Position numbers and translations under genes: made by a program
The notes under the pieces: model-generated
Told to the model about the DNA's origin: nothing
The model's database searches: none
Seen by the model: the letters and a program-made list of their open reading frames with translations, nothing else
Shown here: piece by piece, positions 1-48,730 of the stretch
Layout: every line of letters starts with the position of its first letter
How positions within the stretch are numbered: position 1 is the stretch's first letter
DNA from: Bacteroidales bacterium
Lineage (GTDB): Bacteria > Bacteroidota > Bacteroidia > Bacteroidales > UBA932
Direction: 5' to 3'
DNA: 48,730 bases
NCBI GenBank assembly: GCA_017960545.1
Contig: JAGCYZ010000055.1
Location: forward strand, 1-48,730

Positions 1-2
1 AG

Positions 3-833
3 TACATCATCACGCTTCATCCGGACAGCAAGTCCGGAACCCCTCACCTCCATCTCGACTGCAACCGCGTCGATATGGATACCTGCCTGAACAGCGACCA
101 CCTTATCGGCATCCGGGCCAAGACTGCCGCCGAGGAGGTCAATCGCCTGCGCGGCTGGAAACGCACGAAGGAAAGGTTCGAGGAGAACAAGGCCCGCATC
201 AAAAAAGATTGCCTCGCGGTTCTGTCAGGAATGTCGGCCTTCTCCTGGGAGAAGTATACCGCTGCGCTGGAAGCCAAAGGATATACCGTCAAACTGAAGA
301 TGGATGCCTCAGTGACTGTTCGAGGGTACACGATTCAGAGTGGGAACTCCGTCTATAAGTCATCCGTTATCGGTCGTGAGTTGACGCCGTCCCGGATCCA
401 GGAGACCTGGAAGAAGATGCGTCCGGAGAACAGATACGGACAGATGACTCCAGCGGAGCGCGTCGCATTTGCGCTATCCGATGAAGGGAAGTATTACCTT
501 TTCCCTTGGGGTTTCACTATAGATGGGAAACGCTATGAGAAGATGGTTCCCGGAAGAGTTGCACGGGTCTTCGCTGAAGAAAGCAGAGTGACAGAGCAGT
601 CATATTCGCAGGAGGAGAGCAGTCATATCTTTCGGACCGCCTTTCTTCTCTACGCCGGTTTCGTTGATGCCGCCACCAACTTCGCGCAAAACTGCGGAGG
701 CGGAGGATCCGCCCCCGACCAGAACTGGGGTCGCGACAAGAACGAGGACGACATCCTCTGGGCACGCCGTTGCTTCCGCAAGGCGCGGGAGATGGTCACT
801 ACGCCAGTGATTAGGTGGGGAAGAAGGAGATAA
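3..833 (+). CDS. Relaxase / mobilization nuclease, 3' part only
   Basis: Only the C-terminal 276 codons are in the window; the frame is open from base 3 and the start lies upstream. The first visible residues, HPDSKSGTPHLHLDCN, fit the HxDxxxxPHxHxxxN motif III of MobA/VirD2-type relaxases, the metal-binding histidines that help nick the transfer origin during conjugative mobilization. The catalytic tyrosine would be in the missing part. The remainder is charged and helical, then a GGGG patch and a basic tail (ARRCFRKAR), a layout I remember from Bacteroidetes mobilization relaxases. It is separated by a strong hairpin from the leftward defence operon, and it suggests that the whole island can be or once was mobilized. 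Family call firm; exact MOB class not decided. Confidence 0.82.
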   Translation, partial: YIITLHPDSKSGTPHLHLDCNRVDMDTCLNSDHLIGIRAKTAAEEVNRLRGWKRTKERFEENKARIKKDCLAVLSGMSAFSWEKYTAALEAKGYTVKLKMDASVTVRGYTIQSGNSVYKSSVIGRELTPSRIQETWKKMRPENRYGQMTPAERVAFALSDEGKYYLFPWGFTIDGKRYEKMVPGRVARVFAEESRVTEQSYSQEESSHIFRTAFLLYAGFVDAATNFAQNCGGGGSAPDQNWGRDKNEDDILWARRCFRKAREMVTTPVIRWGRRR

Positions 834-845
834 ACCCAAGAAACG

Positions 846-876
846 TTGAACTGCCGAGGCTTCCTTGGCAGTTCAA
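846..876. terminator. Bidirectional hairpin between relaxase and nuclease genes
   Basis: The arms TTGAACTGCC and GGCAGTTCAA are perfectly complementary, and an inner GAGG/CCTT stem extends the hairpin to a CTT loop. It lies between two convergent genes, so it can end transcription from both. On the plus strand it is followed by AT-rich sequence rather than a pure T run. Confidence 0.7.
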
Positions 877-967
877 TTATAAATATAATAGTGGGTATTT
901 CCTGAATGGAAATAATCGAGACTCTTCCCCAATTGGTGTATCGGGCAAGTAAAACAGATTGGCGTTG

Positions 968-2209
968 CTATTTATCGCTGAAATCAAAAAGTTGGACAGC
1001 TAAGAACACTTCTCGATCAGGGTCATTGGGCATTGAAAACTTATAGTTAAACCAGGTCTCGTCATTTGCTTTTTCAGTACTTTTATAGTTCGCGTGTATA
1101 TCAATGTTATCCCTGACACCATCTACTGCCGCAGTCATTGTTGTATCTCGAACGAATAGCAATAAAGCTGCCTTAGTGTCTCTCCAGGTGAGGTAACTTA
1201 AAAGCTGGCTGATTGCATCGAGGAAGACTTGCTTCCCCTTCCAAAACTTACATTCAGCGATAAAGACGATACCCTCGCCACACTTAACCATTATATCAGT
1301 TTTCCCGTTCTTGTTGAATGCCTCTCCTGTAGCTGACTCTGTCTTGAAAGTTGTTTGAATCTGTGTTAGAAATAAATCACGAAGAGTTTCTTCGTCCATC
1401 CCTTTCGTTACCTTTGGGAAGGATTCATACATTTTACCGACTGTATGAATTGCATCTAAAATCTGTGCATATCGCTGCGCATCCATCGTTGGCGTCAGAT
1501 TCTCAACCTCCTTACCGACGGCTCTATTTTCAGGTTGCGGATACCGTTTGGTGACTGTCGGAACGGAGTAGGTACGAGGGATACCTGCGTGTGCTGTTAT
1601 CGGTGTCCCAAGACCAGTCAGGAAACTGTTGTCACGCTTGATCTTCTCCTTTCGGCCAGCAAAGATACTGCGAATCGTTTCAGGAAGGGAATTATTATAT
1701 GCCCTGATATCCTTCTCAAGAAATCCAAGCATCTTTACAAGGCTGTCTTTCCTGTTCTCAAACTCCCGTTTCACCTTTTCCGAATCCTCCTCAAGAACGA
1801 GGATGTCGGTATAGACGCATCCATGTGAGATATGGAAATGTCCACTTCCAGACGACAATATTGTAGATGGTCTGCAGTTCAGAATGTTTGTATCCCCCTC
1901 GACAGGGATGATATACCGAACCACCGTTCTCTCAACGGCTTTATTTGCCATCCAGTACCGAGGCAAGTACTCGGCGTCAACAAGGACCTTTCGTGGCTCT
2001 ATTCGAACCTCATCAAAGTGGACTATAGGGACATACAGAGAGTTATCCTCGATCAAATACTTGACATAGTCCTCTTCATTTACATTTAGGACATAATCAT
2101 TATCAAGCTTATTAATCACTTCCCGCAAATGATTCTCGCCAGTGCGGGGAAGAGCCATAGCATCGTATTTTTGAAAGAGGTTATCGTGATCGATTCTGAA
2201 ATGCTCCAT
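968..2209 (-). CDS. PD-(D/E)XK nuclease-like protein, last gene of the defence operon
   Basis: 413 residues. The C-terminal third carries GKTDIMV followed by FIAECKFWKG, that is Asp305, Glu319 and Lys321 in the D...ExK spacing of the restriction-endonuclease-like fold, then a helical stretch and a strand (ALLLFV) as expected for that fold. The N-terminal 200 residues match no family I know. It follows the secreted-protein gene by 26 bases and is read in the same direction as the methyltransferase and GHKL ATPase genes, so it may be the DNA-cutting subunit of the system. The alternative is an independent single-gene defence nuclease that shares the operon. Nuclease fold is inferred from the motif; substrate unknown. 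Confidence 0.7.
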   Translation of the reverse strand: MEHFRIDHDNLFQKYDAMALPRTGENHLREVINKLDNDYVLNVNEEDYVKYLIEDNSLYVPIVHFDEVRIEPRKVLVDAEYLPRYWMANKAVERTVVRYIIPVEGDTNILNCRPSTILSSGSGHFHISHGCVYTDILVLEEDSEKVKREFENRKDSLVKMLGFLEKDIRAYNNSLPETIRSIFAGRKEKIKRDNSFLTGLGTPITAHAGIPRTYSVPTVTKRYPQPENRAVGKEVENLTPTMDAQRYAQILDAIHTVGKMYESFPKVTKGMDEETLRDLFLTQIQTTFKTESATGEAFNKNGKTDIMVKCGEGIVFIAECKFWKGKQVFLDAISQLLSYLTWRDTKAALLLFVRDTTMTAAVDGVRDNIDIHANYKSTEKANDETWFNYKFSMPNDPDREVFLAVQLFDFSDK

Positions 2210-2235
2210 ACAATCCTCCCAAAATAGCTTGTTGG

Positions 2236-2808
2236 TTAAATGTCATCAATAATGGTTTTTCGGAGAGCCTTTACGTTCTGTTCGTCTGCATAGGCGCATA
2301 CGACATAGTATTTGAACTGAAAATAGGCTAGAGAGATGACGATATGACCTCCCTCAACTTCCCAAAGCGATTTGTAATTGCACTGACCGTCATGTAATGC
2401 ATTTTTCCGAAAGAAATCCTCGTTATGGACATCTGTTGTGAACTCCTCAACATGTTCGCTTGGCTCACCGTATTTCTCCTTGTAAGTGGCCACAACATCG
2501 TAATATTTGTCCTCGATGGTCGGCCAGTTGTCTCCGGCCTCTACCAACGCGGAAACAGCAGATACAGATTTACTGGTTGGATCAGGATAGACAACCACCA
2601 TCACGCCTGGAGTTGCCATGAAGTTACCGGTAAGGATAATGCCATCTGGAGATGATTCAATCTGTTTGAAGCCTTTCTGAACCAGCTGCTGGGCAAATGC
2701 CTTGTATTCGCCGTCGATGGGGATTCCTTTGAACTTGAGGTGAGCGTTCTGAGCGTTGAGAGCAACAGCCATCAAGACAACCATTGTGGTAATTATGTTT
2801 CTTTTCAT
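2236..2808 (-). CDS. Secreted protein of unknown function inside the defence operon
   Basis: 190 residues. The start MKRNIITTMVVLMAVALNAQ is a clear Sec signal peptide (basic n-region, hydrophobic core, cleavage probably after the NAQ around residue 20). The mature part has no cysteine-rich or repeat structure and no family I can name; short secreted proteins of this kind are common in Bacteroidetes. It begins 11 bases after the stop of the 151-residue gene and ends 26 bases before the nuclease gene, so it is almost certainly co-transcribed with them. A periplasmic or exported protein is an odd member of a DNA-defence operon and may be a passenger. Confidence 0.75.
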   Translation of the reverse strand: MKRNIITTMVVLMAVALNAQNAHLKFKGIPIDGEYKAFAQQLVQKGFKQIESSPDGIILTGNFMATPGVMVVVYPDPTSKSVSAVSALVEAGDNWPTIEDKYYDVVATYKEKYGEPSEHVEEFTTDVHNEDFFRKNALHDGQCNYKSLWEVEGGHIVISLAYFQFKYYVVCAYADEQNVKALRKTIIDDI

Positions 2809-2819
2809 TGCGAATGAGA

Positions 2820-3275
2820 CTATTTCTTAGAGTAATTGAAGAAGAATGTCTTAACAGGGTTTTGAAGAGACGTTGAACAGCAATACTCAACATCCATATG
2901 ACTTATGGGGAGGACATAGATAATGCCTTCTTGGGGTATGATGGCAAAGATATCGTTTGGCTGTGCGACGTCATAGATCTCACTTCCAAACCACATTCTC
3001 GCATCACCCCTTGTCCCAGCCCGATACATTGATGAACTGGCCTCTATGTTCTTCTGGAACGTCAGGATATGAGTATCTATTGATATCTTCTCTCCAGGTT
3101 GTTGCGTAGAATAATCGTGAACACCAGTATTCTGGAGTAACTCACGTAAGGCAACCTTCGCATCGAAGATCCCATGATGAAGAATGTTCTGGGTCAAGCA
3201 AACCAAAACGTACTGAATACCTTTTTTGTCAAGATACTCTGTATTCATCTCCTCCAGTTCGGTCAGGGCTCTCAT
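2820..3275 (-). CDS. Small protein coupled to the cytosine methyltransferase, function unknown
   Basis: 151 residues, no signal peptide or membrane segment. The ATG lies one base after the methyltransferase stop codon, so translation is probably coupled. The C-terminal half is strand-rich (DIFAIIPQEGIIYVLPISH). I recognise no domain or catalytic motif. By position it belongs to the methyltransferase system; it could be a specificity or control subunit, but nothing in the sequence decides this. Confidence 0.7.
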   Translation of the reverse strand: MRALTELEEMNTEYLDKKGIQYVLVCLTQNILHHGIFDAKVALRELLQNTGVHDYSTQQPGEKISIDTHILTFQKNIEASSSMYRAGTRGDARMWFGSEIYDVAQPNDIFAIIPQEGIIYVLPISHMDVEYCCSTSLQNPVKTFFFNYSKK

Positions 3276-3276
3276 A

Positions 3277-5154
3277 TCAATCTATATTCTCAAGTATTAC
3301 ATTACCAATTGCACGGGCCATAAGAGGCGGAACGGCATTTCCGACCATAGTATATTGCGGTGTCTCAAACTTACGCATCTCACCTCCGGTTGTCCTTTTA
3401 CCTTGAAATACAAAAGAGTCATCAAAAGATTGTAAACGGGCCATTTCGCGTACTGTTAGAGCGCGATGGCTTGCGTAATGGATAAAGTCATCTGGGAGAG
3501 TTACAACTGTAGGACTCTGTCCGGCAGGGTTCAGGACGGTATAATTTCTCTTGTTTGAAAAAAGCCCGTTATCTTCAAGATATGCCTTGCACTCTGGAGT
3601 ATAGGCACCAAAACGTGCAATTGCCGCTAGACGCTGTTGGACTATTTCACTATGTCTACTGGTTTTGTGGTTCTGAAGGTCTGCCAAATGTCTCTTCCTC
3701 TTATGTTTTAGTTCGTCTTCATCCTTAACAAAGAAAGGTTGACCCTTTATCTCAAAGCGATGCTGGAGGCGACCCTCTTTGCTCCATTCTGCATAAGATT
3801 GGCCACCGTTTTCCTCAGGACGACTATCAGCAGTACGATTAACGATCAACGGCTCAAAATCCTGAATGCGATGATACGGACGGTATGTATTAATCTCTTC
3901 TCCGTTACCGATAAAATCCAAATCTGAAATAGCCTCATAGATAGTCACTCTATTCTCATGACTAACTGTGGCCGGAATACTAGTAATCTGGCGTTGATCT
4001 TTACGAGCACCGATAAAAAGCACACGTTCACGTGTTTGTGGCACGCCGTAATCAGCGGAATTTACCACTATGGGATTGTCAACCCTATAGAGGTGGATGT
4101 CTTCAATAAGACGGTTTAGCATATCAACCGACTTGAAAAATGTTGCATACTGTTCCAGCGCGTGAAGGGCCTCATCCAGAGTTGCAAGATATAAATCCAA
4201 AAGTTCCTGAAAATCCTTAACATCCTCCTGAAGATCCTTCAATCCTTCTTCTTTCTCAATCGCCTCTTTGATTTCTTTAATAATTGCCTCATCCTGAAGT
4301 GAATCGATGAATTTATTCATTCGATAGGCAAAGGTATCATTGTCTAAATCGGACGCAGTCTTCTCCTGAATAATAGCGTAACGAAGCTTTTCTCTAGATA
4401 GAGAATGGCTCAATAAACGGAGTCCATGACGTATCGTGTTGATGTTGCGACCACTTTTGCTAGTCTTGAAATCGAGCTGCTTGGTAATAATCTTGAATTG
4501 CTCCTCTAATACAGCGAAATACTGTTTCTCTAAAGAAGAATACTCTTTACCTTCCTCCAACTCCATCTGGATTTTAAGCATTATGCCCTTCTTCAGTAGT
4601 GCCGGCACGTTGCTTAGGATCGTATCTAAAAAATCCATCAGCTCTGGAATGACGGAAACGTCAATTATCGATCGAATCTCTTCTTTAACAGCATCTTTGA
4701 ACCGCCCCTGATCCTTTGTTAAAAGACCAGTAACGTTCTCCATTACAAAGTATTTGGGCTTCAGAGCCTTTATAACTTTGATATAATGCAGAAATAGATT
4801 ATCCCTCTTATCATTCTTGCGCCGACGCCCTGAAAGGCTGAATGACTGGCAGCTCGGGCCACCGGTAACAACATCGACTTCGCGGTCCCCAATTTTAGCT
4901 CGCAATTTCTCCAGGAATTTGTCATTCATGATATCTTCCTTGATAAAGGCGGTCGCGAGACCGAGTTGTTCATTATATCTGGCTTTGTGGGTTAGCTCAC
5001 AAGTCGGACTGATATCACTAGCAAGAATAAAATCAAAGTACTTATCTACTGTATATGATTGTAAGAACCCCTCACTGAAGCCTCCGGCGCCAGCGAAGAG
5101 ATCCACAAATGTTATTGGTCTCCTTCCCCCCGTAAAATCAACTTTCTCTGCCAT
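3277..5154 (-). CDS. dcm: DNA (cytosine-5)-methyltransferase with a large internal insert
   Basis: 625 residues. It has the ordered C5-methyltransferase motifs: motif I FVDLFAGAGGFSEGF (residues 16-30, SAM binding), motif IV GGPSCQSFS with catalytic Cys102 (PSC instead of the usual PPC), motif VI MENV (139-141), motif VIII QTRERV, then the target-recognition region, motif IX (RALTVREMARLQ) and motif X (TMVGNAVPP). Typical family members have 330-450 residues; the extra length is mainly a charged, helical segment of about 200 residues (roughly 150-355) between motifs VI and VIII. It should methylate cytosine at C5 in a specific sequence, protecting the host DNA. It follows the DUF6339-like gene by 2 bases. 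The divergent vsr gene would repair T:G mismatches arising from deamination of its product. Confidence 0.96.
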   Translation of the reverse strand: MAEKVDFTGGRRPITFVDLFAGAGGFSEGFLQSYTVDKYFDFILASDISPTCELTHKARYNEQLGLATAFIKEDIMNDKFLEKLRAKIGDREVDVVTGGPSCQSFSLSGRRRKNDKRDNLFLHYIKVIKALKPKYFVMENVTGLLTKDQGRFKDAVKEEIRSIIDVSVIPELMDFLDTILSNVPALLKKGIMLKIQMELEEGKEYSSLEKQYFAVLEEQFKIITKQLDFKTSKSGRNINTIRHGLRLLSHSLSREKLRYAIIQEKTASDLDNDTFAYRMNKFIDSLQDEAIIKEIKEAIEKEEGLKDLQEDVKDFQELLDLYLATLDEALHALEQYATFFKSVDMLNRLIEDIHLYRVDNPIVVNSADYGVPQTRERVLFIGARKDQRQITSIPATVSHENRVTIYEAISDLDFIGNGEEINTYRPYHRIQDFEPLIVNRTADSRPEENGGQSYAEWSKEGRLQHRFEIKGQPFFVKDEDELKHKRKRHLADLQNHKTSRHSEIVQQRLAAIARFGAYTPECKAYLEDNGLFSNKRNYTVLNPAGQSPTVVTLPDDFIHYASHRALTVREMARLQSFDDSFVFQGKRTTGGEMRKFETPQYTMVGNAVPPLMARAIGNVILENID

Positions 5155-5156
5155 AG

Positions 5157-6056
5157 TTATCTTTTCTTATGCTTTTTATGTTTGTGTTTTTTTGAAGGCC
5201 GTGGTTGAGCTGTGCTGGAAATCGCAGCGGCTGCAGAAGCCAGAGCTTCGTCCCTTAGTTTCTTCTCCTTTTTCCTATCACCAACACTCTTGATTACGTC
5301 GCGGTTTTCCTTCAGGAAATTATAAATATCCTCTGAGGTAAGCATGCTGAGTTCGACAACACCGCCAAGCTTGTTAATGAGCTGGATGCATTTGTCAGTA
5401 CGGTACTCAAAATACTTATCAAACACCGTATCCTCACCCTTTTCTGCCTTATCCAGTTCATCGAAATAAAAATCAAGAATACCGCGAACCAGTACAGGAT
5501 TACTAAAAATGTAGGTCGCTGCGGCAATACCACGGTCCCTCAACTTTTGAATAGAGAATAGGAGTTTCGTGTACTTATAGTCCAACGTTCCATCCTCGTT
5601 TTCGATAACGGTATTGTGGACGGACCAATACATGCCTTCCAGCCAGTTACGAATCGGGCCCTGCCCATAAAACCAGTGCTCGGATATGTATGACGCACGG
5701 CATTCTGGACTGTTAATCTCGGGCCAGCGCTTTCTCATATATGGATAAAGGACAACATGGGAAAGATACTGCCAGAAATGAGACTGAGCGGCTAAAAGTG
5801 GCGTCAAAATGCCACGATATGCTTCATACAGGATTTTTGCCGCATAAAAATCGTCCACGGCTTTGTTCGTTTCTGCGTATTCCATCATACCCGATAGATC
5901 CGGCTGTTCAAAATCAAGCTCCTGAACATTGTCACCAGCAGCTTGCTTCCAGTCATGCTCGGGATTAGTGTAGAACTTCAGGTTTTCTTCGACACTGACC
6001 CGAAGATTATCCGCATAGGATGGTAAAAAAATACCTTGTTTCATGGCAAACGACAT
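5157..6056 (-). CDS. DUF6339-like protein of the defence operon
   Basis: 299 residues. The central pattern HFWQYLSHVVLYPYMRKRWP, followed by HWFYG, a conserved RNWLEGMYW and a later RDRGIAAATYIFSN, resembles my memory of DUF6339, a bacterial family of unknown function often seen near DNA methyltransferases. The protein is mostly helical and ends in a very basic tail (KKHKHKKHKKR), which could bind nucleic acid. It sits 3 bases after the unknown 282-residue gene and 2 bases before the methyltransferase. The family call rests on memory of the pattern and should be confirmed; no catalytic residues are apparent. Confidence 0.68.
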   Translation of the reverse strand: MSFAMKQGIFLPSYADNLRVSVEENLKFYTNPEHDWKQAAGDNVQELDFEQPDLSGMMEYAETNKAVDDFYAAKILYEAYRGILTPLLAAQSHFWQYLSHVVLYPYMRKRWPEINSPECRASYISEHWFYGQGPIRNWLEGMYWSVHNTVIENEDGTLDYKYTKLLFSIQKLRDRGIAAATYIFSNPVLVRGILDFYFDELDKAEKGEDTVFDKYFEYRTDKCIQLINKLGGVVELSMLTSEDIYNFLKENRDVIKSVGDRKKEKKLRDEALASAAAAISSTAQPRPSKKHKHKKHKKR

Positions 6057-6059
6057 TGT

Positions 6060-6908
6060 TTAAGGAAGCTGCTTATTGGCATCATCTATAGCACGAAGAA
6101 TAGGCTTATTAAGAAGCTTATCCACAACGACATAGATGTCTTCATATTCCAACTCATAAGTATCGTCACGAAGTGATATTGTTCCATCAGCATTCAACTC
6201 ATCAAGATAACGGGTTAGGTAAAACACCCAATCCCTATTCTTGTCGGGGGCTTCCCGCAACATATAAATTGCTTGTACAAGAGCGGAATATACAAGCGAT
6301 GCCTCTACAACACCAGGACATAAATCCTCAACGCGATTATACCGTGTATCATAATCAATAGGAATCTTCACGATAATCCTCCCTCCAGAAAAGTCGTATT
6401 TGATATTATCGACCTGAGAACTCATAATGCGAATTATCATGCTCAAATCTGCCGCAGAGTTGCTCTGCTGTAGCGATACAGTGAAATCGTCAATACTGGC
6501 TAATACTGCTCCTTTGGGAAAATCAACAGAGCCCTCATATACTTCATCGATATTGAGGAAATCACAACCTATGATTTCTTTACATGCGACAATAATAATT
6601 TTAACAGTACAACGCTTGTATATCTTCTCAAGTGGTATGGCAATGTCGAACGAAGGTGTTTGAAACTCGTGATGTTGCAAATAATAGGTTGCCGAACATT
6701 CGATAATGCACTGATATACAGCCTTCCCTTCGGAGATAAGCCTGTCTATACCTGATTCATGACAAGTAACATCATAATGCAAATTAAGAACGTTTGTTTC
6801 TCCATCAACGGACTCGGTATGAGCGCCTTTTACGGGGTCATCACTAAGATAAGCCCCGTGCAATCCCCATATCGGATAGGGATATGTCGCAGATTCTCTA
6901 ATTTCCAT
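6060..6908 (-). CDS. Unknown protein overlapping the GHKL ATPase gene
   Basis: 282 residues, no signal peptide or membrane span, acidic overall. The first half is rich in predicted strands (YQCIIECSATYYLQ, CTVKIIIVACKEIIGCD) and the second half is helical. I recognise no domain. Its start overlaps the 3' end of the GHKL ATPase gene by 11 bases, so the two are translationally coupled and the proteins probably work together. The strand-rich N-terminal half could be a structural or DNA-contact module; this is a guess. Confidence 0.75.
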   Translation of the reverse strand: MEIRESATYPYPIWGLHGAYLSDDPVKGAHTESVDGETNVLNLHYDVTCHESGIDRLISEGKAVYQCIIECSATYYLQHHEFQTPSFDIAIPLEKIYKRCTVKIIIVACKEIIGCDFLNIDEVYEGSVDFPKGAVLASIDDFTVSLQQSNSAADLSMIIRIMSSQVDNIKYDFSGGRIIVKIPIDYDTRYNRVEDLCPGVVEASLVYSALVQAIYMLREAPDKNRDWVFYLTRYLDELNADGTISLRDDTYELEYEDIYVVVDKLLNKPILRAIDDANKQLP

Positions 6909-8982
6909 AAGCCTTGATGATTAACGTGTAGTTCTTAAGACTCTCGACGGGAGTGAAGCGAACTTCATTCACAACGTCCTTATGAAGGTCGAACCCAACA
7001 ATTTCATTGTTATCTTGACCAGATATCTTACAACCAGCAGAAACGCGGCGCAGTTCAAGAGGAACCTGCCCGGCTACACCTTGAACTGATAAAATCAGGC
7101 GACATGACTCATAGTCTTGAGGCACTCTGATGACAAGCTTACAAGCGAACTCCCCATCATGAAGAGGGATCAAGCGACGATTGCGACCGTCTAGTTTTAT
7201 TTCTGTCATGTGTTTACCTTTATCATTATCTTCAGTAGATTCTCCTGGAGTAAATCCTTCCCCTCCAACGGTAGGTAAAGTAGGCTTTTCTGGATTACCC
7301 TCTCTTTCTGATTTACCTGTTCCACCACCTCCAGAGCCACCATCACTTCCTGCTCCTGCTCCAGTTTCCGAACCGGTAACTTCGGGAGGAATGACTGAAC
7401 CAGTATCCTTCTTTTTCTTCTTCCCGCCCTTCTTTGTCTCCAATATCGTTACGGAAGAAGAACCCTTTCTCTTTGCCTGTTCCTCTTTAATAATATTGGT
7501 AGTCGGCCACAACAATTCCTCACTCTTATCTTCCGCTTTGCTTGAAGAAGTGCCCAGACGGTGTTTCTTGAGAGACAGTATCTCCTTTTCAATATCCTGC
7601 TCCTGAGGGAAAACCAGCTCTTCACAAGCCGCAATAAATTCCTTCACTTCCCGGCGAGTTTTGATGGCTAGCGTTTTCGTCTCTCTCCGGACATTCCGCA
7701 GTTCGTCTTCGTCCCATTTATCATGAGTTACATTTTCCATGATTCTTAGATACCTACTGCCAACTCCATCGCAGACAAAAATGCCATAATATCCTTTATT
7801 ATTCCTTCCGCGCTGTACCTCGATCGCCATCGAGTTATTCCTCATATACACGACGCTATCACGGGATCCCTCAGATTTGATGCGTTGGCTTTTCCACATG
7901 TACAAAACTGCGTGACCTAGACACTTGAATCTTTCCGGGAAGACTTCATCGGAATCAATGACTAAATGATCTTCGTCGCATTTCTGGTTCATCAAGGCTT
8001 CAAGAAGATACGGTCTGGGATTGAACTCTATCTCCGGAGTATTTGTCCTGACGTAATCCAAATCAGTAAACTTCTCTGAAGGGAAATAGACATCCAGCTT
8101 TTCAACCAGGTTCCCTGCACAGAAATACTCGCCGTCAATCTCTACGGCCAACCTATCTTCATAAATGGCCTTGAAAAAACTGCGAAGAGCCTCTTCCTTC
8201 ATTTTCAAGATATCCTCCTCGGAGCGTTCAATGCCGATGACGAAAACATCTGTACCAGGATCAGTCCTTCGAAATACTTCCGGAATACGATCACCAGTAT
8301 TTGGCCGATTTCCTCCTTCTGAATCATAAAAAGCAATTGCTTCATAATGCGTAGCTGCACCAGATGCGTCAATTAATTTATGGTCAGATAGCTTTATTAC
8401 GCCCTCTCCGTAAGTCTGGTCGTCTTCTGTTTTCGTTGAATAGTATACGGCGTTTAATTCGGAATTCACAAAACCGACCGTCTTCCCAAGACCATGACTG
8501 CCACCGGCGTCATCTTCTTCTTTATAACTCGCACTGGATTCTCTCACACATGCCTTGAATGCACTTGGCAAATCGTCATCGTCAACATATGACATTCCTC
8601 GAGTATTATAATCTCCTACCCGAAGGTATCCGATGGTAGATTCTAAATGACTTTCGAGATACTCGTATTTGCTCTCATAAGGATCCTTGCCATTTTTGTA
8701 CTTTTTATTATGTTCGCTACAAGCCCTGAGGCGCGCTAATAGCGAGATTATAAGAGCAGGGTAATCAGAACAGCGTAACTCTCCAAACTCGAATTTGACA
8801 ACGACTGGCCCATCTAGATGCAACTTAGAATGTGCATCCATCGAATTTTGGATGTACTCTCGAACGAGGCATCGGATTTTATGTCCGATAAAAGGAGCAA
8901 AGGATGAATCCTCTCGACTTTGCCCCATGGAGTTCCGGCGTCTATCCACGAAATTCCATTTGCAACCGAGATCTTTTGACAT
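6898..8982 (-). CDS. GHKL (MORC/MutL/HSP90-type) ATPase of a defence system
   Basis: 694 residues. The N-terminal ATPase domain has motif N as REYIQNSMDA (Glu42, Asn46, Asp49), motif G1 as GDYNTRGM (Asp124, Gly129) and the lid motif GGSHGLGK (160-167), all diagnostic of the GHKL fold. An S5-like transducer region probably follows (about 230-430), then a charged helical region, a low-complexity Gly/Ser/Pro linker (roughly 545-600, including GSDGGSGGGGTG) and a C-terminal strand-rich domain of about 95 residues. ATP-driven dimer closure is the family mechanism. Prokaryotic GHKL ATPases in operons with methyltransferases and nucleases are a known theme of restriction-type systems related to eukaryotic MORC proteins. 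It starts 9 bases after the small conserved gene. Confidence 0.9.
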   Translation of the reverse strand: MSKDLGCKWNFVDRRRNSMGQSREDSSFAPFIGHKIRCLVREYIQNSMDAHSKLHLDGPVVVKFEFGELRCSDYPALIISLLARLRACSEHNKKYKNGKDPYESKYEYLESHLESTIGYLRVGDYNTRGMSYVDDDDLPSAFKACVRESSASYKEEDDAGGSHGLGKTVGFVNSELNAVYYSTKTEDDQTYGEGVIKLSDHKLIDASGAATHYEAIAFYDSEGGNRPNTGDRIPEVFRRTDPGTDVFVIGIERSEEDILKMKEEALRSFFKAIYEDRLAVEIDGEYFCAGNLVEKLDVYFPSEKFTDLDYVRTNTPEIEFNPRPYLLEALMNQKCDEDHLVIDSDEVFPERFKCLGHAVLYMWKSQRIKSEGSRDSVVYMRNNSMAIEVQRGRNNKGYYGIFVCDGVGSRYLRIMENVTHDKWDEDELRNVRRETKTLAIKTRREVKEFIAACEELVFPQEQDIEKEILSLKKHRLGTSSSKAEDKSEELLWPTTNIIKEEQAKRKGSSSVTILETKKGGKKKKKDTGSVIPPEVTGSETGAGAGSDGGSGGGGTGKSEREGNPEKPTLPTVGGEGFTPGESTEDNDKGKHMTEIKLDGRNRRLIPLHDGEFACKLVIRVPQDYESCRLILSVQGVAGQVPLELRRVSAGCKISGQDNNEIVGFDLHKDVVNEVRFTPVESLKNYTLIIKAYGN

Positions 8983-8991
8983 GGGGAATGG

Positions 8992-9231
8992 CTACTTGTT
9001 AAACTTAAAACCGCCCTTGTTGTTTTGTTTGCTCAGTTCATTCATATATACATTACGCGTGTCTTTAAGCGCTTTAGTGATTTCGCTGAACATCTGTTCA
9101 ACATCATCCGCATCGTACTCGTAATTGTTTCTGTTCGAGCAGTTCTGCAGAAGTGTAAGGTAATTCAGGATCTTCGATACTCGTGTTGAGGCAACCTTGG
9201 TAAACCTCTCGCGTTTGGTGGTGTCTGCCAT
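8992..9231 (-). CDS. Small conserved protein, first gene of the defence operon
   Basis: 79 residues from the ATG at 9231. The frame stays open to 9336, but a strong promoter (-7 box at 9264-9271) lies inside that extension, so the upstream start cannot be used from it. The protein is helical with a KRERF start, a CSNRNNYEY core and a FxEITKALKD helix. Small proteins of this pattern sit, as I recall, in front of GHKL ATPase/Dcm clusters in other bacteria. It could be a regulator or an adaptor for the ATPase; no HTH is evident. It ends 9 bases before the ATPase start codon. Confidence 0.72.
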   Translation of the reverse strand: MADTTKRERFTKVASTRVSKILNYLTLLQNCSNRNNYEYDADDVEQMFSEITKALKDTRNVYMNELSKQNNKGGFKFNK

Positions 9232-9263
9232 GATGAATAATATTGGTTTTGAGGTGTCAAGTG

Positions 9264-9294
9264 CAAATATAACGCAATATTCCGAGCAAACAAA
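9264..9294 (-). promoter_or_regulatory. Promoter of the eight-gene defence operon
   Basis: On the minus strand TTTG (9291-9294) is followed after 19 bases by TATATTTG (9264-9271), a near-ideal Bacteroidetes -33/-7 promoter. The predicted leader before the ATG at 9231 is about 25-30 bases. Confidence 0.75.
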
Positions 9295-9426
9295 ATTTTC
9301 TTGTAAATATTTGCCGTATTTTACAATATTTGTCAAATGTAGTGAAATTAAGCCCCGTCTTCTAATTGTTATTGATTTGACGCTGAGGCTTATGGGCGTC
9401 CTTTCTTACATATTATGTTTTCACTA

Positions 9427-9457
9427 TTGGGATTCTCGACGTAATGGAGTAATTTTG
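9427..9457 (+). promoter_or_regulatory. Promoter of vsr
   Basis: TTG at 9427-9429 and TAATTTTG at 9450-9457, 20 bases apart, lie 20 bases before the vsr ATG. It faces away from the defence-operon promoter across about 130 bases, so the two could share control. Confidence 0.65.
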
Positions 9458-9477
9458 TTGTATATTTCGCGATTGCC

Positions 9478-10065
9478 ATGGCCGATTTTTTATCGTCAGA
9501 AGAACGTTCTATCCGAATGTCGCGCATCCGCTCCGTTTCCACCAAGCCGGAGTTATTGTTGCGTCATGCGATCTGGCATCGCGGATTTCGGTATCGTGTA
9601 AATGCGAAAAACCTTCCAGGAAGACCGGACATTGTACTGCCTAAGTACCGGACAGTTGTCTTTGTACATGGCTGCTTCTGGCACGGCCACAAAGGGTGTA
9701 AGGTTTATTCTGTTCCCAAAACTAATACAGAGTTCTGGCTAGCCAAGGTTGCCCGGAACCAAGAACGGGATCAAGAAGTATGGCGTAAGCTGGAGGCCAA
9801 AGGGTGGAGCGTCATCATTGTTTGGGAGTGTCAGTTGAAGAAGGCGAACCTTGAAGAAACCATCGACCGGGTAGCCGAGGAGATTGTCCGAAATGGGGAA
9901 GTCTATCGAGCCACTCAAGAAGAAAGAAAAACAGCTCGGGAAGGCTATCTGAAAGAGAGAAGGGAACGAAAAGAAAGAGAATTAGCCCTTCTGGAGGAAA
10001 TGAATGCTATCTCCCTTAAGTCGCCAAAAACGCCCATAAATCGGCAAAAAGTCGGCAAAAACTGA
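9478..10065 (+). CDS. vsr: Very short patch repair endonuclease Vsr
   Basis: 195 residues. It nicks DNA 5' of the T in T:G mismatches that arise when 5-methylcytosine deaminates. Key residues are where the E. coli enzyme has them: catalytic Asp51 in GRPDIVLP, His69 in CFWHGH, and zinc ligands Cys66, His71, Cys74 and Cys118. The N-terminal RSIRMSRIRSVSTKPE is the family signature. E. coli Vsr has 156 residues; here a charged C-terminal extension of about 45 residues (RKTAREGYLKERRERK...) is added, and its last codons lie in a repeat of TCGGCAAAAA. It is transcribed divergently from the methyltransferase operon that it would serve. Confidence 0.96.
   Translation: MADFLSSEERSIRMSRIRSVSTKPELLLRHAIWHRGFRYRVNAKNLPGRPDIVLPKYRTVVFVHGCFWHGHKGCKVYSVPKTNTEFWLAKVARNQERDQEVWRKLEAKGWSVIIVWECQLKKANLEETIDRVAEEIVRNGEVYRATQEERKTAREGYLKERRERKERELALLEEMNAISLKSPKTPINRQKVGKN
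10021..10061 (+). repeat. Three short direct repeats (TCGGCAAAAA type) at the island edge
   Basis: TCGCCAAAAA at 10021-10030, TCGGCAAAAA at 10041-10050 and again at 10052-10061. They sit inside the end of vsr, about 55 bases from the 3' end of tRNA-Leu. Spaced copies at an island-tRNA border resemble integrase arm-binding sites, but this is inference. Confidence 0.5.
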
Positions 10066-10072
10066 GATGCAA

Positions 10073-10110
10073 AAAGAGCTAACCGCTGAAAATCAGTCAG
10101 TTAGCTCTTT
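10073..10110. terminator. Terminator between vsr and tRNA-Leu
   Basis: Arms AAAGAGCTAAC (10073-10083) and GTTAGCTCTTT (10100-10110) are perfectly complementary, with an inner CTGA/TCAG stem. On the minus strand the stem runs into a T tract, so it should end the tRNA-Leu transcript; it can also end vsr. Confidence 0.85.
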
Positions 10111-10116
10111 CCTAGG

Positions 10117-10428
10117 TGCCCCGGGCGGGAATCGAACCCGCACGGACCTTTCGGTCCAAGGGATTTTCGTACCACTATGACTTTCGTCACCTTGCAGATT
10201 GTTTCTGCCTGTTTGTAGTCCGGACTATTCCTTCACCATAGACCGTGTGTCTTTAGGTGTGTCGTGTCTAGTCTCTGCACCTTCCTCTTGTATGAGGCTT
10301 GGCTCAAGATTGCCATCAGCATTACCTGTTAAGGTTTCCTTGAATTTACGACATTCTACATCTCTCCTTTGGGAAAGCGCACTCAATTGTGTCTAAGTCC
10401 CTCGTGTCTACCATTTCACCACCAAGGC
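10117..10428 (-). tRNA. tRNA-Leu(UAA), split by a group I intron
   Basis: The 5' exon is 10395-10428 (34 bases, acceptor GCCTTGG) and the 3' exon is 10117-10167 (51 bases, acceptor CCGGGGC plus discriminator A). Joined, they give 85 bases with a 7-bp acceptor stem (two G-U pairs), anticodon stem AGGGA/TCCCT, anticodon loop CTTAAAA (anticodon UAA), long variable arm GGACC-GAAA-GGTCC and T arm GCGGG/CCCGC with TTCGATT. CCA is not encoded. The break is exactly between U34 and A35. The gene is followed by a terminator and lies at the edge of the defence island, so its 3' end may have been an integration target. Confidence 0.93.
10168..10394 (-). ncRNA. Self-splicing group I intron in the tRNA-Leu(UAA) anticodon loop
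   Basis: 227 bases, without an endonuclease gene. The 5' exon ends in U and the intron ends in G, as the two-step guanosine splicing reaction requires. P1 can form between exon ACUU and intron GAGU, with the U-G wobble at the splice site. Core elements are visible: GGCAATCTTGAGCCAAGCC (10296-10314), the P7/R segment GCAGAGACTAGACAC (10264-10278) and the S segment AAGGAATAGTCC (10222-10233). These closely resemble the cyanobacterial and plastid tRNA-Leu(UAA) intron (subgroup IC3) as I remember it, and the insertion position is identical. Splicing activity itself is inferred. Confidence 0.92.
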
Positions 10429-10439
10429 TTTCTGTGGTG

Positions 10440-10447
10440 CAAAGATA
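10440..10447 (-). promoter_or_regulatory. -7 box of the tRNA-Leu promoter
   Basis: TATCTTTG on the minus strand, 12 bases before the tRNA 5' end. No clear -33 element was seen at the ideal spacing. Confidence 0.55.
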
Positions 10448-10468
10448 GAAAAATCCGCAATAATAATG

Positions 10469-10476
10469 TATCTTTG
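10469..10476 (+). promoter_or_regulatory. -7 box for the HAD phosphatase gene
   Basis: TATCTTTG on the plus strand, about 50 bases before the ATG at 10527 and divergent from the tRNA-Leu promoter. Confidence 0.5.
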
Positions 10477-10526
10477 CCCGCCAATAGGTGGAGAGATTCT
10501 TCGCTAGCGCTCAGAATGACTAGGAA

Positions 10527-11135
10527 ATGATTAAGGCAGTAGTATTTGATATGGGAGGCGTGATCCTCCGTCTGAATGTTCCCAGGTGCATAAACAGCTT
10601 CAAGACAGATGCCGGCTTCACGGACATCGAAGACCTCATTAACATATATCAGCAGCAGGGATTCATCGGGGAATTCGAGGCCGGGAAAATAGGCATCGAG
10701 GAGTTCTACGCCAACTGCCTGGCCCATTCCAGGCCCGGAACCTCCCGCCAGACAGTGCACGACTGCTTCTGCTCTTTGCTTGACGGCACTAACAAAGACA
10801 CCATAGAACTGATAAAGGCCATCAAGGGGAAGTACAAGTTATATATTCTGAGCAACAACAATCCCATCTCCCTGCATCTGCTTGGGGAAGAGCTTGCAAA
10901 AGAGGGCCTTGACATAGACGAAACCTTTGAGAAAAAGTTCTGCTCCTTCCAGCTCAAAACGCAGAAGCCGGGCAAGGAAATATATCTGAAGGCCCTGGAA
11001 GGCATAGGGTGCGATCCCTCGGAGATACTGTTCATAGACGACTCTCCGGCCAATCTGAAGACCGCCCAAGAACTAGGTATCCAGACCCTGCAATACTATC
11101 AGGATCTGGATATCAGAGATTCTTTTACTGCCTAG
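10527..11135 (+). CDS. HAD-family phosphatase, YihX-like
   Basis: 202 residues. HAD motif I is VVFDMGGVIL with nucleophile Asp8; the usual second aspartate (position +2) is Gly10, as in the YihX-type subgroup (FDLGNV). Motif II is ILSNNNP, motif III the lysine in QKPGKEIY and motif IV FIDDSPANL. These predict a cytoplasmic phosphatase acting on a small sugar phosphate or similar metabolite; substrate not deducible. It stands alone between tRNA-Leu and the convergent adhE, whose stop lies 5 bases away. Confidence 0.88.
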   Translation: MIKAVVFDMGGVILRLNVPRCINSFKTDAGFTDIEDLINIYQQQGFIGEFEAGKIGIEEFYANCLAHSRPGTSRQTVHDCFCSLLDGTNKDTIELIKAIKGKYKLYILSNNNPISLHLLGEELAKEGLDIDETFEKKFCSFQLKTQKPGKEIYLKALEGIGCDPSEILFIDDSPANLKTAQELGIQTLQYYQDLDIRDSFTA

Positions 11136-11139
11136 AGAA

Positions 11140-13728
11140 CTATTTCTCTCCGTAATAGGCTTTCTTATAAAGCTCGGCAATATCGCTTACAAGAGGATAC
11201 TTGGGATTTGCTCCGGTGCACTGGTCGTCGTGAGCCTTGTCGGAAAGTTCCATCAGGTTGTCCATAAATACCTTCTCGTCAATTCCGGCTTCCTTGATGC
11301 TCATAGGCATTTCCAGATCCTTCATCAGTTTGCGAACTGCGGCGATGAAGTTATCTACACTCTCCTCTATGGTGTTGCCTCCAAATCCAAGGAAGCGCGC
11401 TGCCCTTGCAATCTTCTGGTCTGCAATGAATGTCTCATACTTGGGGAAGGGCACGAACTTGTCGGGCTTGATGGAGTTGTACTTGATTACATAGGGAAGG
11501 AGGATGGCGTTGGCGCGTCCGTGAGGGATGTGGTAGTCACCACCCAGTTTGTGGGCCATACTGTGGTTGAGGCCCAGGAACGCGTTGGTGAATGCCATAC
11601 CTGCAATGCAGGATGCATTGTGCATCTTCTCGCGGGCGGTCAAGTCTGAAGGACCGTTGTCGTAGGCGCGTTTCAGATAGGTGAACACAAGGTCCATTGC
11701 CTGGAGCGCGAGGCCGTCGGTATAGTCATTGGCCATATTGGAAATATAGGCCTCGATAGCGTGGGTGAGCACATCCATACCAGTGTCAGCGGTTGCGCGC
11801 TTGGGCAGCGTAAGTACGAACTGAGGGTCTATGATGGCCACGTTGGGAGTTACCGCGTAGTCTGCGAGCGGGTACTTGATATTCTTGCTCTTGTCCGTGA
11901 TTACGGTGAAAGCGGTAACTTCGCTTCCGGTTCCGGAGGTGGTAGGGATGGCTACCATCTTGCACTTCTCAAGGTGAGGGAATTTCACAACCCTCTTGCG
12001 GATATCCATAAACTTCTGGCGGAGACCGTCGAAAGATGTTTCAGGATGCTCGTAGAAGAGCCACATTCCCTTTGCGGCGTCCATTGCGGAACCGCCTCCC
12101 AGGGCTATGATCACATCCGGCTGGAAGTGGCGCATCTCCTCCACCCCGCGCATTACAGTCTCTACGTCAGGATCGGACTCGACGTCTGAGAAGATGGTGA
12201 AGTGGCAGGTTTCCTGGCGCTTGTTGAGGTAATAAAGGACTTTGTCCACATAACCGAGTTTAACCATCATAGGGTCGCTGACGATGAATGCCCTGCTAAT
12301 GCCCTCCATATCCCGGAGATACTGGATTGAATCGTACTCGAAATAGATTTTGGGAGGAATCTTGAACCACTGCATATTGACTCTTCTTTTTGCAATTCTC
12401 TTTTTGTTGATAAGGTTTACCGTAGAAACGTTGGCGGTTGTGCTGTTGTGGCCGTAGGAACCGCAGCCAAGCGTGAGGGAAGGAGTGTTGGTGTTGTAAA
12501 TGTCACCAATGGCGCCCTGTGCGGAAGGAGCGTTGGATATGATCCTTCCAACCTTCATAGCCTGTCCGAACTTGGTGATGAGTTCGCTGTTGGTGCTGTG
12601 AATGATTGCGGTGTGTCCCAGGCCTCCCATTTCAAGTATCTTGCGGCACAGATCGAATCCTTCCTCAGAATTTTCTACAGTGTAGTAAGCCAGGACGGGG
12701 GAGAGCTTCTCTTTAGAGAGCGGATACTTGGGGCCTACGCCTGCAAGCTTGGCTATGAGGATCTTGGTGTTCTCAGGAACCTTTACGCCGGCGTTGGCTG
12801 CAATCCAGAATGCGGTCTTTCCAACCACGTCAGGGTTAAGGGCGCCCTTTTCAGGGTTGATTACATAATTGGAAACCAGTTCTGTCTCCTTCTTGTTCAG
12901 GAAATAGCAGCCGTTATCTTTCATAAATGCCTCGAACTGGGCTGCGACAGCCTTGTCAACTACAACTGCCTGCTCCGAAGCGCAGATCATACCGTTGTCG
13001 AAAGTCTTTGACATCATCAGGTCCGTGCAGGCGCGGGGAACGTTTGCCGAACTCTCGATGTAGCAAGGCGCGTTGCCAGGGCCTACGCCCAGCGCCGGCT
13101 TGCCGCAGCTGTATGCAGACCTTACCATACCGGATCCGCCGGTGGCAAGGATCAGGGAAACCTTGGGGTGGTTCATCAGCGCGGTGGTGGCCGCGATAGA
13201 CGGATGCTCTATCCACTGGATGCAGTCGTCAGGAGCTCCTGCGGCCACAGCGGCGTCCCTGAGGATGCGCGCGGCTGCGGAAGAAGACTTCTGTGCAGAA
13301 GGGTGGAAACCGAAGATGATAGGGTTGCGGGCCTTGACACAGATCAAAGCCTTGAACATTGTGGTGGAGGTAGGGTTTGTAACCGGAGTTACGCCGGCCA
13401 CTATTCCTACGGGCTCCGCAACTTCTACATATCCTTCCAGTTCGTTGTCTTCTACAACTCCCACGGTCTTCTCGTCCTTGATGGAGTTCCAGATATACTC
13501 GGTGGCGAAAATGTTCTTGATGATCTTGTCTTCGTAAACGCCGCGTCCGGTTTCATCCACTGCAAGACGTGCGAGCTCGCGGTGATGCTCCAGGCCGGCC
13601 AGTGCCATAGCGTGGACTATGTTGTCAACTTGCTCCTGATCCATCTCGATGAAAGATTTCAGGGCTTTCTCTGCTTTGTTGACCAATACGTCAATCTCTG
13701 CTTGAGGGTTCTCTATCTGCGTTTTCAT
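11140..13728 (-). CDS. adhE: Bifunctional acetaldehyde-CoA / alcohol dehydrogenase AdhE
   Basis: 862 residues, the usual AdhE length. The N-terminal aldehyde dehydrogenase half (1-440) has the catalytic Cys249 in FDNGMICASEQ and reduces acetyl-CoA to acetaldehyde. A linker leads to the C-terminal iron-dependent alcohol dehydrogenase half (450-862) with ALGGGSAMDAAKGM, TTSGTGSEVT and the metal-binding region HAIEAYIS...NHSMAHKLGG, which reduces acetaldehyde to ethanol. The enzyme recycles two NADH per acetyl-CoA in fermentation and forms spirosome filaments in other bacteria. It starts 28 bases after the rex stop codon on the same strand, so Rex controls it directly, probably in one transcript. 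Confidence 0.98.
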   Translation of the reverse strand: MKTQIENPQAEIDVLVNKAEKALKSFIEMDQEQVDNIVHAMALAGLEHHRELARLAVDETGRGVYEDKIIKNIFATEYIWNSIKDEKTVGVVEDNELEGYVEVAEPVGIVAGVTPVTNPTSTTMFKALICVKARNPIIFGFHPSAQKSSSAAARILRDAAVAAGAPDDCIQWIEHPSIAATTALMNHPKVSLILATGGSGMVRSAYSCGKPALGVGPGNAPCYIESSANVPRACTDLMMSKTFDNGMICASEQAVVVDKAVAAQFEAFMKDNGCYFLNKKETELVSNYVINPEKGALNPDVVGKTAFWIAANAGVKVPENTKILIAKLAGVGPKYPLSKEKLSPVLAYYTVENSEEGFDLCRKILEMGGLGHTAIIHSTNSELITKFGQAMKVGRIISNAPSAQGAIGDIYNTNTPSLTLGCGSYGHNSTTANVSTVNLINKKRIAKRRVNMQWFKIPPKIYFEYDSIQYLRDMEGISRAFIVSDPMMVKLGYVDKVLYYLNKRQETCHFTIFSDVESDPDVETVMRGVEEMRHFQPDVIIALGGGSAMDAAKGMWLFYEHPETSFDGLRQKFMDIRKRVVKFPHLEKCKMVAIPTTSGTGSEVTAFTVITDKSKNIKYPLADYAVTPNVAIIDPQFVLTLPKRATADTGMDVLTHAIEAYISNMANDYTDGLALQAMDLVFTYLKRAYDNGPSDLTAREKMHNASCIAGMAFTNAFLGLNHSMAHKLGGDYHIPHGRANAILLPYVIKYNSIKPDKFVPFPKYETFIADQKIARAARFLGFGGNTIEESVDNFIAAVRKLMKDLEMPMSIKEAGIDEKVFMDNLMELSDKAHDDQCTGANPKYPLVSDIAELYKKAYYGEK

Positions 13729-13756
13729 AATGCTATGATATTTAATCAGGTAATAC

Positions 13757-14410
13757 TTATTGTTCTGTATTTGATTTCATTTGTTGTAACAGCAGCGCCA
13801 GTGACATTGGAAGGTTCTCGTTCTTCACAAGCACGTCCTCCGGAACGTTAAGCATTGTGAATGAGAAATTCCAGATGGCTTTCACGCCGCAGGAGACCAT
13901 ATTGTCACAGACTTCCTGCGCGCAGGCCGAAGGGACGGTGATGATACCTATCCTGAGTCCCATACGCCTTACAAATTCATCCATCTTGTCCATAGGAAGG
14001 ATGGGCTTGTCTCCCACTTTTTCCCCGATCAGGGCGGGATTGTTGTCAAAACCGGCCACGATGTTTATTCCAAGATCCTCAAAGCCCCTGTTGGAGAGAA
14101 GAGTGTGGCCAAGATTTCCCACACCTACAAGAAAGGCTTCGTCCTGCTTATCGTAACCAAGGTATCCCTTAAGGTCCGCAAGCAGGGGAGACACTTCAAA
14201 GCCGCGCTTTGGCATCCCGCAAACGTGGGTTGCTCCAGACAGGTCCTTGCGTACAAGTACAGGATTTATGTTAAGGTAATCTGCTATTGTGGCGGAAGAG
14301 ACAGTCTTGACCCCTTCTTGATCAAGTTGTCTCAAGAGACTGTAATACAGCGGCAACCTGCTCCTGGAAGAGGTCATTACCACTAACGATGTCTTTTGTT
14401 TCTTGGCCAT
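13757..14410 (-). CDS. rex: Redox-sensing transcriptional repressor Rex
   Basis: 217 residues. The N-terminal winged helix (about 15-80) has the family signature SRLPLYYSLLRQL and SATIADYLNINPVLVRKDLS; the Rossmann domain has GVGNLGHTL for NADH/NAD binding, followed by IVAGFDNNP. Rex leaves DNA when the NADH/NAD ratio rises and so switches on NADH-consuming pathways. Its placement directly upstream of adhE in one transcription unit is a classic feedback arrangement. The upstream region carries inverted repeats that overlap its own promoter. Confidence 0.96.
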   Translation of the reverse strand: MAKKQKTSLVVMTSSRSRLPLYYSLLRQLDQEGVKTVSSATIADYLNINPVLVRKDLSGATHVCGMPKRGFEVSPLLADLKGYLGYDKQDEAFLVGVGNLGHTLLSNRGFEDLGINIVAGFDNNPALIGEKVGDKPILPMDKMDEFVRRMGLRIGIITVPSACAQEVCDNMVSCGVKAIWNFSFTMLNVPEDVLVKNENLPMSLALLLQQMKSNTEQ

Positions 14411-14412
14411 AC

Positions 14413-14472
14413 CGATACTTTTTTATCGATAATTTTGTATCGCAAAGATACGCCAAAAAAACATAAATGCAA
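14413..14472 (-). promoter_or_regulatory. rex-adhE promoter with candidate Rex operators
   Basis: On the minus strand TTG (14470-14472) and TATCTTTG (14443-14450) are 19 bases apart. The -7 box overlaps the inverted repeat GTATC-tttgc-GATAC, and downstream lies a larger symmetric array: GATAC, then the palindrome TTATCGATAA, then GTATC. Autoregulation is likely by position; the motif is not the textbook TTGTGA...TCACAA. Confidence 0.55.
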
Positions 14473-14488
14473 GGGTTTTTTAAAAAAA

Positions 14489-15907
14489 TTAGAAATATTT
14501 TTTCTCCTGGCGGTACAGTGCTACAAAGATGAAAATCAGCACTGTAAAAGACCACAGTGACGAACCGCCGTAGCTGAGCAGCGGCAGGGGGATTCCAATG
14601 ACAGGCATTATCCCTATGGTCATTCCCACGTTGATGAACAGGTGCATAAAGATCACGGACGCCACGCAGTACCCGTAAATCCGCGTGAACTGGTCACGAC
14701 ATCGTTCGGCATCCGTAATAATCCTGTAAATGAGGAAGACATATAGCAGGATCACCACCAGGCACCCCACAAAGCCCCATTCCTCTCCCACGGTGCAGAA
14801 TATGAAGTCCGTGCTCTGTTCAGGGACAAAGCCGTAGGTTGTCTGCGTCCCCTGGAGGAACCCTTTCCCAAAGAGGCCTCCGGAACCAATGGCAATCTTG
14901 GACTGGTTGACGTTGTAGCCCACGCCGGCAGGGTCGTCCTTCATTCCCAGCAGCACTTCGATCCTGCTGCGCTGATGTTCCTGCAGAACGTTGTTGAAAA
15001 TATATTCTGTAGAAAAGACGATGCCTATACCCACCAGGAAGGCCACCAGCGTTGCGAATGTGATGAACTTGCGCTGCCGGAAAGACTTGTAAGCCATCCT
15101 TACTGCCTGGACACCGGTGAGAGCGGCGTAGATATACAAGGGGCTGAAAGGCAGGTTCAGCTTTGGAAGGAAGATCAGCACCAGGATGGCTGGCACGTCG
15201 GCCCAGAACCAGCGTTTAGATTTGCCGCTGTATATGCTATAGCACAGCGAAGCCACGGCCGCGAGCACTATGAGGGCCGTGTATATGGACGTGGTAAGCG
15301 TAAGGATGAACAGCAGGATGACCACTCCTATGAAGAACAGGAACCAGCCTGAGAGACCCTCGCGGTACAGCACAAAGATGAATCCCAGGTACACCAGGGC
15401 GGAACCCGTCTCCTTCTCCGCAACTATTATGAGCATTGGCAGGGCTATCACCGCGGCCACCAGGATCAGGTCCCTGGGGTTGGACATCTTGAAATTGGTC
15501 TTGCTCATTATGGTTGCAAGCACCAGGGAAGTTGCAATCTTTGACACCTCCGCGGGCTGGAAACTGACAGGCCCGAAATTGAACCAGGAGTGGGATCCCT
15601 TTACGTCCGATCCCACGAATATTACAGCTACCAGCAGAACCAGTATGATCAGGTATGACGGGATTGAAATGACCTCCCACAGGCGCGGATTGAACACAAA
15701 CAGGATAAGCGTCGCCAGCACCACACCCGTGAGGATCCACACGAACTGCTTGCCGCTCCTAACGGAGAAATCAAATATTGACGACGGCTCTGAAGAGTGG
15801 ATCGAGGCGTAAATGTTTATAAAACCGATGAGTACCAGCAGAAGGTAGTATATGACTATCCTCCAGTCCACAGTACTCTTCAATCCTCTGTTGCCGCGGT
15901 CCGTCAT
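14489..15907 (-). CDS. rodA: Rod-shape peptidoglycan glycosyltransferase RodA
   Basis: 472 residues with about ten membrane spans. SEDS-family glycosyltransferase that polymerises lipid II in the elongasome with its partner PBP2. The catalytic-aspartate region reads KDDPAGVGYNVNQSK before AIGSGG, and the C-terminal IPLPLLSYGGSS is the SEDS signature. Its start overlaps the end of mrdA by 4 bases (ATGA). It is slightly longer than the E. coli protein (370), mainly through extra sequence and spans in the middle (about 215-280), common in Bacteroidetes as far as I know. Confidence 0.97.
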   Translation of the reverse strand: MTDRGNRGLKSTVDWRIVIYYLLLVLIGFINIYASIHSSEPSSIFDFSVRSGKQFVWILTGVVLATLILFVFNPRLWEVISIPSYLIILVLLVAVIFVGSDVKGSHSWFNFGPVSFQPAEVSKIATSLVLATIMSKTNFKMSNPRDLILVAAVIALPMLIIVAEKETGSALVYLGFIFVLYREGLSGWFLFFIGVVILLFILTLTTSIYTALIVLAAVASLCYSIYSGKSKRWFWADVPAILVLIFLPKLNLPFSPLYIYAALTGVQAVRMAYKSFRQRKFITFATLVAFLVGIGIVFSTEYIFNNVLQEHQRSRIEVLLGMKDDPAGVGYNVNQSKIAIGSGGLFGKGFLQGTQTTYGFVPEQSTDFIFCTVGEEWGFVGCLVVILLYVFLIYRIITDAERCRDQFTRIYGYCVASVIFMHLFINVGMTIGIMPVIGIPLPLLSYGGSSLWSFTVLIFIFVALYRQEKKYF

Positions 15908-17739
15908 CTGTTAGGCATAAGGTTGGCGTTAAGGATACGTTCTTCCACATACTTGCGCTCCGGGCGGATTTCTCCGGTCAGATACTGCTCCACCATCAGG
16001 GAGGCGATAGGGCAGGCCCAGGTGGCGCCGAATCCTGCGTTCTCAATATAAGCGGCTATTGCAATCTTGGGGTTCTCCCTTGGAGCGAAGCAGATGAATA
16101 CGGAGTTGTCCGCTCCGTGCGGATTCTGGGCTGTACCCGTCTTTCCGCAGAGATCCAGCCCCGGTATGGCGGCGGCATAAGCCGTTCCGCCAGCGCCGGC
16201 AGGCTCGTTGACAGCCCGCCACATTCCGTTGATAACCTTCTTGAATTCGGTGGTATCGACCTTGGTGTAATTGCGCTCGTGGTATTTGGGATCTATCTCC
16301 ACACCCTCGGAATCTTTTACAATGTGCGGAGTGATGTACCAGCCCCTGTTGGCCACGGTGGCGCATAGATTTGCTATCTGGAGCGGCGTCACGCCCATTT
16401 CTCCCTGGCCGATAGACAGCGAGACTATTGTTGCGAAACGCCATCCGTTGCGTCCGTAAATCTTTGAATAATAGGAAGATGTTGGAACGTTGCCTCCCAG
16501 TTCGGAAGGGAAGTCGCTTCCCAGGCTGCTGCCAAGACCAAAACTGGTGACGTATTCACGCCAGGCGTCGAAAGCTTCCGGAGTGTTGCTGTATTTCTTG
16601 TTCTCCAGGACGGACTTGAGCACGTAGCAGAAGTAGCCGTTGCAGGACATCATAATGGCCTCTTCCAGATTGAGGGGGGAGCGGTGGCCGTGGCAGCCAA
16701 GCTTGCGGCTGCCGCTGTACGCGTACCCGCGGTTGCACGGGTACTGCCTGTCCGGGGTCAGAACTCCCTCCTGCAGGCCTATGAGCCCGTTCACAAGCTT
16801 GAATACGGATCCCGGGGGATAGGAGGCCTGCACCGTACGGTTGAACATCGGTTTGTACGGGTCGTTAGATATCTGGTTGTAATACTGGCCTATGTCTGAC
16901 AGCATCTGCACGTCTATTCCAGGGCTTGAAACCATTGCGAGGATCTCCCCGGTGGAAGGCTCGATCGCAACCACGCTTCCAACCTTGTTCTGCATCAACT
17001 CCTGGCCGTACTGCTGCAGTTTGGCGTCAATTGTGGTGGTGATATTCCTTCCGGCCACGGCTTCCTTGTCCATCTCGCCGTTCTGGTATGCGGTCTTGAT
17101 CTGGTTCCTGGAATCCCTGATATAGATCTTGTATCCTTTCTCGCCGCGGAGGTCCTCCTCGCGGGCGGCCTCTATCCCTGTCTTTCCGGCGTAGTCTCCG
17201 CTGCGGTACTGCCCCTCGTGCTTGCGGATATAATCCGCATCCACTTCGGAAACGTACCCCAGCAGGTTGCCGCCGGCGTTCACGGGATAGTCCCTTACGC
17301 TGCGCACGTGCCCTTTGAAGCCGGGGAACTTGTACTGCACCTCCGCAAAACGGATATAGGTCTCGGAGGGCACCTGCTTGAGCATTGTCACGGACTGGTA
17401 GCCAATCCTCCTGCTGTTCTTCTTGTATTCCGCCATCCTTTCGCGGATGAAATCTACGGAAACGTTGAGGGCGTCGGCCAGGGCAAGGGTGTCAAAGTTC
17501 TTGACCTCACGGGGAGTCACCTGTATGTCGTATGCAATCTTGTTCCCCACAAGGATGGTTCCGTTGCGGTCATATATGACACCCCTGGTAGGATATATGA
17601 TGTCATACACCATAGAGTTGTTGGAGGCGTCTATCTTGTACTGCGGGTCCAGGATCTGGATGCCGAACAGCTTGACCAGGAGGATGGCCGCAACCACTCC
17701 CAGCCCAATAAGAATCTTGTTTTTCCTGTCCAGCGTCAT
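15904..17739 (-). CDS. mrdA: Penicillin-binding protein 2, elongasome transpeptidase
   Basis: 611 residues. One N-terminal membrane anchor (about 9-27), a dimerisation/pedestal domain, and a transpeptidase domain with the SxxK motif in PPGSVFKLV, SxN as SCN (MMSCNGYF) and KTG as CGKTGTAQN. It cross-links peptidoglycan on the outer face of the inner membrane and activates RodA. Overlaps both neighbours by 4 bases, showing tight translational coupling in the shape operon. Confidence 0.97.
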   Translation of the reverse strand: MTLDRKNKILIGLGVVAAILLVKLFGIQILDPQYKIDASNNSMVYDIIYPTRGVIYDRNGTILVGNKIAYDIQVTPREVKNFDTLALADALNVSVDFIRERMAEYKKNSRRIGYQSVTMLKQVPSETYIRFAEVQYKFPGFKGHVRSVRDYPVNAGGNLLGYVSEVDADYIRKHEGQYRSGDYAGKTGIEAAREEDLRGEKGYKIYIRDSRNQIKTAYQNGEMDKEAVAGRNITTTIDAKLQQYGQELMQNKVGSVVAIEPSTGEILAMVSSPGIDVQMLSDIGQYYNQISNDPYKPMFNRTVQASYPPGSVFKLVNGLIGLQEGVLTPDRQYPCNRGYAYSGSRKLGCHGHRSPLNLEEAIMMSCNGYFCYVLKSVLENKKYSNTPEAFDAWREYVTSFGLGSSLGSDFPSELGGNVPTSSYYSKIYGRNGWRFATIVSLSIGQGEMGVTPLQIANLCATVANRGWYITPHIVKDSEGVEIDPKYHERNYTKVDTTEFKKVINGMWRAVNEPAGAGGTAYAAAIPGLDLCGKTGTAQNPHGADNSVFICFAPRENPKIAIAAYIENAGFGATWACPIASLMVEQYLTGEIRPERKYVEERILNANLMPNR

Positions 17740-18251
17740 CTGTCCCTGTAATCCTTTGTAAGAGTGTCGGCAATGAACAGAGACAGCAGGGTGCCTGCCG
17801 GAAGGGAGATGGCAAAGCGGAGGGCGTTGAACCAGAATGGCCTGGTGCCGGCCCCGTCCGCCGCTATGTAGATGATCAGGAACAAAGCCTGGGCTATCAC
17901 AATGTATGTGGAGAACTTAAGGATGCCGTACTTCTGCATTGTCACATCCTCCTTGTGGGCGAACACTTCCTGTCCGAACACAAGGTTAAGCAGCCCGTTG
18001 CGCACCAGCCCCACAGGAATCAGCGCCAGCATATTGAGTCCTAGAACCCCGTCTCCCAGGAAATCTACCAGGAAGCCCGTCGCGGCCGCGATGAGCATAG
18101 CTGTAATTGTGGAATACCTTACCGGAATGAGAAGGACCAGAACGGGCAGGAGGCTCAGCGTAAGGTAATATGTAAGGTTCAGGTAATTGCAAAGCAATAC
18201 CTGCAGGAGCACATAGCAAAGGTAGATAGCAAAGAACCGGCTACTTTTCAT
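17736..18251 (-). CDS. mreD: Rod shape-determining protein MreD
   Basis: 171 residues, strongly hydrophobic with about five membrane spans and the loop FLGDGVLGLNM typical of MreD. A scaffold in the elongasome between MreC and the synthases. It is assigned by position (mreB-mreC-mreD-mrdA-rodA), length and topology, since the family is poorly conserved. Overlaps mreC by 11 bases. Confidence 0.9.
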   Translation of the reverse strand: MKSSRFFAIYLCYVLLQVLLCNYLNLTYYLTLSLLPVLVLLIPVRYSTITAMLIAAATGFLVDFLGDGVLGLNMLALIPVGLVRNGLLNLVFGQEVFAHKEDVTMQKYGILKFSTYIVIAQALFLIIYIAADGAGTRPFWFNALRFAISLPAGTLLSLFIADTLTKDYRDR

Positions 18252-19104
18252 CTGTTTCCTCCTTTGTTTCCTCGTTGGCCTCCATATTCTCCAGAGGGAT
18301 TATCTCATCCCTTCCGGTATGGTCCACTATTGTGATATACCTCAGCGCCGCGTGGTCTTCCAGCAGCGTCACGTAAATTTCATACATAGTTCCGTCCTGT
18401 ATTCCGGACCCGGTTACTATTCCCAGGGGGATGTCGGGCGGGAATATGGTGGAATAGCCGCTTGTGAAGACCGTGTCTCCCTGAGCGAACCTTGTCTGGA
18501 GCGGGATCTCCCTCAGGATGGCCTTGTTGGTGGAGTGGCCGTCCCAGGACAGGGGACCCACCACACCCTCGCTGCCAATCCTTGCGCTGACGTTGAAGCT
18601 GGAGTTCATAAAAGCTATTCCATAGGAATAGTTCCTCTCCACAGCCTCCACTATGCCAATGGCGCCGCGGGATGTGATTATGCCGCTCTGGGGGCGCACG
18701 CCGTCTTCATAACCCTTGTTTACGATTATGTAGTTGTGCTGCTTGTTCTTGCTCATCTTGACGATGGCTCCCGGGATGAAGCGGAAGTCTCCGGCAAATC
18801 CTTCGCCTACTTCTCCCGCATCCGGTCCTCCGGCACTCTCTATTTCGTTATGCATCCTGGCCACCTGAAGGCTCAGACGGTAATTCTCCTGTGCCAGTTC
18901 CTGGTTCTGGCTTTTAAGGGAGAAGTAGTCCCTCACGGATTCGCTGCTTCCCCAAAGAGCACCCATCACGCGGTGGGAGAAACGGGACACCCAGATGCCC
19001 TGGAGGTCTCCACCGCGGACAATCATACTTAACGCAGCCACCTCCAACAATATGAAAATGGCTGCCGTCAAGATAATTGAGATAGTTCTGCTCTTTCTTG
19101 GCAT
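18241..19104 (-). CDS. mreC: Rod shape-determining protein MreC
   Basis: 287 residues. One N-terminal span (about 8-28), a coiled coil (about 60-95), then the beta-rich periplasmic domain with GIITSRGAIGIVEAVERNYS and PLGIVTGSG motifs. Links cytoplasmic MreB to PBP2 and activates it. Its ATG shares one base with the mreB stop codon. The acidic tail (NEETKEETDEK) is not conserved. Confidence 0.95.
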   Translation of the reverse strand: MPRKSRTISIILTAAIFILLEVAALSMIVRGGDLQGIWVSRFSHRVMGALWGSSESVRDYFSLKSQNQELAQENYRLSLQVARMHNEIESAGGPDAGEVGEGFAGDFRFIPGAIVKMSKNKQHNYIIVNKGYEDGVRPQSGIITSRGAIGIVEAVERNYSYGIAFMNSSFNVSARIGSEGVVGPLSWDGHSTNKAILREIPLQTRFAQGDTVFTSGYSTIFPPDIPLGIVTGSGIQDGTMYEIYVTLLEDHAALRYITIVDHTGRDEIIPLENMEANEETKEETDEK

Positions 19105-20126
19105 TACCTCATAAGGAACGAATAATGCTCCGTGTTCTTGAGAGCTATGCAGGTGCCCCTGGCCACGGCCCTGAGCGGATCTTCGGCAACGTGGAACGGG
19201 ATGTTCACCTTCTCGGTGAGCCTCTGTGCAAGGCCGCGCAGCAGGGCGCCGCCTCCAGACAGGAAGATACCGTTCTCCACGATGTCTGAGTAAAGCTCCG
19301 GAGGAGTCTGCTCCAGCACGTGCAGCACGGAAGACTCTATCTTTGCCACTGACTTGTCAAGGCAGTGGGCGATTTCCTGATATGTGATGGTTGCCTCTAC
19401 AGGGTGGGCGGTCATAAGGTTGGGGCCTTTGATGACTATAGGCTCCGGCTCGTCGTCAAGGTTGGGGAGAACGGCGCCCACGGCAATCTTGATGCGCTCC
19501 GCGGTGATTTCTCCAACCTTGATGTTGTGCTGCTGTTTGAGGTAGTACTGGATGTCGTTGGTAAAGACGTCTCCCGCCGTGCGGATGCTGTCCTGCTGGA
19601 CGATTCCTCCAAGTGAGATGACTGCGATCTCAGTGGTTCCTCCGCCTATGTCCACAACCATATTGCCCTTAGGGGCCTCCACTTCAAGGCCGATTCCCAG
19701 AGCGGCTGCCATAGGTTCGTATATGAGGTAAACCTCACGCGCTCCGGCGTGCTCTGAAGAGTCGCGCACGGCGCGGATCTCAACCTCCGTACTTCCGGAA
19801 GGGATTCCCACCACCACCTTGAGGTTGGGGGTGAAGAATGAGCGGTGCTTGCTGTTGACTTCCTTTATGAAACCGCGGATCATCATCTCGGCGGCGTTGA
19901 AGTCTGCAATTACGCCGTCCCTCAGGGGGCGGACAGTCTTGATTGCAGGGTTAACCTTTTCGTGCATCAGCTTGGCCCTCTTTCCCAAGGCCAGCAGTTT
20001 TCCTGTATTATTGTCTATTGCAACTATGCTTGGCTCGTCCAGCGCTATCTGGTCATTCTGGAAAATGACGGTATTGGCCGTTCCAAGGTCAATTGCAAGC
20101 TCTTGATTCAAAAATGAAAAAGCCAT
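19104..20126 (-). CDS. mreB: Actin-like shape protein MreB
   Basis: 340 residues, the standard length. Actin-fold phosphate loops are visible: IDLGTANTVIF near the N-terminus and VDIGGGTTEIAVIS, plus LSGGGALLRG near the C-terminus. It forms membrane-bound filaments that guide the elongasome. First gene of the five-gene shape operon; its promoter (-7 box at 20166-20173) interleaves with the divergent ispD promoter. Confidence 0.98.
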   Translation of the reverse strand: MAFSFLNQELAIDLGTANTVIFQNDQIALDEPSIVAIDNNTGKLLALGKRAKLMHEKVNPAIKTVRPLRDGVIADFNAAEMMIRGFIKEVNSKHRSFFTPNLKVVVGIPSGSTEVEIRAVRDSSEHAGAREVYLIYEPMAAALGIGLEVEAPKGNMVVDIGGGTTEIAVISLGGIVQQDSIRTAGDVFTNDIQYYLKQQHNIKVGEITAERIKIAVGAVLPNLDDEPEPIVIKGPNLMTAHPVEATITYQEIAHCLDKSVAKIESSVLHVLEQTPPELYSDIVENGIFLSGGGALLRGLAQRLTEKVNIPFHVAEDPLRAVARGTCIALKNTEHYSFLMR

Positions 20127-20165
20127 AATTCAAAATGAAGTAAATGAAGATTTTCCTTTAGTTCC

Positions 20166-20173
20166 CAAAAGTA
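20166..20173 (-). promoter_or_regulatory. -7 box of the mreB operon promoter
   Basis: TACTTTTG on the minus strand, about 40 bases before the mreB ATG. Confidence 0.55.
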
Positions 20174-20184
20174 CGAAAAAAGAT

Positions 20185-20192
20185 TAAATTTG
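20185..20192 (+). promoter_or_regulatory. -7 box of the ispD promoter
   Basis: TAAATTTG, 16 bases before the ispD ATG; only 11 bases separate it from the divergent mreB -7 box, so RNA polymerase binding at the two sites probably interferes. Confidence 0.55.
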
Positions 20193-20208
20193 TAGAAAAA
20201 ATTAGGGG

Positions 20209-20904
20209 ATGGAAAGAAAAATTTATGTCATAATAGTAGCAGGCGGCAGCGGCTCCCGGATGGGGTCTTCACTGCCCAAACAATTCCTTGAATTGGGGGG
20301 TAAGCCAATCCTGCGTCTTTCCATAGAAGTAATCCTGGAAGCCTGTCCCCAGGCCTGCATAATCACCGTCCTACCCGACGGGCATATCAGCTACTGGGAA
20401 GAATATTGCCTCAAGGCCAACTTCCACGTCCCGCAAATGATAGTCCAGGGAGGCATAACCCGTTTCCATTCTGTCAAGAACGCATTGGCAAAAGTGCCTG
20501 AAGGAGCCCTCGTGGCCGTTCACGACGCCGTGAGGCCCCTGGTCTCCCCGGAACTGGTCCGCACCCTTGTGAACCAGGCCCTAGAGAGCGGCAGCGCCGT
20601 GCCTGCGGTGCAGGCCGTGGATACGCTGCGGGTCCTGGAAAAGAAGGGAGAGACCCTGGTGGCGGGAGACAGCGTCCTTGACCGCTCCAGGATATACGCG
20701 ATCCAGACCCCTCAGGTATTCTGGTCGGAGACCCTCCTGGATGCGTACAGGCAGGCCTTTGACACCGCTTTCACAGACGATGCCTCCGTAGTTGCAAAAA
20801 AAGGAATACCTCTATCCTATGTTCAGGGAGAGAGGTATAACCTTAAGATCACTACGCCTGAGGACCTGGCCCTGGCGGAGGCTATTCTGCTTCGTCGGGG
20901 TTGA
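20209..20904 (+). CDS. ispD: 2-C-methyl-D-erythritol 4-phosphate cytidylyltransferase
   Basis: 231 residues. Third step of the MEP isoprenoid pathway: MEP plus CTP gives CDP-ME. Signatures are the nucleotide loop AGGSGSRMGSSLPKQF, HDAVRPLVS, QTPQVFW and FTDDASVV. The product route supplies undecaprenyl phosphate for the wall synthesis encoded nearby. Monocistronic here; its 3' end overlaps the convergent Lrp-type gene by 23 bases. Confidence 0.96.
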   Translation: MERKIYVIIVAGGSGSRMGSSLPKQFLELGGKPILRLSIEVILEACPQACIITVLPDGHISYWEEYCLKANFHVPQMIVQGGITRFHSVKNALAKVPEGALVAVHDAVRPLVSPELVRTLVNQALESGSAVPAVQAVDTLRVLEKKGETLVAGDSVLDRSRIYAIQTPQVFWSETLLDAYRQAFDTAFTDDASVVAKKGIPLSYVQGERYNLKITTPEDLALAEAILLRRG

Positions 20905-21388
20905 TGTTCCCTCCGGAATAAGTATAGTCTTTTACCCAGATCTGGCGCTCGAACGCCTGGTCGAGGGAAATCATAGTTTCTGTAGATTGGACGTAAGGAA
21001 TCTTCTGGATGGTGTTCAGGAGGACCTCCATAAGATGGTTGTTGTCAAAGCAGAAGAGTTTCAGAAGGATTGCCGCCTTTCCGGTGATGAAATGGCATTC
21101 AACAACTTCAGGGATCTTTTTGATGGACTTGATAACCTCGGCGTATTTGTTGTTTTCCGAGAGAGACAGGCTTACGTATGCACACACCTGCAAGCCAATG
21201 GCTTCCGGCTTTACAAGCAGCCGTGAGCCCATAATGACGCCGTTCGCCTCCAGTTTCTTTACCCTCTGGTGGATGGCGGCTCCTGAGATACCGCACTCCC
21301 TGGCAATTTCCAGGAAAGGCATACGGGCGTTATTGACCAGCAGTGATAAGATTTTCTGATCTATCTGATCTATCTGATATTTAGCCAT
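20882..21388 (-). CDS. Lrp/AsnC-family transcriptional regulator
   Basis: 168 residues. N-terminal winged HTH (IDQKILSLLVNNARMPFLEIA, then GISGAAIHQRVKKLEANGVI) and a C-terminal RAM ligand-binding domain (about 65-150; the LQVCAYVSLSL strand, VVECHFITGKAAILLKL). Family members sense amino acids and act as dimers to octamers. Target and ligand cannot be read from context; it is convergent with ispD and precedes topA on the same strand by 61 bases. Confidence 0.92.
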   Translation of the reverse strand: MAKYQIDQIDQKILSLLVNNARMPFLEIARECGISGAAIHQRVKKLEANGVIMGSRLLVKPEAIGLQVCAYVSLSLSENNKYAEVIKSIKKIPEVVECHFITGKAAILLKLFCFDNNHLMEVLLNTIQKIPYVQSTETMISLDQAFERQIWVKDYTYSGGNINPDEAE

Positions 21389-21449
21389 CGGGTAAGTATT
21401 TATAGAAATTATTGGCTAATATATAAAAAATTTAAATACAACTCCACGA

Positions 21450-23759
21450 TTATTTAGACTTTCTAAATCTTTTTGTCTTTTTTTCTGTCGGAGTGGAATT
21501 GTCAATTATTTCTTTGCACTTTTGCTCGTCCAACAATGCGGCGTCGGTTCCCTTGGGGAGTTTGTAATTGTTTCCGTTATACTTGATGTATGGGCCGTAC
21601 CTTCCGTTTATTATCTGGATTCCGCCCGGGGAGAACTCGGCCATAACAGTATTCACTGCCTGCTGTACGGAGGCCTCTGAAATAAGCTTGCTACAGTCTT
21701 CAAGGGTCACTTTCAAAGGGTCCTTTCCGCGTGGCAGGGCCACGTTCCTGTCCCCGTACTTGATATACGGGCCGAATTTGCCCTTGGTCACCACTACGTC
21801 AACTCCGTCAACCTGACCCACGGTGCGTGGCAGTTCGAACAGTTTGAGGGCTTCTTCCAGGGTGATGCTCTCAATGAGCTGTCCCTTGGAAAGGTTGGCG
21901 AACTGTTTCTTTTCCGGATCGCCTTTCTGGACATAGGCGCCGTAGCGGCCGAACTTGGCCACCAGGACCTCTCCGTCCGGGGCGGTGCCAATCTCCCGGC
22001 TCACGCGGTTGAACTGGCCGTCCTGAAGGGTCTGCTCCACTTTCTGGTGGAACGGTCCGTAGAAGGAGGATATCATGCTGTTCCAGACTTCCTGTCCGTC
22101 TGCTATCTTGTCAAAGTCCTTCTCCACGGTTGCGGTGAAGTCATAGTCCAGGATGTCGGGGAAACTGCCCATAAGGAAATCCGTCACAATGATGCCGATG
22201 TCCATTGGAAGGAGCCTGCCCTTTTCCGCGCCAACCACCTCCGTCTTCTGGGAAGAAGAGATGGAAGAGCCCTTGAGGGTGTAGTTGGTGACGGTGTATT
22301 TGGCGCCTTCCTTGTCCCCCTTGGTCAGGTATCCGCGCCCGGAAGTGAGCGTGGTGATAGTGGGGGCGTAGGTTGAAGGGCGCCCAATCTCCAGTTCCTC
22401 AAGTTTCTTGACCAGAGACGCCTCGGAATATCTGTACGGAGGCTGGGTGAATTTGCATTCGGCGCTTATGGTGCCGCGCTGGAGACTGTCGCCGGGGTTC
22501 ATTGCAGGGAGGACGATCTCGTCCTCGGTGTCCTGGGTGTCGTCGGAACTCTCCATATAGAGTTTCAGGAATCCGTCGAACAGAATGTTCACGGCCTGGG
22601 TTACAAACAGTTCGGGACGCTTGTCGCTCTCAATTTTAACGGTGGTGTTCATCACCGAAGCATCAGCCATCTGGGACGCCACGGTCCTTTTCCATATAAG
22701 GTTGTAGAGCTTCTGCTCCATAGGGGTGCCGCTAATCTGCACGTTGTCTATGAAGGTGGGGCGGATGGCTTCGTGCGCTTCCTGGGCGCTGCGGCTGGTT
22801 GTCCTGAACTGCCTTGGCTTGGAATAATCCGGGCCGAAGGTATCCACTATATATTTCTTTGCGGTATTCAGCGCCAGGCTGGAGAGGTTGGTGGAATCAG
22901 TACGCATATACGTGATGAGACCTCTCTCGTAAAGGCTCTGGGCAACTCTCATCGTGGTGCTTACGGAGAAGCGCAGCTTGCGTGAGGCTTCCTGCTGAAG
23001 CGTGGAAGTGGTGAAAGGCGCCGCGGGGAACCTGGTGCCGTTCTTTGCGTCGATGCCCTTGACGCGGAAGGAGGCGCCTATACAGGCCGCCAGGAACTCC
23101 TGCGCCTGCTCCGCGGACTCGAACCTGGAATCAAGGGTTGCCTTGAGCTTTGCTCCTCCCTGGGTGAGGAACTGTCCCTCCACCCTGTAGAAAGGCGATG
23201 GCCTGAACGCCTGGATTTCCTTCTCCTTGTCAACTACCAGCCTGAGCGCTACGGACTGCACGCGGCCCGCGGAAAGCTTTGGCTGGATCTTCCTCCAGAG
23301 GATTGGAGAAAGCTCGAAGCCTACAAGGCGGTCCAGCACGCGGCGGGCCTGCTGGGCGTTGACCAGGTTCATATCAACCTCGCGCGGGTTCTTTATGGCT
23401 TCCTGGATTGCGGATTTGGTTATTTCGTGGAAAACGATGCGCTTTGTCTTGGCAGGATCCAGGTTAAGGGCTTCCATAAGGTGCCAGGAAATTGCCTCTC
23501 CCTCGCGGTCCGCATCGGACGCGAGCCATACGGTATCTGCCTTGGCTGCCAGTTTCTTGAGGTCTGAGACAATCTTCTTCTTGTCGGCCGGAACGACGTA
23601 CTGCGGGGTGAAACCATTCTCTACGTCTATGCTGAGCTTGTTGTCGTACAAGTCGCGAATGTGGCCGATGCTGGCTTTAACAGTATAATCTTTCCCAAGA
23701 GACTCCTCAATCTTCTTTATTTTACCCGGAGACTCTACAATTACTAAATTCCCCTCCAT
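21450..23759 (-). CDS. topA: DNA topoisomerase I
   Basis: 769 residues from the ATG at 23759 (MEGNLVIVESPGKIKKIE); a start 13 codons upstream exists but adds a non-conserved leader. Toprim domain first (LASDADREGEAISWHL), then the gate domains with the catalytic tyrosine in GLITYMRTDST, then C-terminal repeats with FGPYIKYGDRNVALPRG and YGPYIKYNGNNYKLPKG, the non-zinc repeats typical of Bacteroidetes TopA. Relaxes negative supercoils. Ends in a lysine-rich tail (KKTKRFRKSK). Divergent from the PBP1A operon. Confidence 0.97.
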   Translation of the reverse strand: MEGNLVIVESPGKIKKIEESLGKDYTVKASIGHIRDLYDNKLSIDVENGFTPQYVVPADKKKIVSDLKKLAAKADTVWLASDADREGEAISWHLMEALNLDPAKTKRIVFHEITKSAIQEAIKNPREVDMNLVNAQQARRVLDRLVGFELSPILWRKIQPKLSAGRVQSVALRLVVDKEKEIQAFRPSPFYRVEGQFLTQGGAKLKATLDSRFESAEQAQEFLAACIGASFRVKGIDAKNGTRFPAAPFTTSTLQQEASRKLRFSVSTTMRVAQSLYERGLITYMRTDSTNLSSLALNTAKKYIVDTFGPDYSKPRQFRTTSRSAQEAHEAIRPTFIDNVQISGTPMEQKLYNLIWKRTVASQMADASVMNTTVKIESDKRPELFVTQAVNILFDGFLKLYMESSDDTQDTEDEIVLPAMNPGDSLQRGTISAECKFTQPPYRYSEASLVKKLEELEIGRPSTYAPTITTLTSGRGYLTKGDKEGAKYTVTNYTLKGSSISSSQKTEVVGAEKGRLLPMDIGIIVTDFLMGSFPDILDYDFTATVEKDFDKIADGQEVWNSMISSFYGPFHQKVEQTLQDGQFNRVSREIGTAPDGEVLVAKFGRYGAYVQKGDPEKKQFANLSKGQLIESITLEEALKLFELPRTVGQVDGVDVVVTKGKFGPYIKYGDRNVALPRGKDPLKVTLEDCSKLISEASVQQAVNTVMAEFSPGGIQIINGRYGPYIKYNGNNYKLPKGTDAALLDEQKCKEIIDNSTPTEKKTKRFRKSK

Positions 23760-23827
23760 TACTGCTCGATTTTTGTTTAGTTCTGCAAAGAAAAACACAA
23801 ACGGGGCAATTTTCCAAATTTAATCGT

Positions 23828-23835
23828 TAATTTTG
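23828..23835 (+). promoter_or_regulatory. -7 box of the PBP1A-murF-ddl-prmC operon
   Basis: TAATTTTG, 17 bases before the PBP1A ATG in the divergent topA/PBP1A gap. Confidence 0.55.
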
Positions 23836-23852
23836 TAAGTTATATAACAGCT

Positions 23853-26243
23853 ATGAAACCTGAGACCAAGAAGAAAATAACCAAGTGGTTCTGGATTCTG
23901 CTAACCGTTCCGGTGCTGGCCGTAGCGCTGCTCATACTGGCGGTTGCACTCTTCGCAAAGATCCCTTCCTTTGAAGAATTGGAGAATCCTGACAGCAAGC
24001 TCGCCACTCTGGTAATTGCCCAGGACGGAGAGGTCCTGACAACATTCCATATAGAGAACAGGACGTTCGTAAGCTATAACGAACTGTCGCCCCATATAAT
24101 ACACGCGGCCGTGGCAACAGAGGACGCCCGTTTCTACAGGCACTCCGGAATTGACCTCAGAGGTCTGGCCCGAGTATTCGTGAAAACCATCCTTATGAGG
24201 GACTCCAGCCAGGGAGGAGGTAGTACCATAACCCAGCAGCTGGCCAAAACCCTCTATCCCAGGACCGAGGTCAAGAGCAAGTTCCCCCTTGCCAAGCCCG
24301 CCCATATGGTATGGACCAAACTGAAGGAGTGGATCACCGCCGTGAAACTTGAGCGGGACTACACCAAGGACGAGATAATGGATATGTATCTCAACTCCAT
24401 CTTCTTTGGCAGCAACGCCTTTGGAATTCGCGCCGCTTCCGAGACCTTCTTTGGGAAACTTCCTGCGGAACTTACGGTGGAGGAGAGCGCAATGCTCATT
24501 GGAATGATCAACAAGCCTACCCGCTACAATCCTGCCATCAACCCGGAACTCGCCCTCCAGAGAAGAAACTTTGTGATAAGCCGTATGGCAAAGACAGAGC
24601 TTCCGCCGGAGACCGGTTTCCCCGAGGAGGACAGGGTGCTGACAAAGGCCGCCTCAGACTCCATCCAGCAACTCCCCGTGGTCCTTTCGTACGAAATCCA
24701 GGACCACAACGCCGGCATCGCCCCTTACTTCAGGGATATGATCCGCCGCGTAATGAACGCCCAGAAGCCAAAGCGCAGCAACTACTCCTTCCCTGAGGAC
24801 TTTGCGGCAGACTCCCTTGCCTGGGAGACCGACGACTTCTACGGCTGGCTCAACAAGAACAAGAAACCCAACGGTGACAGTTACAACCTTGACAAGGACG
24901 GCCTGCGCATATACACCACCATCAACTACAAGATGCAGAAGTATGCCGAAGAGGCCGTGGCCGAACAGCTGGGAGGCTACCTCCAGGCGGAGTTCCAGAG
25001 GGAGGCGCGCTCCAAGAGGCGCTATCCTTTCTCCAACGACGTGGACCAGGAGATAGTTGACAGGATAATGCGCCAGGCGCGCCGAAACAGCGACCGCTTC
25101 AGGCAGCTGCGCGAGGAGGGAATGTCAGAGAGCGAAGCTCTCGCAACCTTCTCCGAGCCAACCAAGATGCGTCTCTTTGCCTGGAACGATGCCGGATACG
25201 TTGACACCACAATGACTCCGGACGATTCCATCCGCTACTGCAAAGGCTTCCTTCGCGCCGCGTTCATGGCAATAGAGCCCACCACCGGCCACGTGAAGGC
25301 TTATGTGGGCGGCCCCAACTACAGATACTTCAAATACGACAACCTGCGCCAGGGCAAGCGCCAGGTGGGATCTACTGTAAAGCCGTTCCTCTATACCCTT
25401 GCCATGCAGGAGGGAATGACCCCCTGCGACCAGGTTGTGAACGTGCCGCAGTCCTTCATAGTGGGAGAGGACACCTGGACTCCAAGGAGTACTGACCGTG
25501 ACGAATGGATTGGCCGTACCGTAACCCTCAAGTGGGGCCTCACCAACAGTTCCAACAACATTTCCGCATACCTGATGAAACAGTACGGTCCTCAGGCAAT
25601 GGCCCAGCAGATGCACAAGATGGGCATCTACAGCCACGTGGACGAGGTTTACGCCCTTTGCGTGGGCTCCTGCGACCTGCCGCCGTACGAGATGATAGCC
25701 GCGTTCAACACCTTCCCTTCCAAAGGCGTTTACGTCACCCCTATGTTCGTGACAAGGATAGAAGACAGCCAGGGCAACGTCCTTGGAGAATTCACCAACC
25801 GCAAGACGGAGGCCATCAGCGAGCAGACAGCCTTCCTGATGGTGAACCTTATGCAGGGAGTGGTCAACTCCGGAACCGGAACCCGTCTGAGGTCAAGATA
25901 TAACCTCAAGGGAGAGATAGGAGGCAAGACAGGTACCACCAACGACAACTCTGACGGATGGTTCATTGGCTATACCCCAAGCATCACCGCCGGCGTCTGG
26001 GTTGGAGGTGAAGACCCTCAGGTCCACTTCGAGTCAATGGCCCTGGGCCAGGGCGCCAATGCCGCCCTTCCTATCTGGGGCCTGTTCATGCAAAAAGTGA
26101 TTGCAGACGGCACCCTTGGAATAAGCGATATGGACCGCTTCATCAGTCCACCCGGAATGCAGCTCGATCTCAGCTGCAGCGGCGCTGACTCCGATGCCGA
26201 CATCAAGCAGCAGAAAGAGGACGAAGATTACTACTTCCAATAG
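23853..26243 (+). CDS. mrcA: Bifunctional penicillin-binding protein 1A
   Basis: 796 residues. One N-terminal membrane span (about 13-33). Glycosyltransferase family 51 domain follows with EDARFYRHSGIDLRGLARV (catalytic Glu) and GGSTITQQLAKTLYPR. The transpeptidase domain has SxxK in GSTVKPFLY, SxN as SSNN and KTG as GGKTGTTND. It polymerises and cross-links peptidoglycan. First gene of a tight plus-strand operon (2 bases to the next gene). Confidence 0.97.
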   Translation: MKPETKKKITKWFWILLTVPVLAVALLILAVALFAKIPSFEELENPDSKLATLVIAQDGEVLTTFHIENRTFVSYNELSPHIIHAAVATEDARFYRHSGIDLRGLARVFVKTILMRDSSQGGGSTITQQLAKTLYPRTEVKSKFPLAKPAHMVWTKLKEWITAVKLERDYTKDEIMDMYLNSIFFGSNAFGIRAASETFFGKLPAELTVEESAMLIGMINKPTRYNPAINPELALQRRNFVISRMAKTELPPETGFPEEDRVLTKAASDSIQQLPVVLSYEIQDHNAGIAPYFRDMIRRVMNAQKPKRSNYSFPEDFAADSLAWETDDFYGWLNKNKKPNGDSYNLDKDGLRIYTTINYKMQKYAEEAVAEQLGGYLQAEFQREARSKRRYPFSNDVDQEIVDRIMRQARRNSDRFRQLREEGMSESEALATFSEPTKMRLFAWNDAGYVDTTMTPDDSIRYCKGFLRAAFMAIEPTTGHVKAYVGGPNYRYFKYDNLRQGKRQVGSTVKPFLYTLAMQEGMTPCDQVVNVPQSFIVGEDTWTPRSTDRDEWIGRTVTLKWGLTNSSNNISAYLMKQYGPQAMAQQMHKMGIYSHVDEVYALCVGSCDLPPYEMIAAFNTFPSKGVYVTPMFVTRIEDSQGNVLGEFTNRKTEAISEQTAFLMVNLMQGVVNSGTGTRLRSRYNLKGEIGGKTGTTNDNSDGWFIGYTPSITAGVWVGGEDPQVHFESMALGQGANAALPIWGLFMQKVIADGTLGISDMDRFISPPGMQLDLSCSGADSDADIKQQKEDEDYYFQ

Positions 26244-26245
26244 TT

Positions 26246-27001
26246 ATGTTGTACAGATATCGGGAAAAGGATGTCTTTTATGATGTGGCAGGGCAGGGAA
26301 GCCCGGTGCTGATGCTCCACGGCTGGGGCTGCGACCACCACATCTTTGACAGCCTCGTTCCCGTGCTGAGCGGGCAGTACTGCGTCTATTCCCTCGACTT
26401 CCCCGGCTTCGGAGCTTCCGATGAACCGGATTCAGTGTGGGGGGTAGAACTGTACACCGCCTTTCTGGAGGCTTTCTGCAAAGATCTGGGCATAGAGAAT
26501 CCAGGCATAGTGGCGCATTCCTTCGGTGGGAGGGTGGCGATACTTTTCGCTTCGCGCAACGCCTGCTCTAAGCTTTTCCTGATGGATGCCGCAGGGGTCA
26601 AGCCCCGCCGCAGCCTCAAGTATTACGCAAAGGTTTACTCCTACAAGGCCGCCAAATTCTTTTTCAACAAGATACTGCGGAATCCCCAGGCGTGGAACGA
26701 GCGCCGCTCAAAGGCAGGGTCCGCGGACTACCGCAACGCATCGCCTATGATGAAGGCGGTGCTTTCCAAGGTGGTCAACGAGGATCTGTGCCACAGGATG
26801 CCGCTCATCAAGGCGCCTACGCTGCTTTTCTGGGGCGAGGCTGACACCGCCACGCCGCTTTCGGACGCAAAGAAGATGGATTCCCTGATACCTGATTCGG
26901 GACTTGTGACCGTTCCGGGCGGAAGCCATTTCTCCTTCCTGGACAATCCGTTCCTGGCAAAGAAGGTGCTGGGCAGTTTCTTTAACGTTAATGAGGTATG
27001 A
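26246..27001 (+). CDS. Alpha/beta-fold hydrolase between PBP1A and MurF
   Basis: 251 residues. Alpha/beta hydrolase fold: oxyanion loop LHGWGCDH, nucleophile elbow VAHSFGGR (Ser), acid in LLFWGEADTATPL and histidine in VPGGSHFSFLD, so the triad is complete. Cytoplasmic, no signal peptide. Substrate unknown. Its stop overlaps the MurF start by 4 bases (ATGA), which ties it to peptidoglycan-precursor synthesis; I recall the same hydrolase-MurF-Ddl order in other anaerobes. Confidence 0.85.
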   Translation: MLYRYREKDVFYDVAGQGSPVLMLHGWGCDHHIFDSLVPVLSGQYCVYSLDFPGFGASDEPDSVWGVELYTAFLEAFCKDLGIENPGIVAHSFGGRVAILFASRNACSKLFLMDAAGVKPRRSLKYYAKVYSYKAAKFFFNKILRNPQAWNERRSKAGSADYRNASPMMKAVLSKVVNEDLCHRMPLIKAPTLLFWGEADTATPLSDAKKMDSLIPDSGLVTVPGGSHFSFLDNPFLAKKVLGSFFNVNEV

Positions 27002-28557
27002 TCACGGTTATCGCAATAGTCTTTGCAGTCTGTTTCCTTGCCTGCTGGCTTGCAGTGCTGCGCTATGACATACAGATGTTCCAGCAGAACTCCTACAGGC
27101 CGGAGCGATTCATCCCCTGGGCAAAGGAGCATATCCTTGGGCACTGGCGCTGGGTGATGCTGGCCCTGGCGGGACTGGTCTGGAACAAGTACCTGGCAAT
27201 CCTTGCGGCGGCAATAATGGGTTACTGCGCATACAAGGAGTACAAGACCAAGTATAAGATAAGCATCGCTTATACTGCCAGGGTGAAGCGCATGTATGTT
27301 ACCGCTCTGGTGTTGGGCCTGGCCCTGCTGTACCTTGCCTGGCGTATAGGCGGCCCGTATGTGTTCTTCTACACGGCCGTGCTCATCCTGGTGCTGGACA
27401 AGCTTCTGGTGCTCCTGGCAAACTGGCTTAATTCTCCAATGGAGAAGGCCATATCCCGCTGGTATTACAATGACGCCGCCAGGAAACTGTCCAAGTTCAA
27501 GGACCTGATAATAATAGGTGTCACCGGCAGTTACGGAAAGACCAGTACCAAGAACTACCTTTACCGTATCCTTTCAGAGAAATACAACACCCTCATAACC
27601 CCGGGGAACTTCAACACCCTGCTGGGAGTGGTACGCACCATACGCGAGCAGTTGCAGCCAATGCACCAGGTGTTCATAGTTGAGATGGGCGCAAAGCAGC
27701 CCGGAGACATAAAGGAGATATGCGACCTTGTCCATCCTTCCATTGGAATAGTCACTTCCGTGGGTGAGATGCATCTTGAGACCTTCAAGACAAAGGAGAA
27801 CATACAGAAAACCAAGTTCGAGCTTATCCGGAGCCTTCCTTCCGACGGACTGGGAGTAATCAACGCGGATTCCCAGGGCATTGCCTCCTACCGGGACATT
27901 CCCACCAACTGCCCCATTGTCCGATACGGAATTAAATCCCCGGAAGCGGATTACAGGGCTGCCGACATCCGTTACACCGCTTCGGGATCTGACTTTACCG
28001 TGGTGCACGGTGAGGAGCGCACTGAGATGCACACCTCCCTTATGGGAGAGTGCAACGTGCTCAACATCCTGGGCGCCGCGGTGGTGGCGCAGAGGCTGGG
28101 CGTCACCGGGCGCCAGCAGCAGATGGCAGTGGCCAAGCTGCGCCAGGTGGAGCACAGGCTCTCCGTGAGCCAGAAAGGCGGCCTCACCATTCTGGACGAC
28201 GCCTACAACTCCAACCCGGAGGGCGCCAGGATGGCCCTGGACGCACTTGCCGCGCTTGACCTCCCTGCGGGGGCTAAGCGCATCGTGGTAACTCCGGGAT
28301 TCGTAGAACTGGGGCAGAGGCAGGAGGAAGCCTGCGTGGAACTGGGAGAGAAGATCGCGCGAAGCGCCGATATCCTCATCATAGTGAACAAGCTGAACAA
28401 AAACGCCATATACAAGGGCGCCACGGGTGCCGGAATGTCCAGGAAGGACATAATATGCACCCAGAACCTGGCGGAGGCCGCAGCGGAACTGCGCCGCATT
28501 GCAACCCCGCCGGACGCCGTCCTTTACGAAAACGATTTACCTGATACATTCAAATAG
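26998..28557 (+). CDS. murF: Membrane-anchored MurF-type ligase
   Basis: 519 residues. About 140 N-terminal residues form three or four membrane spans (around 3-21, 52-78, 98-117, 121-141), absent from soluble E. coli MurF. The Mur ligase core follows: ATP loop GVTGSYGKTS (174-183), the carbamoylated-lysine/central region, and LDDAYNSNPEGARMALDAL, the MurF-type ligand motif. It should join D-Ala-D-Ala (or a related dipeptide) to the UDP-MurNAc-tripeptide. Placed directly before ddl, which makes its dipeptide substrate. It could be the only MurF or a second, specialised one. Confidence 0.85.
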   Translation: MITVIAIVFAVCFLACWLAVLRYDIQMFQQNSYRPERFIPWAKEHILGHWRWVMLALAGLVWNKYLAILAAAIMGYCAYKEYKTKYKISIAYTARVKRMYVTALVLGLALLYLAWRIGGPYVFFYTAVLILVLDKLLVLLANWLNSPMEKAISRWYYNDAARKLSKFKDLIIIGVTGSYGKTSTKNYLYRILSEKYNTLITPGNFNTLLGVVRTIREQLQPMHQVFIVEMGAKQPGDIKEICDLVHPSIGIVTSVGEMHLETFKTKENIQKTKFELIRSLPSDGLGVINADSQGIASYRDIPTNCPIVRYGIKSPEADYRAADIRYTASGSDFTVVHGEERTEMHTSLMGECNVLNILGAAVVAQRLGVTGRQQQMAVAKLRQVEHRLSVSQKGGLTILDDAYNSNPEGARMALDALAALDLPAGAKRIVVTPGFVELGQRQEEACVELGEKIARSADILIIVNKLNKNAIYKGATGAGMSRKDIICTQNLAEAAAELRRIATPPDAVLYENDLPDTFK

Positions 28558-28563
28558 CAGAAT

Positions 28564-29745
28564 ATGAAAATAAGTGTTGGTGTCCTCTTTGGTGGACGTT
28601 CCGTAGAAAACGAAATCTCCGTTGTAACGGCATTGCAGACAATTGAGGCAATGGACAAGGAGAAATATGAGGTAATACCCATATACATTGCCAAGACCGG
28701 CAGGTGGTACAGTTCGCCGGAACTCCTGGAACTGTCCAACTACAAGGATATGGACCGCCTCCTGCAGTCCAGCCGCGAGGTATATATGAAGCCCCTCTAC
28801 GGAGACAGGAACCTTTACGACAACTCCAACGGACTCTTCCGCCAGAAGCCGGTGGCCCAGCTGGACGTGATACTGCCAACCCTCCACGGAACCAACTGCG
28901 AGGACGGAACCATCCAGGGCGTGCTTGCCGCAATTGGCATCCCGTTCGTGGGCTGCGACGTGCTGTCTTCCGCCAACGGAATGGACAAGATCACTATGAA
29001 GATGATCCTTCAGAGCAGCGGCATCCCGGTGGTTGACTACGCCTGGTTCAACGACAAGAACTGGTATGCGGACAAGGATTCCGTGATTGAGTCCATAGAG
29101 AAGAAGCTTTCATATCCTGTTATAGTAAAGCCAGCCAATTCCGGCTCCAGCGTGGGCATACGCCCCGCACACAACAGGGAAGACCTGGTTGAGGCCATAG
29201 AGTACGCCTGTTCCTTCACCACAAGGGTCATAGTTGAGAAACTGGTGGAGAAGCTCAAGGAGGTGAACTGCTCTGTACTTGGAGATTACGAAGACTGCGA
29301 GGCGTCCGAGTGCGAAGTGCCTATGCGCAGCGGAGAGATCCTGACATACACTGACAAGTATATGAACCCCGGATCCAAGTCAAAGGGAATGCAGAGCCTC
29401 AAGAGGGAATTGCCTGCCAAGATTTCTGAAGACGAGACGGCCCTTATCAAGAGCCTTGCAAAGAAGACCTTCAGGGTGCTTGCCTGCGAGGGCGTGGCAA
29501 GGATTGACTTCATAAAGGACGAGCAGGACAAGAGGGTCTATGTGAACGAGATCAACACCATTCCGGGATCGCTTTCCAACTATCTCTGGGACTTCACGGG
29601 AACAAGTTTCCCCAAACTTATAGACAAGCTCATAGAACTGGCCTTCGCGCGCAGCCGCGCCGCATCGTTCAAGATAACTGACTTTGGCGGAAACATCTTC
29701 AAGTCAATGGGCTCAGGCGCCAAACTGGGCGGAATAAAGAAATAA
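28564..29745 (+). CDS. ddl: D-alanine--D-alanine ligase
   Basis: 393 residues. ATP-grasp ligase: N-terminal VLFGGRSVENEIS, the glycine-rich loop IVKPANSGSSVGI (serine triad member), omega loop LTYTDKYMNPGS whose KY tyrosine corresponds to Tyr216 of E. coli DdlB, and RIDFIKDEQ with EINTIPG at the C-terminus. The Ser/Tyr pair marks D-Ala-D-Ala rather than D-Ala-D-Lac ligases. Slightly longer than typical (about 310-360) because of inserts near the omega loop and a C-terminal extension. 6 bases after murF and 6 before prmC. Confidence 0.93.
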   Translation: MKISVGVLFGGRSVENEISVVTALQTIEAMDKEKYEVIPIYIAKTGRWYSSPELLELSNYKDMDRLLQSSREVYMKPLYGDRNLYDNSNGLFRQKPVAQLDVILPTLHGTNCEDGTIQGVLAAIGIPFVGCDVLSSANGMDKITMKMILQSSGIPVVDYAWFNDKNWYADKDSVIESIEKKLSYPVIVKPANSGSSVGIRPAHNREDLVEAIEYACSFTTRVIVEKLVEKLKEVNCSVLGDYEDCEASECEVPMRSGEILTYTDKYMNPGSKSKGMQSLKRELPAKISEDETALIKSLAKKTFRVLACEGVARIDFIKDEQDKRVYVNEINTIPGSLSNYLWDFTGTSFPKLIDKLIELAFARSRAASFKITDFGGNIFKSMGSGAKLGGIKK

Positions 29746-29751
29746 TCCCTG

Positions 29752-30654
29752 ATGCTCCTCAGCGCATTCATAGACCGTGGAATAGAGGCCTTGGCTCCGC
29801 TGTATCCCCAGCCCGAGGCCAGGCAGATGGTGCTTATGCTGTGCGAGGAGCTCCTTGGCATCAAGAATTACACCCACATTGTAAATCCAGAGTACGAACT
29901 GTCCGCGCAGGACGGAGACCTGCTGCTGGGGAAACTGGATTCCCTTAGCAGGGGGATGCCGTTGCAGTACGCGCTGGGCTGGGCGGATTTCTTTTCACTA
30001 CGTTTCAAGGTTACTCCGGCGGTGCTCATCCCGCGGCCGGAGACGGAGCTCCTTGTAAAGGAGGCTCTGGAGCAGGCCGGGCGCATAAGCCGGATGAGGG
30101 CAGCATACGGGAAGAAGGCGGAGAAGGTGAGGGTGCTGGACCTGTGCACCGGTTCGGGCTGCATAGCGTGGAGCATCGCCCTGAATCTGCCTGGTGCGGA
30201 AGTGGTTGCCACTGACATCAGCGCAGATGCGCTGGAAGTGGCGCGCACGCAGGACTTCGCAGCGGAGCTGAAGGCCCGTCAGGCCACGGCCCCGGAGTTC
30301 GTCCTGTCCGATGTCCTGGACACGGAGCAGGACTTCCCGTACGGGCCGTTCGACATAATACTGAGCAATCCGCCGTACATCCTTCCTTCAGAGAAGGAGC
30401 TGATGAGGCCAAATGTGCTGGATTATGAGCCGCATACGGCCCTGTTTGCCCCACAGGAGGATCCTATGCTGTTCTATAAGGCCATTGCAAAGTGGTCAAG
30501 GCGGTTCCTCTCTCCTGAAGGAAAGGGCCTGACGGAGATCAATGAGCAGCTTGCGGCGCCTGTGACGGAGGTTTTCCGCGAGGCAGGATACCCCAATACT
30601 GAGGTGATAAAGGACTTTTTTTATAAAAATAGGTTCGTCCAGTATTATAAATAG
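29752..30654 (+). CDS. prmC: Release factor glutamine methyltransferase PrmC
   Basis: 300 residues. N-terminal helical domain, then a Rossmann methyltransferase with VLDLCTGSGCIAWSIA and the catalytic NPPY (LSNPPYIL). Methylates the glutamine of the GGQ motif in RF1/RF2. Last gene of the PBP1A operon, followed by two hairpins. A 20-residue insert (GRISRMRAAYGKKAEKVR) lies before motif I. Not functionally tied to its wall-synthesis neighbours. Confidence 0.94.
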   Translation: MLLSAFIDRGIEALAPLYPQPEARQMVLMLCEELLGIKNYTHIVNPEYELSAQDGDLLLGKLDSLSRGMPLQYALGWADFFSLRFKVTPAVLIPRPETELLVKEALEQAGRISRMRAAYGKKAEKVRVLDLCTGSGCIAWSIALNLPGAEVVATDISADALEVARTQDFAAELKARQATAPEFVLSDVLDTEQDFPYGPFDIILSNPPYILPSEKELMRPNVLDYEPHTALFAPQEDPMLFYKAIAKWSRRFLSPEGKGLTEINEQLAAPVTEVFREAGYPNTEVIKDFFYKNRFVQYYK

Positions 30655-30662
30655 TGCATCTG

Positions 30663-30683
30663 AACGGCCTGGGAGCCGTTTTT
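30663..30683 (+). terminator. Terminator after prmC
   Basis: Stem AACGGC/GCCGTT with a 6-base loop, followed by TTT. Confidence 0.75.
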
Positions 30684-30693
30684 ATATAATTAG

Positions 30694-30725
30694 CCGTGTA
30701 CTTTTATGGTACACGGTTCTTTTTT
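30694..30725 (+). terminator. Second terminator after prmC
   Basis: Stem CCGTGTAC/GTACACGG (8 bp, perfect) with a 7-base loop and a TTCTTTTTT tail; stronger than the first hairpin 11 bases upstream. Confidence 0.85.
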
Positions 30726-30760
30726 GTTCACTTTGCAAGTGAATACTTAACTGCTTAACT

Positions 30761-31924
30761 ATGAAAACTTCATTAAAAATGCTGCCTTTGGCAGCGATCC
30801 TGCTGGCGGTATCCTGTGACGGGATACAGGGCGAGCAGGTTGCTGATGCATCACAAAGCGCCACCACCTTGCAGGAGGTGGCGCAGATGCTCAGTTCCCT
30901 GCCCCTGGACATCCGCCACTATTCGGAAGTGCATTCCGCGGTAACGGCATCCACCCTTAACGGGTATGACGAGGAATATACAATGAAGGATCTGTTCTCC
31001 GTTCCCGGAAGCGGAGTGGGGGACCAGGTCCTGGGAACAAAGGCGGGCGCAGAGTATCAGCAGCCCCTCAGGGACCTTATAAGGGATTATCTCTCTGAAA
31101 GGTACAGGACAAAGTCAGGGGAGGAAGACTATGCGGCCGTGGAACAATACATCGGAGGGCTCATAGAGTCCGACATACAGATTTACTGGCCTTTCGCTGA
31201 CAGTTGGAACAGCAGGGAGGATCCTGTGATTACTTTCAATCCGGGTACGGAGTCGGAGACCAACATAGGATATACCCTTGACGGGAAACAGGTGGAAGTG
31301 TCGGAGGCGGTTGCAAAGGAGCGTCCCGTGTGGGTGGTGAATGTAAATGACGACAGCTCATACACCACCTACGAGATGCTCCTGAAGCAAAACCCCGGCT
31401 GGGGACAGGGAGGAGACATTTACGTGGGAACAAAAGCGGAAGACGAGCCGGACTCGAAAGCCCTGAGGCTCAAGGATTTCAGGATGAGGCGCAATTACGA
31501 TTCCTGGTTCTGCGGCGCATCGGAATTCTTCATAAAATGCGGCTTGGTGGAGAACTTCAAGGCAAAGACGGAGGAGGACCTGAGGCTGTACGTGCCAACC
31601 ATCACGGACTTTATGATAGTGGTGAAAAGGCGCCAGTTGGGGGAAAAAGTTCCTTTCAATGTCCTGCTGGCATCGGAATGGACGGATCAGATGGAAGACA
31701 TCGCCTTTATGATTGCGGAGGATGACGGAGGGACCATTACGTCCTGGAAAGTGAACGGGACGCTCAAGGTCAAGTCAAAGACTTATGGGATTGAGATAGA
31801 ACTGCCCATACACAGCAGGGACGACATTGTGTGGAGGGGATGCCTGTCAAGGCGCTATCTGATCAACAACAGCGGAAAGGTGCAGCATTTTGGAGACGTA
31901 GATGTGACAATGGAGCTCAACTAG
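30761..31924 (+). CDS. Lipoprotein of unknown function
   Basis: 387 residues. The N-terminus MKTSLKMLPLAAILLAVSC is a type II signal peptide with lipobox AVSC (Cys19). The mature protein has no domain I recognise; it is rich in aromatic and charged residues with a strand-rich C-terminal half (WKVNGTLKVKSKTYGIEIEL), like many Bacteroidetes surface or periplasmic lipoproteins. Its 3' end overlaps the convergent U32 gene by 8 bases. Confidence 0.8.
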   Translation: MKTSLKMLPLAAILLAVSCDGIQGEQVADASQSATTLQEVAQMLSSLPLDIRHYSEVHSAVTASTLNGYDEEYTMKDLFSVPGSGVGDQVLGTKAGAEYQQPLRDLIRDYLSERYRTKSGEEDYAAVEQYIGGLIESDIQIYWPFADSWNSREDPVITFNPGTESETNIGYTLDGKQVEVSEAVAKERPVWVVNVNDDSSYTTYEMLLKQNPGWGQGGDIYVGTKAEDEPDSKALRLKDFRMRRNYDSWFCGASEFFIKCGLVENFKAKTEEDLRLYVPTITDFMIVVKRRQLGEKVPFNVLLASEWTDQMEDIAFMIAEDDGGTITSWKVNGTLKVKSKTYGIEIELPIHSRDDIVWRGCLSRRYLINNSGKVQHFGDVDVTMELN

Positions 31925-33680
31925 GCTTCACGGTCATCTCGCAATGCTTGCAGTCAAAGCCAAGGGCAAAGCGGCGTCCGTTGTTCAGCAGGAACAGAGG
32001 GCCGCTTTCCGCGGCTCCCTGGTGAACGGGGCAGAGGCCCAGTTCGTAGCGGATGCAGTACTTGCTTCGCATAAGTTCCCCGTTCACGGGAGCCGCATTC
32101 TCCTTTTGGACGGGGCCTTGCGGGCGGGGAGCGCCGCAGAGCGGCACCTTTCCGCAAGGCTGCTTGTCCAGCTCGGCAGCAAGGCTGCGGCAGAGGCCGT
32201 TGAGCGCCGATGCGCTCAGCAGCGGCAGGCTGCCGTCCGCGGTGAGGACTTCCGTGCCCGAGGGGCTGAAAACGTATGGAGCAAGGGTCTTTGAGAGTTG
32301 GCTCTGGAGGATGGATTCCATACGGGCCTTGTTCTGGGCGGACGGCCCTGGAGTTTCCAGGCAGGCAGTTGCGCTGCGGCCGTCCTGGCTGGCTGCGGAG
32401 GCTTCAACCTTGTAGCCCAGGCTTTCGCTCCCGCTTATCTGAAGGCTTATCCCAACAGGGATGAGCCTTTGGCACATATTGGCCTGCAGTTCTTTCTCAA
32501 AGGCCGCGTTGATGTTGCGGTAAAGGGTGTCTCCGGGCTTCAGTCCCGCGATGTTCTTGCAACGGATCTCAAAGCCGTTGCAGACATCGCCCCTGAAGCC
32601 GGTAATGCTGAAGCCGTCCACGAAGCAGAATCCGTCTCCGTTGTTCAGGGGAGAAACGCCCTTCAGCGGCTTTACGGTTATGCGGATGTTGAATTTGTCC
32701 GCGGGCTGTACGGACAGGACCCTGCCAATGCACTCTCCCATAGATTTGGGCGCATCCATAGAGGCCCATTTCCCCCTTTTGCCATCCAGGAACAACTGGG
32801 TGTAACCGCGGTTGAAGGTCTTGTTGCTGTCCGGCGAAAACCCTCCTCTGACCGTGCCAAATGATGCCCTGGCGTATTTGTCAGGGTATTTCTGTACCAG
32901 GCGGTCAAGGGCAAGGCTGTATTCGCGCACAACATTCTTCACGTAGGAGATGCTCTTGAGGCGGCCCTCTATCTTGAAGGAATCCACCCCGGCTTCCGCA
33001 AGGTCCTCCAGCCTGTCAAGCAGGTTGAAATCCTTGAGTGAGAGCAGAGCCTTGTTCCTTACCAGGATGTTGCCCCTGGAGTCCGCCAGGTCGTACAGGG
33101 AGCGGCAGGCCTGGATGCATTCGCCCTTGTTGGCGCTCCTGCCGCTTAAGGCTTCGGACAGGTAGCAGTCCCCGCTGTAGCCGGTGCAAAGCGCGCCGTG
33201 GACAAAGAACTCCAGCTCCGCGTCCGTTGCGGCAGCGACTTCCCGGACCTGGTCCAGGGAAAGCTGCCTTTCAAGGACGAGCCTTGAAAAGCCAAGGGAA
33301 TGGTATTCCCTGGCTTTGGAAGCCTCGCGCAGGGCGCATTGTGTGGAGGCGTGGAGCGGTATTGTGATGTCTTTCCAGGTGCTGATCACAGGGTCCCGCA
33401 CAATGAAGGCGTCCACGCCCGCCTCCTGCGCCCGGAGCATCATACGGTGAACTTCTTCCAGCTCCCCCTCCTCCAGCGTGACATTGACGGTGAGGAATAT
33501 CCGGGCGCCGAAGGTATGCGCGTAGGCGCACAGCCTTTCGATGTCGGAAAGGCTGTTGCCCGCATCCTTGCGCGCCCCGAATCCCGGGCCGCCTATATAC
33601 ACTGCATCGGCACCGCAGTCTATTGCCGCAATGCCGATGTCAGAGTTCCTCGCGGGAGCGAGAAGTTCAAGATATCTCAT
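31917..33680 (-). CDS. U32 peptidase-family protein, RlhA/YdcP type
   Basis: 587 residues. TIM-barrel U32 domain with ELLAPARNSDIGIAAIDCGAD, the family signature HGALCTGYSGDCYLS and cysteines at GECIQACRSLYD, then IEGRLKS. The extra C-terminal 250 residues match the DUF3656-bearing YdcP subgroup. Despite the peptidase name, the characterised E. coli members RlhA and TrhP hydroxylate 23S rRNA C2501 and tRNA U34 using prephenate-pathway products. Long subfamily favours the RlhA type. Start overlaps the stop of the TPR gene by one base. Confidence 0.88.
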   Translation of the reverse strand: MRYLELLAPARNSDIGIAAIDCGADAVYIGGPGFGARKDAGNSLSDIERLCAYAHTFGARIFLTVNVTLEEGELEEVHRMMLRAQEAGVDAFIVRDPVISTWKDITIPLHASTQCALREASKAREYHSLGFSRLVLERQLSLDQVREVAAATDAELEFFVHGALCTGYSGDCYLSEALSGRSANKGECIQACRSLYDLADSRGNILVRNKALLSLKDFNLLDRLEDLAEAGVDSFKIEGRLKSISYVKNVVREYSLALDRLVQKYPDKYARASFGTVRGGFSPDSNKTFNRGYTQLFLDGKRGKWASMDAPKSMGECIGRVLSVQPADKFNIRITVKPLKGVSPLNNGDGFCFVDGFSITGFRGDVCNGFEIRCKNIAGLKPGDTLYRNINAAFEKELQANMCQRLIPVGISLQISGSESLGYKVEASAASQDGRSATACLETPGPSAQNKARMESILQSQLSKTLAPYVFSPSGTEVLTADGSLPLLSASALNGLCRSLAAELDKQPCGKVPLCGAPRPQGPVQKENAAPVNGELMRSKYCIRYELGLCPVHQGAAESGPLFLLNNGRRFALGFDCKHCEMTVKPS

Positions 33681-34516
33681 TATTTCTTGAGTGCCTCGAT
33701 GACGGTCTTGATCTGGGCTGCATCGGAAGCGCTGGGTGAGAGTTCAAGGTATTTGCCAAGGTACTCAATGGCCTCAGCTTTCTTTGAAAGGCTGTTGGCT
33801 GCTGTTCCGGCAATCTTGAAAGCGTTGGCGGACTCTGCATATTTAGCAGACTCGAGAGCTGTGTCGAAAGCCTTCTGGTAGTCCTTGTCCCTGAGGAAGT
33901 TGGAAGCCTCCTTGAGGAGTACGGTTCCAATCTGCTTGTTGGCGTTCTCTGCCTGTCCGTTCTCGGCTGCAGCCTTGAGGGCTTCGAGTGCCTCCTCGGA
34001 CTTGTTCAGCTGGTTGAGGGCCATTCCAAGGCGGAGGGCTGCCATTCCGTTGGTAGGATCTGCATCTGTGATAGCCTTGTAAGCGGCAGCGGCACCCTCA
34101 TAATCCTTTGCGCTGAGCAATGCGTTGCCTTTCTGGAGCATTACCTGAGGGATGAGTTTCTGTGCGTTTGCAAGGACGTCGTCAGCGCCGAATTCCTTTG
34201 CTGCGGCAACTGTCTCCTCAAGCTTTGCAACTGCCTCATCGTATTTTGTTTCCTTGATGAGGTCATTTACCATGGAGTAGTGAAGTTTAGGGATAACTTC
34301 TTTGCAGTTCCCGACAATCTCCGCTCCTTCATCTCCCAGAGCCTTTGCCATATTGTAGGCTTTCTGGAAATAATCAATGGCTGCAGCCTTGTCTGTGCTG
34401 GATGCGGTGGCACCGTTATTGAACAGTTCGGTTGCCTGCTGGAGGGAAGCCTCCTGGGCGAAGATCATTCCGGCTGAAAATAAAACAGCTGCGATAGAAA
34501 GTAAAAGTTTCTTCAT
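33680..34516 (-). CDS. Secreted tetratricopeptide-repeat protein
   Basis: 278 residues. Signal peptide MKKLLLSIAAVLFSAGMIFAQ, then helical repeats with TPR hallmarks (NGMAALRLGMALNQLNKSEE, EAIEYLGKYLELSPSA) covering most of the protein, with many Ala/Lys. Probably a periplasmic protein-interaction scaffold. It has its own promoter (-7 box at 34552-34559) and is transcribed together with the U32 gene downstream. Confidence 0.88.
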   Translation of the reverse strand: MKKLLLSIAAVLFSAGMIFAQEASLQQATELFNNGATASSTDKAAAIDYFQKAYNMAKALGDEGAEIVGNCKEVIPKLHYSMVNDLIKETKYDEAVAKLEETVAAAKEFGADDVLANAQKLIPQVMLQKGNALLSAKDYEGAAAAYKAITDADPTNGMAALRLGMALNQLNKSEEALEALKAAAENGQAENANKQIGTVLLKEASNFLRDKDYQKAFDTALESAKYAESANAFKIAGTAANSLSKKAEAIEYLGKYLELSPSASDAAQIKTVIEALKK

Positions 34517-34551
34517 GATATAGTAAATGTTTGTTAAAGGCTTGTGGAAAG

Positions 34552-34559
34552 CAAAAATA
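34552..34559 (-). promoter_or_regulatory. -7 box of the TPR/U32 transcript
   Basis: TATTTTTG on the minus strand, 36 bases before the TPR gene ATG. Confidence 0.5.
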
Positions 34560-34571
34560 GTAAAAATGTAT

Positions 34572-34579
34572 TAATTTTG
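34572..34579 (+). promoter_or_regulatory. -7 box for the M16-like gene
   Basis: TAATTTTG, 20 bases before the ATG at 34600; divergent from the TPR promoter. Confidence 0.5.
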
Positions 34580-34599
34580 CGACTACTTACGCAAATCTT

Positions 34600-36264
34600 A
34601 TGCTAAAGTTCAAACACGTATTCATTTTTTTAGCGGCCCTTTTGCCAATATGCGTCCTTCGCGCCCAGGAACCCACTGCAGCACAGAAGGTTACGTCAAT
34701 GTATGACAGGCAGGCCCAGATCCTATATAATTTAAAAACAGAACAACAGTACCTGCGCAACCCCGGCTTTACGGCATCGGTTTCCGATGCGGTTTATGCC
34801 GACCTTAAGGTCAACGGAGTGTCCGCCAAGGATTTCATCGCATCCAGGAACCTTGCGATTGGAGCGTTGCGTCACAGCAAGGATGCGTCCGAGAGGGAAA
34901 TCGCTGCATTCTTTGATTCCCGGGACGTGGCGGTGGCGGATGAGCTTCCCCTTTTCAACGATTACGTGAGGGCGAAGATGGCGGACAAGTCCTACGCCAC
35001 CACGGCGGATCGCATCGACCTGGACTACGGCATCGCTTCTTTAGCCCCTATGCAGATGCCCAAGAAAGTGAAGGTCACTTCTGACACTCCCGAACCCGTG
35101 ACCGGCGGACGTATGTGGATGTTCGCCAACGGCATCAGGGTCATTTACAGGCAGGACAAAAAGGCCAGGGATTTCTCCTATACGCTGGCGCTTCGAGGCG
35201 GCTTCGGCAGCATAGAGAACCTTCAGTACGGTCAGGGCGCATATGTCGGGGATCTCCTTCCTTTATACCGCGTCAGGGGCATGAGCGGAGTTGCTTTCCG
35301 CAATATGCTGGCATATAACGGTATAACCATAGAAGCCAAGGTCAACCTCACGGACCTTCAGATAAGCGGCTCTGCGCCTTCCGACGGGCTGGAGATGCTC
35401 CTCCAGGCCCTGCTGGCAGTTACCAACAATTCTTCGGTAGACCCGGATGCGTACGCTTTCTGCCGCACCATTCCGGGGAAGGCCTCGGCGGAAGCCGTCA
35501 TTGACAGCCTCCTTCGTCCGGACTTCTTATATACTCCGTATAAATATGAAGTGTCGCTGCCGCAGGACCTTATGGCACGTGCCCTGGGAGAGTATTACGC
35601 CCAAAGGTTCGCCAACGTTGACGATGGCGTGCTCATTATCACCGGCAACAAGACAGATTACCAGATGCAGTCCATCCTGGGCAAATATCTGGGAGCATTC
35701 CGCACTGCCAAAAAGTACAACATCTATCCGCAGGTGCAGTATATGCAAAGGGCTGGCACCGCATACCATACTGCTTCCGGCGCTCCCCAGCTGAAGTATG
35801 CAATGTCAATCTTCCTGTCTTTGTCCGCAGAGAGCTACCTGGTCACCCGGCTTGCGGAGATAGTCCTTCAGACAGAAGTCCGAAAGGCTTTCAGGGACAA
35901 CAAGGTCACCCTGCAGTCCACTATGGAAACCCTGCCTTACGAGCGCTACTGCGTAACCCTCACCGTGGACGGCGTGGGCTCGGCCCAAGGGATGCAGACC
36001 TTGCGCGGTGTCATTGAAGACTGCCGGGAAATTGAGATAAGCCCGGACGAACTCAAGGCTTACAAGGCGCAGCTGCTGGGCATCATAGGGGAGGAACTCA
36101 CTTCTGACAGGACCAAGGCGGAACTTGCCATCGCCCGCTATTGCGGCCGCAAGGACCTGCTCTCCAATTACCAGGCCCGCGTGGACAAGATTGACGCTGA
36201 GCAGCTGGCCGACATCCTTGAGGCCATAGTTTCCGGCAGTACCGTAGAATACGTGCAGAGATGA
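34600..36264 (+). CDS. Secreted M16 (pitrilysin)-like protein, zinc site lost
   Basis: 554 residues with signal peptide MLKFKHVFIFLAALLPICVLRAQ. The region ALRGGFGSIENLQYGQGAYVGD aligns with the N-terminal M16 block where active enzymes carry HxxEH after the glycine-rich strand; here neither histidine nor the glutamate is present. Later segments (ALGEYYAQRFANVDDGVLIITG, then C-terminal ISPDELKAYKAQLLG) also fit an M16 half. So it is probably a non-catalytic periplasmic homologue, possibly a partner or chaperone-like subunit. Overlaps the DUF3109 gene by 4 bases. Confidence 0.75.
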   Translation: MLKFKHVFIFLAALLPICVLRAQEPTAAQKVTSMYDRQAQILYNLKTEQQYLRNPGFTASVSDAVYADLKVNGVSAKDFIASRNLAIGALRHSKDASEREIAAFFDSRDVAVADELPLFNDYVRAKMADKSYATTADRIDLDYGIASLAPMQMPKKVKVTSDTPEPVTGGRMWMFANGIRVIYRQDKKARDFSYTLALRGGFGSIENLQYGQGAYVGDLLPLYRVRGMSGVAFRNMLAYNGITIEAKVNLTDLQISGSAPSDGLEMLLQALLAVTNNSSVDPDAYAFCRTIPGKASAEAVIDSLLRPDFLYTPYKYEVSLPQDLMARALGEYYAQRFANVDDGVLIITGNKTDYQMQSILGKYLGAFRTAKKYNIYPQVQYMQRAGTAYHTASGAPQLKYAMSIFLSLSAESYLVTRLAEIVLQTEVRKAFRDNKVTLQSTMETLPYERYCVTLTVDGVGSAQGMQTLRGVIEDCREIEISPDELKAYKAQLLGIIGEELTSDRTKAELAIARYCGRKDLLSNYQARVDKIDAEQLADILEAIVSGSTVEYVQR

Positions 36265-36869
36265 GCGCTGAGAGGGATTACGGCATTATTTTCCAGATAG
36301 GGGACATCCTGGTCTCCGAAGAAGTCATCACCGGGTTCTTCTGCTGCGATTATTCCGCCTGCAAAGGCGAATGCTGCATAGCGGGTGAGTATGGCGCCCC
36401 CCTGGAAGAGGACGAACTCCAGGTGCTGGAAGACGAATATCCCAACTTTGGCAAATATATGACGCCCGCAGGGCATACCGCAATCGCGGAGAAAGGGTTC
36501 TTTGAACTGGACATAGAAGGAGAACTGGTGACCACCGTGGCGCGCGGCGGCGAGTGCGCGTACTCCTTCCAGGATTCCGCGGGGAACTGCCTCTGCGCCA
36601 TAGAGAAATGCTTCTTTAAAGGGGAGTGCGCAATGCGCAAGCCGCGCTCCTGCTGGCTCTATCCCATAAGGGTGACAAAACTCACCGGCGGCGGCCTGGC
36701 GTTGAATTTCCATCAGTGGCACGTGTGCAAGGCCGCTTTCGAGAAGGGCAGAAAAGAAGGGATCCACGTGTATGAATTCCTGCGTGAACCCCTCTCAAAA
36801 CTCTTTGGGGACGATTTCTACGAAGCCCTGTGCGCCGCTGCCGCTAAGTTTCGGGATTCTGAAATTTGA
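36261..36869 (+). CDS. DUF3109 cysteine-rich protein
   Basis: 202 residues, cytoplasmic. Cysteine clusters CCDYSACKGECC near the N-terminus and CLCAIEKCFFKGECAM with RSCWLYPIR in the middle match the DUF3109 family, probably a metal (Zn or Fe-S) binding protein of unknown role related to the YkgJ-type group. Coupled to the M16-like gene by a 4-base overlap and overlaps the convergent membrane-protein gene by 26 bases. Confidence 0.85.
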   Translation: MSAERDYGIIFQIGDILVSEEVITGFFCCDYSACKGECCIAGEYGAPLEEDELQVLEDEYPNFGKYMTPAGHTAIAEKGFFELDIEGELVTTVARGGECAYSFQDSAGNCLCAIEKCFFKGECAMRKPRSCWLYPIRVTKLTGGGLALNFHQWHVCKAAFEKGRKEGIHVYEFLREPLSKLFGDDFYEALCAAAAKFRDSEI

Positions 36870-37311
36870 ATTCCATAGCGGAGGCCAGGCGGGCCACATC
36901 CTTGGAAATGCCTTCCATATAGAATCCTGCAAGTTCGCGTGTCAGGGTGATCCTGTCTTCCCAGGTCCTGGCTGCGCGGTTGAACCTGTTGCGCAGGCGG
37001 AAGGTCAGGTTCTCCCCCTCTTCCGTTTCCAGTTCATAGCCGCGCTCTTCCATAAAGGAGACGACCTTGTCCCTGATCTCCGAATATGATCCGGGGATGC
37101 GGACGCCGCGTTTGGCGTATCCGAACTTGGGATAGATGGCTGAGACGGCAAGGAACATAATGGCAATCTGAAGCACTGATCCCCAGCCGTTGCGGAACAT
37201 TACGTTTATATCCGGGCTGACCAGCTTGAGGGCCATAAGGATGAGAAGTATGACGGTTACAATCAGGGATATGTAAACGAAGTATTTGAGCGCTCTTACT
37301 ATGTATTTCAT
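36844..37311 (-). CDS. Small inner-membrane protein, function unknown
   Basis: 155 residues. Two N-terminal membrane spans (about 8-30 and 44-61), then a soluble domain of about 90 residues (YSEIRDKVVSFMEERGYELE, then strands). I know no family. A TATCTTTG -7 box lies only 6 bases before the ATG, suggesting a leaderless or nearly leaderless transcript, unless the real start is further in. Confidence 0.75.
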   Translation of the reverse strand: MKYIVRALKYFVYISLIVTVILLILMALKLVSPDINVMFRNGWGSVLQIAIMFLAVSAIYPKFGYAKRGVRIPGSYSEIRDKVVSFMEERGYELETEEGENLTFRLRNRFNRAARTWEDRITLTRELAGFYMEGISKDVARLASAMEFKFQNPET

Positions 37312-37316
37312 AGTAA

Positions 37317-37324
37317 CAAAGATA
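37317..37324 (-). promoter_or_regulatory. -7 box directly before the small membrane-protein gene
   Basis: TATCTTTG on the minus strand ends 5 bases from the ATG at 37311, so the predicted start of transcription falls on or next to the start codon. Confidence 0.45.
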
Positions 37325-37377
37325 GCGTATCTGCACGAATTTTGCTAAATTCGCAGCATATTATAAACATTTAGGTT

Positions 37378-38292
37378 ATGAAAGAAGATCCGCTAGAGAG
37401 ATTGGACAGGATAGAGAATGAGAAAAAGACCGGGACCGGTGCGGCAAAAGCCGTGATGATTGCGCTGATAGCACTAGTCGTAGCCCTTGGCGCTGTCCTG
37501 GCTTATATCTGGGCTTCCAAAGCCTCCCTTGTCAAAGACCTTAATCTGGAAAAGCAGGACCTCACCGAACAGATAATCGCCCTTCAGGGAGATTACGAGA
37601 ACCTCACTTCCGATTACGAAAACATCAACGTGCAGCTGGACTCCTCCCGCGAGGAAGTCGCCCAGCTGGTAGAAAGAATCCAGCAGACAGAAGCCACCAA
37701 CAGGGCCCAGATCCGCCAGTACGAAAAGGAACTGGGCACCCTCAGATCCATAATGCGCAGCTACATTGTTCAGATTGATTCCCTGAACACCCTCAACCAT
37801 CAGCTGACCGCCGAAGCCGCGGCCGCCCGCCAGGACGCCGCAAACAGCCGCAAGGCCAACGAAGAGCTGTCGCAGCAGGTTGAGGCCCTTTCCGGCCAGG
37901 TAGCGGCTGGTTCCGTTATAAAGGCGCGCGGAATAAAGCTGGAAGCAATGAACAGTTCAGACAAGACCACCGACAGGAGCAGCAGGGTGATAAGGCTCAT
38001 AACCTCGCTCAGCCTGGTTGAAAATGAACTTGCTCCAAAGGGCCCCGTGAGGGTTTATATCAAAGTATTCGACCCGGAGGGAAATCTCCTGACAAATACC
38101 AGCAGCAACCTCTTCAATTATGGAGGAGAGAAAGTCACGGCTTCCGCTTCACGCGAAGTTGATTATACCGGAAAAGAGGTGGAGATGAGCATCTACCTCA
38201 ATGAGATTCCTGAGTTCCATAAGGGAATTTACACTGTGGAGGCATATACTGAGCAGGCAATGCTAGGAAACGCGGAACTGCTTCTGCGATGA
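37378..38292 (+). CDS. Membrane-anchored coiled-coil protein, function unknown
   Basis: 304 residues. Basic cytoplasmic start, one membrane span (about 25-46), a long coiled coil (about 50-180; regular LEKQDLTEQIIALQGDYENL-type heptads), and a C-terminal beta-rich domain (RVYIKVFDPEGNLL, VEMSIYLNEI). Topology suggests the coiled coil and beta domain are periplasmic. Similar proteins are widespread and uncharacterised in Bacteroidetes. Overlaps hemW by 4 bases. Confidence 0.8.
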   Translation: MKEDPLERLDRIENEKKTGTGAAKAVMIALIALVVALGAVLAYIWASKASLVKDLNLEKQDLTEQIIALQGDYENLTSDYENINVQLDSSREEVAQLVERIQQTEATNRAQIRQYEKELGTLRSIMRSYIVQIDSLNTLNHQLTAEAAAARQDAANSRKANEELSQQVEALSGQVAAGSVIKARGIKLEAMNSSDKTTDRSSRVIRLITSLSLVENELAPKGPVRVYIKVFDPEGNLLTNTSSNLFNYGGEKVTASASREVDYTGKEVEMSIYLNEIPEFHKGIYTVEAYTEQAMLGNAELLLR

Positions 38293-39272
38293 TCTACATC
38301 CACATTCCCTTTTGCAAAAGTTTCTGCACCTACTGCGATTTCTATTCTGAAATCTGCTCCCCAAAGGTGCAGAAACTTTTTGTTGACGAGCTTTGCAAAG
38401 AGATAGAGGAGCGCAGGGCGGAGATAGAGTCCACCCTGGGTCTAAATACCCTGTACATTGGGGGAGGAACCCCTTCGGTGCTGAAGCCGGAATTGCTGAA
38501 GCGCATAGTTGACGCGCTTGGCTATGGCCCTTACCGGGAATTCACCGTAGAGGTCAATCCTGACGACGTCACCCCGGAATACGCCCTGTTCCTGAAAGGA
38601 TTGGGCGTGAACCGCGTGAGTATGGGTGTGCAGTCCTTTGACGACGGCCTGCTCCGGTGGATGAACCGCCGCCATACCGCACGGGGTGCGGTGGAGGCGT
38701 TCAGCCACCTGCGCCAGGCAGGCTTTGACAACATCAGCATAGATCTCATTTTCGGGATTTCATCCCTGAGCGGAGAAGTCTGGGAAGACACTCTGAAAAA
38801 GGCCATAGAACTGCATCCGGAGCATATTTCTGCGTATCAGTTGACGGTTGAGGAGGGGAGCGGCCTTGCCCAAATGATCAAGGACGGGCGTTATGCCGAA
38901 GCCTCCGACGAGCAGTGCGCCGCCCAGTACCGGACCCTTTGTTCAATGCTCCGCTCTGCCGGCTTCAACCATTACGAGATATCCAATTTCGCCCTTCCGG
39001 GCAGGGAGGCCCTGCACAACAGCGCGTACTGGAAGAGGCTTCCGTACGCCGGCCTTGGCCCCGGGGCGCATTCGCTCACAGGGGAGGACACCCGCAGCTG
39101 GAACACTTCAGTTATCAGCGGGTGGACGCGGGAGTACGAGCACCTGACCCTTGAACAGATACGCGAAGAGAGGCTGATGCTGGGCCTGCGCACGGCCGAC
39201 GGGGTGGACGGAATGCGCATCCCGGAGTCTGACTGGTTTATTTCCGATTCAATAATAGAGGACCTTATATAG
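38289..39272 (+). CDS. hemW: HemW, radical SAM heme chaperone, shortened C-terminus
   Basis: 327 residues; typical HemW has about 370-380. The radical SAM cluster is intact: HIPFCKSFCTYCDF with Cys9, Cys13 and Cys16, then GGGTPS, EVNPDDV and ISIDLIFGI. HemW is related to HemN but acts in heme trafficking rather than coproporphyrinogen oxidation. The C-terminal helical/winged domain goes straight from LMLGLRTADGVDG to RIPESDWFISDSIIEDL, which in homologues are separated by about 35-40 residues, so an in-frame deletion is likely. Ends 8 bases into the convergent aminopeptidase gene. Confidence 0.88.
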   Translation: MIYIHIPFCKSFCTYCDFYSEICSPKVQKLFVDELCKEIEERRAEIESTLGLNTLYIGGGTPSVLKPELLKRIVDALGYGPYREFTVEVNPDDVTPEYALFLKGLGVNRVSMGVQSFDDGLLRWMNRRHTARGAVEAFSHLRQAGFDNISIDLIFGISSLSGEVWEDTLKKAIELHPEHISAYQLTVEEGSGLAQMIKDGRYAEASDEQCAAQYRTLCSMLRSAGFNHYEISNFALPGREALHNSAYWKRLPYAGLGPGAHSLTGEDTRSWNTSVISGWTREYEHLTLEQIREERLMLGLRTADGVDGMRIPESDWFISDSIIEDLI

Positions 39273-40998
39273 GCTTGGTCTTGGCGCGGAGCCACTCTGC
39301 CACATCGGCGGGAAGGTGGTCTTTCAAGGTTTCATAAGCCCTGGCGTTGTATGCGTTGAGCCAGGCTATCTCATCGGCATTCATCAGGTCCCTGATAATG
39401 GCGCCGGTGTCTATGTGGCACAGGGTGAGGTTCTCCCACTCCAGCCAGTCCCCGAATTCATTGGAGCCGGCCTCGCGGCAAAGGAGGACGCTTTCGTGCC
39501 GCACTCCGTGCAGGCCCTCGCGGTAGAGGCCGGGCTCGTCGGTGGCAATCATTCCGGGGAGCAGGGGTTGGCGATTGAAGTTCTGCCTGATCTCGTGGGG
39601 CCCTTCGTGAACCCCCAGGAAAAAGCCTATGCCGTGGCCGGTGCCGTGGCCGAAGTTGCGCTTGGCCTGCCACAGCGGGCTGCGCGCAACGGCGTCCAGC
39701 TGGCACCCGGCCGTGCCCTTGGGGAAGATGCTCCTGGCCAGGTTGATGTGTCCGCGCAGGACAAAGGTGTAGTCCTGCATTTCCAGATAGGTGCACGGAC
39801 CCATAGGGACGGTACGGGTTATGTCCGTTGTGCCAAAGACGTACTGGCCGCCGGAGTCATTGAGGTAAAGGCCGTGGGGCTCTATCACCGGGGCGTCCTG
39901 CTGCGGAGTGATGTAGTGAGGAAGGGCTCCGCCGGGGCCGTAGGCCGATATGGTGGCGAAGCTTTCGCCCCTGAAGCCGTCAATCTCCGCGCGCAGGGCG
40001 CTCTGCTCTATGCAGGCGTCCCATTCGGTGATGCGCTGGCCGCCCTTGACGGACTGTTCCAGCCAGTAAAGGAAGCGTTCCATTGCCAGTCCGTCATAGA
40101 AATGCGCCAGGCGCATGCCCTCTATTTCGGTGGCGTTTTTCACTGCCTTGCGGAGGGGTACCGGGGAAGGGCCGCAGACGCGGTTCTCCGCATCCATCAT
40201 ATTGTAAATGTGGTAGTTCAGGGTGGAAGGATCCACGTATGTGAGCCCCTGAAGGTCTGCTATGGAGAGGAACACATCGTCATAACTTTCCCGTGTGAAC
40301 CAGCGCACTTCATCCTGGGTTACTATCAGATAGGATATGACAAGGGGGTTGTAGTCTATGTCGCTTGCACGTACGTTAAGCAGCCAGGCAATCTCGTCCA
40401 GGGCGGTGAGGAGCATATTGTCGCATCCTTTGGAACGGAGGAAGGCCCGAAGCCATTCTATCTTGTCTTCGCTGCTTTCCCCCACCTGGGCATCGCTCAG
40501 CTTGATTATTGGGGTGGAGGGTACGGGAGGGCGGTCAGTCCAGAGGCAGTCCAGAAGGTCCGGGACGCTGACTATGCGCACTTCCGTGTCTTCGTCAAAG
40601 GCGTCTTTGATTTCCTGGATGAAGGAGACGTTCTGGCAGAGGCCGTCAACCGCAATGTTCACGTAATTCCGGCCGCAGAAGGCCACGCTGGACAGCCATT
40701 CCGGTATGAGCACCTGCTCCGGTATGCGGGTTTTGTGCAGGACAATGCCGGAGCCTTCCAGCTGCTGCACAGCCTGGATGAAGTATCTGGTGTCCGTCCA
40801 CAGCCCCGCGTGGTCAAGCGTGACCACAATGTCCCCGGCCTCTCCGGTGAAGCCGGAAAGCCATTCCACCTGCTTCCATCGCGGTGCGGGGTACTCGCTG
40901 CTGTGCGGGTCCGATCCGCTTATTATGACTGCATCCCAACCTCTGGAGCGCATCACTTCCCTGAGCGCCTCAACTCTTTGTGCGTAATTCATATCCAT
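39265..40998 (-). CDS. M24 aminopeptidase P (Xaa-Pro aminopeptidase)
   Basis: 577 residues from the ATG at 40998; the frame stays open further upstream but there it lies antisense to dus and crosses a promoter. Two creatinase-like N-terminal domains precede the pita-bread catalytic domain, with metal ligands in YLNDSGGQYVFGTTDITRTV, FGHGTGHGIG, TDEPGLYREG and RHESVLL. It removes N-terminal residues before proline, probably in the cytoplasm. The next in-frame ATG (40992) is an equally good start: a TATATTTG box ends 5 bases before 40998. Confidence 0.93.
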   Translation of the reverse strand: MDMNYAQRVEALREVMRSRGWDAVIISGSDPHSSEYPAPRWKQVEWLSGFTGEAGDIVVTLDHAGLWTDTRYFIQAVQQLEGSGIVLHKTRIPEQVLIPEWLSSVAFCGRNYVNIAVDGLCQNVSFIQEIKDAFDEDTEVRIVSVPDLLDCLWTDRPPVPSTPIIKLSDAQVGESSEDKIEWLRAFLRSKGCDNMLLTALDEIAWLLNVRASDIDYNPLVISYLIVTQDEVRWFTRESYDDVFLSIADLQGLTYVDPSTLNYHIYNMMDAENRVCGPSPVPLRKAVKNATEIEGMRLAHFYDGLAMERFLYWLEQSVKGGQRITEWDACIEQSALRAEIDGFRGESFATISAYGPGGALPHYITPQQDAPVIEPHGLYLNDSGGQYVFGTTDITRTVPMGPCTYLEMQDYTFVLRGHINLARSIFPKGTAGCQLDAVARSPLWQAKRNFGHGTGHGIGFFLGVHEGPHEIRQNFNRQPLLPGMIATDEPGLYREGLHGVRHESVLLCREAGSNEFGDWLEWENLTLCHIDTGAIIRDLMNADEIAWLNAYNARAYETLKDHLPADVAEWLRAKTKPI

Positions 40999-41002
40999 AC
41001 AC

Positions 41003-41010
41003 CAAATATA
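41003..41010 (-). promoter_or_regulatory. -7 box directly before the aminopeptidase gene
   Basis: TATATTTG on the minus strand; predicted transcription start is at or within a few bases of the start codon. Confidence 0.45.
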
Positions 41011-41032
41011 ATAAATTATCGGTCCTATTTTG

Positions 41033-41040
41033 TATTTTTG
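41033..41040 (+). promoter_or_regulatory. -7 box of the dus-lpxK transcript
   Basis: TATTTTTG, 9 bases before the dus ATG; implies a very short leader. Confidence 0.45.
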
Positions 41041-41049
41041 TAGCCGCTT

Positions 41050-42084
41050 ATGCTTATTGGTAATATTGATCTTGGAGAAAGGCCGGTGCTTCTGGCTCCG
41101 ATGGAAGATGTGACCGACGCATCTTTCCGCGTTATCTGCAAAGAATACGGCGCGGATATGGTGTACACGGAATTCGTCCCCTCCGACGGCCTCATCCGGG
41201 ACGCCGTCAAGGCCATCGCCAAGATGAAGACCAGCGAGCAGGAAGCCCCCATCGGAATCCAGATTTACGGCCACATACCGGAGTCTATGGTGGACGCCGC
41301 CAAGATGGCGGACAATGCCGCCAGCATTGCCGGCGGCCACGGCTGCGACCTCATTGACATAAACTTCGGCTGCCCGGTGAGCAAGATTGCAGGCAGGGGA
41401 GCGGGCTCCGGGATGATGCGCGAGCCGGACAAGATGGTTGCCATAACCAAGGCGGTGGTGGAAGCCGTAGGAAAACCCGTCACCGTGAAGACCCGCCTGG
41501 GCTGGGACGAGGGATCCAAGATAATAGTGGAACTTGCCGAAAGGCTGCAGGACTGCGGCATCAGCGCCCTCACCATACACGGCCGCACCCGCGCTCAGAT
41601 GTACCGCGGCGAGGCGGACTGGACGCTGATAGGCAAGGTTAAGGAGAATCCGCGGATGCACATCCCCATAATTGGAAACGGAGACATAAACAGTCCGCAG
41701 AAAGCCGCGGAGTACTTTGACAGATACGGGGTTGACGGCATTATGATAGGCAGGGCGTCGTTCGGGCATCCCTGGATATTCCGCGACGTGAAGCATTACC
41801 TCCGCACAGGGGAACTGCTCCCGCCTATGGGCGTCGCAGAAAGGGTGGCCCTGGCAAAGCGGCACTACGCCCTCTCCCTGGAGATGAAAGGCGTCCCAAG
41901 GGGGGTCTATGAGATGCGCAGGCACCTCTCCTGCTATTTCAAGGGCCTTCCGGATTTCAAAGAGACACGCATAAAACTGGTGACGTCAATGGACCCGCAG
42001 GAGATTTACGCCCTGCTGGACTCCGTGGCTGAGCGCTGGGGAAACGAGACTATAGAAGAAAACAACAACGTTTACGGTATTTGA
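41050..42084 (+). CDS. dusB: tRNA-dihydrouridine synthase
   Basis: 344 residues. FMN-dependent TIM barrel with LAPMEDVTDASFR, the active-site cysteine in INFGCPVSKIAGRGAGSGMM, TVKTRLGWD, LTIHGRTRAQMY and GNGDI...GVDGIMIGRASFGHPW. It reduces uridines in the D loop of tRNA. It fits the bacterial DusB/NifR3 branch best. Overlaps lpxK by 4 bases. Confidence 0.94.
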   Translation: MLIGNIDLGERPVLLAPMEDVTDASFRVICKEYGADMVYTEFVPSDGLIRDAVKAIAKMKTSEQEAPIGIQIYGHIPESMVDAAKMADNAASIAGGHGCDLIDINFGCPVSKIAGRGAGSGMMREPDKMVAITKAVVEAVGKPVTVKTRLGWDEGSKIIVELAERLQDCGISALTIHGRTRAQMYRGEADWTLIGKVKENPRMHIPIIGNGDINSPQKAAEYFDRYGVDGIMIGRASFGHPWIFRDVKHYLRTGELLPPMGVAERVALAKRHYALSLEMKGVPRGVYEMRRHLSCYFKGLPDFKETRIKLVTSMDPQEIYALLDSVAERWGNETIEENNNVYGI

Positions 42085-43160
42085 CTATGCACGGGCAACT
42101 GATCCTATTCCCATATTACCTATCCCTGAAGATCCGTCACGCAATGTATGACCACAACTTCCTGGTAAAGTCCCGGGAAGCGGAGATCCCAACCATCTGT
42201 ATTGGCAACGTAACGGTGGGAGGTACGGGAAAGACCCCGCATACGGAAATGATTCTGGACACCCTTATGCGCACGGAGGAGTGGGGACGCCGCAACCTGG
42301 CGGTGCTGTCCCGCGGGTACAAGCGCAAGAGCCGCGGCTTCAGGATTGTGGACGTGGACGGCGCCGCCCTCACCTTTGGCGACGAGCCCCTTCAGATAAA
42401 GCACAACTTCCCCTGGGCCACCGTGGCGGTTGACAAGGACCGCAACAACGGCTGCGACCTGCTGGCCCATCCGGAGAAATCCCAGGTGCGCAATTACCCC
42501 GCAGCAGAACTGATCATCCTGGACGATGCCTTCCAGTACCGCCGCCTCAAGCCAACCGTGAACATTGTTCTGGTGGATTACAACCGCCCTGTCAGCAAGG
42601 ACAGGCTTATGCCCCTTGGCCGCTTGCGCGACCTGCCGGAACGCATAGGCAAAGCCCAGATAGTAATTGTCACCAAATGCCCTCTGTATCTTCAGGACGA
42701 AGAGCGGGAGCAGTTCGCCCGCGACCTCAAGATACGTCCGGACCAGAAACTCTTCTTCACCAGCATTGACTACTCCCAGCCGGAAGCCATCTTCCCGGAC
42801 AAATGCAACGCCCGCTACATCTATTCCAACAAGGCCATCGTGTTCAGCGGTATAGCCGGCGACACCCCTCTTGTCCAGTACCTCAGCGGCACTTACAAGA
42901 TAGTTAAGCGCCTGAGCTTCGGAGACCACCACAGGTACAGGAACAAGGACATCCGCGCAATAGAGAACGCCATTGACAAATGGCCCACCGCCGCCGTCAT
43001 CACCACGGAGAAAGACGCCCAGAGAGTCCGCGAAGTGCGCAAAATGCCTCCCCAGCTAAAGGAAAGGCTTTTCCAGGTACCTATAAAAGTGGCCTTCCTG
43101 ACGCCTGAGGACGCGGAGGACTTCCGCCGCACCCTCCTGGAGGCAATTAAAGTTGACTAA
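42081..43160 (+). CDS. lpxK: Tetraacyldisaccharide 4'-kinase LpxK
   Basis: 359 residues. Inner-membrane-associated kinase that makes lipid IVA. Walker A is GNVTVGGTGKTP; the family signatures LSRGYKR, GDEPLQIKHNFP (with the conserved GDEP) and ILDDAFQYRRL follow. No gap to dus; last coding gene of the core block before tRNA-Ala. Confidence 0.97.
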   Translation: MTMHGQLILFPYYLSLKIRHAMYDHNFLVKSREAEIPTICIGNVTVGGTGKTPHTEMILDTLMRTEEWGRRNLAVLSRGYKRKSRGFRIVDVDGAALTFGDEPLQIKHNFPWATVAVDKDRNNGCDLLAHPEKSQVRNYPAAELIILDDAFQYRRLKPTVNIVLVDYNRPVSKDRLMPLGRLRDLPERIGKAQIVIVTKCPLYLQDEEREQFARDLKIRPDQKLFFTSIDYSQPEAIFPDKCNARYIYSNKAIVFSGIAGDTPLVQYLSGTYKIVKRLSFGDHHRYRNKDIRAIENAIDKWPTAAVITTEKDAQRVREVRKMPPQLKERLFQVPIKVAFLTPEDAEDFRRTLLEAIKVD

Positions 43161-43183
43161 GTCAGAAAAACTAGATATATTTG
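43153..43183 (+). promoter_or_regulatory. Promoter of tRNA-Ala
   Basis: TTG at 43153-43155 and TATATTTG at 43176-43183, 20 bases apart, 10 bases before the tRNA. It overlaps the end of lpxK. Confidence 0.7.
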
Positions 43184-43193
43184 CATCTCAGAC

Positions 43194-43266
43194 GGGGTAT
43201 TAGCTCAGCTGGTAGAGCGATAGGTTCGCAATCTATAGGTCGGGAGTTCGAGTCTCCTATGCTCCA
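43194..43266 (+). tRNA. tRNA-Ala(CGC)
   Basis: 73 bases, complete cloverleaf: acceptor GGGGTAT/ATGCTCC with the G3-U70 pair that specifies alanine, D arm GCTC/GAGC, anticodon stem ATAGG/TCTAT with loop TTCGCAA (anticodon CGC, reading GCG), T arm GGGAG/CTCCT with TTCGAGT, discriminator A. CCA is not fully encoded (A then CAA). A strong terminator follows, then accessory-looking DNA. Confidence 0.93.
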
Positions 43267-43267
43267 C

Positions 43268-43303
43268 AAAAATCCCTCTCAGATTAGCCTGAGGGGGATT
43301 TTT
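43268..43303 (+). terminator. Terminator of tRNA-Ala
   Basis: Arms AAAAATCCCTCTCAG and CTGAGGGGGATTTTT pair over 15 positions with one G-U pair and a 6-base loop; ends in TTTTT. Confidence 0.88.
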
Positions 43304-43310
43304 CGTATCT

Positions 43311-43342
43311 GGTGGCCCCAAAAATGTCCCATTTTTACCACC
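43311..43342. repeat. Inverted repeat downstream of tRNA-Ala
   Basis: GGTGG-cccc-AAAAAT-gtccc-ATTTTT-a-CCACC: two nested complementary arms. Follows the tRNA terminator directly. Could be a recombinase or integrase arm site of the accessory segment. Confidence 0.5.
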
Positions 43343-43482
43343 AAATAGATAATAAAAGGTGTATACACTCTTTTAAAGTCGGTTCCATTTTCCATACAAG
43401 TTTCAAGAAGGAATAATAACACTCAATCCAATCAAAAAAGAGAGCAGTAGGATTGAATCGCCGGTGGTTTTTGTTATCTTTG
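43343..43482 (+). promoter_or_regulatory. Intergenic control region of the secreted-peptide gene
   Basis: No gene seen. Contains the perfect palindrome GTGTATACAC (43359-43368), an inverted pair TCAATCC (43423-43429) and GGATTGA (43450-43456), and a promoter made of TTG (43454-43456) and TATCTTTG (43475-43482). The second arm overlaps the -33 element, so it could be an operator. Confidence 0.45.
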
Positions 43483-43488
43483 CACTGC

Positions 43489-43893
43489 ATGAAACTCGTT
43501 GTACTCATATTATCCTTTCTACTCTCCTTCCTCTCCGGAGGAAGAACAGAGGTAGTTAATACGAGTTCACAGGATAATGGGCGGTACAGTGTATCCGAAA
43601 GCCAATCAACAGAGAAGACTGCAGATTATACCCAAAATAGGGAGCTCTGCATAACGGCTGCGCAAGGATATACTTTTGCAGGAGGTGGCAATTCGAATTC
43701 TGTTTCGATCCGTGTCACCCAGTCCGGGAAACGGACCTCGCCTCAGGTACGCTCCACCTTTCGAATCATCAAAGGTGGAAAAATCATTGATAACAACCAT
43801 TTACATCCATTCCTCGCCCAATCTATCGTGCATCAGGCGGGAATGTATATTTCTGATAGATACCTGTTTTCCATTTGCAGCCTCCGGCTATAG
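43489..43893 (+). CDS. Small exported protein of unknown function
   Basis: 134 residues from the ATG at 43489; an upstream in-frame ATG (43453) lies before the promoter -7 box and is rejected. MKLVVLILSFLLSFLSGG is a signal peptide or single membrane anchor. The rest is Ser/Thr/Gln-rich, with a conserved-looking tail NHLHPFLAQSIVHQAGMYIS then DRYLFSICSLRL that I recall from other Bacteroidetes short proteins without function. The -7 box ends 6 bases before the ATG, so the transcript is nearly leaderless. Confidence 0.65.
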   Translation: MKLVVLILSFLLSFLSGGRTEVVNTSSQDNGRYSVSESQSTEKTADYTQNRELCITAAQGYTFAGGGNSNSVSIRVTQSGKRTSPQVRSTFRIIKGGKIIDNNHLHPFLAQSIVHQAGMYISDRYLFSICSLRL

Positions 43894-43896
43894 CAG

Positions 43897-43919
43897 ATTG
43901 TCAATGCTCTTTTGACAAT
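43897..43919. repeat. Inverted repeat before the antiporter operon
   Basis: ATTGTCAA and TTGACAAT, 7 bases apart, just after the stop of the small exported protein and 33 bases before the Ca/Na antiporter ATG. No T tract; could be an operator or weak terminator. Confidence 0.4.
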
Positions 43920-43951
43920 AGGACAGTTATCTAATAATCAGAACAACCATC

Positions 43952-44902
43952 ATGACAATTATCTGGCTGCTGGTCGGCCTGGGGCTTATCGTCCTGGGTG
44001 CTGACTGGCTCGTTGAAGGCGCTTCCTCCATCGCTAGGAGGGCTGGCGTCAGTGAATTCGTAATCGGCCTTACCATCGTTGGCTTTGGGACTTCGTGTCC
44101 GGAACTCGTGGTAAGCCTCACGGGAGCTTTTGGGGGAAATGCCGATATCGCCGTCGGCAATGTTATCGGCTCCAATATCTTCAATGTCCTGTTTATATTG
44201 GGCCTTACGGCGTTGTTATGCCCGGTCACTATGACTCAGGACAACCGCAAGAAGGATATCCCGCTTACGCTTGCTGTTACGGTTCTCTATCTGGCGATAG
44301 GCCTGAACCGCACACTTTGGGGCATCGGCCAGACCGACAGTCTTTCCCGCTGGGAAGGAGCGCTGCTCCTTGCCATTTTCGCTGGCTATATCGTCCATTC
44401 ATTCGTAACCGGCAAACCCGCAGAAGATGCAGCTGAATCCAACCCCCGGAAACTGTGGATAGCCATTCTCATGGTCCTTGCCGGGCTCTCCGGACTGATA
44501 TTCGGAGGCAATCTGTTCGTGAATTCTGCCACGAATCTAGCTCGGATGCTCGGTGTCAGCGACAAGTTCATCGCCGTTACGATTCTGGCCGGAGGCACAT
44601 CACTCCCGGAACTGGCCACCAGTCTCGTGGCCGCCCTCAAAGGACGGGACCAACTGGCCCTCGGCAACATCCTTGGTTCTAACGTCTTCAATATCCTCCT
44701 GATTCTGGGCTCATCTGCCCTCATTACACCGCTTTCCTTAGCATCTGTGACATATGTCGATGCTTTGGTTCTCACGCTAAGTATGATCCTGTTGCTCCTT
44801 TGGGCTTACACAGGCCGAAGAGAGCGGATCGACCGCTGGGAAGGCGCACTGATGCTCCTGGTTTTCGGAGCCTATTACACTTATTTGTTTATCAACTTAT
44901 AA
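43952..44902 (+). CDS. Calcium/sodium antiporter, CaCA family (YrbG-like)
   Basis: 316 residues, about ten membrane spans in two inverted halves. Both alpha repeats are present: GFGTSCPELVVSL (first half) and GGTSLPELATSL (second half), with partner motifs GNVIGSNIFNVLFILG and GNILGSNVFNILLILG; the acidic residues bind the cation. It exchanges Ca2+ (or another divalent ion) for Na+ or H+. First gene of a five-gene operon; the next gene starts 2 bases after its stop. Confidence 0.94.
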   Translation: MTIIWLLVGLGLIVLGADWLVEGASSIARRAGVSEFVIGLTIVGFGTSCPELVVSLTGAFGGNADIAVGNVIGSNIFNVLFILGLTALLCPVTMTQDNRKKDIPLTLAVTVLYLAIGLNRTLWGIGQTDSLSRWEGALLLAIFAGYIVHSFVTGKPAEDAAESNPRKLWIAILMVLAGLSGLIFGGNLFVNSATNLARMLGVSDKFIAVTILAGGTSLPELATSLVAALKGRDQLALGNILGSNVFNILLILGSSALITPLSLASVTYVDALVLTLSMILLLLWAYTGRRERIDRWEGALMLLVFGAYYTYLFINL

Positions 44903-44904
44903 TC

Positions 44905-45354
44905 ATGCAAATCAAATTCAAAAAGGTTCACACAAAAAAGGACCTAATCATATCTGCCATTGTACTGGCCGCCGGCATCGGCCTCTATTTCATCAACGCC
45001 GGACTCGGCATTTTCCTGGCCGTCTGCGGTCTCTTGATGTTGCTCTTCTATAAAGAAGGCTATACGCGGGAAGGGGAAGATGTTGCTCTACGGAAGGAGG
45101 CTGTTGATATTGCCCATTCTTGTAAAGACTCCTTGAAGGGGTTCCTCGAAGGCAAGGATGTCGAGCCTGAAGTGAAAACCAATATCAATGGCGGTATTAT
45201 CCGACTGGAAGTATTCTACAATGCGACGGCACCCATTGCATATGCTCAACTCTTTGACTTTTCCAATTACACATATGAGCCCGCAACGGAAATCGTAGAA
45301 CTGCGCGGTGATAGAGCGGAAAAACTCATAAACAAACTTAAAAGCATCGCGTAA
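44905..45354 (+). CDS. Two-TM protein, paralogue 1 of 3 in the antiporter operon
   Basis: 149 residues from the ATG at 44905; the frame is open 35 codons further, but that part lies inside the antiporter gene. Starts IKFKKVHTKKDL, has two membrane spans (about 13-29 and 33-47: SAIVLAAGIGLYF, GIFLAVCGLLMLLF), then a cytoplasmic domain of about 95 residues ending with VELRGDRAEKLINKL. Clearly homologous to the next gene (shared KKVHT, IVLAAGIGLYF, xELRDxxAEKLIxKL). No known family. Its stop TAA shares a base with the next ATG. Confidence 0.82.
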   Translation: MQIKFKKVHTKKDLIISAIVLAAGIGLYFINAGLGIFLAVCGLLMLLFYKEGYTREGEDVALRKEAVDIAHSCKDSLKGFLEGKDVEPEVKTNINGGIIRLEVFYNATAPIAYAQLFDFSNYTYEPATEIVELRGDRAEKLINKLKSIA

Positions 45355-45803
45355 TGGGAACAACTGAAGAAATCAAGATCAAGAAGGTTCATACTTTTCT
45401 TGACCTTGCCATTGCTAGTATCGTCCTTGCAGCAGGTATCGGGCTTTACTTTCTTCTTCCCGGCTGGGGTATACTGTTCTGCTTTATCGGTGTTCTGCTG
45501 TTTGTTTTCTACAAAAGGGCGAACAAACGCGTAGGTGAGAGCACGCTACTTAAAGAGAAATCCCTGGACATTAACCCTGAGTATCGAAGTGGAATCATTG
45601 ACTTCCTGGAGAATAATACTGATGTCCTGGATTTTGAGACAACTTCTGAAGCGGACCATCTCTATCTGGAAGTCTATTTCAATGCCGAAAAGCCAGTAGC
45701 ATACGTTAGGCTTTATGATGTGGCGGAGAACCGTTTCGATGCAGCAACCGAAATGATTGAGCTCCGTGATTCCATGGCTGAAAAACTCATCACTAAACTA
45801 TGA
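45354..45803 (+). CDS. Two-TM protein, paralogue 2 of 3
   Basis: 149 residues. KIKKVHTFLDL, two membrane spans (about 18-34, 38-52), then a soluble domain with SLDINPEYRSGIIDFLENN, YLEVYFNAEKPVAYVRLYDV and MIELRDSMAEKLITKL, parallel to paralogue 1 (FYNATAPIAYAQLFDF, VELRGDRAEKLINKL). Tandem duplication is the simplest origin. Overlaps paralogue 3 by 4 bases. Function unknown; the context points to cation transport or its regulation. Confidence 0.82.
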   Translation: MGTTEEIKIKKVHTFLDLAIASIVLAAGIGLYFLLPGWGILFCFIGVLLFVFYKRANKRVGESTLLKEKSLDINPEYRSGIIDFLENNTDVLDFETTSEADHLYLEVYFNAEKPVAYVRLYDVAENRFDAATEMIELRDSMAEKLITKL

Positions 45804-46258
45804 AAGAGCAGCAGGTAAAGAAAACGTTCCTGCCACAGGATATCGTGGTTCTCACGGTTATCTTTGCGGCAGGAGCCGCCTGCTTCCTTCTGGGAGAAGG
45901 TTGGGGCGGTCTTGGAGCAACCATCATCCTTTGCGGAGCAATGATGGTGCCTTTCTATCACCACGGCTATCGGCTTGAAGGCCAGAAAGGTCTTTTCCGG
46001 CTCAAGGAAATCTCTCTCTCAAGAGAGAACAAGAACGATATTCTGGCCTATCTGAAAGGCAGCATTGACACAGTTGACCTTCATAGTTGGCAGCCAGGTG
46101 GAGCCCTTGTCGATGTTTATTATCGCAAAGGTGAAGACCGTGGGTTTGCCCGATACTTTGATTATGTAGACTTCTCGCATGGAATTGAATACCCCCTTTA
46201 TGAAGTAACAATGCGGCAAGTCTCCACTCTGGAATCCTTTGCTATAGACAAGAAATGA
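45800..46258 (+). CDS. Two-TM protein, diverged paralogue 3 of 3
   Basis: 152 residues. Same architecture: short basic start, two membrane spans (about 17-34, 38-52: VLTVIFAAGAACFLLG, GATIILCGAMMVPFY), a soluble domain with EISLSRENKNDILAYLKGSI, VDVYYRKGEDRGFARYFDYV. Similarity to paralogues 1 and 2 is in layout and spaced residues rather than long identity, so homology is probable, not certain. Overlaps the K/H antiporter start by 4 bases. Confidence 0.78.
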   Translation: MKEQQVKKTFLPQDIVVLTVIFAAGAACFLLGEGWGGLGATIILCGAMMVPFYHHGYRLEGQKGLFRLKEISLSRENKNDILAYLKGSIDTVDLHSWQPGGALVDVYYRKGEDRGFARYFDYVDFSHGIEYPLYEVTMRQVSTLESFAIDKK

Positions 46259-47850
46259 TCACTCTCTTCCTCATCCTCATCGGAATCATCATCCTGCTGT
46301 GCATTTGGCTGAACAATGTCTCTGCCCGAATCGGCATCCCCACCCTCCTGGCTTTCATCGTGCTAGGAATGATCTTCGGCAATAATGGCCTGGTGCCTCT
46401 GCATTTCGAAGATCACGTCTTCGCCAAGGAAACCTGTACCGTAGCCCTCATATTCATTATGTTTTATGGCGGATTCGGCACACGATGGGATTCTGCCAAA
46501 CCAGTTGTAAGGGAAGCAACGCTATTGGCTTCGTTGGGAGTAATCCTCACAGCGGGCCTGACAGGTTTGTTCTGTCATTTTGCCCTTCGGTGGGGATGGG
46601 GAGATAGTTTTCTGCTTGGCTCCGTTGTGAGTTCTACCGATGCTGCTTCCGTTTTCTCCATACTCCGGTCTAAAAAGTTGGGACTCCGGAACAATACCGC
46701 CCCAATACTGGAGATGGAGAGCGGTAGCAACGATCCCTTTGCCTACATGCTCACTGCGCTGATGCTAAGTATTATGAATGGAAATGCGACAGGGATTGGC
46801 ATTTCATGGATGCTCTTTGCGCAACTGGCATTCGGGGCTGGATGCGGAGTCGGCATCGCCAAACTCGCCTCCTGGATTTTGGAGCGTTTTCGAATCAAAG
46901 GAGAAGGCTACGATTCATTGTTCATTCTCTCTGTCGCAATCCTATCATACGCCATTCCCGATCTAATCGGAGGGAATGGATATCTGAGTGCATACATCGT
47001 GGGCATTATGCTGGGAAACAGTGATTTCCCCGGGAAAAAAGCGTTGGTAAATTTCTTCGATGGAGTCACCGGTCTTATGCAAGTGCTCATCTTTTTCCTG
47101 CTTGGTCTGCTTGCTCGTCCACTGTTTCTCCACCGGGCAATCCTCCCGGCTCTCGCTATTTTCTCATTCATGCTTCTGGTCGCCAGGCCCCTGTCTGTTA
47201 TGGGCATCCTCACACCATTCCGGAAGTATCGATTCAAACAACAGGTGCTGGTTTCTTTTGTGGGGCTAAGAGGAGCGGCCTCCATTGTGTTCGCCATCAT
47301 GGCCATGACCGACAACCCTCTTGTGGAGAACGACATCTTCAACATCGTCTTCTGCTTGGTTCTTCTCTCAATCTCCATACAAGGCTCTCTGATTCCACGG
47401 GTGGCAAGGAAACTGGATATGGTTGATGAAAACTCCAATGTTATGAGAACCTTCAATGACTACTCAGAGGGAACACAGATGCAGTTTGGCAGCATCGATA
47501 TAGTCCCAGAAAGTAGTTGGGACGGCAAAAGAGTAATGGACATCGGTCTCCCGAAAAATGTCCTTCTGGCATTGGTGCTCAGAAAAGGAGAACGTCATAT
47601 CCCGCGCGGAGACACAATCCTCCAAGCCGGCGACAAGGTCATCGTAGTGACAAAGACCTTCGAAGACACGAAGACGTATCTTGTAGAAAAGACGGTCAAA
47701 AAAGGCGGGAAACGCGATGGTCACACCATTGGAGAATTATCCGGAGAGAGTCTGGTCCTGCTCATCCGCAGAAATGGGGAGGATATCATACCTTCTGGAG
47801 AGACTCGAACACTCGCTGGTGACGTTCTGGTCATTTTGAATGCAAAATAG
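46255..47850 (+). CDS. nhaP2: Potassium/proton antiporter, CPA1 NhaP2/CvrA type, with TrkA-C domain
   Basis: 531 residues. About 12 membrane spans with the CPA1 motifs SSTDAASVFSILRSK and EMESGSNDPFAYMLT (the ND pair) and VGLRGAASIVFAI. After about residue 395 come cytoplasmic regulatory segments (VPESSWDGKRVMDIGLPKNV and GHTIGELSGESLVLL), resembling one full and one second TrkA-C (RCK_C) domain, which usually bind nucleotides. It should expel K+ or Na+ for H+. Last gene of the coupled five-gene operon. Confidence 0.93.
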   Translation: MITLFLILIGIIILLCIWLNNVSARIGIPTLLAFIVLGMIFGNNGLVPLHFEDHVFAKETCTVALIFIMFYGGFGTRWDSAKPVVREATLLASLGVILTAGLTGLFCHFALRWGWGDSFLLGSVVSSTDAASVFSILRSKKLGLRNNTAPILEMESGSNDPFAYMLTALMLSIMNGNATGIGISWMLFAQLAFGAGCGVGIAKLASWILERFRIKGEGYDSLFILSVAILSYAIPDLIGGNGYLSAYIVGIMLGNSDFPGKKALVNFFDGVTGLMQVLIFFLLGLLARPLFLHRAILPALAIFSFMLLVARPLSVMGILTPFRKYRFKQQVLVSFVGLRGAASIVFAIMAMTDNPLVENDIFNIVFCLVLLSISIQGSLIPRVARKLDMVDENSNVMRTFNDYSEGTQMQFGSIDIVPESSWDGKRVMDIGLPKNVLLALVLRKGERHIPRGDTILQAGDKVIVVTKTFEDTKTYLVEKTVKKGGKRDGHTIGELSGESLVLLIRRNGEDIIPSGETRTLAGDVLVILNAK

Positions 47851-48195
47851 AGCCACTCCTCACTATGTGGGCCAGCCATACAAGCCAGGCGCCGACTTCC
47901 CGAAGAGTGGCTTGAAGCGCTGTGGCAAAAGACAAAGTTCCTACCATCGTTTCACAACCTGTTATCTGAACCTCTGGTAAGAAAAGGGAAAAGAAATCCC
48001 CCGGAGTTTATCCGAGGGAAGAATCTCTCTTATGCTTAATAACGCATCGAGAAGGAGTTCGGAATAGATTCCAAGAAAATTGCAAGATTTAAGGAATCAA
48101 ATCCGAGAATATTCAATATTTTGTGGAAACACGTATCAAGGGCGACAGCCTATCGTGATGTTCAGTGCCTCTATAGTAAACCATTGAACTTAGTC
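47851..48195 (+). pseudogene. Gap with possible decayed coding sequence
   Basis: No intact gene. In one frame (the frame of the upstream antiporter past its stop) two open stretches read like protein: about 47,872-48,036 (LPEEWLEALWQKTKFLP...) and, after TAA TAA, 48,043-48,195 (RIEKEFGIDSKKIARFKE..., FNILWKHVSRATAYRDVQ). Neither has a start codon. A hairpin-like CCCCCGGA/TCCGAGGG lies at about 47,999-48,017, and AGCCACTC (47851) / GAGTGGCT (47905) is a long-range inverted pair. It may be a truncated host gene next to an integration site. Confidence 0.3.
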
Positions 48196-48730
48196 ATCGA
48201 GGTGGCCTTGATATCATCCACGATGTCGATATAGGGTTTCATGGAAGAATAGTCGCTGTGGCCTGTCCATTTCATCACGATGTTCGGCGGGATTCCCAGG
48301 GATAAGGCGTTGACTATGAAGGTGCGGCGTCCCGTATGGGTGCCGACCAGCTCCCACTTGAGATGAATCTCGTCAGTGCGGACGTTGCCCTTGTAGGTCG
48401 TAATGCGGATTTCCTCATTGATACCGGCGAGTCGGCACAGTTCCTTGACGTCCCGGTTCATCGCTTGGTTTGTGTAGTTTGGCAGGGCCATATTGTCATT
48501 GAAAGGGGAATCCTTGTATTTCTCCAGAATGGCCTTTGTAACGTCGTTTAGTTCGATAGATATACTGTCTGCCGTCTTGACCGTCGTAACTTCAATATGG
48601 TCGCCTTTAATGTCGCTTTTGCGAAGATTATAGGCGTCTGAATGAAGGAGGACGGAGAAACAACATAATAGAAAGACGTCACGGATCGGATCAAGGTATG
48701 CCTTGGCTTCGTATAAATGAAGGATACGGA
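48171..48730 (-). CDS. Tyrosine recombinase (Bacteroides-type integrase), 5' end outside window
   Basis: The C-terminal 185 codons are visible; the start lies beyond base 48,730. Catalytic-domain signatures: DAYNLRKSDIKGDHIEVTTV, GTHTGRRTFI (box II His and Arg), WTGHSDY (His) and the nucleophile Tyr in MKPYIDI. The box I arginine, normally in LRYSD or LRHSD, is replaced: the protein reads FSVLLHSDAYNL. This predicts an enzyme that binds but may not cut. It points left, toward the decayed gap and the antiporter operon, and indicates an integrated element extending to the right. Confidence 0.9.
   Translation of the reverse strand, partial: RILHLYEAKAYLDPIRDVFLLCCFSVLLHSDAYNLRKSDIKGDHIEVTTVKTADSISIELNDVTKAILEKYKDSPFNDNMALPNYTNQAMNRDVKELCRLAGINEEIRITTYKGNVRTDEIHLKWELVGTHTGRRTFIVNALSLGIPPNIVMKWTGHSDYSSMKPYIDIVDDIKATSMTKFNGLL

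Follow-up and report, generated by a model that had tools for sequence, protein, structure and literature searches.

A paraMORC2-Like ATPase Core with Exchangeable Restriction Neighbors in a Bacteroidales Genome

Known MORC-Like ATPases and Related Loci

The link between prokaryotic MORC-like ATPases and restriction systems dates from a 2008 paper, which also derives the eukaryotic MORC proteins from these ATPases (Iyer, Abhiman and Aravind, PMC2292703). MORC proper is marked by GhXhhpXXRhl in the S5 domain; for paraMORC2, that paper gives as the mark a conserved ExxxH in the second domain, and the group has a C-terminal S5-fold domain. A looping or clamp model for the paraMORCs, proposed in 2008, is in print, and our literature search found no tested mechanism for this MORC-like ATPase group.

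Several other systems are also related to the locus described here. PDC-M33, a multi-gene phage-defence candidate in PADLOC-DB v2, has the same three genes in the same order as its core (genes A, B, and C), and no paper naming PDC-M33 or DUF6339 (the family of C) was found in the literature search. The Escherichia coli MutL-MutH and MutL-Vsr systems resemble it in that a GHKL ATPase adjoins MutH-, Vsr-, or HNH-type nucleases, but the present operon has no MutS-like partner, and B and C match no mismatch repair protein. VcSduA, the GHKL-Shedu of Vibrio cholerae, is likewise a defence locus in which a GHKL ATPase and a PD-(D/E)XK nuclease occur together. There, the two are fused and the nuclease belongs to DUF4263 (PMC12137116), whereas they are separate genes here, and a Shedu identity of our nuclease was rejected as it had no DUF4263 match at E-values up to 1.

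Organization of the Locus

The window, that is, the whole stretch of 48,730 nucleotides analyzed, is contig JAGCYZ010000055.1 of a Bacteroidales assembly (GCA_017960545.1); the carrier appears to be a gut-type bacterium. An earlier note, made from the sequence alone, described eight leftward genes at 968–9231 separated by gaps or overlaps of at most 26 bases and read from a promoter at 9264–9294. The ORF coordinates agree with this layout, giving intergenic distances of 9, −11, 3, 2, 1, 11, and 26 bases, and a promoter-like match, TTTG-N19-TATATTTG, is present at 9264–9294 on the minus strand, 5′ of the first gene. It is the sole match in the window to TTTG-N18-21-TAnnTTTG, which we take to be the Bacteroidota-type promoter consensus; at least one match occurred in 30 of 100 shuffled controls. 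The G+C content is 43% at 2–10 kb versus 49–59% past 10 kb, and a partial gene for an MbpB-like mobilization protein (75–833, plus strand; 9e-11) lies at the contig end, on the flank of the island.

A Conserved Core of Three Genes

A is a GHKL ATPase of 694 amino acids (6898–8982, minus strand) that matches PDC-M33A (5e-66). Its GHKL boxes, which the earlier note had called complete, are intact and nearly invariant: each occurs in at least 76 of the 78 sequences in the alignment. R41, E42, Q45, N46, and D49 were found in 76 of them (the other two are gapped at the first box), and D124, T127, G129, G161, G164, G166, and G243 in all 78; K167 is replaced by serine in one. The ExxxH motif (E416 and H420) was also found in all 78 sequences, as well as in 13 of 13 in an alignment with archaeal members. 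No Pfam match (E-value up to 1) was obtained for A, and a sequence search of solved structures gave only chance-level matches, with no solved MutL among them. We therefore infer its GHKL fold and S5 domain from the motifs.

The GHKL motifs, the conserved ExxxH, the neighboring restriction-modification genes, and the wide but sporadic distribution make A similar to paraMORC2 as described in PMC2292703. There, paraMORC2 is mainly from cyanobacteria and Gram-positive bacteria, whereas our sample is mostly from Bacteroidota, from which it was seeded. The present operon differs from the paraMORC2 loci of that account in having no helicase gene. B, C, and the small protein p79 are not named in the part of its text considered here and may correspond to the X or Z domains of its figure.

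B (282 amino acids; 6060–6908, minus strand) matches PDC-M33B (7.9e-29) and belongs to no Pfam family. C (299 amino acids; 5157–6056, minus strand) matches PDC-M33C (2.8e-21) and is a member of DUF6339 (Pfam PF19866, 2.2e-32, above the cut-off), which confirms the assignment in the earlier note. The conserved columns of B and C contain no recognized nuclease signature, neither protein has a recognized catalytic signature, and their solved-structure sequence searches gave only chance-level matches.

After dereplication, 78 loci were eligible for comparison; B lies directly 3′ of A in 68 of these, and C lies within 2 kb of A in 72 of 77 (the window counted in both). Conversely, all five DUF6339 genes above the cut-off in 375 genomes, our own included, adjoin an A gene. 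Distance correlations were 0.879 for A and B (68 loci) and 0.888 for A and C (71 loci), and none of 500 permutations was as high in either case. On the same 37 loci the values were 0.867 for A-B, 0.872 for A-C, and −0.048 for A and the C5-methyltransferase. Thus, A, B, and C share their descent and keep the fixed order A-B-C.

A tblastn search of plasmids with C found nothing. Annotated DUF6339 genes nevertheless adjoin the plasmid homologs of A, and the null result is thus a matter of sensitivity. Similarly, two scans of viral contigs for A gave no confirmed relative, but a later scan for p79 revealed one contig (L148) that carries p79-A-B-C, which means that the two scans had missed at least one.

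The Small Protein p79

The first gene of the operon encodes p79 (8992–9231, minus strand), a protein of 79 amino acids whose family is conserved across loci. It was found directly 5′ of A in 22 of 77 loci, a slight undercount since the ORF picker missed one case (L058). Members of the same family are also located directly 5′ of two other GHKL families (751–822 and 615–621 amino acids), and no mutual similarity was detected among these two families and A in the comparisons made. This association is new here, and p79 is absent from the PDC-M33 models. PADLOC analysis of 18 members gave only a weak match to PDC-M01B in one of them, and the matches to solved-structure sequences were all short and mostly to designed proteins. 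p79 is probably a small helical protein.

In the window, p79 lies nearest to the promoter match, and it is conceivable that this protein and the GHKL ATPase respond to infection or to the state of DNA and regulate the neighboring methyltransferase and nuclease, at the level of either expression or activity. A two-component-like interpretation of GHKL families located next to C5-methyltransferases has been published (PMC8011034). On the other hand, p79, A, B, and C contain no response-regulator or HTH domain (Pfam, E-value up to 1), the orientation relative to the methyltransferase varies among loci, and none of ten window proteins matched HEF_HK or Response_reg_2 (PF19191, PF19192; E-value up to 1). 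We consider such a regulatory role unlikely.

Exchange of Restriction Genes

The fifth gene encodes a C5-cytosine DNA methyltransferase of 625 amino acids (3277–5154, minus strand), as previously proposed, with a Pfam match of 3.2e-54 and the catalytic motifs GGPSCQ, ENV, and QTRERV. A C5-methyltransferase lies within 2.5 kb of the core in 18 of 31 loci, compared with 2 of 31 at 5–7.5 kb. The distance correlation between A and the methyltransferase was only 0.034 (43 loci), with 169 of 500 permutations as high; this lack of correlation also agrees with an independent system that simply shares islands, and saturated distances may account for part of it. Methyltransferase genes within 2.5 kb were downstream on the same strand in 18 cases, upstream on the same strand in 12, downstream on the opposite strand in 7, and upstream on the opposite strand in 4. 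C5-methyltransferase was absent within 6 kb in 16 of 48 loci. The methyltransferase is therefore a frequent but exchanged partner of the core. By visual inspection, some of these 16 loci appear to carry type I restriction genes and others do not.

The nuclease beside the core is also exchanged from locus to locus (HNH, MutH, HpaII, Mrr, EcoRII-C, and McrBC-type). Among the top 25 families listed in each case for 216 scanned proteins (of 228 selected neighbors), we found HNH_2 at least eight times, N6_Mtase at least four, MutH and HpaII at least three each, Mrr_cat and MrcB_N at least two each, and EcoRII-C at least once. Many neighbors are not restriction genes, including Fic/DOC (at least seven), integrase (at least three), transporters, and metabolic genes. 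A Planococcus plasmid carries an AlwI enzyme, Vsr, methyltransferase, p79, A, B, and DUF6339, and a Priestia plasmid carries p79, A, B, DUF6339, and MutH/Sau3AI.

It is possible that A-B-C, with p79, is a complete defence by itself, in which a MORC-like complex acts on foreign DNA by trapping, compaction, or silencing and needs no nuclease, the restriction genes being only co-riders on the island. The common descent of the core genes while the methyltransferase is exchanged, the varying side and strand of the latter, the loci that lack it, and the absence of nuclease signatures in B and C would all agree with this. However, both the short-range enrichment of C5-methyltransferase and the variety of adjoining restriction nucleases exceed what general island sharing needs, and we consider this alternative less probable.

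A divergent gene for a Vsr-type endonuclease is located at 9478–10065 on the plus strand (Pfam 8.3e-32 and NCBIfam 4.7e-42, above the cut-off); it lies beyond the interval covered by the earlier note, which did not mention it. Since Vsr accompanies a C5-methyltransferase here and, among the four closest relatives, is also present in L031 and L032, and since the literature links MutL to both MutH (mismatch repair) and Vsr (very short patch repair), the MutL-like ATPase and Vsr could serve to mend T:G mismatches arising from 5-methylcytosine. Vsr genes are present within 8 kb of A in 11 of 48 loci, but they are not enriched near the core in general (4 of 31 loci within 2.5 kb versus 3 of 31 at 5–7.5 kb), which makes a repair function quite improbable.

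The Distal Genes

The sixth gene, p151 (2820–3275, minus strand), encodes a homolog of the N-terminal region of MvaI/BcnI enzymes. It aligns to about residues 77–200 of 454, and the catalytic domain (residues 222–445) is absent; its solved-structure sequence search gave only chance-level matches. Related MvaI/BcnI loci occur on Acinetobacter, Moritella, and Vibrio plasmids; in the comparison with them, our methyltransferase is 52–66% identical over C-terminal stretches of 64–98 residues and 25–29% identical in the other aligned part. Unlike in those loci, p151 stands as a gene of its own, and the window lacks the catalytic domain. Queries with three HNH enzymes and one MvaI/BcnI catalytic domain detected nothing significant in the window, so the idea that such a domain is hidden there was rejected, and no cognate restriction endonuclease, as a complete type II system would have beside its methyltransferase, was found there.

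The seventh gene encodes p190 (190 amino acids; 2236–2808, minus strand), which looks exported by eye. Its relatives occur elsewhere in the genus, and it was therefore rejected as a system component and is probably a passenger. One of these relatives does lie close to the A gene of the genome G003. The last gene encodes a PD-(D/E)XK-type nuclease (968–2209, minus strand) that matches the whole PADLOC single-gene candidate PDC-S54 (5.2e-118). It belongs to no Pfam family, and solved-structure sequences gave only chance-level matches. The earlier assignment to the PD-(D/E)XK type is supported by D305, E319, and C320, common to all four aligned proteins (the window protein and three plasmid homologs), and by K321 of the D-xn-ECK arrangement, kept in three of the four.

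These data bear on the proposal of the earlier note that all eight genes form one obligate defence system, for which the single tight operon 3′ of one promoter match might speak. Among the analyzed loci, only the window has the nuclease with the core; p151 recurs at one further locus (L031), and p190 at one further site, which was registered twice (L021 and L085). There are PDC-S54 homologs in 23 plasmid records; A-B-C is absent from the three such regions that we inspected. Such an obligate system is thus very improbable: the last three genes are rarely with the core, the methyltransferase is exchanged, and only A-B-C, with or without p79, keeps company. A-B-C is already listed in a database as the candidate PDC-M33. 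The comparison with PADLOC identified these three proteins and the nuclease and gave no match of the whole set; p79, p151, Vsr, and the nuclease were unmatched by the PDC-M33 models, as was the methyltransferase among the best 25 of 62 matches. The proteins of 79, 282, and 151 residues, once thought to match nothing, are a conserved family, PDC-M33B, and an MvaI/BcnI N-terminal region, respectively. That the locus is defence-like and combines a GHKL ATPase, DUF6339, and a C5-methyltransferase was correct.

Possible Function of the Core

Taken together, we see an even chance that the following picture holds as a whole: p79-A-B-C is a horizontally mobile module (p79 being present in a minority of loci), the window is a composite in which this core is joined to a C5-methyltransferase/Vsr restriction-modification locus, and the core acts as a clamp. 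Our best reading of the last point is a transferable MutL/MORC-type ATP clamp that would couple target recognition to a nuclease. A would dimerize on ATP in a MutL/MORC-like manner and, with B and C, form a clamp or loop on DNA, which may connect the detection of DNA that is foreign or unmodified with its cutting by whichever nuclease the neighboring system provides. This coupling would be comparable to that of MutL for MutH and to the 2008 proposal for paraMORCs, and p79 might control or load the ATPase. Given that p151, the recognition part, has no catalytic domain beside it, cleavage would have to come from the PDC-S54 nuclease, from Vsr, or from an enzyme encoded elsewhere.

A bolder and rather doubtful extension is that defence-type GHKL ATPases generally have p79 as a partner, that with A-B-C it makes a portable ATP-driven DNA clamp which could be added to nearly any restriction system and would provide or strengthen its effector step, and that the stand-alone p79-like proteins of some phages are decoys against this clamp.

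The core most likely helps to destroy invading DNA. A-B-C, with or without p79, is a conserved and exchangeable unit whose dependence on the adjoining restriction system is directly testable, and through p79, which they have in common, several GHKL systems could be approached together.

Genomic Organization of the Operon

The operon at 968–9231 consists of eight genes that all read leftward. Their intergenic spacing is 9, -11, 3, 2, 1, 11, and 26 bases, in agreement with the earlier note, which had described gaps or overlaps of at most 26 bases. On the minus strand they encode, in order of transcription, the small protein p79 (8992–9231), the GHKL ATPase A (6898–8982), B (6060–6908), the DUF6339 protein C (5157–6056), a C5-methyltransferase (3277–5154), p151 (2820–3275), p190 (2236–2808), and a nuclease (968–2209). 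At 9264–9294, where a strong promoter had been proposed, TTTG-N19-TATATTTG (minus strand) is the only match within the window to the Bacteroidota-type promoter consensus; 30 of 100 shuffles gave at least one match somewhere in the window.

A Vsr gene (9478–10065; Pfam and PADLOC matches, PADLOC E-value = 1.2e-32) is divergent from the operon. An MbpB-like mobilization fragment, identified by sequence match at the contig start (75–833), suggests that the island lies in or beside a mobilizable element. G+C content is 43% over 2001–10000 versus 49–59% past 10 kb. The genome carrying the window (its contig 106) is 2.0 Mb and 78% complete, and matches to the C5-methyltransferase family in it are confined to the window gene, in two pieces.

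Identity and Conserved Residues of the Gene Products

PADLOC assigned A, B, and C to the phage-defence candidate PDC-M33 (PDC-M33A, 5e-66; PDC-M33B, 7.9e-29; PDC-M33C, 2.8e-21) and the nuclease to PDC-S54 (5.2e-118). Such PDC candidates were reportedly introduced in a preprint. Pfam verified the calls of DUF6339 for C (2.2e-32) and of the C5-methyltransferase (3.2e-54), whereas p79, A, B, p151, p190, and the nuclease had no family above the cut-off; A also lacked matches to PDB sequences.

The full GHKL motifs previously reported for A were found in 76–78 of 78 aligned relatives: R41, E42, Q45, N46, and D49 in 76 (the remaining two being gaps), K167 in 77, and D124, T127, G129, G161, G164, G166, and G243 in all. 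E416xxxH420 is also present in all 78. A strongly conserved ExxxH is given as the mark of paraMORC2 by Iyer et al. (2008; PMC2292703). A–B–C is already listed as a database candidate, and the 2008 family description fits A. Neither PDC-M33 nor DUF6339 was named in the papers searched, and a term search of passages in rumen and archaeal surveys using PADLOC did not turn up PDC-M33.

Alignment of 58 B sequences revealed invariant W227, T74, and P10. Among 48 C sequences, W95 is invariant, and E78, H100, R110, H127, and N228 are conserved at 85–94%. No nuclease arrangement was recognized among the conserved columns of B or C, although the two proteins may have an activity.

Co-inheritance of the Core

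Four A query sequences were scanned against 84,980 species genomes, which yielded 119 relatives. The best 80 of these, together with earlier loci and the window, gave 93 loci whose A is 300 aa or longer, reduced to 80 by dereplication at 80% identity. Among the eligible loci, 68 of 78 have B as the next gene downstream of A, on A's strand, and C lies within 2 kb of A in 72 of 77; the C profile recognized no C at five A loci (L027, L028, L101, L108, and L109). p79 is directly upstream of A in 22 of 77 loci and within 1.5 kb in 24 of 70, a slight undercount (e.g., L058). Because these loci had been picked by A, a reverse test was run starting from DUF6339, which was above the cut-off in 5 of 375 phylum genomes (own included); all five adjoin an A gene by coordinates. 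A sixth match in the same genomes was sub-threshold and contains stop codons. Distance correlations with A were 0.879 for B (68 loci), 0.888 for C (71 loci), and 0.574 for p79 (28 loci), none being reached in 500 permutations.

At L108:11966–13514, L109:11850–13667, and L028:11398–12878, a distant A homolog is followed by a pair of genes similar in size to B and C. PADLOC gave no match for the L109 pair; these loci may represent another branch of this type of system. In a Halomicrobium urmianum plasmid, two A...DUF6339 cassettes (L019:1–3606 and 9998–13741) flank one C5-methyltransferase.

Exchange of Restriction Partners

Of the 48 loci with full flanks, 32 have a C5-methyltransferase no more than 6 kb from A. 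With the window excluded, one lies within 2.5 kb of the core in 18 of 31 loci, versus 2 of 31 in the 5–7.5 kb ring; the gene occurs on both sides and both strands. Vsr showed no such enrichment (4/31 near, 3/31 in the ring). The A–methyltransferase distance correlation was only 0.034 (43 loci), and in the same 37 loci it was -0.048 versus 0.867 for A–B and 0.872 for A–C, although saturated distances may hide some shared history of remote methyltransferases. The closest relatives (L031–L034, A 48–53% identical) keep the A–B–C–methyltransferase order, and the methyltransferase is 56% identical in the two compared. What follows it is p151, HNH, and Vsr in L031; MrcB-like, RhuM, DUF2357/PD-(D/E)XK, and Vsr in L032; about 3 kb without a same-strand gene of at least 90 aa in L033; and a 97-aa ORF, DUF4062, and Schlafen-type genes in L034.

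Of 228 neighboring proteins selected, 216 were scanned with Pfam. Among the best 25 of 96 and best 25 of 115 families, restriction-type families include HNH_2 (at least 8), N6_Mtase (at least 4), MutH and HpaII (at least 3 each), Mrr_cat and MrcB_N (at least 2 each), and EcoRII-C (at least 1); Fic (at least 7) and integrase (at least 3) were also present. The restriction partner of the core is exchanged between loci, a contrast with the co-inherited core that we have not seen described.

S54 homologs were found in 23 plasmid records, with no A–B–C beside them in the three regions inspected; among 200 relatives, the S54 model matched 7 genomes (own included), two strongly. In the loci analyzed, the eight genes do not travel as one set: A–B–C is co-inherited, but the methyltransferase is exchanged and S54 occurs without A–B–C in those plasmid regions.

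p151 aligns at 36% identity with residues 77–200 of an MvaI/BcnI-family enzyme that is 454 aa long and has its catalytic domain at 222–445; two more plasmid enzymes gave agreeing alignments. This N-terminal region is a separate gene both in the window (2820–3275) and in Xylanibacter ruminicola D31d (L031:15728–16183). Since an HNH_2 nuclease gene follows p151 in the latter, p151 appears to be a part, for recognition or with an accessory role, that is usable by different nucleases. Queries with three HNH enzymes and with the catalytic part of MvaI/BcnI found nothing significant in the window. By eye, p190 seems to be an exported protein; 4 of 23 genus genomes (own included) contain relatives, one of them (G003) having three, one near the A gene. 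The statement that the small proteins match no family is not borne out for B and p151, nor for p79, which is a conserved family.

p79 Is Shared with Other GHKL Families

Searching without A, we detected 23 p79-like genes (6 other genomes, 12 plasmid records, and 5 viral contigs). Nine precede A: three in inspected regions (L148, Planococcus, and Priestia megaterium), three by coordinates (Deinococcus, Arthrobacter, and P. aryabhattai), and those of G350, G397, and G264. Six others, in inspected regions, precede a non-A GHKL protein with gaps of 1–13 bases. The GHKL call rests on visual reading of the boxes, plus weak Pfam matches for four of these proteins. Three of the six form a family of 751–822 aa (L149–L119, 27% identity, 1e-48; L119–L120, 3e-34), with boxes including TNSIDA, DAGEGQ, and GKYNMGSTG in L119; their p79-like partners are L119:9345–9575, L120:8589–8819, and L149:7986–8213. 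The L119 and L149 loci adjoin C5-methyltransferase genes. The second family (615–621 aa) has boxes REFF-NA, NTG-GM, and GNFGIGAK and HATPase_c_3 matches under the cut-off, and follows L153:5004–5225, L154:5058–5255, and L155:4980–5210. Searches with the A profile gave no match to the proteins of these two families (E-value up to 100 and 10; L149 at 0.01 only), and BLASTP at 0.01 gave none between L119 or L120 and L153–L155.

No GHKL neighbor was visible for five genes: L118, Vescimonas, and the viral contigs L150:7923–8231, L151:7977–8228, and L152:2451–2711. The remaining genes are two near-duplicate plasmid records and Ensifer (800 aa), counted apart. p79-like matches were also found in three phage-labelled records, two being Synechococcus phages (S-CRES1/2; OQ587939.1, 27723–27890). 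It is possible that the viral and phage proteins are decoys or have an unrelated phage use. In a set of 395 genomes that includes the window's own, 9 carry A and 7 carry p79, with 4 carrying the two together (Fisher's test, P-value = 4e-6). The presence of p79 in the core and its sharing among GHKL families seem undescribed, p79 having no name by which to search the literature.

Possible Function of the Core

GHKL proteins with an S5 domain, such as MutL, dimerize on ATP and activate nucleases. A is the sole predicted enzyme of the core. For the MORCs and paraMORCs of restriction loci, Iyer et al. (PMC2292703) proposed a role in looping the DNA that separates the recognition site from the cleavage site. 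The A–B–C core would be a transferable version of this looping, with the nuclease supplied by the host locus and hence differing from locus to locus. The main rival, less favored but plausible, is that the core acts as a stand-alone MORC-like trap instead of a helper to restriction. The present data fit the transferable looping model, in which we infer function from gene neighborhood.
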